A DNA stretch of 64,000 bases from Acidobacteriota bacterium (GTDB taxonomy: Bacteria > Acidobacteriota > Terriglobia > Acidiferrales > UBA7541), in NCBI GenBank assembly GCA_003224085.1, contig QHYK01000047.1, forward strand, positions 62,001 through 126,000, written 5' to 3'. Shown piece by piece: positions 1-64,000 of this stretch. Positions within the stretch are counted from its first letter, which is position 1. Each line of letters starts with the position of its first letter. A model generated the notes under the pieces. The model did no database searches. It saw only the letters and a list, made by a program, of their open reading frames with translations, and was not told the origin of the DNA. Both the position numbers and the translations under genes were made by a program.

Positions 1-1290
1 GCCGAAAGAAGCGTCGAAGGTGTGATGATTCGCGCCCCAGGATTCCAGCGGCGTGAGAACTTCGCGCACGCCCGCCTCGGTATCGCGGCGGCCGCCGAGT
101 GAATAGCCGGTGACGCGGCCGATGCCCGCGTCAAACGTAATCATCGCGCGGATTTTATCGAGCTCGGCGCGATGCGCTTTCACATATTCATAGGAGCCAA
201 TGGTGCCTTGCTCTTCGCCGCTAAAGAGCACAAAGCGGATGGTGCGGCGTGGAAGGAGCCCAGTGGCCTTGATGGCGCGGGCGGCTTCGATGATCAGCGC
301 CACGTTGCAGCCGTTGTCGAGCGCGCCCGTGCCCAATTCCCACGAATCGAGATGCGCACCAAGGATGACCGCCTCGTTGGGTTTCTCGTACCCGCGAATT
401 TCGCCGACAACGTTTTCCTGTTCGACCGGCCCGCCAATCTTGTTGGGCATCTGCAACATCACGAGAACTTTGCCCGGGTATGCTGCCGCCAGCCGCGCGA
501 GATGCATGGCATCCTCGCGCGCCGCGGCGGCTTGGGGAATCTCATCGATCTCGCCATTTAGAGAGTTCGTGTGGCGATAGAGAAGCATTCGCTCTCGAGC
601 ACCCATCCAAAGAATGGCTTTGGCGCCGCCCGCGACCGCGCGTTTGATAATGTCCGGCGGCCGCAAATATTCGTTAAACAGATCGCTCCAAGTTGAGCCG
701 ATTTCCGTGTGGACCAGAAGAACTCTGCCCTTGACGGAGCCGGCATGCGCAAATTCCTCCTCGGTCCCGAAACCCACATCCGCGAGCAGGGCTGCGTCTC
801 TCATGGTTATAGGCGGGCTCCATCCTAGGGAGACCGCGTGCACGGGAACAAGTCGGACGGTCCCTTCCGGTGGAGCCGCAATCCCGGCAGGATCGCCAAT
901 GAGAATCTTCGTGTCGCCTTCGCTCCAGGTGACCGGGAGCGTGTACTTCTCGGTGTGCACGTCCACTCCTGCGGCGCGAAACGCGGCGACGGCCCATTCG
1001 ACGGCTTTGGCCATTTGCGGAGAGCCAGTTACGCGGCCGCCGATTTCGTCGGTCAGCCGTCGCAGATTTTCTTCCATCGGAGATGGCCCCATGACGATGG
1101 GAAGCAGCTTGGCCGCGACTTGCGCGCAGCTGGAAGCTTCCGCCGTGGAACAGCCAGCGGAAGCCGTGTTTTGCGTGGTCCCAAGGGGATTTTTGACCGG
1201 AGGCAGTTGCGCAGACAAAGAGGAAGTAAGGAAATAAGGAAGTAAGGAGATAAGGAAAAAAAACGTGCGCCGCATAAGGGCATGCTCCAT
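1..1290 (-). CDS. M28-family metallopeptidase (carboxypeptidase Q-like), C-terminus cut by window edge
   Basis: Reading leftward from ATG 1290 gives a continuous frame to the window edge, so the C-terminus is missing. An N-terminal hydrophobic signal peptide ends in a Ser-Ala-Gln cleavage-like site; ATG 1275 is an alternative start placing the arginines first. The middle looks like a protease-associated domain. The M28 zinc site is visible: GAHLDSWELGTG followed by DNG, then the catalytic glutamate in FSGEEQG. The HLDSW...GTG...DNG pattern is that of carboxypeptidase Q/PGCP relatives. It is probably a secreted zinc aminopeptidase or dipeptidase. It lies 109 bp downstream of the folP start side of the same strand, in the same direction, so co-transcription is possible. 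Family call strong, substrate unknown. Confidence 0.88.
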   Translation of the reverse strand, partial: MEHALMRRTFFFLISLLPYFLTSSLSAQLPPVKNPLGTTQNTASAGCSTAEASSCAQVAAKLLPIVMGPSPMEENLRRLTDEIGGRVTGSPQMAKAVEWAVAAFRAAGVDVHTEKYTLPVTWSEGDTKILIGDPAGIAAPPEGTVRLVPVHAVSLGWSPPITMRDAALLADVGFGTEEEFAHAGSVKGRVLLVHTEIGSTWSDLFNEYLRPPDIIKRAVAGGAKAILWMGARERMLLYRHTNSLNGEIDEIPQAAAAREDAMHLARLAAAYPGKVLVMLQMPNKIGGPVEQENVVGEIRGYEKPNEAVILGAHLDSWELGTGALDNGCNVALIIEAARAIKATGLLPRRTIRFVLFSGEEQGTIGSYEYVKAHRAELDKIRAMITFDAGIGRVTGYSLGGRRDTEAGVREVLTPLESWGANHHTFDASFG

Positions 1291-1366
1291 CTGAAATTGC
1301 TCTGCCTTGCTGAAAAAGCACCAAGGAGACAAGCCGGATTATACAAAAGTCGCCTGTAAAGGACTC

Positions 1367-2257
1367 TTAATGAAGCCGGCGTCGGAGGTGGGGATTAACG
1401 AGGCAGTCGGCGACACGAACGACTTGGACCATTTCGGGGACATCGTGGACGCGTACGATGTGCGCGCCGTTGAGAATGGACACAGTGATTGTGGCGGCGG
1501 TGCCCCCAATGCGGTCTTGCGGTGGAGCGGGTTTTCCGTTGCGGGCGAGAGTTGTGCCGAGAAAGCCCTTGCGCGAAGTGCCGACGAGCAGCGGGTAGCC
1601 GAGCTTGGCCAGACGGGGAAGCTTTTCGAGCAATTCGTAATTTTGCGCGAAGCTCTTGCCGAAGCCGATGCCGGGATCAAGGACGATTTGAGATTTGAGG
1701 ACGCTAGCCTTGCGTGCAATCGAGACGGATTTGCGCAAACCGCTAATCACGTCCCGCAAAACGTCCCGCGCGAATTTGCCTTTTTGCATGGTGCGCGGCT
1801 CACCGCGCATGTGCATCACGATGAGGGGCACACCGCTGCTCGCAGCGACTTCGGCAATACGCGGATCATTCTTCAGCCCGGAAACATCGTTAATGATTTC
1901 CGCGCCCGCGTCGAGTGCCGCTTCGGCCACTTCAAACTTTTGCGTGTCGATGGAGATCGGGATTTTCAGCCGGTCACGAAGGCCGTGCAAAACCGGAAGG
2001 ACGCGCGCGAGTTCTTCTTTGGCAGGCGTGCCGGAGGAGCCGGGACGGGTGGATTCGCCCCCCACATCGAGCAAATCAGCACCCGCGGCTTCCATGGCCA
2101 GCGCGTGCTCGATGGCGTGCTCTCTGTCAAAGAACTGGCCGCCATCGGAAAAACTGTCTGGGGTAACGTTCAGCACGCCCATGACGAGCGTGCGTTCGCC
2201 AAGCGCAAGTGTGCGTGACCGCAGCTTCAGTCTGAATATCTTTCGTCTTAACGCCAT
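1367..2257 (-). CDS. folP: Dihydropteroate synthase
   Basis: Condenses 6-hydroxymethyl-dihydropterin pyrophosphate with p-aminobenzoate in folate synthesis (cytoplasm). The N-terminal signature MGVLNVTPDSFSDGG, the second signature with GGESTRPG, and the C-terminal DPGIGFGKS and GTSRKGFLG motifs are all present, so the TIM barrel is complete. The frame opens upstream to an ATG at 2341, but the start at 2257 (MALRRKIF) gives 296 residues, closer to the family length of about 280; neither start has a clear Shine-Dalgarno. It is not adjacent to ftsH as in enterobacteria, although ftsH lies 5 kb away on the same strand. Confidence 0.95.
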   Translation of the reverse strand: MALRRKIFRLKLRSRTLALGERTLVMGVLNVTPDSFSDGGQFFDREHAIEHALAMEAAGADLLDVGGESTRPGSSGTPAKEELARVLPVLHGLRDRLKIPISIDTQKFEVAEAALDAGAEIINDVSGLKNDPRIAEVAASSGVPLIVMHMRGEPRTMQKGKFARDVLRDVISGLRKSVSIARKASVLKSQIVLDPGIGFGKSFAQNYELLEKLPRLAKLGYPLLVGTSRKGFLGTTLARNGKPAPPQDRIGGTAATITVSILNGAHIVRVHDVPEMVQVVRVADCLVNPHLRRRLH

Positions 2258-2341
2258 GGGCGCACCAGGAGTGTAGCGCAGGTGGCTTGTTTGCCGCTCA
2301 AAACGGGATTCGCTCGGAGAAGGCCCAGTGCGGTCCATCAA

Positions 2342-2810
2342 TAAAATGAATCACAAAGAGCTGAACTTTTGATGGAAGATGCCGTTGCTCACACCTGAGT
2401 TGCTCAGGTAGAGTAGTTGTATGGGGTCTCTAATTCCAGCCGGCCAGGGCACGTTGCGCACCGGTTATATGTGTTGTGCAGGGGGACCTCTGGCGGGGTG
2501 AGACTCGTAATCTAGAAACACAGATTTAAGCTGAGTCGTAACCGCACCCACCGCCAGATTTTGGGAGGCAGGTTTTGCTTTTTCGCGAGCTTTTTTCGAC
2601 CCGTTTGCTTGGTTCCTGCGTCACTATGAAAAGAAAGTGAGTTCTGCATTTGTGACTGCTATAGCGCGTCAGAACCGTTTGCCTTCCTTCCTTCTTCCAA
2701 CGGATCTGCGCGTCTGTTGTTGTTGAACCCTCCTTGCTTGTCCGCAGTAAGAAATAGAAACCGCTCCTGTTCCTGTCACTAAAAAAATCTAGGTCTATCG
2801 GAGTGTCAAA
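2342..2810. other. Intergenic region, divergent folP / TonB-dependent receptor
   Basis: About 470 bp separating leftward folP from the rightward receptor. I see no convincing gene or RNA. It must carry both promoters; no clear sigma-70 pair was identified. A GGAG Shine-Dalgarno sits about 10 bp before the receptor ATG at 2811. Confidence 0.5.
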
Positions 2811-5800
2811 ATGGATGTTCCTGAACAAGCCTCTCGCCTCAGAAAGTTGATCGCCTTCGGATGGCTCGCCGTGTTGCCGTTTGCAGCCTTCCCTCGACCG
2901 CTTCGGGCCCAAGGGGATGCCTCTGTGTGGGGTTCGATCAAAGACCCAAGCGGCGCCGGAATTGCCGGAGCAACCGTCAAAATCAAGAATCTCGAAACCG
3001 GTGCGGAACGCGAGCTTGTGACGGATGAAGGCGGCAGGTTCAGCGCGCCATCCCTTGCGGTCGGCAACTATGAAATCGCAGCGTTCAAGACAGGATTTCG
3101 CCTAGACGCCAAGACTGGTGTAACGCTTGTCGTAGGCCAAAGGGCGGAAGTAGATCTGACGCTTCAAATCGGCGATGTACACCAATCCGTAGAGGTCTCG
3201 GCCTATTCCACCGTCGTCAAGGTCACAAACGAGGACACTTCCGGGTTGGTTGGGGAACGAGAGGTGAAGGACCTTCCGCTGAACGGACGGAGCTACGACC
3301 AGTTGCTGACGTTGAACCCCGGAATTGTGAATTACGCTTCGCAACGTGCCGGCGGCATCGGAACTTCCAACTCTGTCCTCGGAAACATGTTTGCGGCGTC
3401 GGGCCGCCGCCCACAGGAGAATCTCTATCTTCTGAACGGCGTTGAATTTACGAGTGCCTCCGAAATTAATAACACGCCCGGGGGCGTGAGCGGGCAGCTA
3501 CTGGGAGTGGACGCCGTCCGGGAATTTGCCGTGGTTAAGGACACTTACGGCGCAGAGTACGGGAAGCGTCCGGGCGCTCAGGTGAGCATCGTCACGGCTG
3601 GCGGCACAAATCAACTGCACGGCAGCGCCTACGAATTTCTGCGCAATAGCGTCCTCGATGCTCGAAATTTCTTTGATCACGGCGCGATTCCGCAGTTTCA
3701 GCGCAACGTGTTCGGCGGCTCGCTGGGCGGGCCGATCAAAAAAGACAAAAGCTTGCTCTTTGCAAACTACGAAGGCTTCCGCCAGCATCTTGGTTTGAGT
3801 GACCTCACGCTTGTGCCGGATAACAATTCGCGAGCCAGCGCGGTTCCCAGCATGCAACCCCTGCTGGCTTTATGGCCCGTGGCCAACGGGCCGGAGCTAT
3901 GGACCTCCACCGGGGCAGCAAGCGGAATTGCCGAAGTGTTTTCCAATCCGGTAGAGAAGATTCAGGAAGACTTTGGTACCGCACGCTTTGACCAGAACTT
4001 CTCGCAAGACGATTCTTTGTCGAGTGTCTATACCGTGGACGACAGTGCCGGTCATTCACCGACGAGCAATCCAAACAGTTTTGTTGACCTTAGGTTGCGG
4101 GAGCAAGTAGCAAGCGCAAGTGAAACGCACCCTTTCGCTCCTGGCCTCGTGAACCGGGCAACCTTGGGTTTCTCTCGCGGCGCGTTTTATTTCAACAGCG
4201 GAACAACTGTGGCTTTGCCGGGTTGGATTCACTCCGGACAACCCGTCGGCGCTGTTGTGGTGGGAGGCGGCACCACGCTAAACGGGGCCTCGCAGATTAC
4301 CAACGGCGGCACGAACGCAGGAAGCAATCTGACGGCGGTGCGCAATTTGTATTCGCTAACCGATCAGCTCGCGCTGACTCACGGAATCCACATGTTCAAC
4401 TTTGGCTTATGGCTAGAGCGCGTGCAAGCCAACGACACTCTGGTGCAAGACCAATACGGCCAGATTTCCTTTTCCAATTTACAGACCTTTCTGATGGGGA
4501 CCGCGAGCACCTACACTTACGCGCCCTCCTTCACGCCGTTGTCTTGGCGCTCTACGGAGGGAGCCGTCTTTGCCGAGGATACGCTTCGAATCAAGCCTTC
4601 CTTCGAGCTGCGACTTGGCTTTCGCGGAGAATTCACCAACGGATGGAAGGAAGCAAACCGGCGCGCCTCCAATTACGCCTTTGACGCAAACGGCGTGATC
4701 CTCACGCAGCCGGTTGTTGGCAGTTCTGTTTTCAGTGTGAACAACGCAAAATTCCTGCCGGCGCCTCGCGTGGGGTTCGCTTGGTCTCCCTTTGGGCAGA
4801 AAAGGACCGTGATGCACACGGGCTTCGGTTTGTATTACGCCCTGCTGGACAACTTGAGTTACCGCCTGGACCAAAACGGTCCCTACAACGCAGTCTTTGC
4901 AGTGAAGAACATTCCGTTTTCCAGCATCGCGCCAAACGCAACTTACGCGGGGGCGAAGGCGCTCCCAAGCGGCGTCCAACCCGACTTGAAGACGCCCGCG
5001 GTGGAATCCTGGAGTTTCAAGATAGAGCAGCAGCTTTCCCCTACCACTTCACTCGGGGTCAGCTACATTGGTTCGCACGGCTATCACGAACTGCTTTCGG
5101 TAGATGCGAACTTGCCTATCCCAACGATTTGCCCGGCGTCCCCTTGCCCTGCGGGTTACCCTGCCGGGGCGTATTACCATCCGCCGAATGCGCCGCTGGC
5201 CAACAATGCTGTCTGGAACACGACCGACTGGTTCTCCGAGGGCGTCAGTTCTTATCACGGGCTTGAGGCGGAGGTGAGCCGTCGCGTCGGTCACGGTTTG
5301 CAGTTCCGGGGAGTCTACACGTTTTCTAAAGCGCTCGATGATGGCGACAGTGTGAATACCAGTGTGGCAACGAACTCGCCGGCATTTGTTGCGAATCCAC
5401 TTCAACCGAAAGCCGATTATGGGCGCGCTTCGTTCGATATACGGCACGCTGCGGTCATTAACGCGACTTATGACCTGCCGTTTGCGCGCCGCCAGGGCTC
5501 GGGGAGCTCATTGCTCAGCAAACTTTTCCGAGACTGGCAACTCAGCGGAATCGAGACGGTGCAGTCCGGGCTGCCTTTTACCCCGCAACTGTCCTACAAC
5601 CCCTCGAACGACGGCGACACGCGCAATCCGGTCCGGCCTTCGTTGAATCCTAAGTTTACGTGGCCTTTGATTTTAGGCGCGCCCAATTTGTACTTCCATC
5701 CGACGGCGTTTATCCAGCCGCTTGCCGGCACCTATGGCAATGCGGGGCGAAACATCCTGACGGGCCCTGGTCTGGCGGAGACCGACTTGTCTCTCGCAAA

Positions 5801-5999
5801 GAAGCTAGCCTTTTCCGAGCGGCTGCATCTGCAATTCCGCGCCGAGTTTTTCAACCTTCTCAATCACACGAATTTCAACACACCGAATCCCGTGGTTTAC
5901 ACGGCGGCGACCGGAGGGCCGTCACCCACAGCCGGGGTGATCACCTCGACAGCCACAACTTCGCGACAGATTCAGGTGGGATTGAAATTATTGTGGTGA
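2811..5999 (+). CDS. Oar-like TonB-dependent receptor with carboxypeptidase regulatory-like domain (first of three)
   Basis: 1062 residues. Signal peptide to about residue 33 (...RPLRAQG), then a carboxypeptidase regulatory-like (Ig-like) domain about 35-120 (GSIKDPSGAGIAGATV, GNYEIAAFKTGF), a plug-like region with the typical LPLNGRSYDQLLTLNPG stretch, and a long C-terminal beta-barrel. The final residues IQVGLKLLW end in an aromatic, as expected for BAM-dependent outer-membrane barrels. These receptors are greatly expanded in Acidobacteriota and probably take up oligosaccharides, peptides or other large ligands; the ligand here cannot be read. It stands alone between folP and a leftward zinc-ribbon gene. 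Confidence 0.92.
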   Translation: MDVPEQASRLRKLIAFGWLAVLPFAAFPRPLRAQGDASVWGSIKDPSGAGIAGATVKIKNLETGAERELVTDEGGRFSAPSLAVGNYEIAAFKTGFRLDAKTGVTLVVGQRAEVDLTLQIGDVHQSVEVSAYSTVVKVTNEDTSGLVGEREVKDLPLNGRSYDQLLTLNPGIVNYASQRAGGIGTSNSVLGNMFAASGRRPQENLYLLNGVEFTSASEINNTPGGVSGQLLGVDAVREFAVVKDTYGAEYGKRPGAQVSIVTAGGTNQLHGSAYEFLRNSVLDARNFFDHGAIPQFQRNVFGGSLGGPIKKDKSLLFANYEGFRQHLGLSDLTLVPDNNSRASAVPSMQPLLALWPVANGPELWTSTGAASGIAEVFSNPVEKIQEDFGTARFDQNFSQDDSLSSVYTVDDSAGHSPTSNPNSFVDLRLREQVASASETHPFAPGLVNRATLGFSRGAFYFNSGTTVALPGWIHSGQPVGAVVVGGGTTLNGASQITNGGTNAGSNLTAVRNLYSLTDQLALTHGIHMFNFGLWLERVQANDTLVQDQYGQISFSNLQTFLMGTASTYTYAPSFTPLSWRSTEGAVFAEDTLRIKPSFELRLGFRGEFTNGWKEANRRASNYAFDANGVILTQPVVGSSVFSVNNAKFLPAPRVGFAWSPFGQKRTVMHTGFGLYYALLDNLSYRLDQNGPYNAVFAVKNIPFSSIAPNATYAGAKALPSGVQPDLKTPAVESWSFKIEQQLSPTTSLGVSYIGSHGYHELLSVDANLPIPTICPASPCPAGYPAGAYYHPPNAPLANNAVWNTTDWFSEGVSSYHGLEAEVSRRVGHGLQFRGVYTFSKALDDGDSVNTSVATNSPAFVANPLQPKADYGRASFDIRHAAVINATYDLPFARRQGSGSSLLSKLFRDWQLSGIETVQSGLPFTPQLSYNPSNDGDTRNPVRPSLNPKFTWPLILGAPNLYFHPTAFIQPLAGTYGNAGRNILTGPGLAETDLSLAKKLAFSERLHLQFRAEFFNLLNHTNFNTPNPVVYTAATGGPSPTAGVITSTATTSRQIQVGLKLLW

Positions 6000-6036
6000 T
6001 TTCCACACGAACAGCTGCGTGACGCAAGTCAGGAAA

Positions 6037-6345
6037 CTAGTCCAAGTCAAAGTCGCGAATCGGCTTTCCGGCGGGAGCGTCCTTGGCCTTTTTCATGGCC
6101 TCTTCGAATTTCTTGGCCAGGATGTCTTCCTTGTGCGTTTCCTGGAAGAAAGAGTCGGCGAACTTGTCTTCGCGTTGCCGCTGCTGCTCGTCGAGAATGC
6201 CCCGGGCATTTTCGAGGTCGATATGGGGGCCGGCTTTTGGCGGAGCTTCATGCGCCAACACGGCGCCCAGAACCGGATCCACGGTGAGCTTGGCCTGGCA
6301 GCACGGGCAAGTCACTTTCAGGTTTTCGACCGAGCGGTTCCCCAT
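6037..6345 (-). CDS. Small conserved protein with N-terminal zinc ribbon
   Basis: 102 residues. A CPCC zinc-knuckle-like motif sits near residue 13 in VTCPCCQAKLTVD, followed by a charged helical C-terminus rich in Lys, Glu and Asp (LAKKFEEAMKKAKD). Only one Cys pair is visible, so a full ribbon would need dimerisation or another ligand. It converges with the receptor gene (38 bp gap). Function unknown; length, composition and ATG support a real gene. Confidence 0.7.
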   Translation of the reverse strand: MGNRSVENLKVTCPCCQAKLTVDPVLGAVLAHEAPPKAGPHIDLENARGILDEQQRQREDKFADSFFQETHKEDILAKKFEEAMKKAKDAPAGKPIRDFDLD

Positions 6346-6525
6346 GCCATCATTCTACACCCCTTCGCGCTGCGTGCGTAGAAGCACGCGGGAGCCGACC
6401 CGGTGTCGGGTGAGGATCGCGAGCCGCCGGTTTAGACTCAAGCGACACATCTTTTTTTTGCCCAGTGACAGGCGCGCCCAGGAAAGCGATTCTATGAGAA
6501 ACAACAGCTTCGCTTGAGGTGCCCC

Positions 6526-7311
6526 ATGTTTATGTCGCCCCCTCGAAACACGTTTCGCTATACGTTCTCCTGGCTCATCTTGGCCGGCCTGTTATTCCTT
6601 CCCTTGCTGCTCTGGGCGGCTTACGATTTCAACCAGCGCCGGCAGGTGGACCCGGTAGTGGCATTCTTCACGGTCCTGTCCGGGCTGCTGTTGGCCTACG
6701 CCTGGCGGTGGACGAAAACAAGAGTGACTCTGCACGACGAAGGGATCTCCTACAAGTCTCCGTTCCGGGAGAAAGATCTTCGCTGGGAAGAAATTACGGA
6801 GACCCGCTACGGGCAGCAGCCCATCAACGCGGGGGTTCATTTCGGGCTTATCGGATGGCTTATAGCGTCGATGGCTAGCAGCAACAACAAGATGATCCGG
6901 TCGTTTGAAATAATCGGCTCGCAGAAAATCACAGTTAATTCCAACACTCGCGATGTGGAGGAAATCGTGCGGCTGGTTTTGACGGCCGTCAATCCCCGCC
7001 TGCGCCAGGATGCCGAGCGGATTCTCAACTCCGGGGGAACGGTTGCTTTCGGGAAGATTTCGCTATCACCCGGCGGCGTAATCTGGAAATCGAAAGAGCC
7101 CATTCCTTACGGGGCGCTTGTGAAATGCAAGATTGATGGTTCAATTTTGCGGATCAAGGCCGAAGGAAAGTGGCTGGATAACGTAGCCGTTGCCGCCAAA
7201 AAGGTTCCCAATATATTTGTTTTGTTGGATCTGATCGAGGCTAAGCGTACAGCGATGACTGGAAAGCCCGCGCTCGCCATGGCGGGTTCCTCGGCAAATC
7301 AATATTTGTAG
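6526..7311 (+). CDS. Membrane-anchored PH-like hypothetical protein
   Basis: About 261 residues from ATG 6526, chosen over 6514 because GAGGT lies 5-9 bases before it. Two N-terminal hydrophobic helices (about 10-33 and 41-60) are followed by a soluble region that starts like a bacterial PH domain (TRVTLHDEGISYKSPFREKDLRWEEITE), the pattern of membrane proteins with a cytoplasmic PH-like fold (DUF6585-like). No catalytic motif. Function unknown. Confidence 0.72.
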   Translation: MFMSPPRNTFRYTFSWLILAGLLFLPLLLWAAYDFNQRRQVDPVVAFFTVLSGLLLAYAWRWTKTRVTLHDEGISYKSPFREKDLRWEEITETRYGQQPINAGVHFGLIGWLIASMASSNNKMIRSFEIIGSQKITVNSNTRDVEEIVRLVLTAVNPRLRQDAERILNSGGTVAFGKISLSPGGVIWKSKEPIPYGALVKCKIDGSILRIKAEGKWLDNVAVAAKKVPNIFVLLDLIEAKRTAMTGKPALAMAGSSANQYL

Positions 7312-7347
7312 TTCGGGCCTCTCAACCTGCCTAACGGCTCCAGTGTG

Positions 7348-9294
<1,947 letters not shown>

Positions 9295-9412
9295 GTTTCC
9301 CTCTCTAATTCCGGAAGCCGCACGCTGCCTCTATCATGCTTTCTTTTTTCGTCCTTTTCCACTCTTCCGGGACAGGCTGTTCGATCCCGAAGAAAGCTGT
9401 CGGTGATTTCTG

Positions 9413-9887
9413 TCAGTGCCGTTGGGGCCGACCAAGCATCCCTATAGTGTTAGATGCAGTCCGAAAGCCAAAGTAATCGGGCTCCAGGGCCACGCGGCGC
9501 TTGCCGAGAAGCACCGCCAGCCCGATGGAACGCGGCCGGCTTTCTGCCAGACGGCGCAGAAGGAAATCCTGCGTCACGCCGCTCGCGAGCACTGCATCCA
9601 CAACCAAAACGCCTCGCCCTTTCAACTCCGGCTGCGAGCCGAACAAGACTTCGCGCCGCGCATGGCCATTGTGATCCACCTCGCGACGTCCTCTCGAACA
9701 AAGTGACAAACCTTGGGCCGTCGATATGCCGGATCAAGTCGGCTGCGAAGACGAAGCCCACGGTCCAGGGTCGCGATCCCATCCGGTCGCCGGCCCCCCG
9801 TACTCGCGGGAGGTTTCTTTGCCCAAGACCGCCACGCGACGGGGCGATGCGCGCGGCAGAATACGTTGCCCCTCTCCGCAAGCTCAA
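9413..9887 (-). pseudogene. Decayed hypoxanthine phosphoribosyltransferase (hpt) remnant
   Basis: Between tilS and ftsH, where hpt is expected. Recognisable pieces lie in different frames: a start-proximal YSAARIA, then GKETSREYGG in another frame, FVFAADLIRHIDGP back in the first, and finally KGRGVLVVDAVLASGVTQDFLLRRL with LEPDYFGF in the third. The PRPP-binding VEDIVDTG-like loop survives only as VDAVLASG, so key acidic residues are lost. At least two or three indels are needed to rebuild a protein. A TTG start overlaps the tilS stop. Either a true pseudogene or, less likely, assembly errors. Confidence 0.75.
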
Positions 9888-11392
9888 AGCTCTTCCTCAG
9901 CGATCACAATCCCCGAGCGGGTCTTCTCATTCGCAGCAAAATCGGCGGCCACCGTAAAGCCGCGGGCCCAAACAAGAACTTCACCGCTCGTCAACACCGG
10001 CCAGCCATCCCGCTCCCATCGGCTGATGTGCTTTTGGTTCAGTAAGCGCTTCAGCTTGTGGGCGTTCTGATGGCCGGAAGGGCGCAACCGATCTCCGGGA
10101 CGCCAGTTGCGCAGGACCAGGGGTGGACGCAACCGCTCGCGGTCCAGGACCATCTCCCTGTGGTTATTTTCCTCTGCCTTGGAAGGCCAGTCAATGACTC
10201 TGAGGCGGAAGACACAACCCAGCTGGGGGACTTTAACGTCCTGCGCGCCGCGGGACAGATCGACGCTGTAAGAAAACTCGCGCCGAGTCGCGCTCGTCTT
10301 TGCTTTTCGGGCCCCGCAGAACACAAGCGCTTCCCGCTCCTTGCGCACTTCCACGCCGCCCGGCAGAAAGAGCGAACTGCCGTTGCGTCCGCTGCGAGCA
10401 AGTTCGAGCAGGGCATCGACGTGGTTTGCGCCTAGTTGCCCGCCCTGTTTTTTCACCCGTTCCACCAGGCCGCGCGCCATTCGCTTGCTCATGGCGATGA
10501 AATGATTCTTCTCTGTGCTCTCAGCGTGGAGTCCCCCCTTCACCGCCTTGGCGAACAAATCAGAGAGGGGAATGCGCAAGGCCCCGTCGCTTTGCAGGGC
10601 AGCGGCGGCCATGCGCTTTTGCAGTAGAGCGCCGAAGAACGCTTCATCTTCACGCGCGAGCTGCGCAAGAGTTGTCAAATGTTCGACGATGGCGGGCTGA
10701 AATTGTTTCTCGAGAAGCGGTAGGAGTTTCTTTCGAATGCGCGCACGCAGTCGCTTGGTGTCACGATTCGTGGCGTCTTCGCGCCAGCTTTGTTTCTTGT
10801 GGCGAAGATAAGCGCGCAATTCCGCGCGGCGAAGGTTCAGAAGCGGCCGAAAAACGGGAGGGGCCTTGGGATGAATGCCGCCGAGCCCGGCGAGGCCGGT
10901 TCCGCGAAGAATGTGGGCGAGCACGGTTTCGGCCTGATCGTCGGCCGTGTGGGCGACGGCGATGCGGTTGCACACTCCGGAGTCGACGAGCGAGCGGAAG
11001 TAATCATAACGGGCGCGGCGCGCGGCGTCTTCGAGATTCGCGCGTTCCTTTTTGGCTTTCTTGCCAACATCAGCGGAGGCGGAATGAAACTCGAGTTTGT
11101 GTTTCGCGGCCAGCTTGGCGACAAAATCTTCATCCGCGTCGGAAGTCTTGCCTCGCAATTTGTGATTGAAGTGCGCCACGCTAGGAACGATTCCGAGCTT
11201 CTCGCGCAATTCCAGCAACAGCAGAAGCAGCGCCACCGAATCTGCGCCGCCAGAAACTGCGACGCCCACACGCTCGCCGGGGCGCGCAAACTCCTGCGTT
11301 TCGATGTGCTGCAACAGTTGTTGGCTCAAAGAAGAGCGCACGGCTGAATGGTTCCGCACCTCTTCTCGCCATCCTAGCAGCCACACGCCCAA
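9884..11392 (-). CDS. tilS: tRNA(Ile)-lysidine synthase
   Basis: Forms lysidine at C34 of tRNA-Ile(CAU), using ATP and lysine. The PP-loop SGGADS is at 47-52, followed by HFNHKLRG and the HTADDQAETVL motif of the family. The C-terminal half carries the TilS substrate-binding region and TilS-C domain (NWRPGDRLRP, LNQKHI, PVL). 502 residues is somewhat long because of the N-terminal extension; a GTG start about 12 codons in is possible. First gene of the tilS-(hpt)-ftsH group. Confidence 0.95.
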   Translation of the reverse strand: MGVWLLGWREEVRNHSAVRSSLSQQLLQHIETQEFARPGERVGVAVSGGADSVALLLLLLELREKLGIVPSVAHFNHKLRGKTSDADEDFVAKLAAKHKLEFHSASADVGKKAKKERANLEDAARRARYDYFRSLVDSGVCNRIAVAHTADDQAETVLAHILRGTGLAGLGGIHPKAPPVFRPLLNLRRAELRAYLRHKKQSWREDATNRDTKRLRARIRKKLLPLLEKQFQPAIVEHLTTLAQLAREDEAFFGALLQKRMAAAALQSDGALRIPLSDLFAKAVKGGLHAESTEKNHFIAMSKRMARGLVERVKKQGGQLGANHVDALLELARSGRNGSSLFLPGGVEVRKEREALVFCGARKAKTSATRREFSYSVDLSRGAQDVKVPQLGCVFRLRVIDWPSKAEENNHREMVLDRERLRPPLVLRNWRPGDRLRPSGHQNAHKLKRLLNQKHISRWERDGWPVLTSGEVLVWARGFTVAADFAANEKTRSGIVIAEEEL

Positions 11393-11546
11393 AACTCACG
11401 CGACCAAAAGCAGCAGCAGATTTTCCGGAAACCCAACTAGCCTTCTAACGTGGGTGCGAACGAAAGAATCTGAGCGAGGGACGAGCACCGTCCTGGTCAG
11501 TTGTATTCTTCCTGAGACGTTCCCTATTGGCGGTCAGGAATGCAGC

Positions 11547-12413
11547 TTACGGAGCGATCGCTCGAGCCAGTGTCCCCCAATCGCCGTTGCGCCAGTCGTT
11601 CCGCGGTTCCGCCGCCGCCCGAGCGAAGGTCCACCATCGCACTCGGTCGTGATCGACGCCAAGCAGGTCTGCAAAACGCCGGATGGTTCCGTGCGGGTCG
11701 GAGAGCAGTCTTTCCTGGCAATTGAGCAGGTGCTGCGTGGCGTCATAGGCGGGATCTCCTACAAACGGTTTGGGATCGATAACCAGCCAGGGTTCGCGTT
11801 CTGCCCGGAGGACGTTGCCAGCGTGCAAGTCCGTCGCCAACAGCGCCTCTCTGGGCGCGCTACGCGGCAGCTGCTCAAACAGCCGCAGACCTTCTCGCAC
11901 CAATCCCGCATCAGGCCAATCGTCCGCGCGCGCCAGCGTCTGTTCGCTCCAAGAAGCCATCAGAGCCGACAAAGGGCGAAAGGGGTGATGTCTGGATGGC
12001 GAGCTCCACAAACGACGCAGCAAACCTGAAACGACCACGTCTTGATCCCACTCGGGCAGCGCGCGCAGGGATGTCCCTGGCTCGCAGCGCTCTAAGAGCA
12101 TGGCATTGAGATTATGGTCGGCCATGAGTAGCCGCACGGTCGGGTCTCCGTTCCAAAAGCGCAGGCCGTAGATTTCGTGCTCTCCCTCCATGTGGGGCAT
12201 ACCGACTTTCAGCACGGCAGGTGTGCCGTCAGCGCGCTGCACAGCTGCCACGTACGAGCAAGTTCCATCCACGCCGTCAAACGGCGCATGGAGCGTCAAT
12301 GACCATCGATGTTGCAGCCCTTGCAGCGTATCAGGCAAACAATCGAGCCACGATGCGCGCTCCGGGGTCTCGCGGCAGGCAGCCGCCAGCCGTTGTGAGA
12401 TTCTCAGCGTCAT
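11547..12413 (-). CDS. Aminoglycoside/hydroxyurea phosphotransferase family kinase (APH(6)-like)
   Basis: About 288 residues from ATG 12413; an upstream in-frame ATG at 12527 would add 38 residues of poor character, and the shorter form matches the 265-290 residue APH(6) family. Family features: AVLKVGMPHMEGEHEIYGLRFW around the ATP-binding Lys/Glu, the catalytic-loop LLATDLHAGNVL with Asp and Asn, and VIDPKPFVGDPAYD with the metal-binding Asp. Relatives phosphorylate streptomycin or related compounds; actual resistance cannot be inferred. It is separated from tilS by 154 bp and lies next to an insertion sequence. Confidence 0.85.
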   Translation of the reverse strand: MTLRISQRLAAACRETPERASWLDCLPDTLQGLQHRWSLTLHAPFDGVDGTCSYVAAVQRADGTPAVLKVGMPHMEGEHEIYGLRFWNGDPTVRLLMADHNLNAMLLERCEPGTSLRALPEWDQDVVVSGLLRRLWSSPSRHHPFRPLSALMASWSEQTLARADDWPDAGLVREGLRLFEQLPRSAPREALLATDLHAGNVLRAEREPWLVIDPKPFVGDPAYDATQHLLNCQERLLSDPHGTIRRFADLLGVDHDRVRWWTFARAAAEPRNDWRNGDWGTLARAIAP

Positions 12414-12613
12414 GCTTCCAATAGTAAGCCTTTCACGGAGACCGAACCTCGCGACACGACATCCCGAGGAAGGCTGTGGAAAACTGCAGAAAAGCGGTAA
12501 AGTGGCGTGCAGCGGTTCCGCATCCAAATATTTTTAGCCGACCAACCATCTGATTCCGTTCATCTTTTGACCTGGGGACGTTTAGGGAGCAAATTCGCAT
12601 TGTATATTTGCCC

Positions 12614-12642
12614 TTGACTTCCACCTTTGTCTTGTATATCGT
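12614..12642 (+). promoter_or_regulatory. Sigma-70-type promoter of the insertion sequence
   Basis: TTGACT at 12614-12619, 17 bp spacer, TATCGT at 12637-12642, ahead of the ATG at 12656. An AT-rich palindrome-like GTAATTATAC lies between. Confidence 0.45.
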
Positions 12643-12655
12643 AATTATACAAGAG

Positions 12656-12991
12656 ATGAGCGACTCCTTCAGCCGGTCCAAGCTTTCCGCCGTCGAGCGC
12701 AACTTCCGTTCCCAGATCGCGCAGCTCGCCTCCGGTCGATGGTTCCTGCGCGGCAATCTGTCAGAACGTTCCGGCAAGTGCGGCAAGGCGAATTGCCGTT
12801 GTGCCCAAGGGGAACTGCATAAGTCCTTGTATTTAGTGCACAGCCAAGATGGAAAACTGCGCCAGATTTGTGTCCCCAAAGCTTGGCAGGAGCGCGTTCG
12901 CCAAGCCGTCCATGATTATCACCAGATGCAAAAGCTGATTGAAGAAGTCTCCGAACTGGAGTGGAAGCGGCTCGAGGAAAGAAAACCATAA
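12656..12991 (+). CDS. DUF6788 family protein of the insertion sequence
   Basis: About 111 residues from ATG 12656 (an upstream ATG at 12608 lies within the promoter). Contains a small zinc-knuckle-like segment, [15 protein letters not shown], and a C-terminal coiled-coil-prone helix ([24 protein letters not shown]). Proteins of this type typically precede DDE transposases. Its 3' end overlaps the transposase gene by 31 nt in the -1 frame, suggesting translational coupling or a frameshift fusion. Confidence 0.75.
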
Positions 12992-14229
12992 ACGTTCTCC
13001 GTCGCCTGATCGCCTATTCGGAAAAGGTCTTCCGGTTCTCCCGGGAGGTCATCGCGCCGCTCTCGGACAAGAGAAAGGAACCGCGTATCTCTACGGCGGC
13101 CGTCGTGAAGTCCGCGACGGTGTTGTTTTGGGCTCGCCTGGGTAGCATCAACGCCTGGGAACAATTGGGGAAGTCGCCCTTTTGGCCTCGCTGGCTGGGA
13201 GAGCCAGCCTTCAGTGCCGACTCCCTGGGCCGCGTTCATGCCCTAGTGGATGCCGACGGCCTTCGCCAAGGAATTCACATCCTCTATGAGCGCCTGAAAC
13301 GCAACAAAGCTTTGCCGGATATTCATGGCCTCGGCGTAGCAGTTTTGGATGGCCACGAAAGCCACGCCAGCTATTTACGCCACTGCCCCGGCTGCCTGCA
13401 GCGAACCATCCACGGTGAGAAGGGCGATCGGATTCAGTATTATCACCGGCAAGTCACGCTGATGTTGTTGCCGGGTGCGCCGCCCAACCGCCAGGCCGTT
13501 CGCCTGCTCCTGGATCATGAACCACAACGAAAGGGAGAAGATGAAGTGGAAACGGCCCTGCGCTTATTGACGCGCGTCCTGGTTGCCTATCCGCGCGCCT
13601 TCGATTTGGTGCTGGCCGACGCGGCCTATGCGGAGGCACCCTTTTTCAACTTTTTGCTCGCTCACGGCAAACACGCTCTGGTTGTTCTCAAGGACGAACG
13701 GCGCAATCTCTATCAGGATGCAGCCGGATTAATGGATCAGGCCGTCCCGCTACCCGGCAGCTATCGATCCCGCCAATGCTCGTGGTGGGATTTCCCAGAC
13801 TTGACCTCCTGGCCCCAGGTGCAGGTCCCGGTGCGCGTCGTTCGTTCCTTAGAGAACTATTCCATACGCCGGCAATCCGACAAGAAGGAGGAGCCGCAGA
13901 GTAGTGACTGGATCTGGGTGACCACGCTATCGGTGGCCCAAGCTCCTGTCGAGCGAGTCGTCCATTGGGGCCACCAGCGATGGGATATCGAGAATTATGC
14001 CTTCAACGAACTGGTCAACGAATGGCACTCCGATCACGTCTTCAAGCATAACTCCGAAGCGATGGAGTGCTTTTTGCTGGTGAACTTCCTCGCTTACAAC
14101 ATCTTTCATGCTTTTCTGGCGCTGAATATCAAGCCAGCTGCGCGCCAGGGCAAGAGTCAAATCTTTTGGGCCAAACTCATCGCCGCCGAACTTTATAGCG
14201 AGGTGATTCCCGCCAGCTCGTCGCCCTGA
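12961..14229 (+). CDS. DDE transposase (IS4/ISNCY-like)
   Basis: 422 residues. Catalytic DDE fold features: [12 protein letters not shown] (first Asp), [15 protein letters not shown] (second Asp) and [17 protein letters not shown] (the Glu in a YREK-like position). The GTG start at 12961 lies inside the preceding gene; an AAAGAAAAC stretch before that gene's stop could permit a -1 shift, but it is not a classic slippery heptamer. Appears intact. Confidence 0.85.
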
Positions 14230-14463
14230 GATTCTTTTCGCACCCTGGCCTGGGTATCTCTGCTCATCCTAAGGATCTCGACCGAGGTCTTGCCGTGGTC
14301 TCTTCCCAACGGCCCTGCCGCCCCTTTTTCTCTCTCCCGAGAGTCATGCGAATCAGCCGCGGATCTATGCAACAAGCAGAAACCGCCTAACTTGCTTGAA
14401 ATAGGCGTGATCCCCATGTCATCCCTTGTTCGTTGCGGAATGGCTGAGTGGCGTGAAACCATG

Positions 14464-14492
14464 TTGACAAGAAGAATTGAGTTTGACATACT
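14464..14492 (+). promoter_or_regulatory. Putative 16S rRNA promoter
   Basis: A perfect TTGACA at 14464-14469 with CATACT at 14487-14492 (17 bp spacing). A second perfect TTGACA at 14483-14488 overlaps the -10 region, so tandem promoters are possible. Transcription would start near 14499, about 190 nt before the mature 16S end. Confidence 0.6.
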
Positions 14493-14534
14493 CGATGGGC
14501 TTTGGAAGTGCCTTTCTGCTGGACAGGGGGGTAC

Positions 14535-14546
14535 GCTCTTTGACAA
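14535..14546 (+). promoter_or_regulatory. boxA antitermination element of the rRNA leader
   Basis: GCTCTTTGACAA closely matches the bacterial rrn boxA (E. coli TGCTCTTTAACA), bound by NusB/NusE to make rRNA transcription terminator-resistant. Position between promoter and 16S is as expected. Confidence 0.7.
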
Positions 14547-14630
14547 CCGATACGATGTGCCAGAATCTGTTCGAAACCATCCGGGTTTTCGAGCGCGGAT
14601 GGGTTGAGTAATTCGAGCGATCAACAATTT

Positions 14631-14681
14631 GCTTGAGCAAGGCTGGCCTCGGTGCAAACCGGGGCTTTTTTATGCTCAAGC
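14631..14681 (+). terminator. Nested leader hairpin with terminator-like core just before 16S
   Basis: Outer 9-bp perfect stem GCTTGAGCA (14631-14639) with TGCTCAAGC (14673-14681) encloses an inner 7-bp GC-rich stem (14646-14652 with 14659-14665) followed by six T residues. The inner part looks like an intrinsic terminator, the whole like a pre-16S processing stem. It ends only 8 nt before the predicted mature 16S 5' end. Confidence 0.6.
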
Positions 14682-14689
14682 GACAGGCT

Positions 14690-16217
<1,528 letters not shown>

Positions 16218-16460
16218 CTAAAGAAAATGCTGGTGGAACCCGCTAAAGGTGTGCGGGCGATGCCAGCCCCTCGGTTTACCCAAAGCTGCCTAAAGGCGGC
16301 GGAGGGCGCGAGCCGGGGAATGCATCCAAAGTCTCACGGCTTTGTTTGCACGCTGCGAGTTACTCGCTGCCCCTCTTTGGCTTCGGCTGGAGTCGCGGAA
16401 GATTGGGCAGGTTCTGGCAGATCGCTATCGGTTGGCATAAGGGCGAAAATTGTGAGTGTA

Positions 16461-16492
16461 GGGGCCGGGCTGCGACCCGGCCTCTTTTTTTT
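16461..16492 (+). terminator. Rho-independent terminator after 16S
   Basis: GGCCGGG (16463-16469) pairs with CCCGGCC (16476-16482), 6-nt loop, then a run of eight T. The 16218-16460 stretch between the 16S end and this hairpin shows no tRNA, so the 16S transcript appears to end here. Confidence 0.85.
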
Positions 16493-16565
16493 GCCGTCGA
16501 GAAATTTAGGCTTTAGGACCAAAGGCGTGCCTTCTCTTTAGACTTTAGAGTCTCCCCCATTTACG

Positions 16566-16787
16566 TTACGGGCGTCTCTCCGTCTTGTTCCATACCCAGC
16601 GGCCGATGTATTTTTCATTGTCGCTTCCGCAACCGGTGTCCGGTAGACGTCGTTGCTGTGCTTCCTCAATCTTTTCCTCCTCGTGAAAGGCGTTCAAAAA
16701 CTTCCGCGCCGCTTCTGGAGAAGGCAGCTCATGTCCAACAAGCTCCGCCAACCGCACATCGCTGCGCCGGTGTGCGAAATCGTCCAC
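16566..16787 (-). pseudogene. N-terminal fragment of an IS1380-like transposase
   Basis: A 73-residue frame containing DFAHRRSDVRLAELVGHELPSP-type sequence (in part LVGHELPSPEAARKFLNAFH, then EEEKIEEAQQ), which resembles the early region of IS1380-family transposases. The rest of the transposase is absent. Recognised by sequence memory only. Confidence 0.5.
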
Positions 16788-16937
16788 GCACTTAAGTCTT
16801 AGTCTTAGCCACCGACTGAGTCCCCAGACGTCATCGTTATCAACGGATCGAGGTTACGCTTCCTTACTTCCGCCTCCAGCCACTTCCGGATACAATCCAG
16901 TGTTTCTCCAAGCATTCAGAAAGAGCACCGACCGCCG

Positions 16938-18377
16938 ATGCGCGAAATTCAGCTCCACAATACTCTGTCCGGAAAACTCGAACCCTTCGTCCCTCAAAAG
17001 CCGGGCGAAGTGCGCATGTACACTTGCGGCCCCACCGTCTACGATTACGCGCACATCGGCAACTACCGCACCTTCGTGTTCCAGGACATGCTTCGCCGCT
17101 TCCTCAAGCTTCGAGGATTCCAACTGACCCACGTCATGAACCTAACTGACGTGGACGATCGCATCATCGCCAACGCCGCCGCCGCGGGAAAAGACATTCG
17201 CGGCTACACCGAGAAATTCGTGCAAGCTTTCTTCGAGGATTGCAAAACCCTCAGCATCGAAGCACCCGAGCACTGGATTCGCGCCACCGACCACATCGAC
17301 GACATGGTGAAGCTTATCCAGCGCCTTCAGGAAAAAACCTTCACCTATTCGAGCGAAGGCTCCATCTACTACCGCATCGCCAAGTTTCCGAATTACGGAA
17401 AACTCTCCAAGATCGATCTCACCGGCATCCAAGCCGGCGCCCGCGTGGACAACGACCGCTATGAAAAGGAAAGCGCACGCGATTTCGCACTCTGGAAAGC
17501 GCCCAAGCCCGGCGAGCATTTCTGGCAAACGGCCATCGGCCCCGGCCGTCCCGGCTGGCACGTCGAATGCTCCGCCATGGCCATGAAATATCTCGGCGAA
17601 ACGCTCGATATTCACACCGGGGGCATCGATCTGGCCTTTCCGCATCACGAAAACGAAATTGCCCAGAGCGAGGCTGCCACGGGAAAACCCTTCGCACGCT
17701 ATTGGCTCCATGCCGAACATTTGCTCGTTGACGGCGAGAAAATGTCCAAATCGCTTGGCAACTTTTTCACCCTGCGCGATCTTTTCGCCAAGGGCTACAA
17801 ACCTTCCGCAGTGCGGCTGGCTTTGGCTAGCGTCCCTTACCGCAAACAACTGAATTTCACGTTCAACAGTCTCCGGCAGGCTGCCAGTGGGATTGAGCGC
17901 CTGCGCAATTTTGCCGACCGCCTCCAACAGGGAAAATTTCCGGCCGGGAAAACGGAAGGTATGGCCGCGCGGATTGTGCAAGCAGAGCAGGAATTTGACG
18001 AAGGACTCGCCGACGACCTGAACACCGCTCGCGCGCTGGCCGCAGCCCACGAATTGATGCGTGTTGCGAATGTTGCAATGGACAAAGATGAGTTTCTCCA
18101 GGGTGATGTAGCCCCGGCGCGGCAGTTTCTTGCGACATTCGATAAAGTTTTCGCCGTGCTCGAAGACAACGACGCGCAGAAACTCCAGGCGCTCGGATAC
18201 GACAGCGTGCAGGCCGGCTTGAGCGACGTGGAAATCGAAAAACTTATTGCCGACCGCACTGCCGCGAAGAAAATGCGCGACTTTGCGGCCGCCGACCGTA
18301 TCCGCAAAGAACTCGCGGAACGTGGTATAATATTAGAAGACACGAAAGACGGCACCGTCCGCTGGAAACGCAAGTGA
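16938..18377 (+). CDS. cysS: Cysteinyl-tRNA synthetase
   Basis: 479 residues, usual length. Class I HIGH-type signature HIGN at 39-42 after the zinc/cysteine-binding YTCGPTVYDY, further zinc ligands in GWHVECSAM and the HHENEIAQSE segment, and KMSKS at 268-272. Charges tRNA-Cys in the cytoplasm. Two intact tRNA-Cys(GCA) genes and several tRNA-Cys fragments occur elsewhere in this window. ATG 16938 begins MREIQLHNTLSG, the expected N-terminus. Confidence 0.97.
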   Translation: MREIQLHNTLSGKLEPFVPQKPGEVRMYTCGPTVYDYAHIGNYRTFVFQDMLRRFLKLRGFQLTHVMNLTDVDDRIIANAAAAGKDIRGYTEKFVQAFFEDCKTLSIEAPEHWIRATDHIDDMVKLIQRLQEKTFTYSSEGSIYYRIAKFPNYGKLSKIDLTGIQAGARVDNDRYEKESARDFALWKAPKPGEHFWQTAIGPGRPGWHVECSAMAMKYLGETLDIHTGGIDLAFPHHENEIAQSEAATGKPFARYWLHAEHLLVDGEKMSKSLGNFFTLRDLFAKGYKPSAVRLALASVPYRKQLNFTFNSLRQAASGIERLRNFADRLQQGKFPAGKTEGMAARIVQAEQEFDEGLADDLNTARALAAAHELMRVANVAMDKDEFLQGDVAPARQFLATFDKVFAVLEDNDAQKLQALGYDSVQAGLSDVEIEKLIADRTAAKKMRDFAAADRIRKELAERGIILEDTKDGTVRWKRK

Positions 18378-18588
18378 CCTTGAATTTCAAAACTCGGCCC
18401 CCGTACCTCCCGGGTTTCTTCCCGCCGGCCGCCCTGCGGCCAAACCTCTTCGGCGTTGACTTAGCTTAATTTGTTCGCAGGCCGGTTGCGGAACCATCCG
18501 AAGCCGAAAAAAGCGTCTGTCGCGCCTGCCCTTTCTCCGCGCAGTTTTTGATCCACGCCAACCTGTGATTTCTTTATTGGAGGAGGAA

Positions 18589-19938
18589 ATGCCAACGACT
18601 TTGGAAGTAAAGACACCCCAGCTCATTACCGCGCTGCCTGGTCCGAAAGCGCAACAAGTCATCGCCGCCGACGCCAAGTTCATGTCGCCGTCGCTCACCC
18701 GCGAATACGCGCTGGTGGCCAAGAAAGGCCACGGCGCAATCGTCGAAGATGTGGACGGGAACTCGTTCTTGGATTTTGCCGCCGGAATCGCGGTTTGCTC
18801 TACGGGCCATTGCCACCCGAAAGTGGTGGAAGCCGTCCAGAAACAGGCCGCGGAACTGATTCACATTTCCGGGACGGATTTTTATCACCATCACTTGCCG
18901 CAACTCGCGGAACTGCTGGTTGCCACGATGCCGGGAAAGGACGCCAAGAAAGTATTCTTCGGAAATTCCGGCACGGAAGCCGTCGAAGGCGCGATCAAGC
19001 TCGCGCGCTATGCCACCAAGCGCGACAAGCTCATCGCGTTTTACGGCTGCTTCCACGGGCGCACACTCGGCTCGCTCTCGCTGACGGCGTCGAAAAACAC
19101 GCAACGGAAAGGTTTCGGCGGCTTGCTCGCCGGTGTCGAGCACATTCCGTTTCCATACGCGTACCGTTGCCCGCACGGCCACACTTCGGAAACGTGCGGC
19201 ACGGAAATTCTCGAACTCCTCGAGCAGCAAATGTTCAAGCGGGTGTTTGCGCCGGAGGAAGTCGCCGCCATCATAATCGAGCCCATTCAGGGCGAAGGCG
19301 GCTTCATTCCCGCGCCGGCATTTTTCCTTCAGGAATTGCAACGCATCTGCAATCGCCATGGCATCATGCTGGTTGTGGACGAAGTGCAATCCGGAGTCGG
19401 CCGCACCGGCAAGTGGTGGGCCTACGAACACGCCGGCATCGAGCCGGACATCGTTTGCATTGCCAAGGGCATTGCCAGCGGCATGCCCCTGAGCGCATTT
19501 GTCGCCAAAGAGAGCGTGATGACCTGGAAAAAGGGATCTCACGGTACGACCTACGGCGGCAATCCCGTTTGTATCGCTTCGGCGATGGCCACGCTCGACC
19601 TAATCGAAAACGGCTACATGGAAAATGCGCGGAGGATGGGTGAGTACATCTTTGCGCGCATTGGCGATTGGCCGAAGGGCTTCAAAATCGTTGGCGAGGT
19701 GCGCGGCAAGGGTTTGATGATTGGCATCGAAATCGTGCGCGATCAAAAAACCAAAGAAAAGGCCGCGGACTTGCGCGACGCGGTCATCAGCAAGGCATTT
19801 CACAAAGGGTTGCTGACGCTCAGTTCGGGCGAGAACACCATTCGCATGTCGCCGCCGCTACTGATTGACGAAGAGCAGGCCGACTTCGCGATTCGCACGC
19901 TCCAAGAGTGCATCGGCGAAACGGAAAAAACCATTTAA
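18589..19938 (+). CDS. Class III PLP-dependent aminotransferase (4-aminobutyrate/acetylornithine type)
   Basis: 449 residues from ATG 18589, preceded by a strong GGAGGAGGAA Shine-Dalgarno (an ATG at 18565 is upstream of it and rejected). Class III features: GNSGTEAVEGAIKLAR, FYGCFHGRT, IIEPIQGEGGF, VVDEVQSGVGRTG, and the PLP Schiff-base lysine K293 in CIAKGIASGMPLSA, then GTTYGGNP. Converts an omega-amino acid plus 2-oxoglutarate to a semialdehyde and glutamate; GabT-like is my best reading, but argD-like or lysine 6-aminotransferase cannot be excluded. Confidence 0.85.
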   Translation: MPTTLEVKTPQLITALPGPKAQQVIAADAKFMSPSLTREYALVAKKGHGAIVEDVDGNSFLDFAAGIAVCSTGHCHPKVVEAVQKQAAELIHISGTDFYHHHLPQLAELLVATMPGKDAKKVFFGNSGTEAVEGAIKLARYATKRDKLIAFYGCFHGRTLGSLSLTASKNTQRKGFGGLLAGVEHIPFPYAYRCPHGHTSETCGTEILELLEQQMFKRVFAPEEVAAIIIEPIQGEGGFIPAPAFFLQELQRICNRHGIMLVVDEVQSGVGRTGKWWAYEHAGIEPDIVCIAKGIASGMPLSAFVAKESVMTWKKGSHGTTYGGNPVCIASAMATLDLIENGYMENARRMGEYIFARIGDWPKGFKIVGEVRGKGLMIGIEIVRDQKTKEKAADLRDAVISKAFHKGLLTLSSGENTIRMSPPLLIDEEQADFAIRTLQECIGETEKTI

Positions 19939-19983
19939 CACCGAGGACTCTGAGAACACAGAGTTCAGAGAGAAGAAATAAAT

Positions 19984-20025
19984 AAATCCCGCGTCTTTCA
20001 ACCTGAGTCGCGGGATTTAATTTTT
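19984..20025 (+). terminator. Rho-independent terminator after the aminotransferase
   Basis: A perfect 10-bp stem AAATCCCGCG (19984-19993) / CGCGGGATTT (20009-20018), 15-nt loop, then AATTTTT. Confidence 0.85.
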
Positions 20026-20123
20026 GATTTCCTATAGTTCATCAAAGAGTGCGGTTCCCAATCGAGAATCATGCCGAACTTTTCTCGATTGATGTTTCAG
20101 GTAGTGCGCTGGGGAAAAAGGGC

Positions 20124-21208
20124 CACTGCCGCTGGAGCAGGTGCTGAAGTACGGCGCGCAGATTGTGGATGCACTGGACAAAGCGCGCGGCGACCAGACG
20201 GTGTTTGCGCAACGCTTTGATGCGAGCAAATTCGAATTGACGGGAGAAGCGTCGCCGATATTGACGGAGATTCAATATGAACCTCGAATTGCGCACGCGG
20301 TGTTCTCAGTCTTCGATGACAGGGTGCTCGTGGAACAGAGCGGGCCGGAGTTTCGCTGTCCCAGCTGGAATGGTTCGACCGAAGCGATGAAAAAGCCGGA
20401 GCCGTGGGAGAACCGGCCGTTTACTCCAACGTGGATCTCGCGCCCAACGGAAAATCGGTCGCGGTCGACAAGACCGATACGGGAAATCAGAACGCGGACG
20501 TGTGGATTTATGAGCTGCAGGGTGAAAGCACGAAGCGGGTGACGTTTGACCCGGCCATTGACGCCATGCCGGTGTGGAGTCCGGATGGGACGCGCGTGGT
20601 GTTCTCTTGCAGCCGAAAAAAGACATGCGACATATATATGAAGACCACGGACGGGGCGCAGGAAGAAAAGGCGATCGAAGAGACGCCGGCCCAGGACAAG
20701 TATCCGAGCTCATGGTCGCGGGACGGGAAATTCATTCTATACACGCGCGAAACGGAGCTTTGCTTTTTAACTGTCCCTGATTGGAAGAGCCAGTTATTCC
20801 TGAAGGCACCTTCCGCTGTAAAGAATGGGCAGTTCTCGCCGGACGGCAAATGGGTAGCGTATGCCTCCAACGAAAGCGGGAAATGGGAGTGTCACATCGT
20901 ATCCGGGTGCGCGCGGGAAATGTCAAGTGTCCAACGCAGGAGGCAACCAGCCGCGGTGGAGAAGCGACGGCAAAGAGCTTTTTTACCTTGACCCAGAGGG
21001 AAAAGATCGAGGCGGTGCCCGTGAAGGAAGGAGCAAACTTCAATTCCGGAGCACCGGTGGCGCTCGTCAAGGCGAACGCCAGAGAGCCAGTGGCTCTGAA
21101 CTGGTGGCCTATGACGTGACCCGGGATGGCCAGCGATTTTTGATCAATACCGGTGTGCAGGGTGAAGTCCAGCCGATGTCTGTCGTTTTGAATTGGCGGC
21201 AAACCTGA
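20124..21208 (+). pseudogene. Remnant of a serine/threonine kinase with TolB-like propeller
   Basis: Begins with LPLEQVLKYGAQIVDALDKA, the helix before the kinase catalytic loop, then jumps directly to the propeller start FDASKFELTGEA, so the catalytic loop and C-lobe are deleted. Propeller repeats follow (FDPAIDAMPVWSPDGTRVVF, SWSRDGKFILYT, QFSPDGKWVAYASNESG), then the frame breaks near 20930 and again near 21050-21110 before ending in DGQRFLINTG...VVLNW. Acidobacterial kinase-PD40 proteins have this architecture. Several indels make it non-functional. Confidence 0.75.
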
Positions 21209-21426
21209 ACAAGTGACGGTGGCGGCGGAAAGCAGCCCCGGGGTGTATGAGACTCAATCTCCGCCAGGGGCGGACGGGATGGAGAGCCGAGGAAGGCGCG
21301 TGTCATCGGCTCAGGTTGTCAAATTGGGACAGCACGCCGCATTGGAATCCCTTGCCAATTCAAGATGAGGCTATAGAATGCAGGAGCGAAATCGCTTCCA
21401 GGGTTTGAAGAGGAGCGTGTGTCCTC

Positions 21427-23256
21427 ATGATTTTTGACAGCAAGTTTCGTTTTAAGTCCGTCGCTAATTATCTACGAGTCGCGCTTGTTGCCTTTGCGGT
21501 GATGACGTTCGGAGTTGCGACGCGGGGGCAAGAGGCGGAAATCGCGAAGAAGCTGCAGGGCTTTGACGCGTACGTGGAGCAGACGCTGAAGGATTGGAAC
21601 ACGCCGGGGGTGGGCGTGGGAATTGTGGTCAACGACAAGCTGGTGTTCGCAAAAGGGTATGGCTATCGAGATTACGAGAAGAAGCTGCCGTTCACGACGA
21701 AGACGATGCAGCCGATTGCCTCGAACTCGAAGCTGTTCACCGCCATAGCCGCGGGTATGTTGGTGGAAGAAGGGAAGCTGACCTGGGATAAGCCGGTGCG
21801 GGAGTCGGTGCCGGAGATCCAGTTTTACAACGACGAGCTCAATAGCAACGTGACGCTGCGCGACATGTTGTCGCACCGAACCGGCGTAACGCGGCACGAT
21901 TTAATTTGGTTCAAGTCCCCTTTCACGAGAAAAGAGTTGTTCGAACGGCTGAAGTACCTGGAGCCGCAACAGCCGATGCGCACCACGTTTCTCTACAACA
22001 ATTTGATGTTCGCGGCCGTGGGGCAGATCATTGAAATCAAGTCGGGGAAGAAATGGGAAGATTTCGTGCGCGATCGGATTTTTTCGCCGCTCGACATGAG
22101 CACGTCGTGCTACACAATTGCGGATATGCTGAAGCAGCCGGACTACGGCGTGCCGTTCCGCGAAAAACGCGACTCGTTCGAGTTGTATAAAATTCCCTAC
22201 TATGAGGACACCGAGGGCGTTGCCCCTGCCGGCGCGATTATTTCCAATATTGATGAGCTCTCACATTGGCTAATCGCGCTGATGAATGAGGGGAAATACA
22301 ATGGCAAGCAGGTGTTGCCGGCAAGCGTGCTAAAAGCCACTCTGCAACCCGCGCTTGCTTTGCCGAATGCGGGCGGGGAAGCGCTGGGTTATTGGGAGTT
22401 GATCAACTCAGCTTACGGAATGGGACGGTGGACCGCTTCCTACCGAGGAAAACTGCTGACCTACCATGGCGGCGACCTGCCTGGATTCCATTCGCAGGTT
22501 TCCTTTATGCCGAACGATAAGATCGGCGTGATTGTATTCGTGATCAGCGATCATAGCGCGCCGCTCTACAACATCATTAGCTACAACGTGTACGAACGCC
22601 TGCTGGGCATGGATCAGACTTCGTGGAGCCTGCGGCAACTTCAACAGCGGCTTGCCAACAAGAAAGCTGGGACGGAAGCGCGCGCGAAGGCCGGTGGGGA
22701 TCGCGTACCGAACACGAAACCATCGCACGCGCTCGGCGACTACGTTGGCGAATATGAAAGCCCGGCTTACGGCATTCTGAAAATCGGGCTGCAGGGCGAT
22801 CAACTGCAATTCGGTTTTCACGAGTTTCACTTTCCGATGAACCACTTCCATTACGACCGGTTCGACACACCTGACGACGAGCAGTATGGCAAGTTCTCGG
22901 TCAACTTCCGGGCCAACCCGCAGGGAGACATTGATTCCGCCGTGATCTCGCTGGACCAGGCGGAAGTCGCGTTCACGCGCAAGCCCGAAGCGATCGACCC
23001 TAGCCTTTTGGAAGAGCTCGCGGGCGTGTACTTGACGCCAAGCAAAGTAAAATTTGAAGTGCGCTACCAACCTGGAACGGGGCTTTCGATTGCGTTCCCC
23101 GGCGCGCCGCCGCAAAAGCTCGTCCATCTCAAGGGTATGCAATTCCGCACGCCGCTCTTCGCCGATGACATCTATGAGTTCGTTGTGGAGAACGGACAAG
23201 TGAAAGCTCTGAAAGAGCGGGAACCGTCGGGCGAATTCACGTACCCGCGTCAGTAA
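21427..23256 (+). CDS. Serine hydrolase, beta-lactamase class C / DD-peptidase fold
   Basis: 609 residues. Signal-like hydrophobic segment (about 16-33, ending ATRGQE). PF00144-type fold with the SxxK nucleophile S99-N-S-K102, YNN at 190-192 and HGG at 347-349 replacing KTG. The C-terminal 200 residues form a separate beta-rich domain, as in esterases/peptidases with a DUF3471-like tail. Likely periplasmic; substrate may be a D-amino-acid peptide or ester. GAGGAG lies about 10 bp before ATG 21427. Monocistronic. Confidence 0.88.
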   Translation: MIFDSKFRFKSVANYLRVALVAFAVMTFGVATRGQEAEIAKKLQGFDAYVEQTLKDWNTPGVGVGIVVNDKLVFAKGYGYRDYEKKLPFTTKTMQPIASNSKLFTAIAAGMLVEEGKLTWDKPVRESVPEIQFYNDELNSNVTLRDMLSHRTGVTRHDLIWFKSPFTRKELFERLKYLEPQQPMRTTFLYNNLMFAAVGQIIEIKSGKKWEDFVRDRIFSPLDMSTSCYTIADMLKQPDYGVPFREKRDSFELYKIPYYEDTEGVAPAGAIISNIDELSHWLIALMNEGKYNGKQVLPASVLKATLQPALALPNAGGEALGYWELINSAYGMGRWTASYRGKLLTYHGGDLPGFHSQVSFMPNDKIGVIVFVISDHSAPLYNIISYNVYERLLGMDQTSWSLRQLQQRLANKKAGTEARAKAGGDRVPNTKPSHALGDYVGEYESPAYGILKIGLQGDQLQFGFHEFHFPMNHFHYDRFDTPDDEQYGKFSVNFRANPQGDIDSAVISLDQAEVAFTRKPEAIDPSLLEELAGVYLTPSKVKFEVRYQPGTGLSIAFPGAPPQKLVHLKGMQFRTPLFADDIYEFVVENGQVKALKEREPSGEFTYPRQ

Positions 23257-23408
23257 GCTGAAGATCAAATACCTTCGTGCGGAAAAACGTCCCGGCATGA
23301 GATGATAGTGGGCCACGCCAGGGGGCGGACGAAGTGGGTAAAGGTATCTTGCTCAGTCACCTCCAGGGATAATCCCGAATCCAATTATTTATTTGGGAGG
23401 AGAGAGAG

Positions 23409-24431
23409 TTGCCGGAGTTACGCAAAGACCCCATCACAGGGCGATGGGTGATTATTTCGACGGAGCGCGGAAAGCGCCCGAATGATTTTCTGCGCGAGAG
23501 CGTGATAGCGAAAGAGCCGAAGAATTGCCCTTTCTGCGCGGGAAATGAGTCGAAAACGCCGCCGGAAGTACTGGTGTACGGCCGAAATGGCGGTGGCGCG
23601 AACACGGCGGGATGGAAGCTGCGCGTGGTGCCCAATAAATTTCCCGCGCTGGGAATCGAGGGCGACCTCGACCGCGAGGGCGAAGGCCTGTTCGACAAGA
23701 TGAACGGAATCGGCGCGCATGAAGTGGTCATAGAGTCGCCAGATCACGCCGCAACGCTTGCGACGCTTCCCGAACGTGCCGTGGAAGATGTACTTTGGGG
23801 TTATCGCGACCGCATGCTGGACCTGAAAAACGACAAGCGCTTTCGCTACATTTTGATTTTCAAAAATCACGGCGAAGCAGCGGGAGCGACGGTCGAGCAT
23901 CCTCATTCGCAATTGATCGCGCTGCCCATCGTGCCGCGGCGCGTGCGCGAGGAAGTGGACAACTGCTGGCACTACTACGACGAGAAGGAACGCTGCATTT
24001 TCTGCGACATCATCCGGCAGGAGCGCGACACCGGCGAGCGCGCCATCGGCGAGAACGAACAGTTCATTACCCTGGCGCCGTACGCGCCGCGGTTTCCGTT
24101 TGAAATGTGGCTGCTACCGAAAGTGCACAGCTCGTCTTACGAAAATAACCAGAGCTCGATTTACGCGAGCCTGGCGCGGATGCTGAAAGATACGCTGATG
24201 CGGCTCGACGAAGTCCTGGACCGACCAGCGTATAACTTCATGATTCACACTTCGCCCATCGGGGAAGAAATCAACGACCATTATCACTGGCACATCGAAA
24301 TTATTCCGAAACTGACGAAGGTGGCGGGGTTCGAATGGGGAACGGGGTTTTATATTAATCCCACGCCGCCGGAAGAGTCGGCAAGATTTTTGCGGGAAGC
24401 AAGAGTCCCCGCAATGAGCGAGAAGAAGTAA
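23409..24431 (+). CDS. galT: Galactose-1-phosphate uridylyltransferase
   Basis: 340 residues. Leloir pathway: exchanges UMP between UDP-glucose and galactose-1-phosphate. Zinc ligands C40 and C43 in CPFCAGNE, and the uridylylated-histidine motif HPHSQ with H164 and H166. TTG start at 23409 is supported by GGAGGAGAGAG directly upstream and by the typical MPELRKDPITGRWVIIS N-terminus. No other galactose gene adjoins it. Confidence 0.93.
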   Translation: MPELRKDPITGRWVIISTERGKRPNDFLRESVIAKEPKNCPFCAGNESKTPPEVLVYGRNGGGANTAGWKLRVVPNKFPALGIEGDLDREGEGLFDKMNGIGAHEVVIESPDHAATLATLPERAVEDVLWGYRDRMLDLKNDKRFRYILIFKNHGEAAGATVEHPHSQLIALPIVPRRVREEVDNCWHYYDEKERCIFCDIIRQERDTGERAIGENEQFITLAPYAPRFPFEMWLLPKVHSSSYENNQSSIYASLARMLKDTLMRLDEVLDRPAYNFMIHTSPIGEEINDHYHWHIEIIPKLTKVAGFEWGTGFYINPTPPEESARFLREARVPAMSEKK

Positions 24432-24487
24432 GAATCTTCCTACGCTGCAACGAGCCAGGGCGTACAGGGAAGACACTGAAGATTTGG

Positions 24488-24545
24488 TATAATCGCGAGC
24501 TTGGCGCGGTACCCAAGCGGCCCAAGGGAGAGGTCTGCAAAATCT
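24488..24545 (+). pseudogene. 5' half of tRNA-Cys (type 1) with its own TATAAT box
   Basis: TATAAT at 24488-24493 precedes GGCGCGGTACCCAAGCGG (from 24503) and continues to the anticodon loop GGTCTGCAAAA, matching the first 40 or so bases of the intact tRNA-Cys at 24666 with few changes. After the anticodon loop the T-arm and acceptor 3' strand are missing and unrelated sequence follows. This is the pattern of integration in the anticodon loop. Confidence 0.7.
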
Positions 24546-24570
24546 CTACAAAAGCACCGCGTCACGTGGT

Positions 24571-24658
24571 ATCAATAGCTTAGCGAGACACAATTAGGTG
24601 TAAATAGGTAAGGATGAGGCGCATTGGGCACAGAATTGGGCATAGATTTTGGGCACAG
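24571..24658 (+). repeat. Attachment-site-like module: conserved block plus three arm-type repeats
   Basis: A block TCAATAG..TTA.CG.AGAC..CAA.TAGG.GTAAATAGG (24572-24608) followed by three direct copies of TTGGGCA at 24624, 24636 and 24649 (12-13 bp period). The same block and a triple TTTTGGG repeat recur at 60654-60737, each lying between a CTGCAAAA core and an intact tRNA-Cys. Phased short repeats next to a tRNA core resemble tyrosine-integrase arm sites. Confidence 0.55.
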
Positions 24659-24665
24659 CAGCAGG

Positions 24666-24742
24666 GGCGCGGTACCCAAGCGGCCTAAGGGAATGGTCTG
24701 CAAAACCATCATTCGTCGGTTCGAATCCGACCCGCGCCTCCA
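24666..24742 (+). tRNA. tRNA-Cys (GCA), type 1
   Basis: Full cloverleaf: acceptor GGCGCGG/CCGCGCC, anticodon stem ATGGT/ACCAT with loop CTGCAAA, T-arm GTCGG-TTCGAAT-CCGAC, discriminator T and encoded CCA (24740-24742). No good promoter immediately upstream; it may be transcribed from the TATAAT at 24488. Confidence 0.93.
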
Positions 24743-24789
24743 TTATCCAAAAAGGTTATTTCGCGTCTGAAAGAGAAAGCGGCGAAGCA

Positions 24790-24838
24790 CCAGCCTGCAA
24801 AGCTGGCTTAGTGGGTTCGAGTCCCACCGTCACCTCCA
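24790..24838 (+). pseudogene. 3' half of a second-type tRNA-Cys
   Basis: Anticodon stem-loop CCAGC-CTGCAAA-GCTGG, then T-arm GTGGG-TTCGAGT-CCCAC, acceptor CGTCACC, T and CCA. From the variable loop on, it is identical to the intact tRNA-Cys at 60811-60887. No matching D-arm or 5' acceptor strand is found upstream. Confidence 0.7.
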
Positions 24839-24943
24839 ATCTTCTTCTCTAATTTCCCGCCAATGTCTGTTTTTCGCTGAAACGTATACGGCGTTGACTT
24901 CCAATCTTGGCATGGACAGACTTGGAAGCGGGGGCGTGGCCTG

Positions 24944-25714
24944 ATGCATTGGCTTGCCAGCAATTATCAATGGCTCGTGGCTGTTGTCGTGATGCCCATT
25001 ATTCTGCTTCTGCTGAAGCAGTGGCCTGATTCGCGTAAGAAGACAACCAGTCCAGTACCCGCGCCGCAGGCAACGTTGAATGCCCAAGACTCTCACGTGA
25101 GCAATCCCCCCGTGGCTGGAGGCTCGGGAATCCATCAGAATGTTAACGCGCCAGTTTTCAATGTGAACATCGGCCAGCCAGCCGCTGCACCCGCCCAGCC
25201 ATCAGCGAATGCAACCGCACCGCATCATCTTCCCAATATCCTCGTAACAGGTGCCCACATCGCAGCGGTTTCGCAGGTTGACCAAGGAGTTTGGAGCGAG
25301 AGTGTCCGCATGCAAGATGCCTTCGTCGTTCAATTCACAAACGAAGCCCGGAGGGACAGACCCAACGTCGAGGGATTGGTGAAAGCCGAGCTAATCTACC
25401 GTGATGGCGTAAGAGAACTTCGCCGCGTAACGGGCTGTTGGCTAGATCAGGCTGCGGACATGACGGAATTTCACGTCGATGATACGCATGGTCTCATGGT
25501 GGGATTGATGCTGGGTCAGGAATTCAACGCGGTCGGGAAGCGGCGAGTGAGAGTAGCTCCGGGCAGCGACGAGATTCCACAAGACATTGTTCCTCTTCAT
25601 GGCTTTGCGCAAGGAGCCGTTTCCGTGCGATTGACGAGCGTCGGGGCCGGAGTAGTGCTCTACGAAGGCCAGTTTCAGTTGAACACGCAGCCACCGGAGA
25701 TAATTCGGCTGTGA
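24944..25714 (+). CDS. Membrane-anchored hypothetical protein
   Basis: 256 residues. One N-terminal transmembrane helix (about 8-23), then a Pro/Ala-rich linker with the motif IHQNVNAPVFNVNI, then a globular C-terminal domain with beta character (VVQFTNEARRDRPNVEGLVKAELIY). No family recognised. A second, truncated copy of the QNxNAPVFNVxI motif occurs at about 25820-25850. First gene of the island. Confidence 0.6.
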   Translation: MHWLASNYQWLVAVVVMPIILLLLKQWPDSRKKTTSPVPAPQATLNAQDSHVSNPPVAGGSGIHQNVNAPVFNVNIGQPAAAPAQPSANATAPHHLPNILVTGAHIAAVSQVDQGVWSESVRMQDAFVVQFTNEARRDRPNVEGLVKAELIYRDGVRELRRVTGCWLDQAADMTEFHVDDTHGLMVGLMLGQEFNAVGKRRVRVAPGSDEIPQDIVPLHGFAQGAVSVRLTSVGAGVVLYEGQFQLNTQPPEIIRL

Positions 25715-25740
25715 CAGTCTGGGTGTTCAGGATAAAATCA

Positions 25741-25913
25741 TTGCGTGTGGAAGCGTATTAAACAACAATTTGCTACTATTTTCTCCGGGCGCTGATAACG
25801 CAGCGCCAAGCATTCAGAACATCAACGCGCCGGTATTCAACGTGAGTATTGCGCCGCCTGAACAACACCCTCTCCAACGACCTGCGTCACCACCTAAAGC
25901 CGTGGCAACTTGA
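25741..25913 (+). other. Fragment sharing a motif with the preceding protein
   Basis: An open frame ending at TGA 25911-25913 encodes IQNINAPVFNVSIAPPEQ, a close match to IHQNVNAPVFNVNIGQP in the previous gene. There is no convincing start codon. Probably a truncated duplicate; otherwise the 266 bp to the next gene hold nothing visible. Confidence 0.35.
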
Positions 25914-25980
25914 ACCGAGTAAGGCAGTAATGCCCTAAAATGGAGCCATCCACCACCGTCACGACTTCCTCAAGGTTCAT

Positions 25981-26289
25981 TCATACTCGCTTCTCTTCAA
26001 TCCGCAATTTCAGAGCTTCAAGCTCCTGCTTGGTCATGCCTTGCAGAGCCATCGCGGTGGCAAGATACAAAGCGGGGACGTGTTTCATTCTGTTGCCTCG
26101 TGCTACCTTGCGACGGAGTTTTTGTACTTCTGGGTCAGCACCCACTTTCAAAAACACTTCATACGCATCGGGGATGGGCAGAGTCCTTTCAATCAGGCCA
26201 TGCTTGACCAGAATGCGATGATACGACGGTACTGCCAACGCGGACCGATGGGTCTGCGGGGCGCGCTTGTCTTGTCTTGGGTGTTTCAT
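25981..26289 (-). CDS. Hypothetical protein
   Basis: About 102 residues from an internal ATG at 26289 (the frame opens to 26373). Basic N-terminus (MKHPRQDKRAPQTHRSA), a middle that reads naturally as protein (YHRILVKHGLIERTLPIPDAYEVFLKVGADPEVQKLRRKVARG) and a Glu/Lys-rich helical end. No family recognised; the reading frame could be chance. Confidence 0.4.
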   Translation of the reverse strand: MKHPRQDKRAPQTHRSALAVPSYHRILVKHGLIERTLPIPDAYEVFLKVGADPEVQKLRRKVARGNRMKHVPALYLATAMALQGMTKQELEALKLRIEEKRV

Positions 26290-26378
26290 TGCACTATGCT
26301 GACACGTTTTCTCAATCCGGTCATTTGCTTTGGCGCTTATACTGTCCCAAGGCGCATAGTCTGCGAGGCACAATTGCC

Positions 26379-26747
26379 GTGGCCGCTGAATTTTTGAAAG
26401 CCTTCCCGACCCTGGAAACCGTTCTGATTGAATCTTGGCAAGAGGGCGCGGGAGTAGGCAACCCTTATACCAGTGCGCCGCCGAGTAGAGCCTATGGATT
26501 ACCGCATCCGGTCACAAGTCCGATTATTTCGTGCGCCAACCGCAATTGCCGGAGCGGCGGATTTGACATTTTCCAAGACATAGCGGAGATGGTGCACGAA
26601 AAACTCGTCACCAAGAAGTTTGTGAAGGTCTGCCTCGGCGATGAACGCTCTCGGAAGGGAGGAAACCTAGGCCGGGATTGCATCAACACGCTTCACTATT
26701 GCCTGACGTTGAAATACAAACCGGAATACTCGCCAGAGGGGGAATAG
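26379..26747 (+). CDS. Hypothetical protein with conserved Cys residues
   Basis: About 122 residues from GTG 26379, in frame with an upstream ATG at 26277 that overlaps the opposite gene. Contains IISCANRNCRSGGFDIFQDI and CINTLHYCLTLKYK, with Cys residues spaced as in a metal site. Resembles small conserved hypotheticals of environmental genomes; no function assigned. Confidence 0.45.
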   Translation: MAAEFLKAFPTLETVLIESWQEGAGVGNPYTSAPPSRAYGLPHPVTSPIISCANRNCRSGGFDIFQDIAEMVHEKLVTKKFVKVCLGDERSRKGGNLGRDCINTLHYCLTLKYKPEYSPEGE

Positions 26748-26829
26748 GGCGGTTCGGACAATCTGTGGACAGGTCGCGCAAAATTAGTGGCCCTAGTGTT
26801 TCCCTTTCGCTTTCGCTGCCCTAAATGCG

Positions 26830-27345
26830 TGTTCTGGGGCAGGGTGGTCGCGGGTCCGAAGTCATCCCGGTCAGCAGTCCGAAATGATGCCGGTCACCGA
26901 TTCGGCTTTCAAGTCGGTCACTTTTTGCCGGTGATCGGAATTGCAGACCGGGATCGTTCCGAAACGATTTCCACAGGGCGAAGAAAGGACGCTGGACAAC
27001 ACTGGGGCAATGCGGATCCCTCCCGAACCAGGAGGAAACGACATTGCCTACGGAAAGGTTGTCCATGAGAAAACTCCGCGAAGGTCTCCGACTCCGATTC
27101 GCGTTAAAGCTATCGCAGCGACAGATCGCCCGCAGTTGCTCGATCGGACAAACCACGGTTTATGACTATCTGAAACGCGCGCAGGCGGCCGGGGTCCTCT
27201 GGCCGCTGCCCGAAGATTGGGATGAGACCCGGTTGGAGGAAACCCTGTTCGGGCCACCTCCACGGCGCCTGTATGAAAGCCACCGCAATCTAACGCTGCA
27301 ACTGTTGTGGGAGGAATATCGCCAGAATCATACCGACGGTTACAG
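26830..27345 (+). mobile_element. Left end fragment of an IS21-like element
   Basis: Noncoding 26830-27043 begins TGTTCTGG and carries repeated CGGTCA boxes (near 26868, 26891 and 26915), as multi-repeat IS21 ends do, followed by a truncated istA gene. Homology stops near 27345, with no istB or right end. Confidence 0.55.
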
Positions 27346-27373
27346 AGTGCCCAGGCCAGTTGCGATGAGCTGA
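27044..27373 (+). pseudogene. Truncated IS21 transposase istA, N-terminal HTH only
   Basis: 109 residues: helix-turn-helix LSQRQIARSCSIGQTTVYDYL, then PLPEDWDETRLEETLFGPP and NLTLQLLWEEYRQNHTDGYR, the standard start of IS21 IstA (normally about 500 residues). After TDGYR the sequence is unrelated and soon ends; the DDE catalytic domain is absent. Confidence 0.8.
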
Positions 27374-27516
27374 GCTCGCTTCTCGCCTTTTCTGCGCACG
27401 CTGACATTCTCTCCACAGCCGTGGCATGGATATTCGCCAATAACAACGTAGCGGTCGTTCTGCTCTTCATAGTTGACCGTTCCTTCAGGTCGTTCGTCTC
27501 TTTTGAAGGTCTGCAT
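27340..27516 (-). CDS. Small protein with CxxC motif
   Basis: 58 residues from ATG 27516: MQTFKRDERPEGTVNYEEQN..., then YPCHGCGENVSV and a basic tail. One CHGC pair suggests a half zinc knuckle. Its stop falls just inside the truncated istA fragment, so the 3' end may have been created by the IS junction. Real but unproven. Confidence 0.4.
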   Translation of the reverse strand: MQTFKRDERPEGTVNYEEQNDRYVVIGEYPCHGCGENVSVRRKGEKRAQLIATGLGTL

Positions 27517-27829
27517 GAGATTACACTAGAACAACTTGTCCCCGCTGGTCCCGCCAGGCAACCCACGCCATAGCGGAAGTCCCGCCCCGCCGACGGGAGA
27601 TGAAGCATGATTGCCTCCCGCACACGGGGAGCGTCGCTCGCTCGATTTGGCAAGGACCGGGCAGGCCAGGCCCGCACTGCCGAGAAAAGGAACCACAGGA
27701 TTAAAAAGAAGCCTCTTCGAACCTGCCGTATCATAGACATGGCTAATTTGACCTCCGTGGGTTTGTGACCGTCTTCTCGATCTTCGTTGCCGGGCCCCAG
27801 AACGCCCAGTGAATCTTGCGAACGTCACG

Positions 27830-28179
27830 GTCTTTTGAGTACCCAGAGTCCCGTGGCCCTTACATGCGTGACCACCGGCAAGCCCAAGAAATACCGAACG
27901 CAGGAGTTCTCAATTACGTTTCGAACGATTTCAAAACGGCTTTTTTGGGGCTTCTTCGAAAAACAGACGCGTTATTCGAAATACGCCATTGCCGAACCAG
28001 AAAAGGCGCTGCTGGATTGGATTTATCTGTGTTTGCAAACGGGAGTCACGCCCAGCCTCGATGAGATCGAATTCAAGCCAGTCAATAAACAAAAACTGAT
28101 CAAATACGCGGACAAATATCCGGGTACGGTGCGGAATGTCGTCACGCACTCACTTGCCTTTGAACATTTTGCAGCTTGA
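27830..28179 (+). pseudogene. C-terminal fragment of an AbiEi-type antitoxin
   Basis: The frame contains VALTCVTTGKPKKYRTQEFS, then FFEKQTRYSKYAIAEPEKALLDWIYLCL, closely resembling the C-terminal domain of type IV antitoxins of the AbiEi family. The N-terminal winged helix and any AbiEii partner are missing, so this is probably a leftover of a lost system. Confidence 0.6.
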
Positions 28180-28205
28180 CCTAGCATCTTTGCTCGTTTA
28201 CCGAG

Positions 28206-28251
28206 CAGGGCCGTAAAGCCTCGGCGTTTAGGCCGGGGATATAAGGCCCTG
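28206..28251. repeat. Two-tier hairpin, possible IS200/IS605-type end or small structured RNA
   Basis: Outer perfect 7-bp stem CAGGGCC (28206-28212) / GGCCCTG (28245-28251) encloses an inner 7-bp stem CCTCGGC (28219-28225) / GCCGGGG (28232-28238, one GU). A further 6-bp hairpin TGCTCG-N5-CGAGCA lies immediately to the left. No tnpA or tnpB is adjacent. Lies in the 212 bp between the AbiEi fragment and vapBC. Confidence 0.4.
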
Positions 28252-28347
28252 TCGCGTTTGGTTGTCTCATGCTAAACTCTCTTCGTCCAAAAGACCTATG
28301 GGCGGGCAGCCCAAAAGTAAAGCCTCTTCGTCATCCTCTGCTTTATT

Positions 28348-28370
28348 GTATTACGTACCGTAATACGGTA
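28348..28370. promoter_or_regulatory. Overlapping palindromic operator of vapBC
   Basis: Two perfect inverted repeats overlap: GTATTACG-TAC-CGTAATAC (28348-28366) and TACCGTA-A-TACGGTA (28356-28370). They end 21 bp before the antitoxin ATG. Ribbon-helix-helix antitoxins bind such sites for autoregulation. Confidence 0.7.
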
Positions 28371-28391
28371 AAGTGAAATTAGGGTGACTTT

Positions 28392-28652
28392 ATGACATCT
28401 CTCCTGACATTAAGACTGGAGCAGAAGACTCGGCAACGCATCGCACGCATAGCCAGCCGCAGGCGAATTTCCACTTCCGAAGTGATACGGGAAGCGATCG
28501 AGGCATGGGTGGAAAGGCAGGAACCGGTGGCCGCGCCCTATGACGCAATGTCTGATTTGATCGGGGTTGTCAACGGTGGGAAGCCAAGGCGCTCGGCGGA
28601 AACAGGTCGTCGCTTTAGAGAAGTCTTAAAGAGTCGGCGGAAACGCCTGTGA
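28392..28652 (+). CDS. Ribbon-helix-helix antitoxin (VapB/CopG-like)
   Basis: 86 residues. The N-terminal strand LLTLRLEQKTRQRIARIA and helix-helix SEVIREAIEAWVERQ form a MetJ/Arc-type RHH DNA-binding domain; the C-terminal basic tail would wrap the toxin. The stop overlaps the toxin start (GTGA), indicating translational coupling. Likely autorepressor at the palindromes upstream. Confidence 0.85.
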   Translation: MTSLLTLRLEQKTRQRIARIASRRRISTSEVIREAIEAWVERQEPVAAPYDAMSDLIGVVNGGKPRRSAETGRRFREVLKSRRKRL

Positions 28653-29053
28653 TTCTGGTGGATGCCGGGCCGCTCGTCGCCTTGGTCGATGCCGATGATC
28701 AATTTCACAAGAAATGTGTCGCCGCCTTGAAGGGGTTACGAGAACCCCTGGTCACTGTTTGGCCTCCGGTGACGGAAGCGATGTACTTGCTGGCCGATTT
28801 GCCCAAAGCCCAAGAAGCTCTCTGGGAGATGCTAGCGCGAGGAGCATTGCAGCTCCTGCCACTCGACCTCGCTGACGTTTCTCGAATCCGCGAACTGATG
28901 GGCAAGTACGCCGACCGCCCGATGGATCTTGCCGATGCGTCACTCATCAGGGTTGCTGAGCGTGAAGGTATCCGAAAAATCTTCACCGTGGACCGCGAGG
29001 ATTTTAGCGTCTACCGTCTTCACGGACGAGTGCGCCCCAACATCATCCCCTGA
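28649..29053 (+). CDS. PIN-domain ribonuclease toxin (VapC-like)
   Basis: 134 residues from GTG 28649. PIN acidic residues visible: Asp in ILVDAGPLVALVD, Glu in VTEAMYLL, Asp in MDLADASLI and Asp in FTVDREDF. VapC toxins cleave tRNA or rRNA; the target here is unknown. Intact, unlike its neighbours, which suits addiction to the island. Confidence 0.88.
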   Translation: MILVDAGPLVALVDADDQFHKKCVAALKGLREPLVTVWPPVTEAMYLLADLPKAQEALWEMLARGALQLLPLDLADVSRIRELMGKYADRPMDLADASLIRVAEREGIRKIFTVDREDFSVYRLHGRVRPNIIP

Positions 29054-29221
29054 ACATCAGGGTTTGACGGCTTCCTTTGCTTCCGATGAGCAAAAGCTGT
29101 TAAAAGGTTAAAAGCATGCTACTTATTCGGCAATCGATCGTCATGCGATACACATTCTTGCGGAATCCGCTACTGGACGTTTTGGCTAAATTCAAACCTC
29201 AGAGTCTGATATCCTGCAACC

Positions 29222-29623
29222 ATGGAAGCGCGTTCTTTGGGTGACGTGGGTGGTACGCCGGGAGGCTTGGGTCATTTCGTGATCGGTTTCGTCATGGCTT
29301 GCATGGGAGGATACTTCCTGGCGAATCAAGTCAGCGTCGTGGGTTCGTATTGGAGCTTCTACGGGGCAAATACGTTCGGCATCACGCTGGTGCCGATGTT
29401 GCTCGGTGTGGGAATTCTATTTTGGAACGGTCGGAGCCTTGTAGGTTGGATCCTTACAGCAGCTGGGGCTCTTTTCATTCTGGCCGGCGTGATTGCCAAC
29501 ATGCATATTTATTTTCGGCCCGCCAGCCTTTTCAATACTCTCGTGATGTTGATCCTGCTCGTTGGGGGACTTGGGCTGATCGCGCGCGCTTTACGACCTC
29601 ATCCTGCGACCAAGAGTGAATAA
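29222..29623 (+). CDS. Small four-helix membrane protein
   Basis: 133 residues with about four hydrophobic helices (about 17-36, 54-68, 73-90 and 103-121) and a Gly-rich N-terminus (GDVGGTPGGLGHFVIGF). Not assigned to a family. Converges with the ABC operon; no cistron partner. Confidence 0.65.
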   Translation: MEARSLGDVGGTPGGLGHFVIGFVMACMGGYFLANQVSVVGSYWSFYGANTFGITLVPMLLGVGILFWNGRSLVGWILTAAGALFILAGVIANMHIYFRPASLFNTLVMLILLVGGLGLIARALRPHPATKSE

Positions 29624-29700
29624 TTGTTCAATGTTTCGTGTTCGAACTTCTGCTATTGGTGGGCGAACAGGAGTGCCCATCCCATTCAAGGGTACACGTG

Positions 29701-30525
29701 TTATAGCGTCTGGAATCTCTCCTTCACTTCCCGCACAAATTCGAGGAACCTGGGCGAGTTGGTGAGTTCCGGATGCCAGCACAGGTCGCGCTCAATGAGA
29801 TCGTAGGTCTCCTGAATTCGCGCGCCGGGGATGAAGTTTCCGCTAGCGTCGCGATCCCGTCCCATGAGCCACAGGTGATCTGCCACGGTTGCGGCCGCAG
29901 TCACGTCGTGGGTAACGACAATAATAGTGTTGAGCTCGTCGAGGCAGGCAATCTCGCTGATCAATTCGCAGACTTTCGCTTCCATCACAACATCGAGCCC
30001 GGAGAACGGCTCATCCATTAACAAAAAATGTTCGCTGCACAGAAGCTGTTGCGCGATGGCGATTCTTTGCCGCTGGCCGCCGGAAATCTGCGCGGGATAA
30101 AGCTGCGCCTGATCCACCATATCCAGACGCCGCAGATACTTAAGGACCCTTTCATGAGCGGATTCATGATTGTTTTCCATTTGTTTCGCGGCCAGCATCA
30201 AGTTGCTGAAAATCGTGCGATTTTCAAACAAAGGATAATTCTGGGCGACTACGCCCACCATTCCAGCCTTGACCGGGGTCAGCGTAGAATTGACGAGCAC
30301 CTGTCCTGAAGTGGGATGATTCAGCCCCGCGACGATGCGAAAGAGCTGTGTCTTACCGATACCCGAGGGCCCGAGAAAACCGACCACCTGGCCTTGCGTG
30401 CGGTCCTCGCGCACGATGTCGCGAATTTCCGCATTTACGTCTCGGAGAATGACCTTGTCCTCGTACGAAAGGCTGACGTGGTCAATCTTCAGAAGTGTTT
30501 CGCCGTAGGTGCAGCGGTCGGGCAC
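29701..30525 (-). CDS. ABC transporter ATPase (nitrate/taurine-type), last gene of the OmpA-SBP operon
   Basis: 274 residues. Walker A GPSGIGKT at 52-59, signature SGGQRQRIAIAQQL, Walker B LLMDEPFSGLD, and a switch His in VVTHD. The extended Walker B region continues VVMEAKVCELISEIA. It would energise the permease encoded 27 bp upstream. The N-terminus MPDRCTYGETLLKIDHVSLSYEDK is a little longer than usual. Confidence 0.92.
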   Translation of the reverse strand: MPDRCTYGETLLKIDHVSLSYEDKVILRDVNAEIRDIVREDRTQGQVVGFLGPSGIGKTQLFRIVAGLNHPTSGQVLVNSTLTPVKAGMVGVVAQNYPLFENRTIFSNLMLAAKQMENNHESAHERVLKYLRRLDMVDQAQLYPAQISGGQRQRIAIAQQLLCSEHFLLMDEPFSGLDVVMEAKVCELISEIACLDELNTIIVVTHDVTAAATVADHLWLMGRDRDASGNFIPGARIQETYDLIERDLCWHPELTNSPRFLEFVREVKERFQTL

Positions 30526-30552
30526 AGGAAGTCCTCACAAATCCATGAGCTG

Positions 30553-31422
30553 CTATCTTTTTTCAAGCTGCAAATCCGCGTAAGGGAACAGGAATTTCTT
30601 GGACAATCCCAGCGCGTAGTCCTGAAACAGTCCAATCAGCAGAATGGCGATCTGAATCGCAAATACGGCTTCCAGCCGGAAGTGTTTGTTCTGATTCAGC
30701 AACAATGCACCGATACCGCCCTCCGATCGAGAGATGCCTTCGACCATCGTGAGCATCATCCAGCCCATGGCCGCGTTTTGCCGCATAGCATCGAAAGCCG
30801 CGTCTGCTTTGCCGAGGACGATCACTTCCCAAACGACGCGCCACTCACCCATGCGCAATGTGCGGGCCAGGTCAAACTTTTCTTTCGGAATTTGCGCCAC
30901 CACGTCGATCATGCTGGTCACAAAGAAGACCGCCACGCCAAAAACCAAGAGGCTTACCTTTAGCCGGTGCCCGCTGGAAAAAATGATAGTGAAGAAGAAT
31001 GTAAGTCCCACCATACCCAGGAAACGGCCCTTGGAGACGGCCAACGCGATGGGCTGGAACACCGGAACGACTGTGAGATAAGCCAGGCCCAGGGAAATAA
31101 GAGTCGCCCATGCCATGGCCTGCACGTTCAGTAGAAAGCTGACGATAAGCTCCTGGCCGAGTCCCTCATGAGTCCAAAGGTCAACGAAGGCTCTCCACAC
31201 GTCCATCGGTTTGGGCAGAAAAACGTAAGTAGAGGTGGCCCAAACAACCAGAAGCACCGCGACCTGGAAGGTGATGATGAACCGGAACGCAGATTTTGAA
31301 ATCACTCGGTTTGGAAAAAACGCACCGAGAATTTCGCGCCAGAAGCCCGCTGCTGCCGAATGGCTTGCGGCCGGTGCTGCATTTGTTCGCATCGTTCCGA
31401 CCGCCGGCTTCACGGGATTCAC
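30553..31422 (-). CDS. ABC transporter permease (NitT/TauT-like)
   Basis: 289 residues with about six transmembrane helices. A binding-protein-dependent permease coupling loop is visible around RTLRMGEWRVVWEVIVLGKADAAFDAMRQN (EAA-like). N-terminal cytosolic stretch of about 45 residues. Starts 9 bp after the OmpA-fused binding protein, so the two are almost certainly co-translated partners. Confidence 0.88.
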   Translation of the reverse strand: MNPVKPAVGTMRTNAAPAASHSAAAGFWREILGAFFPNRVISKSAFRFIITFQVAVLLVVWATSTYVFLPKPMDVWRAFVDLWTHEGLGQELIVSFLLNVQAMAWATLISLGLAYLTVVPVFQPIALAVSKGRFLGMVGLTFFFTIIFSSGHRLKVSLLVFGVAVFFVTSMIDVVAQIPKEKFDLARTLRMGEWRVVWEVIVLGKADAAFDAMRQNAAMGWMMLTMVEGISRSEGGIGALLLNQNKHFRLEAVFAIQIAILLIGLFQDYALGLSKKFLFPYADLQLEKR

Positions 31423-31431
31423 GCGTGCTCC

Positions 31432-33279
31432 CTATTCCTTGCCTGACAGAATGATTTCCACGCGGCGGTTTCTGGCCCGGCCCTCCGCGGTGGCGTTTGA
31501 CGCGATGGGCTTGGAGTCGCCGTAAGCTTGGATGCGGAAACGGTTGTCCGGGAAGTTCGCGGGAGCCTTTCTCTGCAGCCAGTCTCTGACTGCCTGGGCG
31601 CGCCGCATCGCCAAATCCATATTCCCATCGTGGGTGCCCATGTTGTCCGTGTGTCCATTCAAAGTGACGAACAACGCGCCGGCTATCGCTAGGTCGTCCT
31701 TGATCTCGTACATCTTGCGTTCGCCCTCAGGGGTGAATGAGGCTTGACCTGTGGCGAATTCAATGCTCCAGTCACGCTTCGAAACGACTGCGCCTGTATC
31801 GCCACTGGAACTGAAGCTCGCGACATCGGCCTCGGCCCCAGTCTGCGAAAGCATCGAAGAAGCACCCAGAACATACGAAGTGTCGAGAATTTCTTTAACG
31901 TCAGGAATCTTGTTGGCGTCCTTGAACAGTTCCGGGTATTGCTGCGTCGCAATGTTTCCGAACACGGTGTAAGTGGAACGGAAATTGTTGTTGGCGCCGG
32001 GCTGCAACCCGAACAGCAGGAGATTGTCGTTCAGGTTGTTAACCGCGGAGCCGCCAAGCTCCACCAGGTTACCCGTCTTATCCTGTTCGCGAGTTCCCAG
32101 GTAGTATTTCAGCCAGTAGTCGCCGTTTTGCTCGTTGTAAACTTTGGCGCTGATCGCCGCGGCGCGCTTAAGCACTTCTGGGAAGGCCTTGAGTTGGTCG
32201 GCCGCTTCAAAGCTGGCTGCCAGCATTCCCTGTACTTCATTGCGATGGTCCTGGTTGAATTTCTTGATGCCAATAATGACGTCTGGCATCTGCGAGCGAT
32301 ATTGCTTCGAAGACACGATGGAGACGAGTCCGCCCCGTCCGTGGGCCACGTTCACGTCACCTGGCGTCCAGGTGACCACGCCGTTCACACACACGTTCTT
32401 GGATTCCCCGGTCAGCCGGCCATCATGTACGACTTTGCGGTCTTCACAGGTATTTGCATTATAGATTTCCGCGGCCTTGATGTAGTCCGGCGCGTTGACC
32501 CAATTCAAAGCATCGGGGTCGTACGTTTTTTCGTCAGGATTATTCTTGATTTGGTTGTCTGCCGCCCACTTCATAGCGATATTCCAATCGCCGTCGCGAA
32601 GTACCCCCGCCACCAGTCCACCTTTGGCGGCCTGCGGGTCAGCTTTCCATTGTGGCGGCCCCATCAGTTTGTCTTCCCCTCGCGAATATCCTGTAGAGCC
32701 GATGACTTGTGCAATGTATTCACCTGCGCCATTGTCCAGCTTCTTGAGTTGCGGATTGACCGCGGCGAAAAACTGCCCCGAGCCGTCGCCCATGATGAGG
32801 ACGTAGTTTGCGCCCGCGGCACACTGGTTTGAACCGTCGTGGAGCTCTTTCGCGCAGGCAATCAAGTCGTTCTGCATTTGACTGGTATCGTCCTGGCGGA
32901 TCAGCTTCAGGTTGACGTTATGCTTTTCCATCAGGCTGTTGCGCGTCGTCTCCGGACCGCCATTGGCGTAGATATAGTTCATCTGCGCGTTCCAAGCCCA
33001 TATTTCGGTGCGAATCAATGGGGCCTTCACGGAAGCGGAAGCCGCCTCCGGGAAAGGCGCAGGCTCGACGTTGGCGACGAGAGCTTCCTTCAAGTCCGGC
33101 AAAGCGGCTTTCGATGGAATGAGAGCCTTGGCGATGCCCGGCGCAGGAATCCAGCCGCGGCTCACAGCCGTGCGGAAACCGAAGAAAAGAACTGCCCCCA
33201 CGAACAGAAGCAGAATAATCTTTGCTCCGGGCTTCAACCGGTGCCCCGTTGGTGGTGTGGAGATTTTATTGTCAAACAT
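31432..33279 (-). CDS. Membrane-anchored substrate-binding protein fused to an OmpA peptidoglycan-binding domain
   Basis: 615 residues. One uncleaved-looking transmembrane helix (about 20-38); a periplasmic solute-binding module about 85-480 (QDDTSQMQNDLIACAKELHDG, YVLIMGDGSGQFF, LNWVNAPDYIKAAEIYNA, and so on) of the NMT1/nitrate-binding or PstS-like type; then an OmpA-like domain about 500-615 with GHTDNMGTHDG, LAMRRAQAVRDWL and ARNRRVEI, the Asp/Arg pattern that binds diaminopimelate. So one protein would sit in the inner membrane, capture solute for the ABC permease next door, and grip peptidoglycan. An unusual architecture for a transporter. Confidence 0.85.
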   Translation of the reverse strand: MFDNKISTPPTGHRLKPGAKIILLLFVGAVLFFGFRTAVSRGWIPAPGIAKALIPSKAALPDLKEALVANVEPAPFPEAASASVKAPLIRTEIWAWNAQMNYIYANGGPETTRNSLMEKHNVNLKLIRQDDTSQMQNDLIACAKELHDGSNQCAAGANYVLIMGDGSGQFFAAVNPQLKKLDNGAGEYIAQVIGSTGYSRGEDKLMGPPQWKADPQAAKGGLVAGVLRDGDWNIAMKWAADNQIKNNPDEKTYDPDALNWVNAPDYIKAAEIYNANTCEDRKVVHDGRLTGESKNVCVNGVVTWTPGDVNVAHGRGGLVSIVSSKQYRSQMPDVIIGIKKFNQDHRNEVQGMLAASFEAADQLKAFPEVLKRAAAISAKVYNEQNGDYWLKYYLGTREQDKTGNLVELGGSAVNNLNDNLLLFGLQPGANNNFRSTYTVFGNIATQQYPELFKDANKIPDVKEILDTSYVLGASSMLSQTGAEADVASFSSSGDTGAVVSKRDWSIEFATGQASFTPEGERKMYEIKDDLAIAGALFVTLNGHTDNMGTHDGNMDLAMRRAQAVRDWLQRKAPANFPDNRFRIQAYGDSKPIASNATAEGRARNRRVEIILSGKE

Positions 33280-33303
33280 ACTGATCTTCCCTCCGCCTAA
33301 TCG

Positions 33304-34335
33304 TTACTTGATCAAATCGCTGTAATCGTCCTTCTTGTTGGTCGGCGCGGCCGAAGTTTGGTCCCCCAAGCCTCCCGGCACCGCCGCCACCGAGGCAGGC
33401 AAGAGTTTCTGCTGGAATTCCGTCAGTTGCTTGACGGCCTCGTCGTTGATCGCGCCGGTTTCTAGGTCCATGTTGGTCATCAGCTTATTGGCAAGACGGT
33501 TGAAATCTTCCATCTCTCCCAGCATTTGCCCGGCATCGTCGGCCAGGTATTCCAGCGTCTGATCGTAAATCTGGTTGGCCACTGGATCGCCGCGGAAAAT
33601 CTTCTTGGCCGCCTGGAAGACGGAGTAGGCCTTTTTCAGCGCCTTCCGCCGCATCTCTTCTTCGCTAACGCGGTTCTCCTTGTCGGTGACCTGGAACTCC
33701 GCCGTAGCCCTCCAGCGGATGAGCTGGTCATATAGAATCTTCAGCTTGTCGCGCAAGTCGGTGAGCGACTTGTCGATGTTGATGAGGCTCGCGGCGTGCC
33801 GCTGGTTCGTAACTTTGGCGGACATATATTGCTGTTGATCCAGGGCGGTAAGGCCGCCGGCGGCAATTTTCTTGTCGGCTTGATTGGCCAGGGCCATGCT
33901 GTGCTCGGCTTCTTTCTGGTTCGTGTCAATCTGGTTCTGGAGCGTGCGGATCGAGCCATTCAGGTTGCCAAGCTGTTCATCCATGATCGCAAGATTTTTT
34001 TTCATCTCCGCGATGTAGTTCTTGAGGATGCCGATGGGATCCAGTTCGATGAAAAGTCCGGTGAAATACCGGATGACGCTCTGAAAAATAAGCTTCCCCA
34101 GCGTCAAAACGCGCTTGTCCGTGACGATGAAGATCAGCAGCAGAATGGCTCCAATCAGAATTGCGAGGTGCAGTGTATCGGTCGCCGCCGCGATCAAGAA
34201 CGGAAGGATCTGCACGAATCCATAAGCCGCCGCGATGCCCGCGAGGACCAGCACGACTTTCCCGACGGTTCCTTCCGGCCGTTGCCAGAAATTCTTCAAG
34301 CCCTGCATTACAGGGGAACCTGGTGTGGTTGCCAT
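33304..34335 (-). CDS. Membrane protein with PspA-like coiled coil
   Basis: 343 residues. Two N-terminal transmembrane helices (about 26-49 and 54-71), then a long coiled coil (about 100-260: IAEMKKNLAIMDEQLGNLNGSIRTLQNQID, and more) reminiscent of PspA/IM30, and a flexible tail. Gap of 24 bp to the OmpA-fusion gene. Could scaffold the transporter or sense envelope stress. Function inferred only from shape. Confidence 0.7.
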   Translation of the reverse strand: MATTPGSPVMQGLKNFWQRPEGTVGKVVLVLAGIAAAYGFVQILPFLIAAATDTLHLAILIGAILLLIFIVTDKRVLTLGKLIFQSVIRYFTGLFIELDPIGILKNYIAEMKKNLAIMDEQLGNLNGSIRTLQNQIDTNQKEAEHSMALANQADKKIAAGGLTALDQQQYMSAKVTNQRHAASLINIDKSLTDLRDKLKILYDQLIRWRATAEFQVTDKENRVSEEEMRRKALKKAYSVFQAAKKIFRGDPVANQIYDQTLEYLADDAGQMLGEMEDFNRLANKLMTNMDLETGAINDEAVKQLTEFQQKLLPASVAAVPGGLGDQTSAAPTNKKDDYSDLIK

Positions 34336-34344
34336 GGCGTCTCC

Positions 34345-34971
34345 CTATCCCAAAATCGTTTCAAATTCCTTGCGTTGCTGCTGAATCTCGGCGCGCCGCC
34401 GCTCCAGCGCCGCGGCAAAGTTGCCCTTGGCTTCCTGCAGCTTTGCGCGTGATATCTCGGTCTGCGATTGCAGGGACTTCATCTGCTGCTGCAAGCTGGC
34501 AATCTCTTTTTGTTTTTGCTGAATGGCCTCGTTGATGTCGCTGACTTGGGCAATTTTCGCGTCAACTTCCGTTCGTGATACGTCCTCGGTTTGCTTGTTG
34601 AAGGTGTTCGCCGAGGAATTCAGAACATTCAACAAAGCGTCAAAGCCCTTCAAAATCGCGTCTTTCGTCAAGCCGCCCTGCGACTGCGCGGTGGCGAGTG
34701 CCGCTTTGTACCGCAATGCTTTGTCACTGATGACCGAAGAGAGCGGGGCCGCATACGCTTCGATCTTGGCTAGTTCCGGAACGGCGGAGAGGTCCGTCTG
34801 CTTGGCAAGCCGCGCATAGAACTGGTTGTCGCGCGTCCCCGTGGAAACGTATGCAGGAGCGAGTTCGAGGGACCGGTTCGCCGTCGGGCCGGGCGATGGT
34901 TTGGCAGGCTGCTGCGCCGCCTGCGGTTCCTCTTCAAAAATCGCCTTCTTGATAAGGTCCATGAAGGGCAT
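34345..34971 (-). CDS. Soluble coiled-coil protein, first gene of the operon
   Basis: 208 residues. Pro/Ala-rich N-terminus, no transmembrane segment, and a C-terminal coiled coil (about 130-205: INEAIQQKQKEIASLQQQMKSLQSQ, then RAKLQEAKGNFAAALERRRAEIQQQ). Nine bases separate it from the PspA-like gene. Likely a cytoplasmic partner of the next protein. No family recognised. Confidence 0.65.
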   Translation of the reverse strand: MPFMDLIKKAIFEEEPQAAQQPAKPSPGPTANRSLELAPAYVSTGTRDNQFYARLAKQTDLSAVPELAKIEAYAAPLSSVISDKALRYKAALATAQSQGGLTKDAILKGFDALLNVLNSSANTFNKQTEDVSRTEVDAKIAQVSDINEAIQQKQKEIASLQQQMKSLQSQTEISRAKLQEAKGNFAAALERRRAEIQQQRKEFETILG

Positions 34972-35336
34972 CTGTCACTCCCTTGCTATTTCAATCCCGT
35001 TCCAGCGGCGGGGATACACACAGCTTTACTGTTGCGAGGCCCGGCCGGACTGGAGGTTTCGTGTCAAATCGGTCCACGAATCCGCACGCATTGTATCCTA
35101 TAGATAAGGGAACCCTTGCATTGTACCCGGGATACGCGGCCATCGTAAGACTGGGCCTGCTCGCCTTTCAACAAGGAAATTGCCGACGTAGCGCATTCAA
35201 TAAACTGGCAATCCTCGCCTCGATGACCTATTAAACCGCCTTTAGGATGAGGATGCAATTCAGCTACAATGCACACTTTCACTGTTCAAAATGATGCCGT
35301 TCTTGAACTGACAAACTTTCGACGAGGAACTAGCCT
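34972..35336. promoter_or_regulatory. Divergent control region between the ABC/OmpA operon and CII-like gene
   Basis: 365 bp without a gene. Contains the palindrome AAGGG-AA-CCCTT (35106-35117) nested inside GTATCC (35093-35098) / GGATAC (35130-35135), and two GCATTGTAYCC direct repeats (from about 35088 and 35118). These are plausible operator sites for the regulator transcribed away from the operon. No confident -35/-10 pair. Confidence 0.4.
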
Positions 35337-35801
35337 GTGCCTGCAAAGACGCTACCGGCGGTATTGAGCCAGATTGTCGAAGCCAAAGCCGAATACGATA
35401 CCCGGCTCTTGGCCCAGCAGATCGGAACGAACTACCGCTCTCTGATGTATTGGCTCAGAGGTGATCGCCCCATCCCTGCGGAGCTGCTGCCTCGGATTTG
35501 CGTCCTGCTGAAGAATTTCGAACCTCTGGATGTTCTCGAATCACAGGCGGGAAGAGTGGCATTCAAGATTCCAGATCCGCAACAGACTTCCGAGAAAGAG
35601 TTCTTGGTTATTTCCAACCTCATGAAAGACGTTGGTTCGGCACTGGAGAGCATTGCAACGACGCTAGCTGACGGGGTTGTGGAAGAGAATGAGTTAAACG
35701 CGACGATCCCGAAGCTGGAAGCCGTAATTCGAGAATGTGCATCGGTCAAATACCTGCTTGAGACTCTCTACAAAAACAGAAAACGGAAGATGAAAAAGTA
35801 G
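35337..35801 (+). CDS. Phage CII-like transcriptional regulator (Phage_CP76-type)
   Basis: 154 residues from GTG 35337 with GAGGA 7 bp before. N-terminal helix-turn-helix-like region (LAQQIGTNYRSLMYWLRGDRPIPAELLPRICVLL) and a helical oligomerisation tail (LMKDVGSALESIATTLADGVVEENELNATI) resembling the CII-related regulators of P2-like and other phages. A trace of phage ancestry next to the right attachment remnant; it may control the divergent ABC/OmpA operon. Confidence 0.65.
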   Translation: MPAKTLPAVLSQIVEAKAEYDTRLLAQQIGTNYRSLMYWLRGDRPIPAELLPRICVLLKNFEPLDVLESQAGRVAFKIPDPQQTSEKEFLVISNLMKDVGSALESIATTLADGVVEENELNATIPKLEAVIRECASVKYLLETLYKNRKRKMKK

Positions 35802-35975
35802 GGTTTGGATTTGAGGGCGAATTCGACCTTGTGATGCTACGTTCCGTGCCGTTGTACCCGAGTTTTCTGATCATTCCCTGTACCTGCCGTGTACCGCACT
35901 TCGGCGTTTTCATCGTTTTTCTCCGTTTTACTGTTTCGTAGAATCAATAACTTCCGTAGAATCAATCCCCCGAGA

Positions 35976-36000
35976 GGTTCGAATCCCACCCGCGCCTCCA
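35976..36000 (+). repeat. 3' end fragment of tRNA-Cys type 1 (putative right attachment site)
   Basis: 25 bases differing at one position from the last 25 bases of the tRNA-Cys at 24666-24742, including CCA. Two direct copies of CGTAGAATCAAT precede it (about 35937 and 35956), possibly arm sites. Confidence 0.7.
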
Positions 36001-36114
36001 GATTGACGGCGGCGAGCAAGCCGCGTCTGTTGCTAGAGGGTTTCGCGGTCCCGGCGAAGCGGCGGGATTTCGCTTGCCGCCTCCCGCTGCGCTCACACCG
36101 GCAAGACGGCCCAA

Positions 36115-36165
36115 GTTCGAATCCCACCCTTCGTCGCAGACTCCTCAGGCAAGCCCGCGCCTCCA
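36115..36165 (+). repeat. Second, split tRNA-Cys 3' end remnant
   Basis: GTTCGAATCCCACCC near 36115-36131 and CCCGCGCCTCCA at 36154-36165 are the two parts of the same tRNA-Cys end, separated by about 24 unrelated bases. Suggests repeated integration or decay at this point. The rest of 35802-36222 (421 bp) shows no gene. Confidence 0.5.
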
Positions 36166-36222
36166 AACCCTTCAAACGGCCCATTCCTGTGGCGATGGAA
36201 TGGTCATCGTTAATCTGTAAAG

Positions 36223-39200
36223 TCACCAGATCAGTTTGAGAGCGAATTGAATCTGCCGCGAGGAAGTTTGCGTGGAGGTGATGAGACCAGCATTGGCGAT
36301 CGGGACTCCGGTTGAATCGAAGATGTTTCTATTATCAAGGGGAGGCGCAAAATTCGTGTGATTAAGAATGTTAAAGAACTCCGCGCGGAACTGGATATTG
36401 AAAGCGTCTGAGATCCTCTTGATGAAGTTATTCTTGAATAGAGAAAAGTCGAAGTTCACGAAGCCCGGACCAATTAGCGTGTTGCGGCCCAGGTTTCCTC
36501 GGAGGGTTAACGGATTCGGCGCCGCGAAGCACTGCGTTTTGATGTAGTGAACCGGGTTTCCTGAATTCACGAGAGAAGCACAACCGGGTGACGCTATGAG
36601 GTTCGGGACATCAACGTTCGGATCGGTACTGAGAACACCAAGAGCGTCTCCGGCGAAACCGGGAGTGAAGGGGACGCCCGTGCTAGCTTGGAAGACTCCC
36701 CCGATTTGCCATCCGCCGAACGCCCAATCCGCCAACTCGGCCCTCCATTTCGGAGTGCCCAGCACCCAGGTGTAATTGACGTTCAAATTGTGGCTGACAT
36801 TGAAATCCGCCAGTCCGCGATTCAATCTGAGATCAAAAAATAGCGGGCTGGAAATTGAATTGGTGTATTCGTCGCCAACCATACTCCCGGAACCAGTGTC
36901 AATCGTCCTGCCCCAAGTGTAGGAACCGGCCAGCTGGGAGGCGCGGCCAATTTTCTTCTTGAGTTGAACTTGAAGGGCGTCGTAGTAGGAGCGGCCATCC
37001 CAGAAACCTGCTGTAATCCGCCCCGAGTTAGGATTCAAGCGCGTTCCACTACCAACTGGGGCCGGCCAGAGATAGCCCTGTGGCGTAAGTGTCGGAAGGA
37101 CGATGTCGGCATCTTCCGTGCGAAAAGGTTGATGGGTCGCGCGGGAGCCCACGTAGCCAGCGCGCAGACTCAAGTCCGTGGCCAGTTGGCGCTGCATCGT
37201 CAAGTTCCACTGCATCACATAGTTTCGACCGGGATTTGGTTCGAAATATGCTTGTCGAAGAGTGCTCGCCGACGCTGTGAGCGAAGCATAAGCTAGATTA
37301 GGAAAACTTCCGGCCGGCAAGTTTCGTGAGCTGGCTGATTGAAAAAACGGAGCTGAAAAAAGTTCGTTCATCTGAAAGACGTAGGGCAGGGGCAAAACGT
37401 CGAAAATTCCAAAGCCTCCACTCACTCCCGTTTTGCCATCGCGAAAGGGATCCCAGGAAAAGCCAGTGCGCGGTTCGAAATTGAGGAGGGTTGGATTGGA
37501 AATTAATGGATCACCGAGATGAGGCGTGGGGTCCGTAAGATGCCGGAGAACGGTCAGCTTGCCATGGACCTCGGTGGGAACAGAGGCCATTTCGTAGCGA
37601 ATGCCGAGGTTAATGGCCAGGTTCGTGCGCCAGCGCCAATCGTCCTGAACGTAAGTTCCAACGATAGTTTGGCGGATTCCGCGTGGGCTAACGGCGCTGG
37701 GAATCGCTGCCGCCAGCGAAAAAGGCTTATTGGTCAGGAAATTGGAGAGGGAATTGAAAAGGAATTCCCCTCCTGGCGTAGCAATTCCGAATTCATTGTC
37801 CCGGATGCGTTCCACGCCGCCGCCAAACCTAAAGGAGTGAGTTCCTAGTGTCCACGCAAAGTCGTCATAAGTCTGGATTGATGTCCAGTGGAAACGGTAA
37901 TTGCTGATGGAATTCAAACCACCGAGGAAAGAGGTCAATCCGGGCACGGCTACACCCGCAGCGTATTGCCCCGGGACCGTACCCAAAGAGGGGTCTTGTG
38001 CGGAAGGGTTTCCCGCGGGGAAGGTCTGGCCAGTCCGAGCCACAACACGATAAGCGCCAAATCTTAACGAGTTGAGCCTCTGCGTACTGAAAGTATGTGC
38101 CTCATTGGCGGCAAAGAATTGGCGGCGGGAATCGTACCCGGTGCGTTTGTTATTCAGCTCATCGGGCTGCCGGGCGGTTCCGCTGTCATACATGTAGGTC
38201 CCGGACAGAGTGTCGTTGGCAGAAAAACTGTGGTCGAGGCGCGTCGTAAAGTAATTCTCAGGCGTCACCTGCTGTCCTGAGAAGGTATAAATTCCCGTGT
38301 CGCCGGGTGCGAGCAATCCGCGATTAGGCAGCGGATAAAAGGCATTGACAAAGCGAAGCACGGCTGGATCCACGGAAATTGTGCCGGTGGAGGGATTTCC
38401 CGCGCGCGCGGACGCCGAAGGCACGGTGTCGACCTGGGTGATGCCCAAAGACTGGCGCAATCCCTCATAGTCTCCGAAAATAGATGTGCGCTGTCCCCAG
38501 ATGGGCCCGCCCGCAGAGGCGCCAAATTGATTGCGCCGAAAGGGCGGCTTCACCGTGTCAAAGAAATTTCTTGCATCCAGCGCGCTGTTGCGGATGAATT
38601 CGAACACATCTCCGTGGAAATCGTTCTTACCGGACCGGGTCGTTGCGCCTACGACTCCGCCGGAGGAACGGCCGACGCGGGCTGGGTAGTTGCTGGTCAG
38701 GACAGTGAACTGCTCGACCGCATCTACACCGAGATTTACTCCCAGAGCGCTCCCCGGAGAGCCGTTGGCATAGTCGTTGACACTGATGCCATCCAGACGC
38801 GCATCGTTCTGGCGAGGCCGCCCACCGGAGATGGTCATCTGTGTTCCGAAACCATATTTACCCTGTCCTGAAGATTGCGTGCGAGCGGTCTCGACTCCTG
38901 GCTCGAGAGCGGCCAGATCGGACGCAGAGCGCCCATTCAACGGAAGCTCGCGGACACTCTGAGAACTCACGACGCCGCTGACGGTAGACGAAGCCCCTTG
39001 CTCGCTGGAAGGAAGCAGAACAAGATCGGCAACTTGGTCCTGATCCGGGTTCATCACCACAGAGGCGCGGGCGGCTGCAAATCCCGGGGCAGAGGCAGAG
39101 ACTTCGTAATTCCCGCGCGGCAGGTTCAGTAATTTGTAGGACCCATCTTCTGCGGTTACCGCCGAAAAAACGTTGCCATTTGCCAGGTTCTTGGCGGAAA

Positions 39201-39387
39201 CGCGCACGTTCGGAACGGGAGAACCTGAAACCGACTTCACTGTGCCCGCAAGATTCCTCCCCTGTGTTTGGCCGAAAGCTCCAAGAGGAATCATGAGCAC
39301 AAAAACTAACATGCTCCTCGCCGCAAGAGTGGCCCTGCGGACCGGACCGCGTTGGGAAACCTTTGGCTTGGCCGCAAAAGCGTTCAT
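36223..39387 (-). CDS. Oar-like TonB-dependent receptor of the tartrate locus (second of three)
   Basis: 1054 residues. Signal segment about 20-40 (ARSMLVFVLMIPLGAFGQ), carboxypeptidase regulatory-like domain (GTVKSVSGSPVPNVRVSAKN, GNYEVSASAPGF), plug-like LPLNGRSASDLAALEPGVET, and a barrel ending IQFALKLIW. 44 bp behind dctA in the same direction, so the last gene of the leftward run. Its plug region is close to that of the third receptor (LPLNG..., ...DGVSLNDYANG-like segments), suggesting duplication within the locus. The ligand is inferred, from neighbours, to relate to hydroxy acids or their polymers. Confidence 0.92.
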   Translation of the reverse strand: MNAFAAKPKVSQRGPVRRATLAARSMLVFVLMIPLGAFGQTQGRNLAGTVKSVSGSPVPNVRVSAKNLANGNVFSAVTAEDGSYKLLNLPRGNYEVSASAPGFAAARASVVMNPDQDQVADLVLLPSSEQGASSTVSGVVSSQSVRELPLNGRSASDLAALEPGVETARTQSSGQGKYGFGTQMTISGGRPRQNDARLDGISVNDYANGSPGSALGVNLGVDAVEQFTVLTSNYPARVGRSSGGVVGATTRSGKNDFHGDVFEFIRNSALDARNFFDTVKPPFRRNQFGASAGGPIWGQRTSIFGDYEGLRQSLGITQVDTVPSASARAGNPSTGTISVDPAVLRFVNAFYPLPNRGLLAPGDTGIYTFSGQQVTPENYFTTRLDHSFSANDTLSGTYMYDSGTARQPDELNNKRTGYDSRRQFFAANEAHTFSTQRLNSLRFGAYRVVARTGQTFPAGNPSAQDPSLGTVPGQYAAGVAVPGLTSFLGGLNSISNYRFHWTSIQTYDDFAWTLGTHSFRFGGGVERIRDNEFGIATPGGEFLFNSLSNFLTNKPFSLAAAIPSAVSPRGIRQTIVGTYVQDDWRWRTNLAINLGIRYEMASVPTEVHGKLTVLRHLTDPTPHLGDPLISNPTLLNFEPRTGFSWDPFRDGKTGVSGGFGIFDVLPLPYVFQMNELFSAPFFQSASSRNLPAGSFPNLAYASLTASASTLRQAYFEPNPGRNYVMQWNLTMQRQLATDLSLRAGYVGSRATHQPFRTEDADIVLPTLTPQGYLWPAPVGSGTRLNPNSGRITAGFWDGRSYYDALQVQLKKKIGRASQLAGSYTWGRTIDTGSGSMVGDEYTNSISSPLFFDLRLNRGLADFNVSHNLNVNYTWVLGTPKWRAELADWAFGGWQIGGVFQASTGVPFTPGFAGDALGVLSTDPNVDVPNLIASPGCASLVNSGNPVHYIKTQCFAAPNPLTLRGNLGRNTLIGPGFVNFDFSLFKNNFIKRISDAFNIQFRAEFFNILNHTNFAPPLDNRNIFDSTGVPIANAGLITSTQTSSRQIQFALKLIW

Positions 39388-39431
39388 TTTATCGTCCAGA
39401 AGAAATTAACTCGCGTGAGCTGCAAATAGCA

Positions 39432-40742
39432 TCACTTCTCCTGAATCTCTCCGAGCAGATGGTATTGGAGAGCATTTCCGTCGAGCTCATGCTCCCAGCG
39501 AGCGATCACCATTGTGGCTACGGCGTTGCCAATCATGTTGACGGCGGCGCGGCACATGCTGAGGAAGCGATCGATGCCAAGAATCAGCGCCATCCCCGCG
39601 ACTGGAATGGTTGGAATGACCATCATGGTGGCAACGAGCGCGATAAAGGCGGCTCCCTGCACACCGCTGGCACCCTTGGAGGTGAGGACGGCAACACCGA
39701 GGATCGTGAACTGCTGAGTCAGAGTCAGATGCGTGCTGGTCGCCTGAGCCACGAACAACGCGGCAAGTGTCATGTAGAGGCTGGTGCCATCGGCATTGAA
39801 GGTATAACCCGTGGGAACCACCAGGCCAACCAGGGTCTTGGAGCATCCGAGTTTTTCGAGCTTGGCCATGAGAGAGGGCAAGGCGGGTTCCGAAGAGCTC
39901 GTGGCCAGCACCAGGAGAAGCTCCTCGCGGAGAAACCAGAGGAAGCGGAAGATACCGAAGCCCGCCAGGCGAGCGATGCCCCCCAGCAAGATAACAACAA
40001 ACAGTATCGAAGTGATGTAGAGCGTGGCGATCAGCTTGACGAGAGGACCTAGTGAGGCCAAACCGTATTTGCCGATGGTGAAGGCCATCGCGCCAAAGGC
40101 GCCAATAGGGGCAAAGCGCATCAAGATGGCGACGACGCCAAAAACAATACGCGTCAAAGTGTCCAAGAGGTCGGCCAGGAGTTTGCCGCGCTGGCCAGCG
40201 AGAGACAACGCAAAGCCGAAGAGAAGAGACACGAGCAGGACTTGCAGAATGTCTCCTCTTGCAAACGCATCGAAGACCGTGTTTGGAATGATGTGGATCA
40301 GAAACTCCGTGACGCCCTGAGCTTTGGCCTGTCCGGCGTATTCGGCCACCGCCTTGGCGTCCAGCGTAGCGGGATTGACATGGAAGCCGCTGCCTGGATG
40401 CACGACGTTTCCGACGACCAGTCCGATAAGCAGCGCGAGCGTGGAGACTACTTCGAAATATAGAAGGGCTTTCCCGCCGACGCGGCCAACTTTTTTCATA
40501 TCTTCCATGCCGGCAATACCCGTAACCAAAGTGCAGAAAATGACCAGGGTGATGATCATGGTGATCAGGCGAATAAATGCATCGCCGAGCGGTTTCATGG
40601 CCACGGCCGTAGCGGGGCTGACATAGCCGAGGACGATGGCAACGGCCACACCCAGCACCACTTGGAAGGACAGGCCCCTATAGAAAGGCTTCTTGCGCGG
40701 AGGCGACACTCTCGGAGGTGCAGTACCGGCGGGAATCGACAT
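39432..40742 (-). CDS. dctA: Dicarboxylate:cation symporter (DAACS family, DctA-like)
   Basis: 436 residues, eight or more transmembrane helices. Family hallmarks: the Ser-rich re-entrant region [37 protein letters not shown] and the C-terminal [22 protein letters not shown] with the conserved Asn. Imports C4-dicarboxylates or related acids with protons or sodium. Only 3 bp from the first MmgE/PrpD gene, pointing to tight coupling with acid catabolism. Confidence 0.9.
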
Positions 40743-40745
40743 CGC

Positions 40746-42293
40746 TCAGTCCTTTTGCAACGCCGGGTGGAGTTCGCGGATATCGTGCAAAGTCTCCAGT
40801 GATAGCAGCTTGTTAATGAGAGCGGAGCAGGTACTGGTTCCGAGCACGGGAGTGACAAGGTCGCGAGCCTTGGCAACCACTTCGTCGCGGGTCATGGGAT
40901 TTTCCACCGTGCCACGGACGTCGCGAATCCACTCGCTAAACTGCGCGCCATCGGCAAGGGTGAGCTCGACGATGGCTTCGCGGCGCGGGCGGCGGGCATC
41001 GATGCGCGGGTCGGCAAGCACTTCCACTTTGGCGCGCTGGCGCAAAACGGCGGGATCCTGCATGCGCGCCCTGTCATGTGCTGAGGCAAAGGTGACGGTC
41101 TTGTCGAGCAGCATGATGGCTACCATGTGCTGCATGCAGATATCGGGCATTTCGCGGTTACTAACGGTATTGGCTTCATCGCTGGCGATGCGAACGACCA
41201 CTTTTCGCACGTCATCAGCAGCGAAAGACCGTTTCTGGAAAAAGCCGGCGAGTGCATCGAGCGGGGCCTGGATTGGGGAGCCCACAGTCCACTTCTTGAT
41301 GTTGGTGCGAGTGATTTCATAGCGCTCCCCGAGCTTGTCGATGATCTGATCCGGATCGGCTTTCAGAACGCCATCTTCCCTCGGTGCGTAGGCGTCAAAA
41401 AAATTGTCAGGCCCGGAGAAAATGTCGTCGACGCCGGTCCAGCCCGAGCGAATGAGCATGGCCGTGGTCACGCCTCCGGCGGCGGGTTTTCCTCCGAAGA
41501 GAAAGGCTTTTTCCATGTGTTCGGCGTCGCGCGCCCAAGCGCCGATTCCCGAAGCCTGCTGGGCAGTATAGTCGAGCAAAAAGCGGAACTGTTGGGCGTT
41601 CAAGCCCGCTGCGCAGCCGGCCGATGCTCCGGCACCAAACACGGCAACGGTGCCGTGCGTGCTGCGATGCGTAATTGCCTGGTATGCGGGGCCGCCCATG
41701 CTCATGGTGATGCGCGGACCGACATCATAGCCGAGAGTCACGGCGCGCAGGAAGTGAGCGCCGCTGATGCCGAACTGCTCACCGGCGGCGAACGCGGCGG
41801 GTACGACGGAAACGCCTGGGTGCGAGCGGGACGGACCATGGGAGTCGTCGGTCTCATCGGAATGTGCCAGGACTCCATTGGCGAATGCAGCTTCAATGGG
41901 GCCGCACTTGGTCTTGGAAGCAACTACCGTCGCGACTTCTTTTCCGCCGTACTCGCGCGCAAACTGCAAGGCCGCGCGGCCTGGCGGTAATTGGGCACCT
42001 GAGATCATGGCCGCAAAGGTGTCCAGGATGTGATGCTTGGCTTTTTCGACCACTTCTTCGGGCAGCGGGCGTGCAGTGGCCTCGCTCATGTACTTGCTGA
42101 GCTTGTCCATCAGCGGGCTGATCGCCGGCGACGAAGGAGGCTGGTCCTGCTGAGCGGAAGGTTGCGCAAAAGAGACGCCGGACGGAAGAACCACGGATGC
42201 CATAGCCAAGCCCGCAAACTCGAACAAACCACGCCGCGTAAGATTTGCAGGTGCGTTGGGGCCTAGCCCCTGACTCCGTCGATCAAGTTCCAT
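40746..42293 (-). CDS. MmgE/PrpD family protein with Tat leader (1)
   Basis: 515 residues. Tat-type leader LTRRGLFEFAGLAMASVVLP with the twin Arg at 20-21, ending in SFAQ, then the MmgE/PrpD fold (2-methylcitrate dehydratase superfamily): NGVLAHSDETDDSHGPSRSHPG, YDVGPRITMSMGG, KAFLFGGKPAAGGVTTAML. Normal family members are cytoplasmic. Start supported by AAGGAG 9 bp before ATG 42293. May dehydrate or isomerise hydroxy-acids or relatives (PrpD-, IDS epimerase- and cis-aconitate decarboxylase-like reactions). Confidence 0.88.
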   Translation of the reverse strand: MELDRRSQGLGPNAPANLTRRGLFEFAGLAMASVVLPSGVSFAQPSAQQDQPPSSPAISPLMDKLSKYMSEATARPLPEEVVEKAKHHILDTFAAMISGAQLPPGRAALQFAREYGGKEVATVVASKTKCGPIEAAFANGVLAHSDETDDSHGPSRSHPGVSVVPAAFAAGEQFGISGAHFLRAVTLGYDVGPRITMSMGGPAYQAITHRSTHGTVAVFGAGASAGCAAGLNAQQFRFLLDYTAQQASGIGAWARDAEHMEKAFLFGGKPAAGGVTTAMLIRSGWTGVDDIFSGPDNFFDAYAPREDGVLKADPDQIIDKLGERYEITRTNIKKWTVGSPIQAPLDALAGFFQKRSFAADDVRKVVVRIASDEANTVSNREMPDICMQHMVAIMLLDKTVTFASAHDRARMQDPAVLRQRAKVEVLADPRIDARRPRREAIVELTLADGAQFSEWIRDVRGTVENPMTRDEVVAKARDLVTPVLGTSTCSALINKLLSLETLHDIRELHPALQKD

Positions 42294-42405
42294 TTCGCTA
42301 TACTCCTTGCGGGTAGACGGCGCCCGGAAGAAATTGATTCAGGACTGCGGTGCGAAGGGGATGACTCCGCAGCGTACTGACGATATGTCACAGGTGGTTT
42401 TGGTA

Positions 42406-42433
42406 CCTGAAAAAAGGATTAATTTTTCTTTAG
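42406..42433 (-). promoter_or_regulatory. Conserved palindromic site C upstream of MmgE/PrpD (1)
   Basis: Read leftward: CTAAAGAAAAATTAATCC then TTTTTTCAGG. 22 of 28 positions match site B upstream of the third receptor. Lies 113-140 bp before the ATG. An extra CAGGT-N9-ACCTG repeat (42391-42409) overlaps its downstream edge. Confidence 0.6.
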
Positions 42434-42475
42434 AAAGAACGCGGGCCTTTATCGAACTTAGCTCAGGCTTGCCGG

Positions 42476-43642
42476 CTACTCCACGAGCGCCTTCATGACG
42501 CGGTAGAGCTCGTTCTTCGCTTCAAAGCCGATGCCAGGAATCTCGGGCAATCCGACGTAACTGTTTTCGACGGGAACGCCATCCGCGAATCCGCCGAAAG
42601 GCTGAAAGATACCTGGATACGATTCATTGCCGCCGAGACCGAGACCTGCTGCGATGTTGAGCGACATCTGGTGCCCGCCGTGAGGAATACAGCGCGCGGG
42701 AAACCAGCCGCACTCCTTGAGCATTTCGAGAATGCGAAGATATTCCACAAGGCCGTAACTCAGCGCGCAATCAAATTGCAAAATATCGCGATCGGGACGC
42801 AAGCCGGCGTAACGAATGAGATTTCGCGCATCCTGCATGGAGAAAAGATTCTCGCCGGTGGCCATGGTTCCCGAGTAATGGTCCGCCAGTTTGGATTGCA
42901 GCTCGAAATCGAGGGGATCACCAGGTTCTTCGTACCAGCGAAGACCATAGGGAGCGAGCGCCCGCGCGTAGGCGATCGCCGCGTCCAGGTCGAAGCGGCC
43001 GTTGGCATCGACCGCCAATTGATCCGGTGTTTTCAGGATTTTGAGGACGGCTTCGATGCGGCGCAAATCTTCGGCGAGCGGCGCGCCGCCGATCTTCATT
43101 TTCACGACGGAGTAGCCAAGTGCGAGATAGCCCCGCATTTCGTCCTGCAAGGCGGAGAGGTCTTTATCGGGGTAGTAGTAACCGCCGGCGGCATAGACAA
43201 ACACTTTTTGTTCGAAGCGCCCTCCCCGGTAGCGGTTCGCCAGGAGGCGATACAGAGGGAGGCCCGAGATCTTTGCGACGGCGTCCCAAACCGCCATATC
43301 GAGAACGCCGACGGCTACGGAGCGCTCGCCGTGGCCCCCGGGCTTTTCGTTGCGCATGACGGAAGCCCAGATGCGATGAGGATCGAAGTTTTCGCCCGTA
43401 TCGTCGAGCAGCGATTCCGCGGGAGCGGCTTTGAGGCGAGGAAGGAAGCGATCGCGCAAGAGTCCGCTGGGGGCGTAGCGTCCGTTCGAATTGAAGCCGT
43501 AGCCGATGACGGGCTTGCCGTCGCGCACAACGTCGGTGACGAGCGCAAGGACACTCACGGTCATCTGGCTAAAGTCGATATAGGCGTTGCGAATCTGCGA
43601 CTTTATAGGCACAACGGTCTCACGGATGTCGATGATCCGCAC
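42476..43642 (-). CDS. tarD: D(-)-tartrate dehydratase (enolase superfamily)
   Basis: 388 residues. Converts D-tartrate to oxaloacetate and water. The N-terminal segments IRNAYIDFSQMT and GYGFNSNGRY are characteristic of this subgroup. Catalytic residues: K183 in KMKIGG, metal ligands D212 (VDANG), E238 (WYEEP) and E264 (ATGEN), and H321 (PHGGH); each is offset by exactly one from the numbering I recall for the characterised Bradyrhizobium enzyme (K184, D213, E239, E265, H322). Flanked by MmgE/PrpD genes, TtuC and two acid carriers. Confidence 0.93.
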   Translation of the reverse strand: MRIIDIRETVVPIKSQIRNAYIDFSQMTVSVLALVTDVVRDGKPVIGYGFNSNGRYAPSGLLRDRFLPRLKAAPAESLLDDTGENFDPHRIWASVMRNEKPGGHGERSVAVGVLDMAVWDAVAKISGLPLYRLLANRYRGGRFEQKVFVYAAGGYYYPDKDLSALQDEMRGYLALGYSVVKMKIGGAPLAEDLRRIEAVLKILKTPDQLAVDANGRFDLDAAIAYARALAPYGLRWYEEPGDPLDFELQSKLADHYSGTMATGENLFSMQDARNLIRYAGLRPDRDILQFDCALSYGLVEYLRILEMLKECGWFPARCIPHGGHQMSLNIAAGLGLGGNESYPGIFQPFGGFADGVPVENSYVGLPEIPGIGFEAKNELYRVMKALVE

Positions 43643-43673
43643 GGGGTTCCTTTCCTACAGAGAACAAAGCCAG

Positions 43674-45197
43674 CTAGCTGCGCTGCAACAGCGGCCGAAG
43701 CTCTCGAATGTCGCTCACACTTTCGAGATGAAACACTTTTTCGATCAGACTCGAGCATTTCGCTTCGCCGAGGATAGGCGTAATGAGGTCACTGGCCTTG
43801 GCGATGATCTCCCCACGAGTCATTGGATTTTCGGGAGTGCCGCGAACGTTGTCAACGCGTTGGCTGAGGTGGGAACCGTCCGATAGCGTTACCTCGACGA
43901 TGGCCACACGCAGTGGCATGAGGCGCTCCAGTTCTGGGTCCGGAATGAGCTGCACTTTAGCCCGCTCACGAAGGGTGGCAGCGTCCTTCAGGCGCTTGGT
44001 GTCATGCGCCGAGGCAAAGGTCACCGTTTTGTCGAGAAGCATCACGGCGACCATGTGCTGCAGGCAGATGTCCGGAATTTCGCGGTTGTTGACGATAGCT
44101 GCCTCGTCGGTAGCAAGCCGCACCGACACCTGTTGCACCTGTACGGCGTCCAAGTGCCGCTGTTTACTAAGGATTTCCAGCGCGTCAAGTGCGGCCTGGA
44201 TCGGCGAACCAACGGGCCATTTCTTGATGTTCGTGCGCGTCACTTCGTAGCGCTCGCCGAGTTTGTCAATTAGGCCAGCCGGATCGGCGTGGGAATTGTA
44301 AGCGGCAAAGAAATTATCTTTTCCGGAGAGGATGTCGTCGACGCCCGTCCAGCCAGCTTGCGCGAGGAGGGCGGAAGTGACTCCGTTGCGCGCGGTCATC
44401 CCCCCGAAGTGAAAGGCTTTCTGCACGTGCTCGGTGTCGCGATTCCATGCTCCGAGCCCGGAGGACTGATGCGCGGTGTACCCAAGCATCCAGCGCATCT
44501 GCTGAGCGTTCAAGCTTGCGGCGCAACTTGCTGCCGCCGCCGCGCCAAAAAGAGGAGAAATGCTATGGGTGCTCCAGTGGCTCTCCGCTTCAAAGCGCTG
44601 ACCGCCCAGAGTCATTGTGAAACGCGGCCCGATGTCGTAGCCAAGCGCTACGGCGCGCAAAAAATGAGGTCCGCTGATGCCAAACCGCTCGCCGGCCGCG
44701 AGTGCAGCGGGAATGACGGCACAGCCGGGGTGGGATTGCGAAGGGGAGTGCGAATCGTCGGTCTCGTCGGCGTGGGAGAGCACGCCGTTAGTAAGCGCTG
44801 CCTCAATCGGGCCACATAGAAAGTTGGAAGCCACCACGGTGGCTACTTCCCGGCCGCCATAGGCGCGAGCGAACTGCAGCGCCGTGCGCCCCGGAGGCAA
44901 CTCCGAACCTGAAATCATGGCCGCGAGAGTATCGAGAACATGTTGTTTTGTTTTTTCGACGACTTCGTCGGGGAGCACGCGGGAGCTGGCTTCACTCATG
45001 TACACGCTGAGGCGCTCCATGACGGACCTGGCTTCCGGCACGGCTCGAGGGCCAAACGAAGACGCGCGGGCCAGGGTCATCTCCCGCGGGAACGCTACAG
45101 CCGCCATGGCCAGCCCGGCCATCTCGAAAAGGCCGCGCCGGGTTAGAGACTGACTTGTGCGCAGCTCTTTGGTGTCGTCGCTGCCAGCTCGTTCCAT
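43674..45197 (-). CDS. MmgE/PrpD family protein with Tat leader (2)
   Basis: 507 residues from ATG 45197, chosen because AGGAGAGAGGG precedes it; the frame opens further to 45269. Leader SLTRRGLFEMAGLAMAAVAFP has twin Arg at about 19-20, then SNVLSHADETDDSHSPSQSHPG-type motifs almost like those of copy 1 (DETDDSH, YDIGPRFTMTLGG, GGMTARNGVTSALL). Clearly a paralogue of the protein at 40746. 31 bp upstream of tarD. Substrate unknown; context suggests hydroxy-acid dehydration outside the cytoplasm. Confidence 0.88.
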   Translation of the reverse strand: MERAGSDDTKELRTSQSLTRRGLFEMAGLAMAAVAFPREMTLARASSFGPRAVPEARSVMERLSVYMSEASSRVLPDEVVEKTKQHVLDTLAAMISGSELPPGRTALQFARAYGGREVATVVASNFLCGPIEAALTNGVLSHADETDDSHSPSQSHPGCAVIPAALAAGERFGISGPHFLRAVALGYDIGPRFTMTLGGQRFEAESHWSTHSISPLFGAAAAASCAASLNAQQMRWMLGYTAHQSSGLGAWNRDTEHVQKAFHFGGMTARNGVTSALLAQAGWTGVDDILSGKDNFFAAYNSHADPAGLIDKLGERYEVTRTNIKKWPVGSPIQAALDALEILSKQRHLDAVQVQQVSVRLATDEAAIVNNREIPDICLQHMVAVMLLDKTVTFASAHDTKRLKDAATLRERAKVQLIPDPELERLMPLRVAIVEVTLSDGSHLSQRVDNVRGTPENPMTRGEIIAKASDLITPILGEAKCSSLIEKVFHLESVSDIRELRPLLQRS

Positions 45198-45296
45198 GAT
45201 CCCTCTCTCCTCTTCGACAAATACAAATCGATCCAGCGGCCCATACGTGCGGGCTTTGCCACTCGTCAAGAAGTTACGCGATGCTCCGCTTTGCGA

Positions 45297-45325
45297 CCTG
45301 AAAATAGCATTAATTTATCGTCAGG
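45297..45325 (-). promoter_or_regulatory. Conserved palindromic site D upstream of MmgE/PrpD (2)
   Basis: Read leftward: CTGACGATAAATTAATGC then TATTTTCAGG. 23 of 28 positions match site C. Outer arms CCTGA/TCAGG form a perfect inverted repeat around ATTAAT. Lies 100-128 bp before ATG 45197, nearly the same spacing as site C. Confidence 0.6.
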
Positions 45326-45348
45326 ACCTCTTTAGATGCGCCAAGGGT

Positions 45349-46629
45349 TTAAGCTGCCTGAACCGCGGTGGCCTGAGGTTCGGCGAGGAGCGCCGCTAGA
45401 AACCCGCAGCCAGCCGCAAACGAAAGCCACAGACCAGGAATTGCGCGATTCCCGGTAAGATGAATCAGATACGTGCTGATGGCGGGCGTAAAACCGCCAA
45501 AGATGGCAGTTGCTAAGCTATAAGCAAGCGAGAAGCCGGAAGTCCTCACGTTAGTCGGCATGATCTCTGTTAGAAAAACCACCATCGCACCGTTGTAACT
45601 ACCGAACAGACACGACAGCCAAAGTTCAAGGGTCAACAAACGGCCGAATGAAGGCGCGTGAACCAGCCACAGCATCGCTGGATAAGCCGTGAGCAGTGTC
45701 ACTACCGTGAAAACAAGGAGCAAGGGCCGCCGCCCGGTTCTGTCCGAGAGCGCGCCCATCACCGGAAGCCAGCAGAGGTTCGAAGCGCCGACGCACAGCG
45801 TGACGATCAAGCTGTCCCTATTGGCAAGCTTCAAAACGGAGCTGCCGAAAGTTGGCGTATACGCGGTGATCATGTAGAAGGAGACGGTCGTCATAGTCAC
45901 CAGCATGGTTCCGATGACGACAGTTCTCCAGTTCGCCAAAAGCGAGCGGAGAATCTCCGAAGTGCTGGGGTGATGTTTGTGGGCAACGAACTCAGTCGTT
46001 TCCTGAAGAGACCGCCGGAGCTGGAACAGCAGAGGGATAATCGCGCAGCCGAGGAGCAGCGGCACACGCCATCCCCAAACGGTCATTTTCTGCGCCGGAA
46101 GAATGGCGTTCAGCAGGACGCCAACAAGCGCCGCGAACATGACCGCGACTTGTTGGCTTCCGGATTGCCAACTCACGTAGAAGCCTTTGTGACCGGGCGT
46201 GGCGATCTCTGACAAATAGACGGAGACACCCCCGAGTTCCATGCCGGCAGAAAAACCCTGGAGCAACCTGCCCAACAGGACGAACAGCGGAGCCAGCAGG
46301 CCGATAGTGGCGTAGCCAGGCATGCAGGCGATGGAGAAAATCCCCACGGACATGAGGCTAAGGGTCAGAAGGAGACCGGCGCGGCGGCCATGTTTGTCGG
46401 TGTACGCCCCGAGCATTATGGCCCCGAATGGCCGCATCAGAAAGCCGGCCCCGAAGGTCATCAGCGAAAACATCAAGGAGGAAAATGGATTGCCGGCGGG
46501 GAAAAAAGCTGCACCGATAGCGGAGGCATAATAGCCAAAGACCATAAAATCATACATCTCCAGGAAATTTCCGCTGGACACGCGCAGCACAGACCAGATT
46601 TTGGCGTTGCGATCCGAGGTGCTAAGCAT
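45349..46629 (-). CDS. MFS carrier of the metabolite:H+ symporter family (citrate/tricarballylate-like)
   Basis: 426 residues, 12 predicted helices. MHS signatures: [18 protein letters not shown], the loop [22 protein letters not shown] between helices 2 and 3, and [21 protein letters not shown]. Close in style to CitA/TcuC. Expected to import tri- or dicarboxylates with protons, complementing DctA. It lies 102 bp downstream of ttuC. Confidence 0.88.
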
Positions 46630-46730
46630 GCGGTCTCATTGTTGGAGGGACATGTTATTTGCCATGGCGCGATAAAAGGCAAGTGGAAGAATCGTGAGGA
46701 CGCGCTGCGCTCAATTGGGCGCAAGCTCAG

Positions 46731-47804
46731 TTAGCTGGTGAGCTTACTCTTCTCGGCGATGGCTGCGCCCAGCTCCTTGGTGGAAGCGGTGCCTCCTATG
46801 TCGGGCGTCCGAACTGTTCTTTGAGCCAGCACATCTGCGATGGCGGTTTCTACAGCGTCGGCCGCCTGTGGCTCGCCCAAGTGACGCAGCATCATGGCAC
46901 CGGACCAAATCTGCCCGATGGGATTGGCAATTCCTTTCCCCGCGATGTCCGGAGCAGAACCGTGAACCGGCTCGAACATGGACGGAAATTCCTTTTCGGG
47001 ATTGAGATTTGCCGAGGGGGCGATGCCAATCGACCCGACGACAGCCGGGCCGAGGTCGGAGAGAATGTCCCCGAAAAGATTCGACCCTACAACGACGTCG
47101 AACCAGTCGGGATGGCGGACAAAGTGAGCGGTCAAGATGTCGATATGGAATTGGTCCGTGCCAACGTCCGGGTACTCTGCGGCCATCGCGTGAAAACATT
47201 CATCCCAGAAAGGCATGGTGTGGATGATGCCGTTTGATTTTGTTGCCGAAGTCAAATGCTTGTTTCTCTTGCGGGCCAATTCGAACGCGTAGCGAAGCAC
47301 GCGATTGACTCCTCGCCGCGTGAAAACCGTCTGTTGCACGGCCATCTCCTCTTCTGTCCCTTCATAGAGGCGGCCACCGATGTTGGAATATTCCCCTTCG
47401 TTGTTTTCACGGACGATGCAAAATTCAATTTGACCGGGCTTCCAGTGCTTCAGTGGGGTCTCGATTCCCTCGAAAAGCCGCACCGGCCTTAGATTTACGT
47501 ACTGCCGGAAGCTACGTCGGATAGGGATCAAAAGTCCCCACAACGAAATGTGATCGGGAACGTCGGGGTGCCCAACGGCGCCGAGGAATATAGCGTCAAA
47601 CCGCGCTAGTTGCTCGATGCCATCCACGGGCATCATCCTGCCGGTTTTGATGTAGGTTTCGCAGCTCCAATCCAAGCATTGCCAGCTGAAGCGGAACCCA
47701 AAACGCTTCGCGGCGGCCTCGAGCACCAAAATGCCTTCGGGCACAACTTCTTTGCCGATACCGTCTCCCGGGATCACCGCGATGTTGAAGGTCCGGATGG
47801 ACAA
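46731..47804 (-). CDS. ttuC: Tartrate dehydrogenase/decarboxylase (TtuC-like)
   Basis: 357 residues, isocitrate/isopropylmalate dehydrogenase superfamily. The subgroup markers GAVGHPDVPDHISLWGLLIP and QYVNLRPVRLF, the substrate arginines in this region, VRENNEGEYS, DVVVGSNLFGDILSD and FEPVHGSAPDIAGKGIANP are all present. NAD-dependent oxidation of tartrate, malate or decarboxylation to glycerate. With TarD this makes a coherent tartrate pathway. Six bases before it ends MmgE/PrpD (3). Confidence 0.92.
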   Translation of the reverse strand: MSIRTFNIAVIPGDGIGKEVVPEGILVLEAAAKRFGFRFSWQCLDWSCETYIKTGRMMPVDGIEQLARFDAIFLGAVGHPDVPDHISLWGLLIPIRRSFRQYVNLRPVRLFEGIETPLKHWKPGQIEFCIVRENNEGEYSNIGGRLYEGTEEEMAVQQTVFTRRGVNRVLRYAFELARKRNKHLTSATKSNGIIHTMPFWDECFHAMAAEYPDVGTDQFHIDILTAHFVRHPDWFDVVVGSNLFGDILSDLGPAVVGSIGIAPSANLNPEKEFPSMFEPVHGSAPDIAGKGIANPIGQIWSGAMMLRHLGEPQAADAVETAIADVLAQRTVRTPDIGGTASTKELGAAIAEKSKLTS

Positions 47805-47810
47805 GGCTTT

Positions 47811-49316
47811 CTATCCTTTTTCCGACGACAGCAAAGGTGACAGCACGCTCATATCCGTCGCTGATTCCAGGGTCTTGACGAAATCAATGATCTTTTCCGT
47901 CTTGGCTTTGGGCCATTCGGCATAATCGGCGCAGCCGCTGAATTTTGTTGCCGCTTCTTCGAAGGTCAGGGGATCAGCGGGGCTGCCTTTCCCAAAATCA
48001 GCTCGGCCTGTAATTACTCGGCCGTCCTGGAGGTGAATTTTGAGGAGGGAGGTCATCTTGTCGTAGCCGGCTCTCTCTGCTGCCGGGTCCACATAGAAAT
48101 TGATTCGGCGAATCATGTCCTGGACATCCGTTCTTTGCACCACTTGATCTGTAAACTCGCTCAAACCGGCTTTCCCGCGCAAAAGAAGAACGGCCATGCA
48201 GAATTCCATGCTGAATTTGGCTTCGAGGCCTGTCTTGGGCTGGTGGTGGAGAAGCGTCGTCGTCATGTTGTGATTTGCGCCGACATCCAGCTTTTCTACC
48301 TGAGCCGCCTGGATATTGTTGGCCGCGATAAGGCGGGCCAATTCAGTCATTGCCGGATGCGTGAGAGAGCCCGAGGGATAAGGCTTCAGCGATATTCCAG
48401 GCGAAGCAAAAGTCCAAGGTTTTCCCAGGCGATCCAGGATTGCGCTAGGATCGAACGTTCCACCATACGCGTGGAAAAACCCGCGTTCTGCTTCCAGAAT
48501 TTGCACCGCGGCGCTCCATCCCAGCGCAGCCAGTTCCGTGGATGCAACGCCATTCTCCGCGGCGCGTCCGGCCTGAAATGGTTTGGTCATGGTTCCAAAA
48601 TTTTCTCGCAGTCCCCCGGATTGGCTTGCAACCAAACCAAAGCTGTTCAAGATTTTCGAAAGATCGAATCGCAATAGCTTTGCGCAGGCCGCCGCCGAAC
48701 CGAAAGGCCCGCAGGTCCCCGTGGAATGAAATCCGTCTTGGTAATGGCGCGGAGAAATGGCCTCTGCTATTTTACACTCCACCTCGACGCCGAGATGGTA
48801 CGCGAGCATGAATTCTTTCCCCGAAACGCCCTTGCCTTCCGCGAGAGCAAAGATCGCGGGGAGCACGGGGACCGTGGGGTGCACCAAGAGACCATAGACG
48901 CGATCCTTGGCTGCCGAGAGTTGCGTGTCGTCGAAATCATCGGCGTGAATCGATGTGCCATTTGTCCAGGCGGCAAAGCGCGGAGAAGCCTTGAGTCCAG
49001 ACCCAACGATCGTGGCCTTCCCGCCGCACACGCCAAGATGCTCGAGGTAGAGGCGGCATAGCGTGCCTGTTTGGGCGCGAGAACCAGCCAGGGCAAGACC
49101 GAGGCCGTCGAGGATGGATTTCTTGCCAAGTTCAATAACTTCGACGGGAATGTCTTCATATCTTGTCTCAACGACGAACTTTCCTACGTAGTTGGTCAAT
49201 CCACGGACCTGTGGGAAATCACCGCGCAAAGGAAGTGCAGCGCCATTGGCGGAAATGAAGAACGGACTCGAGGTTATTGCACTGAGCGTTGCCTTGCCAA
49301 ACTCACGCCTGAGCAT
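47811..49316 (-). CDS. MmgE/PrpD family protein with twin-Arg leader (3)
   Basis: 501 residues. Starts MLRREFGKATLSAITSSPFF with a twin Arg at 3-4 and a hydrophobic stretch to NGAALP, a less canonical Tat leader. Family motifs: NGTSIHADDFDDTQLSAAKD, LAYHLGVEVECKIAEAISPRHYQDGFHSTGTCGPFG, KPFQAGRAAENGVAS. The HADDFDD and HSTGT motifs are closer to standard PrpD than copies 1 and 2, so it is the more distant paralogue. Second gene of the leftward run. Confidence 0.85.
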   Translation of the reverse strand: MLRREFGKATLSAITSSPFFISANGAALPLRGDFPQVRGLTNYVGKFVVETRYEDIPVEVIELGKKSILDGLGLALAGSRAQTGTLCRLYLEHLGVCGGKATIVGSGLKASPRFAAWTNGTSIHADDFDDTQLSAAKDRVYGLLVHPTVPVLPAIFALAEGKGVSGKEFMLAYHLGVEVECKIAEAISPRHYQDGFHSTGTCGPFGSAAACAKLLRFDLSKILNSFGLVASQSGGLRENFGTMTKPFQAGRAAENGVASTELAALGWSAAVQILEAERGFFHAYGGTFDPSAILDRLGKPWTFASPGISLKPYPSGSLTHPAMTELARLIAANNIQAAQVEKLDVGANHNMTTTLLHHQPKTGLEAKFSMEFCMAVLLLRGKAGLSEFTDQVVQRTDVQDMIRRINFYVDPAAERAGYDKMTSLLKIHLQDGRVITGRADFGKGSPADPLTFEEAATKFSGCADYAEWPKAKTEKIIDFVKTLESATDMSVLSPLLSSEKG

Positions 49317-49335
49317 AGTCGGTCTTGAAGATCTC

Positions 49336-50355
49336 CTATGGCTGTATATCGTACACCCGCACTTCGGCGTTCTTGCCTTCGTGGTGAGGCACGGCCAGAT
49401 AATAGCGATTCAGCTCGGGCACAAGAATTGCGGTTTTTGCGCGAAAAGCTCCTTGCACTCGTCCCAGGAGAGAGTAGTGATCGGCATCCTGCTGTTCGAA
49501 AACGTCGACATAGCCATCCCCTGCAAGGTAGATGCGCTTGTACTTTGCGTCGTAAGCCGCATCGTCCACCATGCCCACGGCGGAGAGTTCGGAGATGATT
49601 CTGCCGGAATCCGAGTTCAGAACGATCAACTTCCCTGGAGTACGCGTTGATACGAAGAGGCGGTGATGCGCTTCGTCGAACGCCATGGCAACATTGACCT
49701 TATCCCCTGCGGGTAAGGGCCAGGTGGCCAAGAGGGTGCCTTTGTTGCGGTCGAGAATGCCCACAGCGTTCTGCCCCGTGATGTTACAAAACAGGCGTGG
49801 ACCGGACTTTTCCAACACCATGGCTTCCACGTGGTTCGAATCGATTTTGATGTCGCGAAGCTTCTTCGAGGCATTCGTATCAATGACACTGATCAAAGAA
49901 TACGGCGTATGCGCCTCCCTGCCGCCATTGACGACATACAGATAGTTCGTCGCGGGGTCGAAGGCCACCGAGTCGGCATCGATGGATACTTTGATTTCGC
50001 CAACTGGCTTATATGTGTCGCTGTCATAGACTTTGACGGCTGAGGCGTCACCTTCCACTACGAAAAGTTTCTTCAAGTCCTTCCGATAAAGGATGGCGTG
50101 GGGCGCTTTTGCGTTTTCCATGGTGTGTATACGCGTGTTGGTGGCGGTATCCAGCACGTCGACCTTGTCATTCTCTTCGTCGGTGAGAAAGATCCTGTGC
50201 CCGTCGATGTCCGGGGCGAAATGGTCGAAATCTCCATCCTTGAGTCCCGGCAAAGGAATTGTCGCCACGAGCTTCAAGGGCTCTTTTGATTGAGCCGCAA
50301 CGTGAGCGGGAAATGAAGCGAATACCAGAAAAGTGAAAAGTTGCGTATATCTCAT
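49336..50355 (-). CDS. Secreted YVTN/YncE-like beta-propeller (leftward copy)
   Basis: 339 residues. Signal peptide MRYTQLFTFLVFASFPAHVAA-Q. Propeller blades: GHRIFLTDEENDKVDVLDTAT, LFVVEGDASAVKVYDSDTYKPVGEI, LYVVNGGREAHTPYSLISVID, LFVSTRTPGKLIVLNSDSG. Periplasmic, ligand-binding or scaffolding; no catalytic residues. 19 bp before MmgE/PrpD (3), so it heads the leftward run. Paralogous to the rightward copy at 50774. Confidence 0.85.
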   Translation of the reverse strand: MRYTQLFTFLVFASFPAHVAAQSKEPLKLVATIPLPGLKDGDFDHFAPDIDGHRIFLTDEENDKVDVLDTATNTRIHTMENAKAPHAILYRKDLKKLFVVEGDASAVKVYDSDTYKPVGEIKVSIDADSVAFDPATNYLYVVNGGREAHTPYSLISVIDTNASKKLRDIKIDSNHVEAMVLEKSGPRLFCNITGQNAVGILDRNKGTLLATWPLPAGDKVNVAMAFDEAHHRLFVSTRTPGKLIVLNSDSGRIISELSAVGMVDDAAYDAKYKRIYLAGDGYVDVFEQQDADHYSLLGRVQGAFRAKTAILVPELNRYYLAVPHHEGKNAEVRVYDIQP

Positions 50356-50773
50356 CGAGTCCTCCCAGATCGCGTTGGCCGTGCGAAGTTTTTCTTCCGT
50401 GTGACCGAGTCAAAGGGTGGAAAGAGCCGAACTGTTTGCAAAGAAACGCACTCTCCAAAACTCCATACGGAGTCCTTCATTCCCTTGTCTTGCTTCTGCC
50501 ATCCTCGTGGAGGTCCGCCAATCTAGTCAACAGCTACTCGAGTAGCGAATGTGCGTGGCCGTTTCCATCCGGGCGAAAATCATGCTTTTGACGGCAAAAA
50601 ATCGCCTTGCACGCCATCCCGGCTAAATAGAAATTAATATTGGTTTAAGTTGGCGCGAGTGCAGATGAATTATGCTCTGGCATGCTGCTACATGGCGACG
50701 CTCACATTGCGGCGCAGAATCACTTTTGCAATTTCAATGACGAAAATTCAACCTGTTTCAGTAGGGAGAGGCG
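50356..50773. promoter_or_regulatory. Divergent control region of the tartrate locus
   Basis: 418 bp between the two propeller genes, so it must drive both gene runs. It holds a perfect 14-bp palindrome GCTACTCGAGTAGC (50533-50546) and site A of the shared motif (50623-50649). No protein gene seen. Confidence 0.6.
50623..50649 (+). promoter_or_regulatory. Conserved palindromic site A upstream of the rightward propeller gene
   Basis: CTAAATAGAAATTAAT then ATTGGTTTAAG; 23 of 27 positions identical with site B. Lies 125-151 bp before ATG 50774, similar to sites C and D. Confidence 0.6.
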
Positions 50774-51784
50774 ATGAAGAAACGGTTTCTGATCCTGACA
50801 GTGGTGGTCGCGGTATTCGGAACCGGAGCGCGCGCTCAAGATTCCGCTCCGCTGAAACTCGTGCAAACCTTCAAGTTACCGCTCGACGTTAAAGGGAATT
50901 TCGATCACTTTGCCATCGATTTGAAAAACAGCCGTCTGTTCGCGACTCCGGAGGGCTACAAAGCCGTTCTTGTGCTCGATTTAAAGAGCGGGAAAGTGAT
51001 TCACACCATTGGTGGCATCGAAAAGCCCCACGCAATCCTTTACCGCGAAGACTTGAATCATTTGTACGTGACGGACGGGGAAGCCGGAGAGCTGAAAATC
51101 TTCGACAGTACAAGCTATGCCTTGCTTTCGACCGTGAAGCTGCTGCTGGATGCGGACTCAATTGGATACGACCCGTCAACAAAATTCCTGTACATCGACA
51201 ACGGTGGCGGCGATGCTCACGAGACCTACTCCATGATCAGCGTCGTGGATACGACTGCTGGGGAAAAAGTGGCGGACATAAAAGTGGATGGTGATACCCT
51301 CGAAGCAATGGCGCTCGAAAAGTCCAGCCCCAAAGTGTACGTCAATAACAAAGCGAAGAGCCAGGTCGAGGTCATCGACCGCAACAAGCGCGAGATCGCA
51401 GCGAGCTGGCCCGTTACCAAGAGCAAGACCAACGTGGCCATGGCTCTTGACGAAGCGAATCACCGCCTCTTTGTGGCTTGCCGTGGGGGAGATATCGTAG
51501 TGTTTGATACAACATCCGGAAAAGAACTGACTGCCCTACCAATCACTAAAGGAGTAGATGATCTGGTTTACGATGCAGGCAGCCACCGCCTCTACGCCTC
51601 CGCTGACGGGAATGCTGATGTTTACGAACAGTCAGACCCTGACCATTACAAACCGCTCGGAAAAGTGCCAACCGGACCGTTAGCAAGGACAGCTTTGTTA
51701 GTCCCCGCGCTGAAGCGCTATTTTGTCGCTGTCCCGCAGCACGGGACCGAAAGCGCGGAGATCCTGGTTTTTGAAGTTCGCTAG
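50774..51784 (+). CDS. Secreted YVTN/YncE-like beta-propeller (rightward copy)
   Basis: 336 residues, signal peptide MKKRFLILTVVVAVFGTGARA-Q. Blades correspond to those of the leftward copy (NSRLFATPEGYKAVLVLDLKSG, LYVTDGEAGELKIFDSTSY, LYIDNGGGDAHETYSMISVVDT, LFVACRGGDIVVFDTTSG). Starts the rightward run; SD-like GGAGAGG 6-12 bp before the ATG. Probably periplasmic partner of the receptors. Paralogue pair flanking the control region suggests inverted duplication. Confidence 0.85.
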   Translation: MKKRFLILTVVVAVFGTGARAQDSAPLKLVQTFKLPLDVKGNFDHFAIDLKNSRLFATPEGYKAVLVLDLKSGKVIHTIGGIEKPHAILYREDLNHLYVTDGEAGELKIFDSTSYALLSTVKLLLDADSIGYDPSTKFLYIDNGGGDAHETYSMISVVDTTAGEKVADIKVDGDTLEAMALEKSSPKVYVNNKAKSQVEVIDRNKREIAASWPVTKSKTNVAMALDEANHRLFVACRGGDIVVFDTTSGKELTALPITKGVDDLVYDAGSHRLYASADGNADVYEQSDPDHYKPLGKVPTGPLARTALLVPALKRYFVAVPQHGTESAEILVFEVR

Positions 51785-51904
51785 AGCAAGAGCTTTTAGC
51801 GACATTAAAACCCTTTGCTCCACGAATCATGAGGCTGAGGCCTAGGTGTCGGTTTCTGGTCATATTTGTCCACGAGACGATGAGTTTTTGGGAGGAGGAA
51901 TACA

Positions 51905-53242
51905 TTGGGACTGCGACTTGCGGAACGCTTACTGAAATCCTGGAAATTCAAAACAGTGGCGATCGTTCTGCTGGCCGCGGGTACGACACCATTGCACGCA
52001 CAGAATTCGCAGCCGGTGGCGATTCGCGCGGGACGAATGTTTGACAGCAAGTCGGGCAAAGTCCTCGATAATCAGATCGTTCTTGTGGAAGGCGAAAAGA
52101 TTTCGGCCGTCGGCCCCGCGGAGCAAGTTCAAATCCCCGCGGGAGCGCAAGTCATCGATTTGAGAAAAGCAACCGTCCTGCCGGGATTGATTGACGGGCA
52201 CACACATGTGTTTGGGTTCGGTCTCGATGGAATCAAGCCGGGAGGACCTCCGTTTGCGAGCCCCATTAACGACACGCGCGAATACCGCACTCTTTTAGCC
52301 CTCGCCAACGCGCAAAAGGATCTTCGCGCTGGATTCACGACGTTGCGGGATTTGATGAGCCACGGCGGAGCTTACGCGGACGTCGATATCAAGAGAGCGA
52401 TCAATCGTGGTTTCTTCCAAGGTCCGCGCATGCAGGTTTCGACGATGGGGCTGGTGGCTACTGGCGAAGGCATCCTGGGCTCGCCGGAAGTGAGCCTTCC
52501 CGGAAACTATCAGGTCGTGGACAGTCCCTGGGCCGCGCGGCAGGCTGTTCGGGAACAAATCCATTACGGCGCCGACTGGATCAAGTTTCATTCGACTTCG
52601 GACTATGAATTTGAGCCGAACGGCGAGTTGTTCAGCAACCCGACGTTCACAAAAGAGGAAGTGGACGCCATCGTGGACGAGGCGCATCGCCACGGCAAAA
52701 AGGCTGCTTGCCACGCGTTCGGAGGAGAGGGTCTGCGCAATTGCGTTGAAGTTGGCACCGACACGATCGAGCACGCCATCGAGCTTGACGAGGCCACTGC
52801 CGACTTGATGAAGAAGAAGGGCCTCTATCTTGAGCTAACGGCCTATCACTATTCCCTTTCGGATTACACCGTCAGGGATGCCAAAGCTACCGGGGGAAAG
52901 TACAGCCTAGAGGCTATGCGGGAGAAGAGCGGCCGGTTGGCCGTTTCGCGGGGCCTAAAAATTTCGTTTGGATCCGGAGTGGGACCCTTTCCCCATGGGA
53001 CGCAAGCCGCCGAGTTCTCCTATTTGGTCAAATATGGTATGACGCCGGCACAGGCCATCCAGACCGCAACTACCGTGGCGGCGGAAATGATGGGATGGCA
53101 GGACCGAATCGGGTCTATCGAGAAAGGGAAGTTCGCCGACGTCATCGCGGTTACCGGCGACCCGCTGAAGGATATTACGGAGCTCGAACGCATAAAATTC
53201 GTCATGAAGGGTGGGCAGGTGATCCGAAACGACGTAAAGTGA
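51905..53242 (+). CDS. Secreted amidohydrolase (imidazolonepropionase/prolidase-like) with an altered active site
   Basis: 445 residues from TTG 51905 with GGGAGGAGG 6-14 bp before. Signal segment ending HAQ. Metal-binding HxH at H99/H101 (DGHTHVFGFG), WIKFHST with the bridging-Lys region, ACHAFG and DTIEHAIELD. The last metal ligand, normally Asp in an FGTD motif, is Gly358 here (FGSGVGPFPHG), a non-trivial change. Family members hydrolyse dipeptides or cyclic amides. It may be inactive or use a shifted mechanism. Confidence 0.85.
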   Translation: MGLRLAERLLKSWKFKTVAIVLLAAGTTPLHAQNSQPVAIRAGRMFDSKSGKVLDNQIVLVEGEKISAVGPAEQVQIPAGAQVIDLRKATVLPGLIDGHTHVFGFGLDGIKPGGPPFASPINDTREYRTLLALANAQKDLRAGFTTLRDLMSHGGAYADVDIKRAINRGFFQGPRMQVSTMGLVATGEGILGSPEVSLPGNYQVVDSPWAARQAVREQIHYGADWIKFHSTSDYEFEPNGELFSNPTFTKEEVDAIVDEAHRHGKKAACHAFGGEGLRNCVEVGTDTIEHAIELDEATADLMKKKGLYLELTAYHYSLSDYTVRDAKATGGKYSLEAMREKSGRLAVSRGLKISFGSGVGPFPHGTQAAEFSYLVKYGMTPAQAIQTATTVAAEMMGWQDRIGSIEKGKFADVIAVTGDPLKDITELERIKFVMKGGQVIRNDVK

Positions 53243-53359
53243 AAAGAACGGCTGCGAGCGAGGCCCGCTTCAGTTCGATGCCCAGGATCTGTCGCGATGC
53301 CCTAACTGGCCAATGCTTCACTCGCGCGAAAGCTTCCTTCGTGATATCAAGCTGGATGT

Positions 53360-54037
53360 ATGCGCATCTTATTGGTCGAAGACGAGCGTAAAGTGGCTAG
53401 CTTCATCGCGCGGGCGCTGCGCGAAAACACCTATGCGGTTGACGTGGCCGAGTCTGGCGAGAAAGCGATTGAGTTCGGTACGGACGTGCCCTACGACGCC
53501 ATTCTGCTAGACGTCCGGTTGCCTGGCATGAGTGGTATCGAAGTCTGCCGCGAGCTGCGGCAACGCGGTATTGAAGCTCCAGTGCTAATGCTGACTGCCC
53601 GCGGCCTGGTCGAGCAGAAAGTAGAAGGCCTCGATGCCGGGGCCGATGATTACCTGACAAAACCGTTTGTGCTCACGGAGCTCCTCGCGCGCGTCCGAGC
53701 GCTCGTACGGCGCGGATTCCATAGCGGCAACGCCAAGCTTCGCTACGCAGACCTCGAACTCGACCGTCACCGCCGCCGGGCCAACCGCGGCAAAGAAGTG
53801 ATCCCACTAACAAGCAAGGAATTTGCGCTCCTCGAACTGCTGCTTCTCCGGGCCCCAGAGCTTGTCACGCGCAGCGAAATCGTTGAACACGTGTGGGACT
53901 GCCATTTCGACAGCGAGACGAATCTCGTCGAAGTCTACGTCAACCGTTTGCGCCAGAAGATCGATCATGAGCGGCCCGCGAAGCTTATCCACACCATCCG
54001 CGGCGTCGGCTACCGGTTGGGAGCTCCCGAATCATGA
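53360..54037 (+). CDS. OmpR-family response regulator
   Basis: 225 residues. Receiver domain with acidic pair in VEDER, phospho-acceptor D51 (LLDVRLPG), Thr in MLTAR and Lys in YLTKPF; C-terminal winged helix (LTSKEFALLELLL...HVWDCHFDSETNLVEVYVNRLRQKI, GVGYRL). Overlaps the sensor kinase by 4 nt (ATGA). The local regulator best placed to bind the repeated palindromes, though this is not shown. Confidence 0.95.
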   Translation: MRILLVEDERKVASFIARALRENTYAVDVAESGEKAIEFGTDVPYDAILLDVRLPGMSGIEVCRELRQRGIEAPVLMLTARGLVEQKVEGLDAGADDYLTKPFVLTELLARVRALVRRGFHSGNAKLRYADLELDRHRRRANRGKEVIPLTSKEFALLELLLLRAPELVTRSEIVEHVWDCHFDSETNLVEVYVNRLRQKIDHERPAKLIHTIRGVGYRLGAPES

Positions 54038-55461
54038 GAGCAAAGACACTCCGCTCTCGAATGATGCTGCTTTTTTGCTCTGTCGTGGGCGTACTCCTAG
54101 CTGCTTCTTATCTGGCCTTTTGGGCACTGCTCGCTCGTGCCATCCCTGCGCAGCTTAACCGCCAATTGTTGGAAACTTCTCGGCCCATCGTTGCAGACAT
54201 TGTTTCAGAACCGAATGCGCGCGACGTGGACCGCATGGACATCCCCGGCCAATTCTTTGAGCTTCTGGATGCCAGCGGGGATGTTCTCCAACGTTCCAGA
54301 AACTTGACCAATCCAATCGACTTGAAAGGACTGCCGCGAGACGATTCCCATCCCGTGTTCGGAGTTGCGTCCATTGGAAATTCCGAGTCGGTACGCGTTG
54401 CGCTCATTCCTTTCGAGCAAGCGGGTCGGCGGCGGTTCTTGGCGGTGGCCATTCCTACCTTCGGAACCAATCGTTTGCTGGACACTTTTGGAAAAATCGT
54501 TCTGCTCCTCTTTCCCCTAAGCCTGCTTCTCACTGCGGCGATATCCGCCTTCTATGTGGGGAAAAGTCTGGCGCCCATTAATGCGCTTACCCGGCATGCT
54601 AAACTCATGGCGAAACGGGTGACCGATCGCCAGGGATTCTGGACGCCCTTGCCCATGGCTTCGCCGCATGACGAGCTGGGCCGTCTAGCCGAAACCTTTA
54701 ATCAACTCCTGCAAAGCGTCGATTCCGCGGTTCGCCAGCTACGTCAATTCGTCACCGACGCCTCCCACGAGTTGCGCACCCCGCTCGCCGTGCTCCACGG
54801 CGAAACGGAGTTGATACTTTCCAAGCCTCGGACTGCGGAGGAATACCGAAAGACGCTCACGGCGATTGACGACGAATTGAAGAAACTGACGCGAATAGTG
54901 GAGGGGCTGTTCACACTCTCGATGGCCGACGCGGGGCAATTGCATCTCGGGAGCGAGCCAGTCTATATCAATGAAAGTCTCGAGGAGGCTTGCGCGCTGG
55001 TTGCACCGCCCGCGCGAACGAAGAATATTTCCATCGTGCGCCACCTGGACCAGGAGGTACCCTACGTCGGAGACGAGGCCTTCCTGCACGAGCTGTTTTT
55101 GATTTTTCTAGACAATGCCATCAAGTATTCGCCCGCCGATTCTCAAGTCCGGGTCAGCCTCGCGCAAGACGAGAACGCGATTCGAATATGCTTTGAAGAT
55201 CAGGGAATTGGAATCGCTATCGAGCATCTGCCATTTATTTTTGAGCGTTTCTACCGCGCCGCGCGGCCGGGGAATGGTGAAGCACACAGTGGCGGGCTCG
55301 GACTGGCGATTGCGCAAGCGATCGTGCGCGCTCAAGGCGGGTCCATTGAATGCCGGAGCGCGCCAGGCTCCGGCTCCACGTTTACGATCCTTTTGCCTGT
55401 GTCACAAGTTACGAAGATCCATTCCGAAAACTCACCTAAACAGAAATTAATCCTGGATTAA
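54034..55461 (+). CDS. Sensor histidine kinase
   Basis: 475 residues. Two transmembrane helices (about 12-36 and 152-173) enclose a periplasmic sensor of about 115 residues; then HAMP (about 175-230), HisKA with H245 in DASHELRTPLAVLHGE, and HATPase_c with N-box NAIKYSP, G1 DQGIG, F-box FERFYR and G2 GGLGLAI. Partner of the preceding regulator. Site B of the shared motif overlaps its last codons, so the next promoter is embedded in this gene's end. Confidence 0.95.
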   Translation: MRAKTLRSRMMLLFCSVVGVLLAASYLAFWALLARAIPAQLNRQLLETSRPIVADIVSEPNARDVDRMDIPGQFFELLDASGDVLQRSRNLTNPIDLKGLPRDDSHPVFGVASIGNSESVRVALIPFEQAGRRRFLAVAIPTFGTNRLLDTFGKIVLLLFPLSLLLTAAISAFYVGKSLAPINALTRHAKLMAKRVTDRQGFWTPLPMASPHDELGRLAETFNQLLQSVDSAVRQLRQFVTDASHELRTPLAVLHGETELILSKPRTAEEYRKTLTAIDDELKKLTRIVEGLFTLSMADAGQLHLGSEPVYINESLEEACALVAPPARTKNISIVRHLDQEVPYVGDEAFLHELFLIFLDNAIKYSPADSQVRVSLAQDENAIRICFEDQGIGIAIEHLPFIFERFYRAARPGNGEAHSGGLGLAIAQAIVRAQGGSIECRSAPGSGSTFTILLPVSQVTKIHSENSPKQKLILD

Positions 55462-55463
55462 GG
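55436..55463 (+). promoter_or_regulatory. Conserved palindromic site B upstream of the third receptor
   Basis: CTAAACAGAAATTAAT then CCTGGATTAAGG. TTAAT-CCTGG-ATTAA is a perfect inverted repeat within it. Lies 53-80 bp before the receptor GTG at 55516 and spans the kinase stop codon. Confidence 0.6.
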
Positions 55464-55515
55464 CACCTTCAAGGCTTATACAATAGGCTCCGCTCTCCAA
55501 GTGTGGAGGTGATTC

Positions 55516-58500
55516 GTGTCCTTTCGAATTCTTTCTGCAGCGTATTCGTTTGGCCGCACCTTAGCAGCTTTTTTGATGCTTGGAATCGTTTTTCCTGCAG
55601 CGGCGGGAGCTCAGGTGGCCGGAGGAACCATCTATGGCACCATAAGCGATCCTTCCGAGCGACTGATACCTCAAGCTCAAGTGTCTATCGCCAACGTCGC
55701 GACAGGAATTATCACCACAGTTATCACGAACTCGGACGGCTTTTTTACAGCCCCTAACCTGCTCCCGGGGGAATATGAAATCACGGTTTCCGCCAAGGGC
55801 TTTAACACCGAGGTTCGCAAAGGGATTACATTGACGGTTGGCGCGCAGCAAGTCTTCAACCTTACCCTCCATGTGGGTTCCGCAGCCAAAACAGTCGTGG
55901 AAGTAACCACGGAAGCTCCAGCAGTGCAGCTAGTTAGTTCGGACATCAGCGCTGTTGTCACTGCCAACACCGTGCGTGAACTTCCGCTGAACGGTCGAAG
56001 CTGGACGGATTTGGCCGCTTTGCAGCCCGGTGTGGATACGATTCAAACGCAGCCAAGCTTTGCCACGGGATCAGACCGCGGGAATCGGGGCTTTGGCCAG
56101 CAGCTCACCATCTCCGGCGCTCGCCCTCAGCAGAACAACTATCGTCTCGATGGCGTCAGCCTTAACGATTACGCGAATGGAGCGCCCGGCAGCGTGCTCG
56201 GGGGCAATCTTGGCGTGGATGCGATTCAGGAGTTCTCTGTTCTGACCAGCAACTATTCCGCAGAGTACGGCAAAACCTCCGGAGGCGTCGTTAATGCCAT
56301 CACGCGTTCAGGGGCGAACGCTTTTCACGGCAGCGCTTACGAGTTCCTGCGAAACAGCGCGCTGGATGCGCGCAATTTCTTTGAGGACCCGACTCAGCCA
56401 AAGGCACCCTTCAAGCGCAACCAGTTTGGCGGTGCCCTGGGTGGGCCTCTCGATAAGAGTCGTACATTCTTCTTTGCCGACTACGAAGGCGTCCGGCAAG
56501 CCAAGGGAATCGCCAATCCGGATTCCGTCCCCTCGCCCGCTGCACGAAACGGAAACCTGCAGTCAGGCCCTGTCTCAGTCGATCCCGCAGTCCAGAAGTA
56601 CCTCGCGCTCTATCCCGTTGCGCAGTGCACGGGCACCGATATCTGCAAGTTCATCTTCAACGGCAATCAGATCGTTAACGAAAATTTCGTCACCACGCGT
56701 GTGGATCACAAGTTCTCGGGAAAAGACAGCCTCTTTGGCACCTATCTCTTCGACCGGACACCATACAACTCGCCAGATTCTTTCGGAAACGTTGGACTTA
56801 ATACCCTCTCGACGAGGCAAATTGTTGCCGCCGAGGAAACACATAGTTTTGCGCCTACTTTCGTGAACGCGCTCCGATTCGGCTATAACCACGAACACGT
56901 CGACAACGACGCCAGCGTAAAGGCGCTTAATTCCGCGGCGGCGGACACGTCGCTCGGAGCGTTTTCAGGACGAGATGCAGCGGTGGTAAACGTAAACGGC
57001 GTATTGAGTGCGATGTCCGGAGGAGTAGGCGGACTCCCTACCTATTTGTATCGCTGGAATTCATTCCAGGCGTATGATGACGCATTTCTGATCCGCGGAA
57101 CTCATACGGTTAAATTCGGAGCGGCTTTCGAGCGCATGTTGCTCCAGGTCACTGCACTGACCGACCCCAACGGGATCTGGTTCTTTAATGCCGTTCCTGG
57201 CAGCAGTTGCGACGGCACCTCCTCGCCAGATTTGTGCAGTTTTCTGACCAACCAACCGGTCAAGTTTCAGGGCGGAATTGCCAGTTCGCTAACACCTCGC
57301 GATCTTCGCCAGAACATCTTTGGCACTTACCTACAGGATGACTGGCGCTGGCGTCCCTACCTGACCCTGAACCTTGGCCTACGTTACGAGATGTCGACTG
57401 TGCCCGCCGAAATCAACGAAAAGATTGCAAATCTTCGAAATCTGGCCGATCCGCTGCCGGTTTGCGGCAAGGCAGTCGCTGGGTGCTCTGGTGCTGGCCC
57501 TTTCTTTAGCAATCCCACGACTAAGAATTTCGAGCCGCGAATAGGTTTCGCCTGGGACCCGCTGCACAATGGAAGAATGGCTGTTAGAGGTGGCTCTGGG
57601 CTGTTCGATGTTCTCCCATTGCCGTATCAATTCATTCTTTTGACCACCCAATCAGCTCCTTTCTTTCAGTATACATCCCTCAAGGTTGGTGATCCCACTC
57701 TCGCTGCTCCCTTGACCTTTCCTTTGGTAAATCCCGCGGACATCACTAATAATAAACTGCGTTCCACTTATGTGGAATCGAATCCAAAACGCAATTACGT
57801 AGCCCAGTGGAATCTAAACGTGCAATATCAGCTCGCCACAAACCTGGCCGCTATGGTGGCGTACGTCGGTTCCCGTGGCGTTCATCAGCCGTTCCGCGTT
57901 GATGAAGCCAACCTGGCCCTGCCGCAAAAGACCAGTGCGGGATACCTCTGGCTGCCCAATGACTCCAACATAAACGCGAACTTCGGCTCAATTCGCGGCA
58001 TGTTTTACCAGGGAAGGTCCTATTTCAATGCTCTGGAATTGCAGCTTGCCAAGCGTCTCAGTCATGGATTCCAAGTACAAGGCACATATACCTGGGGTAA
58101 AAGTGTCGATACTAGCTCCGCGACAGTGGCCGGCGATGCCTTCGGCAATTCTATTTCCAGTCTCGATTGGTTTGACATGAGGCTGACCCGCGGGCTATCT
58201 GATTTCAATGTCGGGCGCACATTCGTACTCAACGGCACATGGCAGGTCCCGTCGGCAAAGTCCTTCTCAGGGCCAGTGCGGTGGGTTGCAGATGGCTGGG
58301 AACTTGGCACCATTCTCACGCTCAGTGACGGCGTGCCCTTTACTGCAACGTGGGGAACCGGTGGGGATCCCGCGAATACTCTGAGCAGCGACGATTTTGC
58401 CTACCCGAACCGGCTTGGCGGACCAGGGTGCAACACCCTTAGCAATCCCGGCCACCCCGAGAACTACATCAAGACGCAGTGCTTTGCCGTACCCACACCG

Positions 58501-58869
58501 CCCGACTCGTCCGCCTTTTGGCAGAACAACTGCCTCGGTCTTCCACAATGTTTCAATCTCCGGGGCAATGCCGGACGCAACATCCTGATTGGACCAGGCA
58601 TTACCAGCCTGGACTTCTCTGTTTTCAAAAACAACCATATCAGGAGAATCTCCGAAAATTTCAATGCTCAGTTCCGGGTCGAGATGTTCAATATTCTTAA
58701 TCATCCTAATTTCGCTCCTCCAGGACCAGGCGACGGCAACACTGACATCTTCGATCCCACTGGTGTATCGTTGAATCCCGCACTCGGAAACGGTGGCCTG
58801 GCGGGTGTGTTGATGCGAACGACTGTTCCGGAGAGGCAGATTCAGTTCGCTCTCAAGTTTATTTTCTAG
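55516..58869 (+). CDS. Oar-like TonB-dependent receptor (third of three)
   Basis: 1117 residues from GTG 55516 (GGAGGTG 8-14 bp before). Signal peptide ending GAQVAGG, carboxypeptidase regulatory-like domain (GTIYGTISDPSERLIPQAQV, GEYEITVSAKGF), plug-like LPLNGRSWTDLAALQPGVDT, and a barrel ending IQFALKFIF. Paralogue of the receptor at 36223. Follows its own copy of the shared operator, so probably independently induced. Confidence 0.92.
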   Translation: MSFRILSAAYSFGRTLAAFLMLGIVFPAAAGAQVAGGTIYGTISDPSERLIPQAQVSIANVATGIITTVITNSDGFFTAPNLLPGEYEITVSAKGFNTEVRKGITLTVGAQQVFNLTLHVGSAAKTVVEVTTEAPAVQLVSSDISAVVTANTVRELPLNGRSWTDLAALQPGVDTIQTQPSFATGSDRGNRGFGQQLTISGARPQQNNYRLDGVSLNDYANGAPGSVLGGNLGVDAIQEFSVLTSNYSAEYGKTSGGVVNAITRSGANAFHGSAYEFLRNSALDARNFFEDPTQPKAPFKRNQFGGALGGPLDKSRTFFFADYEGVRQAKGIANPDSVPSPAARNGNLQSGPVSVDPAVQKYLALYPVAQCTGTDICKFIFNGNQIVNENFVTTRVDHKFSGKDSLFGTYLFDRTPYNSPDSFGNVGLNTLSTRQIVAAEETHSFAPTFVNALRFGYNHEHVDNDASVKALNSAAADTSLGAFSGRDAAVVNVNGVLSAMSGGVGGLPTYLYRWNSFQAYDDAFLIRGTHTVKFGAAFERMLLQVTALTDPNGIWFFNAVPGSSCDGTSSPDLCSFLTNQPVKFQGGIASSLTPRDLRQNIFGTYLQDDWRWRPYLTLNLGLRYEMSTVPAEINEKIANLRNLADPLPVCGKAVAGCSGAGPFFSNPTTKNFEPRIGFAWDPLHNGRMAVRGGSGLFDVLPLPYQFILLTTQSAPFFQYTSLKVGDPTLAAPLTFPLVNPADITNNKLRSTYVESNPKRNYVAQWNLNVQYQLATNLAAMVAYVGSRGVHQPFRVDEANLALPQKTSAGYLWLPNDSNINANFGSIRGMFYQGRSYFNALELQLAKRLSHGFQVQGTYTWGKSVDTSSATVAGDAFGNSISSLDWFDMRLTRGLSDFNVGRTFVLNGTWQVPSAKSFSGPVRWVADGWELGTILTLSDGVPFTATWGTGGDPANTLSSDDFAYPNRLGGPGCNTLSNPGHPENYIKTQCFAVPTPPDSSAFWQNNCLGLPQCFNLRGNAGRNILIGPGITSLDFSVFKNNHIRRISENFNAQFRVEMFNILNHPNFAPPGPGDGNTDIFDPTGVSLNPALGNGGLAGVLMRTTVPERQIQFALKFIF

Positions 58870-58975
58870 GGAAAATTCGGCGAGGACCGGAACGCAAAAA
58901 TACATGCGGTCTTCGTTGCTGGTCTATTGCCGCTAGTGCCGATCGTATTTCGTGGAGTTGACCGGGACTCTTCGC

Positions 58976-60502
58976 ATGCCCCGACAAACAGTCCTTAAGC
59001 CCACGGCCATATTCGTTGGCTCTCTCATTGCACTGTTCGTTTGTGCGCTTGCACTGGTCCCTGCGATTCTTCCCGCACAAAAATCCGCTCCCCATGACGC
59101 GCTAACTCAAGCCGGAAGCTCAGCAAGTTCTTCGACTCAGCAGCCGACTCCACTGGACTTCGAAATATACCGCGCTCGTGTCGAGCCGATTTTTTTGAAG
59201 CAGCGCCCGGGCCACGCGCGCTGCTATGGGTGCCACATTCTTTCGAATCGCGCCCTTCATCTCGAAACTTTAGCGCCCGGCGCAGAAAACTGGACACTCG
59301 AACAGTCCAAGCGTAATTTTCAAAGTGTTCGGTGGCTGGTTGTGCCCGGTGACCCGTACTCCAGCCCTCTGCTCGTTCATCCTCTTGCGCCAGAGGCCGG
59401 AGGCGATGCCTTCCATTCCGGTGGCAGGCAATTTGCTTCTCAAAACGATTCGGATTGGTTGGAAATGTCGGACTGGGTTCGTGGCCCCCGTTCCGGAGTT
59501 GCGCTTGACGGAAAGCCGTTTTCTGGGGCGCGGATTTATGTCACGAATAGCGCCGGCAATACCATTGATGTGATCGACGCCGCGACAAACAAAGTGGTCC
59601 AGGTCATTCGCGGCATCGAACTGCCCCATGGCATTGGTTTTTCTCCCGACGGCGCACGCGTCTATGTCAGCAATGAATCCGAGAGCGTTCTCGATGTCGT
59701 GGACCGGAAAACTTGCGAAGTTCTGCATAAGGTCGCTCTTTCCGGCCGGCCGAATAACCTTGCCGTCACCAAGGAAGGCGGCCGCGTATTGGTAGGTATT
59801 CGGTCGGACCCCGGTGTGGTCGACGTTATTGACACCACCTCGCTCCGACGCGTCAAAAGCATTTCGGTCGACGGCAGTGCCCACAACGTTTACGTCACCC
59901 CTGACGGCAAATACGCGGTTAGTGGCTCCATCGAGGACAAAGCGGCGACTATAATCGACCTTCAGGCTGAGCAAGCTGTTGGGGAAGTGAAATTTGACCG
60001 CGGCGTGCGCCCCATGGCCTTCGAGCGCAACCCCGACGGTTCGACAGCGCGGATATTCGTCCAGCTTTCGGGTTTCAACGGATTTGCCGTCGTTGATTTC
60101 GGGAAGCGCGCGGAAGTCGCTCGCATCAATCTCCCGGATCAACCAGGCGGCTTTGGCATCGCCGAAGGCCGCACAGGCACGCCATCACACGGAATTGGAG
60201 TTGCCCCGGATGGTAAATCCTTGTGGGTCAACAGCACCTTCGCGAACGCGGTCTTCAAGTACTTACTCCCGGATTTACACCTGGCTGGCTATGTCACCTT
60301 GCCGCTAGTTCACCCGCTAGGCCCCGTGCCGACCGGCGCGGTCCCCGAGTGGATCACCTTCACGCCCGATAGCGCGGTCGTGTACATCTCCAACTCCGGA
60401 GCTGCCTCCGTTTCAGCTATTGATGCCAGGACGATGAAACCAATAGCCGAGATACCCGTCGGTGAAGTTCCGAAACGGATTAGCTCTTTGGCTCTTCCCT
60501 GA
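58976..60502 (+). CDS. Cytochrome-c-type domain fused to a YVTN beta-propeller
   Basis: About 508 residues from ATG 58976 (a GTG at 58952 is an alternative without better signal). Signal anchor (SLIALFVCALALVPAILPA), then a short domain with one heme-binding CYGCH at about 83-87 in a planctomycete-type cytochrome c context (YRARVEPIFLKQRPGHARCYGC, HPLAPEAGGDAFHSGG), then six or seven YVTN blades (IYVTNSAGNTIDVIDAATNKVVQVI, VYVSNESESVLDVVDRKT, and so on). Distal heme ligand not identified. Last gene of the rightward run. Confidence 0.85.
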   Translation: MPRQTVLKPTAIFVGSLIALFVCALALVPAILPAQKSAPHDALTQAGSSASSSTQQPTPLDFEIYRARVEPIFLKQRPGHARCYGCHILSNRALHLETLAPGAENWTLEQSKRNFQSVRWLVVPGDPYSSPLLVHPLAPEAGGDAFHSGGRQFASQNDSDWLEMSDWVRGPRSGVALDGKPFSGARIYVTNSAGNTIDVIDAATNKVVQVIRGIELPHGIGFSPDGARVYVSNESESVLDVVDRKTCEVLHKVALSGRPNNLAVTKEGGRVLVGIRSDPGVVDVIDTTSLRRVKSISVDGSAHNVYVTPDGKYAVSGSIEDKAATIIDLQAEQAVGEVKFDRGVRPMAFERNPDGSTARIFVQLSGFNGFAVVDFGKRAEVARINLPDQPGGFGIAEGRTGTPSHGIGVAPDGKSLWVNSTFANAVFKYLLPDLHLAGYVTLPLVHPLGPVPTGAVPEWITFTPDSAVVYISNSGAASVSAIDARTMKPIAEIPVGEVPKRISSLALP

Positions 60503-60614
60503 GCTCAATTCCTGCTAACAAGTTGTTAACAAGACTATGCACTCAGGCCTATTTCAGCGTACAAAACCGACGGAATCGCGCGGGAAAATCTACTACTTTA
60601 CTTGCATTTTCCAA

Positions 60615-60740
60615 CAGGTCTGCAAAACCTGCCGCAAAAACGGGTCGCTAATAGCGTCAATAGTTTACGGAGACTCAAATAGGGGTAAATAGGGGCTGCG
60701 AAGGCATTTTGGGAGGTATTTTGGGTACGGTTTTGGGTAT
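60615..60740 (+). repeat. Second attachment-like module
   Basis: Perfect stem-loop CAGGTCTGCAAAACCTG (60615-60631), an anticodon-arm sequence of tRNA-Cys without the rest of the tRNA, followed by a block matching 24572-24608 (TCAATAGTTTACGG...GTAAATAGG) and three TTTTGGG repeats at 60707, 60719 and 60731 with exact 12-bp period. Intact tRNA-Cys follows at 60811. The remainder of 60503-60947 shows no gene. Confidence 0.55.
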
Positions 60741-60810
60741 AGCCTAAGTACAAAAAATCGGGGTTTATCAAACCCTGGTGAAACCTTTATCGACCGTGCT
60801 GCTTGCCAGA

Positions 60811-60887
60811 GGTGGCGATGCCAAAGTGGTCGAGGCGTCGGCCTGCAAAGCCGATCTTAGTGGGTTCGAGTCCCACCGTCACCTCCA
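60811..60887 (+). tRNA. tRNA-Cys (GCA), type 2
   Basis: Full cloverleaf: acceptor GGTGGCG/CGTCACC (one GU), D-arm GCC...GGC, anticodon stem TCGGC/GCCGA with loop CTGCAAA, T-arm GTGGG-TTCGAGT-CCCAC, discriminator T, encoded CCA. Sequence differs widely from the type 1 gene at 24666. Its 3' half is duplicated at 24790-24838. Confidence 0.93.
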
Positions 60888-60947
60888 AAAATTTGAGTCC
60901 GGCGCGTCTGCCAGTTCCGCCACTCCGGTGTAGCTTTCGGAGGAAAG

Positions 60948-61328
60948 TTACCGTGGCTGTGCGATACTAAGCTTGTTGCGTTGTTCCTTCGTTTTCCTTT
61001 TGTGACAGTCCTGATGAACGAGTTGCAGGTTTTTGTCATCCCAACACGCCTTGATCGCTTCGAGAATTGGCAAGTCCTCGACTACGAATTCCTTCCTTGG
61101 GCGAATATGATCGACATGGTCCTTATCGCCGCATGGTCCGTTGAGACGGCTGTTCTGGTGGTAGGGAAGTGGGCAAAGGCCGTGCTGTCGCTTGAAAAGA
61201 CGCGTGCGTACCTGTCGTCCACTGCCAACGATCCACCACGGCCATGTGCGCATGCGCAACACCCGATATTGTTTTTGGGTCATGCCCAAGTCTGCGGCAG
61301 CTTGTTCTTCACGCTCCTGCCACGTCAT
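60948..61328 (-). CDS. HNH endonuclease family protein
   Basis: 126 residues. HNH/betabetaalpha-Me core: CPLPYHQN with one Cys, then DHVDHIRPRKEF, and NLQLVHQDCHKRKT with the Asn, His, Cys and His of the fold. N-terminal WQEREEQAAADLGMTQKQYRVLRMRTW could be a DNA-recognition helix. HNH genes of this size occur in phages and mobile DNA; consistent with the attachment module on the left. Confidence 0.8.
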   Translation of the reverse strand: MTWQEREEQAAADLGMTQKQYRVLRMRTWPWWIVGSGRQVRTRLFKRQHGLCPLPYHQNSRLNGPCGDKDHVDHIRPRKEFVVEDLPILEAIKACWDDKNLQLVHQDCHKRKTKEQRNKLSIAQPR

Positions 61329-61339
61329 ATGTCCTCACA

Positions 61340-61537
61340 TCACCTGGTCCGGAGTCTCTGGCAACGGCCCATAGAGCCATTCGAATCTGGACAGGTGCCA
61401 GGTCGCCGTGATAGAGCACGTTCCTTGGCGTATGCCTCCGCTTCTTCGCGGCTGTTGAACCGGGCGCGATAGGCACGGGGATTGGAGGAATAGGCGGCTA
61501 GTCGGCGCTCCCCGATGCAAAGCGTCAACCGGAGCAA
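61340..61537 (-). CDS. Possible small protein, reading frame uncertain
   Basis: The 65-residue frame starts convincingly (YRARFNSREEAEAYAKERA) but its end reads poorly, while another frame at 61335-61450 reads better near the end (TWHLSRFEWLYGPLPETPDQVM). Possibly one gene with a frameshift around 61420. 11 bp ahead of the HNH gene. Confidence 0.35.
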   Translation of the reverse strand: MLRLTLCIGERRLAAYSSNPRAYRARFNSREEAEAYAKERALSRRPGTCPDSNGSMGRCQRLRTR

Positions 61538-61549
61538 CCGGCTCCTCTT

Positions 61550-61924
61550 TTAATGTCTGAATTCTTCGAACGGCGTCATCAGACTCTTCGCCTCGGAGTC
61601 ACGAAGGAAGCGAGAGAACACTTCTACGCCGCTGCCCAACTTCTCGTCAGGGATTGCGTAAACCCGGTCCACTTTGACGAATTGCCACGAAATCAGTTCG
61701 CCCTTGTCGTTCTTGTAGGGAGCCTCACGACGAGTTGCTAGCTTTTCCGCTTCCTTCCAGGCCAACTTGTCGTCATCTGTTTCGACCAGGAAAAACTGTT
61801 CCTCCCACAAGGAGTCAGCTCTTCGTTCGCCGTCGCGTTCAGCAACCTTAAGAATTGCGGCACAGAACCACATAGCCATCTCCATCCATTGTTTCTTTTG
61901 CAGTGATTCATCACGCCACCGCAC
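61550..61924 (-). CDS. DUF4288 family protein
   Basis: 124 residues from GTG 61924; internal Met near residue 14 (61885) is an alternative. Contains WFCAAILKVAERDGE, LWEEQFFLVETDDDKLAWKEAEKLA and ISWQFVKVDRVYAI, matching the small DUF4288 family. Function unknown. Overlaps the end of the small gene upstream by 14 nt. Confidence 0.7.
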   Translation of the reverse strand: MRWRDESLQKKQWMEMAMWFCAAILKVAERDGERRADSLWEEQFFLVETDDDKLAWKEAEKLATRREAPYKNDKGELISWQFVKVDRVYAIPDEKLGSGVEVFSRFLRDSEAKSLMTPFEEFRH

Positions 61925-62078
61925 GCAACTTCAGCTTTCGGCGTTTGGCCCATCCCGCCTTAATAGCAGCCCGATGGGCAGCCGAGAGATGACGCCCTTT
62001 CAGTTTCTTCACCCCGATGCGGCTATTCCCGCTGAGCGCAGAGATTGCAGCACGTAGATTCGCTAGTTGACTCTCCAT
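61911..62078 (-). CDS. Tiny basic protein with AAHRAAIKAGWAKRRK motif
   Basis: 55 residues from ATG 62078. N-terminal helix MESQLANLRAAISAL, then basic LKGRHLSAAHRAAIKAGWAK, resembling the SAAARKKIAAAQRARWAK-type motif seen in many small DNA-binding-like bacterial proteins. Overlaps the DUF4288 start, supporting translation. Confidence 0.55.
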   Translation of the reverse strand: MESQLANLRAAISALSGNSRIGVKKLKGRHLSAAHRAAIKAGWAKRRKLKLRAVA

Positions 62079-62133
62079 GTTGTCCGCTTCTTTCGTAGCG
62101 CCTTTATCAGGTTCATCTCACTCTCCTCATCAG

Positions 62134-62289
62134 ATTGTACGGCTCTTTCGCCATTCTCTGTTTCTTTCTTATGAATCCCGGAAGTTCACCGCGTTCTTTC
62201 CGCGCCTGGGCGATGGCCTTGGCTGCATTGCTACGGCGGCGACCCGGACGAATGGTGTCCCGGCGTTCAGTGTGATGTTTGCGATTCAT
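62134..62289 (-). CDS. Tiny Arg/Lys-rich protein
   Basis: 51 residues from ATG 62289: MNRKHHTERRDTIRPGRRRS, then NAAKAIAQARKERGELPGFI and a basic tail ending VR. Its stop overlaps an ATG (ATGA) of a 16-codon frame. Likely part of the same leftward cassette. Function unknown. Confidence 0.45.
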
Positions 62290-62458
62290 CCTTCGAAGTT
62301 CGAGTAATTCGAGTTCATCGCCCTTTTCGCGACGTGTTTTACGCTGTCTGTATTCATTGCTTGGCGGTCAAGTTTGGCATTGCGTGGTGATCTAAACCCG
62401 GCTAGAAATTCCGCTCAAGTCCGCCCGGTCCCGCCACTACCTCGTGGGGGCGAAAAGA

Positions 62459-62504
62459 TGGCGATCCCGCCGAGACTTGAACTCGGAACCTAAGGGTTCG
62501 AAGC
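62459..62504 (-). pseudogene. tRNA 3' half fragment (leftward)
   Basis: Read leftward: anticodon-loop-like CTTCGAACC, T-arm CCGAG-TTCAAGT-CTCGG, acceptor CGGGATC, G, CCA. A matching 5' GATCCCG is not found. Tentatively a tRNA-Glu- or Ser-like attachment remnant. Confidence 0.45.
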
Positions 62505-62786
62505 CGTTCGATCTACTTTGCCAAATCTTGCCAGAAGAGTGGCTAATCGAACGGATTCAGCAAGTTGGGGCAAATTCCTGCGACCTGCTTTCTCCTTCCT
62601 TTATTGTTATTTGCGGCATTTTTGCCGCCGTGTTCTGCAATTTGCGTTACATTTTCGTGACAGACAGCTGACTCCGCGTCCGACTCGTGTTTGTCATTGA
62701 GCATCCGTCGGCTCTGGATTGTTTGCCGCATAGTTATTCGTTTTTCGGCGATATTGGTTCCTGCCAAATATTCCCAACCTTCGGGC

Positions 62787-62814
62787 ATGGGTTCGATTCC
62801 CATCGCCCGCTCCA
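62787..62814 (+). pseudogene. tRNA 3' end fragment (rightward)
   Basis: T-arm ATGGG-TTCGATT-CCCAT followed by CGCCCGC, T and CCA. No complete cloverleaf upstream. Another likely attachment remnant, of a different tRNA from tRNA-Cys. Confidence 0.45.
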
Positions 62815-63332
62815 TAAGTCTCGATGATTCGGTTGCCTTTATGCGGCTGAGTCGCTGAAAATACCCCAAGAAATGGCCGGTTTTGGACGCCAGATGGACG
62901 CTGCCGCCATCAATTGGACGCTTGCTTTAGCATTCTAGGCCAAGGTTTCTTGGAGGCGATCCGATGCCGGGCGCGATCTACCTTGGGAAAGGGAAAGGCG
63001 CTTGAGGAGGGACAAAACCGGGGACGTCATGGGTCGACCGAGTTGGCGATCGTCGTTTCTAGATGATCCTGGCGCGGAATTTCTTTGTGGAAAGCTGAGC
63101 ATAGGCACAAAGAAAGAAAAGAGGAGCAAAGGGAAAGAAATTGGCGGCAATCTGTCGGGAGTTTCACCACTGCTAATGCATTGCTCACTTCCTCGAATGC
63201 CAGTGAGGGGCATTTGATTTCCGAGTACGCACAAGGACTTGGTGCGTGGCCGTTGTTCACTGGAGTAAGGATTTGCCGGCAGAATCTAAAGCATGATCTG
63301 GGTTGGCATATGATACTGACTGTGCGAAAAAT

Positions 63333-64000
63333 ATGAGATTGCTAGCTACAGCGATTCTTTCATTTCTTTTGTTGCTGGTCGTGCTTCGGGAAACAGGCGC
63401 CACGCTTTCGAATCTCGAAGAATCCGGCAGCGCGCCGAGCATCTATAACCGCGATCCAAAGCACATCTGGAATCGGCTCTACGACGCTTTTTTCATCCGC
63501 AAGGATCAAGCGAAAGTCACATACGGCTTGGACGCACTCGACCCGCTTCTTTGGCGCCAGACTGAGCACCTGCTGGCCGGTCCATCTCACATGCGCGCTC
63601 TGACTATTCTTGACGAATTCTTGCACACTCACGCGGAAAATCAGATTCGCGATCCTTTAAAGCGGGCCTTGCTGCAGCGCAATCTTTGGGCCGTTTTCGA
63701 TTGGTCCGTACTCGATGGCAATCACGCAGTGGAGCGGCGGGAACTGCAAATTCGGCTGGCGGAAGTGCTTCGTCGACTGGCGCTGAAACCGGAAGAAATC
63801 AAATCGCTACCCGACAACTACGCCCAGGCGATTGCCTCAGGAGTGTTTGCCAAGGAGTACGACCCTGCGAACCGGGATCGCCCGTTTCTCCCGCCTGATC
63901 TTCTTCAGCCACAAGGGTCGTGGGTCTGCATCAGAGGAAACGGGGAACCGGTTGCCGAGATGCACGTTGGCGCGTTCTCTGGGCGCTCGCGCTTCCTCGT
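63333..64000 (+). CDS. Secreted hypothetical protein, C-terminus beyond window
   Basis: From ATG 63333 the frame is open to the edge (222 residues seen). Signal-peptide-like start MRLLATAILSFLLLLVVLRE, then a helical domain (IYNRDPKHIWNRLYDAFFIR, PLLWRQTEHLLAGPSHMRALTILDEF, LLQRNLWAVFDWSVLDGN) and later FLPPDLLQPQGSWVCIRGN. No family recognised; it reads as a genuine protein and resembles secreted hypotheticals of Acidobacteriota in style only. Confidence 0.7.
   Translation, partial: MRLLATAILSFLLLLVVLRETGATLSNLEESGSAPSIYNRDPKHIWNRLYDAFFIRKDQAKVTYGLDALDPLLWRQTEHLLAGPSHMRALTILDEFLHTHAENQIRDPLKRALLQRNLWAVFDWSVLDGNHAVERRELQIRLAEVLRRLALKPEEIKSLPDNYAQAIASGVFAKEYDPANRDRPFLPPDLLQPQGSWVCIRGNGEPVAEMHVGAFSGRSRFL

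Follow-up and report, generated by a model that had tools for sequence, protein, structure and literature searches.

The five clustered genes analysed here, which lie within a window of 64,000 nucleotides (the whole stretch of acidobacterial DNA under study), are understood, with a probability of about one half, as a trans-envelope system whose reservoir is found mainly in uncultivated and often huge phages, and which one acidobacterial genus has acquired and keeps as a movable cassette under selection. The five ORFs share the minus strand and are separated by gaps of 9, 24, 9 and 27 bp (Table 1); the coordinates thus confirm what the first-pass annotation had described as five same-strand genes at intervals of 9–27 bp. 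Its proposal of a single transcription-unit-like set with conserved gene order is supported by the viral loci: of 129 distinct IMG/VR viral contigs (74 + 55), 106 have the five genes colinear on one strand, a recurrence of gene order far beyond chance. The viral genes need not form one transcript, since they are often split by other ORFs (median gap between the binding-protein and permease genes, 131 bp).

Table 1. Features of the cassette and its surroundings (feature, position in the window, strand, basis of assignment)
CC, 208-aa coiled-coil protein, first gene of the operon	34345..34971	-	ORF, iterative-profile homologs
PSP, 343-aa TM-anchored PspA/Vipp1-like protein	33304..34335	-	PspA_IM30 8e-4 (below cut-off), AlphaFold model
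PSP residues 20-72, two N-terminal hydrophobic helices	34120..34278	-	prediction
PSP residues 100-247, long helical hairpin	33595..34038	-	model, Vipp1 superposition
SBP-OmpA, solute-binding protein of 615 aa with membrane anchor and peptidoglycan-binding tail	31432..33279	-	AlphaFold, PDB matches
SBP-OmpA residues 17-40, TM anchor helix	33160..33231	-	AlphaFold
SBP-OmpA residues 83-480, solute-binding domain of NitT/TauT (TauA/NrtA/CmpA) type	31840..33033	-	PDB matches
SBP-OmpA residues 499-613, OmpA-like peptidoglycan-binding domain	31441..31785	-	Pfam, TagL match
ABC importer permease, NitT/TauT-like	30553..31422	-	BPD_transp_1 0.005 (below cut-off), SaoP/NtrB models
ABC ATPase, complete catalytic motifs	29701..30525	-	ABC_tran 4e-25
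CII-like (Phage_CP76) regulator, divergent	35337..35801	+	Pfam 1.3e-8
Minimal homologous cassette common to sister genomes with differing flanks	29705..35790	.	blastn

Structure prediction for the binding protein SBP-OmpA (AlphaFold, pLDDT 89, pTM 0.85) yields a single polypeptide that combines a TM helix, a solute-binding domain and, at its C-terminus, an OmpA domain, in agreement with its earlier description as both membrane-anchored and OmpA-tailed, and the predicted folds together favour the envelope-spanning transporter architecture that had been suggested with it. As modelled, the binding module is a solute-binding fold of the TauA/NrtA/CmpA type set between the N-terminal TM helix and the peptidoglycan-binding domain. 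The closest PDB folds are TauA (6ssy, Z 27.4 over 290 residues), CmpA (24.9), NrtA (24.2) and SsuA (23.1), a similarity that does not by itself give the type of substrate. Residues W96, S199, D231, N247, N259, W304 and D308 are invariant in all 72 viral copies of the first viral set. Peptidoglycan binding by the OmpA domain is suggested by its Pfam match above cut-off (residues 508-605, 2e-18), by the structural match to TagL in a PDB search (Z 18.5) and by the DAP-binding Asp and Arg of the NGHTD..R motif (D545 and R560), which every viral copy having the region retains (69-70 of 70 copies). The protein shares its TM helix and OmpA-like peptidoglycan-binding domain with wall-anchored proteins of the MotB/ZorB/TssL type, unlike which it carries a full solute-binding domain in between and has no proton-channel partner.

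For the permease and the ATPase, NitT/TauT-type transport may be proposed from sequence. The ATPase scores above the cut-off of Pfam ABC_tran and presents Walker A and B, signature, Q- and H-loops, with the Walker A lysine, Walker B D/E, Q-loop glutamine and H-loop histidine invariant in 66 of 66 viral copies; catalytic residues are kept across lineages down to about 30% identity. The permease remains below the curated cut-off of BPD_transp_1 (17 bits, cut-off 26.4) and matches the NCBIfam SaoP and NtrB models weakly (1e-9 and 0.003), and in the viral copies its EAA-like region is conserved above 85% at E199, G204 and R214. NitT/TauT importers (TauABC, SsuABC, NrtABCD, CmpABCD) have the binding-protein fold (Z 23-27), an ATPase and probably a type I permease in common with the window, in which, by contrast, permease and binding protein fall below or outside known Pfam families, the binding protein is anchored at both ends by TM helix and OmpA domain, and PspA-like and coiled-coil proteins are encoded alongside. 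Plain auxiliary nutrient uptake is, of the competing explanations, the one that survives best, and we regard it as unlikely: the operon would be a phage- and host-borne NitT/TauT-type importer of sulfonate, nitrate, bicarbonate or a similar solute, and the PspA-like and coiled-coil proteins would do no more than prevent leakage caused by overexpressed membrane protein. The fold nearest to TauA, CmpA, NrtA and SsuA, the complete ATPase motifs and the further binding-protein-type genes near viral copies (NMT1_3/TAXI in seven loci; a TM-PBP-OmpA protein in L104 and L105) are all in its favour. However, a soluble or lipid-anchored binding protein would suffice for uptake; the wall anchor is left unexplained, as is the kept order of the two coiled-coil genes across very divergent phages, and the fold match names no substrate.

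The second gene product, PSP, had been called PspA-like with two helices, and its model indeed comprises two N-terminal hydrophobic helices (predicted at residues 20-52 and 54-72 with low to moderate confidence) and a long helical hairpin (pLDDT above 90). The hairpin superposes on Vipp1 over 133 residues at 2.3 A (6zvs) and 138 residues at 1.6 A (8qhx), and Vipp1 chains rank first and make up five of the top seven hits in the structural search, at Z 11.9-12.7, which is within the range that chance helical-hairpin matches reach. The curated cut-off of PspA_IM30 is not reached (19.5 bits compared to 33.9) and Vipp1 is found in a PDB profile search at E 0.73 only; PSP is therefore named PspA-like, not PspA. 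Its long hairpin, superposable on Vipp1, resembles that of the PspA/Vipp1 family (ESCRT-III superfamily), from which PSP departs in having a pair of TM helices at the N-terminus, a weak score in sequence and no pspBC/F neighbours. PspA-type scaffolding by PSP may be envisaged from the model. In Armatimonadota and some of the Myxococcota another TM protein takes the place of PSP, so the system can do without a PspA fold. The first gene encodes CC, with a short basic/amphipathic N-terminus (FMDLIKKAIFEEEP), a proline-rich linker, a helical region and a C-terminal coiled coil; no informative Pfam family was found for it. Homologs found by iterative profile stand at the corresponding place in the majority of viral loci and occur also in loci of Bacteroidota, Armatimonadota and Myxococcota. 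Alignment of the PSP profile with CC by hhalign found nothing, and the idea of CC as a PspA homolog was rejected.

The view that no standard system of this composition is known needs correcting. Ravi et al. 2024 (mSystems, PMC11237479), in the passage concerned, describe bacterial operons of PspA/TM-Snf7, AAA+, ABC ATPase, permease and PBPB-OmpA (e.g., OGG56892.1) and suggest that membrane remodelling is connected with the transport of solutes. Common to those operons and the window are a PspA/Snf7-TM protein (PspA-like in the window), the ABC ATPase, the permease and the PBP-OmpA protein, a likeness in gene content; the AAA+ ATPase of the published operon has no counterpart in the window cassette. 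The passages concerned, in which a single sentence treats such operons in bacteria, do not mention phages, conservation of gene order, mobility or a CII-like regulator. A full-text literature search returned no account of the operon in phages, which is weak evidence since most subscription papers lay outside the search; in the Jug-phage preprint, a pspA-like gene beside terD represents a different context. ATP-driven membrane remodelling, in which the ABC ATPase would act through the anchored complex on an ESCRT-III/PspA-type polymer, as Vps4 does on Snf7, is an improbable explanation, and so are the purposes it might serve in huge phages (vesicle or replication-compartment formation, or lysis timing). 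The PspA/Vipp1-like hairpin speaks for it, and an AAA ATPase that recurs about 5.8 kb downstream in six viral loci only would fit the AAA+ association in the passage by Ravi et al., but the window cassette and most viral loci are without an AAA+ gene, and a pure remodelling machine would have no need of a highly conserved solute-binding domain.

Among bacteria the distribution is patchy: within the window's family, 5 of 89 genomes, all belonging to one genus, have the operon, as do 11 of 396 Acidobacteriota and 15 of 151 genomes of the Armatimonadota sample. The tree of the binding protein, also when computed on a careful subset, and that of permease plus ATPase both assign the window clade to a set of 20 rows, 15 of them viral and 5 bacterial (SH-aLRT 99% in each), and a topology uniting it with the main clade of bacteria fails the AU test (p = 1.3e-4). 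The gene trees are unrooted, and a transfer from phage to bacterium is suggested by the nesting of the window's copies inside a viral clade together with patchiness. Values of dN/dS of 0.02-0.16 indicate purifying selection on the operon. The window's genus seems to have acquired the operon from the phage pool and to keep it intact. A movable location finds support in the relatives' neighbourhoods, compared by DNA matches: the chromosomal place differs in each of the four sister genomes, and blastn homology covers window positions 35790-29705 in L012 and 35782-29705 in L013, with no homology in the flanks. The tRNA island proposed at first pass stands in so far as a tRNA-Cys lies 5 kb away, whereas in three of the four relatives the flanks examined contain no tRNA; a tRNA-borne island as a general property was rejected, as L014 is the only relative with a tRNA next to the operon. 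Also rejected was a prophage remnant, there being no phage structural genes among those scanned around the cassette and strong purifying selection on it.

The phage-type regulator reported beside the operon is real and belongs to the movable cassette: the divergent gene matches Phage_CP76/CII, adjoins the operon in three of the four relatives (L011, L012, L013) and shows dN/dS of 0.05-0.08, while searches of L014 and of the viral loci revealed no homolog. Regulation of the operon by this CII-like protein may be supposed. PspA responds to phage-induced membrane stress. That response, together with phage carriage, patchy occurrence in hosts and movement of the cassette with a phage-type regulator, could point to superinfection exclusion or defence, with the wall-tethered complex blocking DNA entry by competing phages or sensing envelope damage, and co-opted in the bacterium against phages. 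We consider this quite improbable as the overall explanation, for neither a toxin nor an effector is among the components, conservation of the solute-binding site would be left unexplained, and PADLOC identified no defence-specific component, only generic matches of the ATPase (mad3), the OmpA domain (MotB/ZorB) and a coiled coil. Superinfection exclusion or stress sensing by the operon is a possible function; host anti-phage defence is not supported, because PADLOC gives no specific match and the phages themselves are the main carriers.

The phage connection, for its part, proved stronger than could have been known from the window, the operon being colinear in the majority of its viral contigs. 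Most of these contigs are incomplete, and the classification of some may be wrong; many measure 300-578 kb and carry terminase genes. The large terminase subunit was detected, with some matches weak, in 36 of 59 contigs or records tested; of the 25 that reach 300 kb or more, 21 have it; phrog_2 is the better terminase test, PF03237 (terminase) and PF04984 (sheath) being too narrow for phage identity. In a 436-kb contig, major head protein, protease, portal and terminase are close to the operon. The GenBank huge phage LR756500.1 (462 kb, unannotated) has both operon and terminase and is the sole carrier in INPHARED. No RpoB was found in 40 viral contigs or in LR756500.1, and in plasmids only the OmpA domain was matched, a query without OmpA finding none. 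The 478-kb contig L052, which clusters with Armatimonadota, shows the gene order of that phylum and has no terminase, looks bacterial. An ordinary bacterial operon misplaced in viral bins, for which L052 and the other contigs lacking a terminase match could be cited, is very hard to credit in view of the terminase frequency among the largest contigs, the head module beside the operon and LR756500.1, and the terminase and head genes make a bacterial origin unlikely for most of the large contigs.

Returning to the preferred reading of a phage-derived trans-envelope system, we propose that permease and ATPase would constitute an ABC importer of the NitT/TauT type whose solute-binding subunit, instead of being free or lipid-anchored, is fixed to the inner membrane by its TM helix and to the peptidoglycan by its OmpA domain; with the subunit so attached, the transporter would be held in place where membrane and wall meet. 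In the cytoplasm, PSP with its TM anchor may, together with the coiled-coil protein CC, provide a membrane-protecting scaffold around the transporter. During a long infection by a huge phage, the system could import a small solute and at the same time hold the inner membrane to the wall and prevent it from leaking. A physical complex, a role in infection and the coupling of transport to membrane stabilisation are what we infer from these elements taken together. The wider proposition is that a conserved trans-envelope complex, driven by ATP and carried by huge phages in soil and water, would fasten the inner membrane of the host to its wall, couple solute movement to an ESCRT-III/PspA-like membrane scaffold and be needed for long infections, and that bacteria have captured and kept it; this is offered tentatively, with the odds against it.

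Lastly, few multi-gene membrane machines are known to us that occur in such a number of divergent phage genomes, many of them very large. The combination of a complete ABC importer, a wall-anchored binding protein, a PspA-like scaffold and kept residues points to a need for host-envelope management during infection. The bacterial captures, that of the present acidobacterial genus included, provide a copy amenable to experiments and an example of phage genes passing into chromosomes. If the PspA part is confirmed, the ESCRT-III superfamily would enter phage biology.

The five-gene operon of the window is understood, in our rating, as a variant of a bacterial composition that is known and uncharacterised; what surprises is its distribution in phages. 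The first-pass annotation had known of no standard transporter composed in this way, a claim that fails for bacteria because Ravi et al. 2024 (PMC11237479) devote one sentence to bacterial operons that combine PspA and TM-Snf7 homologs with an AAA+ ATPase, an ABC ATPase, a permease and a PBPB-OmpA protein, and suggest that these connect membrane remodelling with transport. No mention of the operon in phages was found in full-text literature, of which coverage was incomplete. The five open reading frames were confirmed where that annotation had placed them; all run on the minus strand, with gaps of 9, 24, 9 and 27 bp. They are transcribed in the order CC (208-aa coiled-coil protein), PSP (343-aa PspA-like protein), SBP-OmpA (615-aa binding protein), permease and ABC ATPase. 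Pfam recognises the ATPase at 4e-25 and the OmpA domain of the binding protein at 2e-18, scores the permease and PSP under its curated cut-offs, and gives no match whatever for the solute-binding domain.

The binding protein was detected in 8 viral and 23 bacterial contigs by single-sequence search and in 76, then 64, viral loci by profile searches; with repeats removed, 129 distinct viral contigs or records remained (74 and 55). Conservation of the gene order, whose absence had been named beforehand as a point of refutation, held: CC-PSP-SBP-permease-ATPase, all on one strand, is found in 106 of the 129 (59/74 in the set that includes the GenBank huge phage LR756500.1, 47/55 in the second) and is maintained in Bacteroidota copies, with contig ends interrupting most of the viral loci that are not colinear. 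The operon-bearing viral contigs reach 578 kb. Of 59 contigs or records tested, 36 have a match to the terminase large subunit, and among those of at least 300 kb the figure is 21 of 25, some matches being weak; a 436-kb contig has major head protein, head protease, portal and terminase near the operon. RpoB is absent from all 40 viral contigs checked and from LR756500.1 (462 kb, unannotated), the only GenBank phage in which the set was found; none of the plasmids searched carries the set. One 478-kb contig labelled viral in IMG/VR (L052, IMGVR_UViG_3300044957_000763) is probably a misclassified bacterial contig, since its gene order is Armatimonadota-like, its tree position lies inside a bacterial clade, with Armatimonadota, and it shows no terminase match. 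In another contig (L163), the terminase match runs through 8 TGA and 3 TAG codons, pointing either to a damaged gene or to a phage with a recoded genetic code.

Among the viral ATPases compared, the lysine of Walker A, the Asp/Glu of Walker B and the residues of the Q-loop and H-loop never vary (66/66), SBP residues W96, S199, D231, N247, N259, W304 and D308 are identical in 72/72 viral copies, and the OmpA Asp545/Arg560 pair is present in each viral copy covering the region. The second viral set retains Walker A and the signature SGG in 49/49 ATPases, and WTPGD with the OmpA motif in 53/55 SBPs. Each operon gene gives a dN/dS of 0.02-0.16 between the window and four relatives, a range that also includes the CII-like regulator (three relatives possessing it). 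Judged by sequence, these look like genes working in phages and bacteria alike.

The structure of SBP-OmpA, predicted from an alignment of 50 relatives (pLDDT 89, pTM 0.85), has a two-lobe domain superposing best on TauA (Z 27.4 over 290 residues), followed by CmpA (Z 24.9), NrtA (Z 24.2) and SsuA (Z 23.1), and a tail superposing on the TagL peptidoglycan-binding domain (Z 18.5). The model also has a TM helix near the N-terminus, so that the protein is, on its predicted fold, a NitT/TauT-type SBP anchored at both ends. The PSP model combines two hydrophobic N-terminal helices with a confident long hairpin, whose best structural matches are Vipp1 chains (Z up to 12.7; 8qhx, 138 residues at 1.6 A); hairpins of such length can match by chance, hence the name PspA-like.

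Among bacteria the set is patchy, with 11 of 396 Acidobacteriota genomes and 15 of 151 Armatimonadota genomes carrying it; in the window's family it occurs in 5/89, every one in the window's own genus. In Armatimonadota and some Myxococcota, SBP-permease-ATPase and CC are retained but a different TM protein takes the place of PSP; in Armatimonadota this is an unrelated-looking protein of ~300 aa matching no Pfam family.

The SBP tree places the window together with the four sister genomes within a supported set of 20 rows, 15 viral and 5 bacterial (99% SH-aLRT), and the permease-ATPase tree places the window in a set of the same composition. A careful subset SBP tree supports the clade with the window at 100/99 and its core at 96/93. 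The AU test rejects both a tree that joins the window clade to the main bacterial clade (p 1.3e-4) and one that puts the bacteria into a single clade (p 5e-70). Homology to the sister genomes ends at the limits of the operon, extended in three of the four by the divergent CII-like gene and in two by the 133-aa gene at 29222-29623; past this shared stretch each genome has flanks of its own, and the genes that neighbour it in the window lie on other contigs in the sisters. The simplest reading is transfer from phages to this genus, then movement as a cassette; the direction is inferred, as the trees are unrooted.

Around the cassette, a 133-aa membrane protein gene without a Pfam family follows in the window and two sisters; the other two have similar DNA in another place. 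A VapBC-like pair (RHH antitoxin, PIN toxin) downstream sits in a variable stretch that the sisters lack beside the operon. Further off, a truncated tRNA-like copy follows a tRNA-Cys within ~35 bp and matches the 3' part of a second, different tRNA-Cys (86% over 66 bp); the arrangement looks like the attachment-site scar of an integrative element. Downstream of viral operons, two loci encode a further TM-PBP-OmpA protein, similar in its N-terminal anchor and with a binding domain of PstS-like type (PBP_like_2), and a TAXI/NMT1_3-type solute-binding protein recurs ~6 kb away in one viral clade.

Positions of features in the window and in other loci carrying the set (L-numbers)
Feature	Sequence	Position	Remarks
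Five-gene operon	window	29701-34971	minus strand
CII-like regulator	window	35337-35801	plus strand
133-aa membrane protein	window	29222-29623	also L011, L014
VapBC-like pair	window	28392-29053	
tRNA-Cys plus truncated copy	window	24666-24839	
Truncated copy	window	24776-24839	
Different tRNA-Cys	window	60811-60887	
Terminase match	L163 (135 kb)	9187-10962	
Second TM-PBP-OmpA	L104	6543-7904	
Second TM-PBP-OmpA	L105	11597-12958	
TAXI/NMT1_3-type protein	L106	13845-15092	homologs in L063, L078, L082, L095, L099
AAA ATPase	L061	13125-14567	PF00004 in L061; homologs in L010, L037, L042, L086, L087
TM protein in PSP position	L024 (Armatimonadota)	11582-12502	also L021, L026, L018
TM helix	SBP-OmpA	residues 17-40	predicted structure
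Two-lobe domain	SBP-OmpA	residues ~83-480	predicted structure
OmpA domain	SBP-OmpA	residues ~499-613	predicted structure

Lastly, the anatomy of the gene set implies an ABC importer, formed by permease and ATPase, whose binding subunit would be held by membrane and wall, and which would be joined with a TM-anchored PspA-like scaffold and its coiled-coil partner. Rival readings are plain nutrient uptake and an ESCRT-III-like remodelling machine, the latter favoured by an AAA ATPase gene that six viral contigs have ~5.8 kb downstream of their operon, which recalls the AAA+ association in the cited sentence of Ravi et al. 2024. Superinfection exclusion is a further rival. Most likely, in our view, the system transports a small solute and also holds the inner membrane sealed and tethered in long infections, and the bacterial copy would do the same job in response to stress or as directed by the CII-like regulator.
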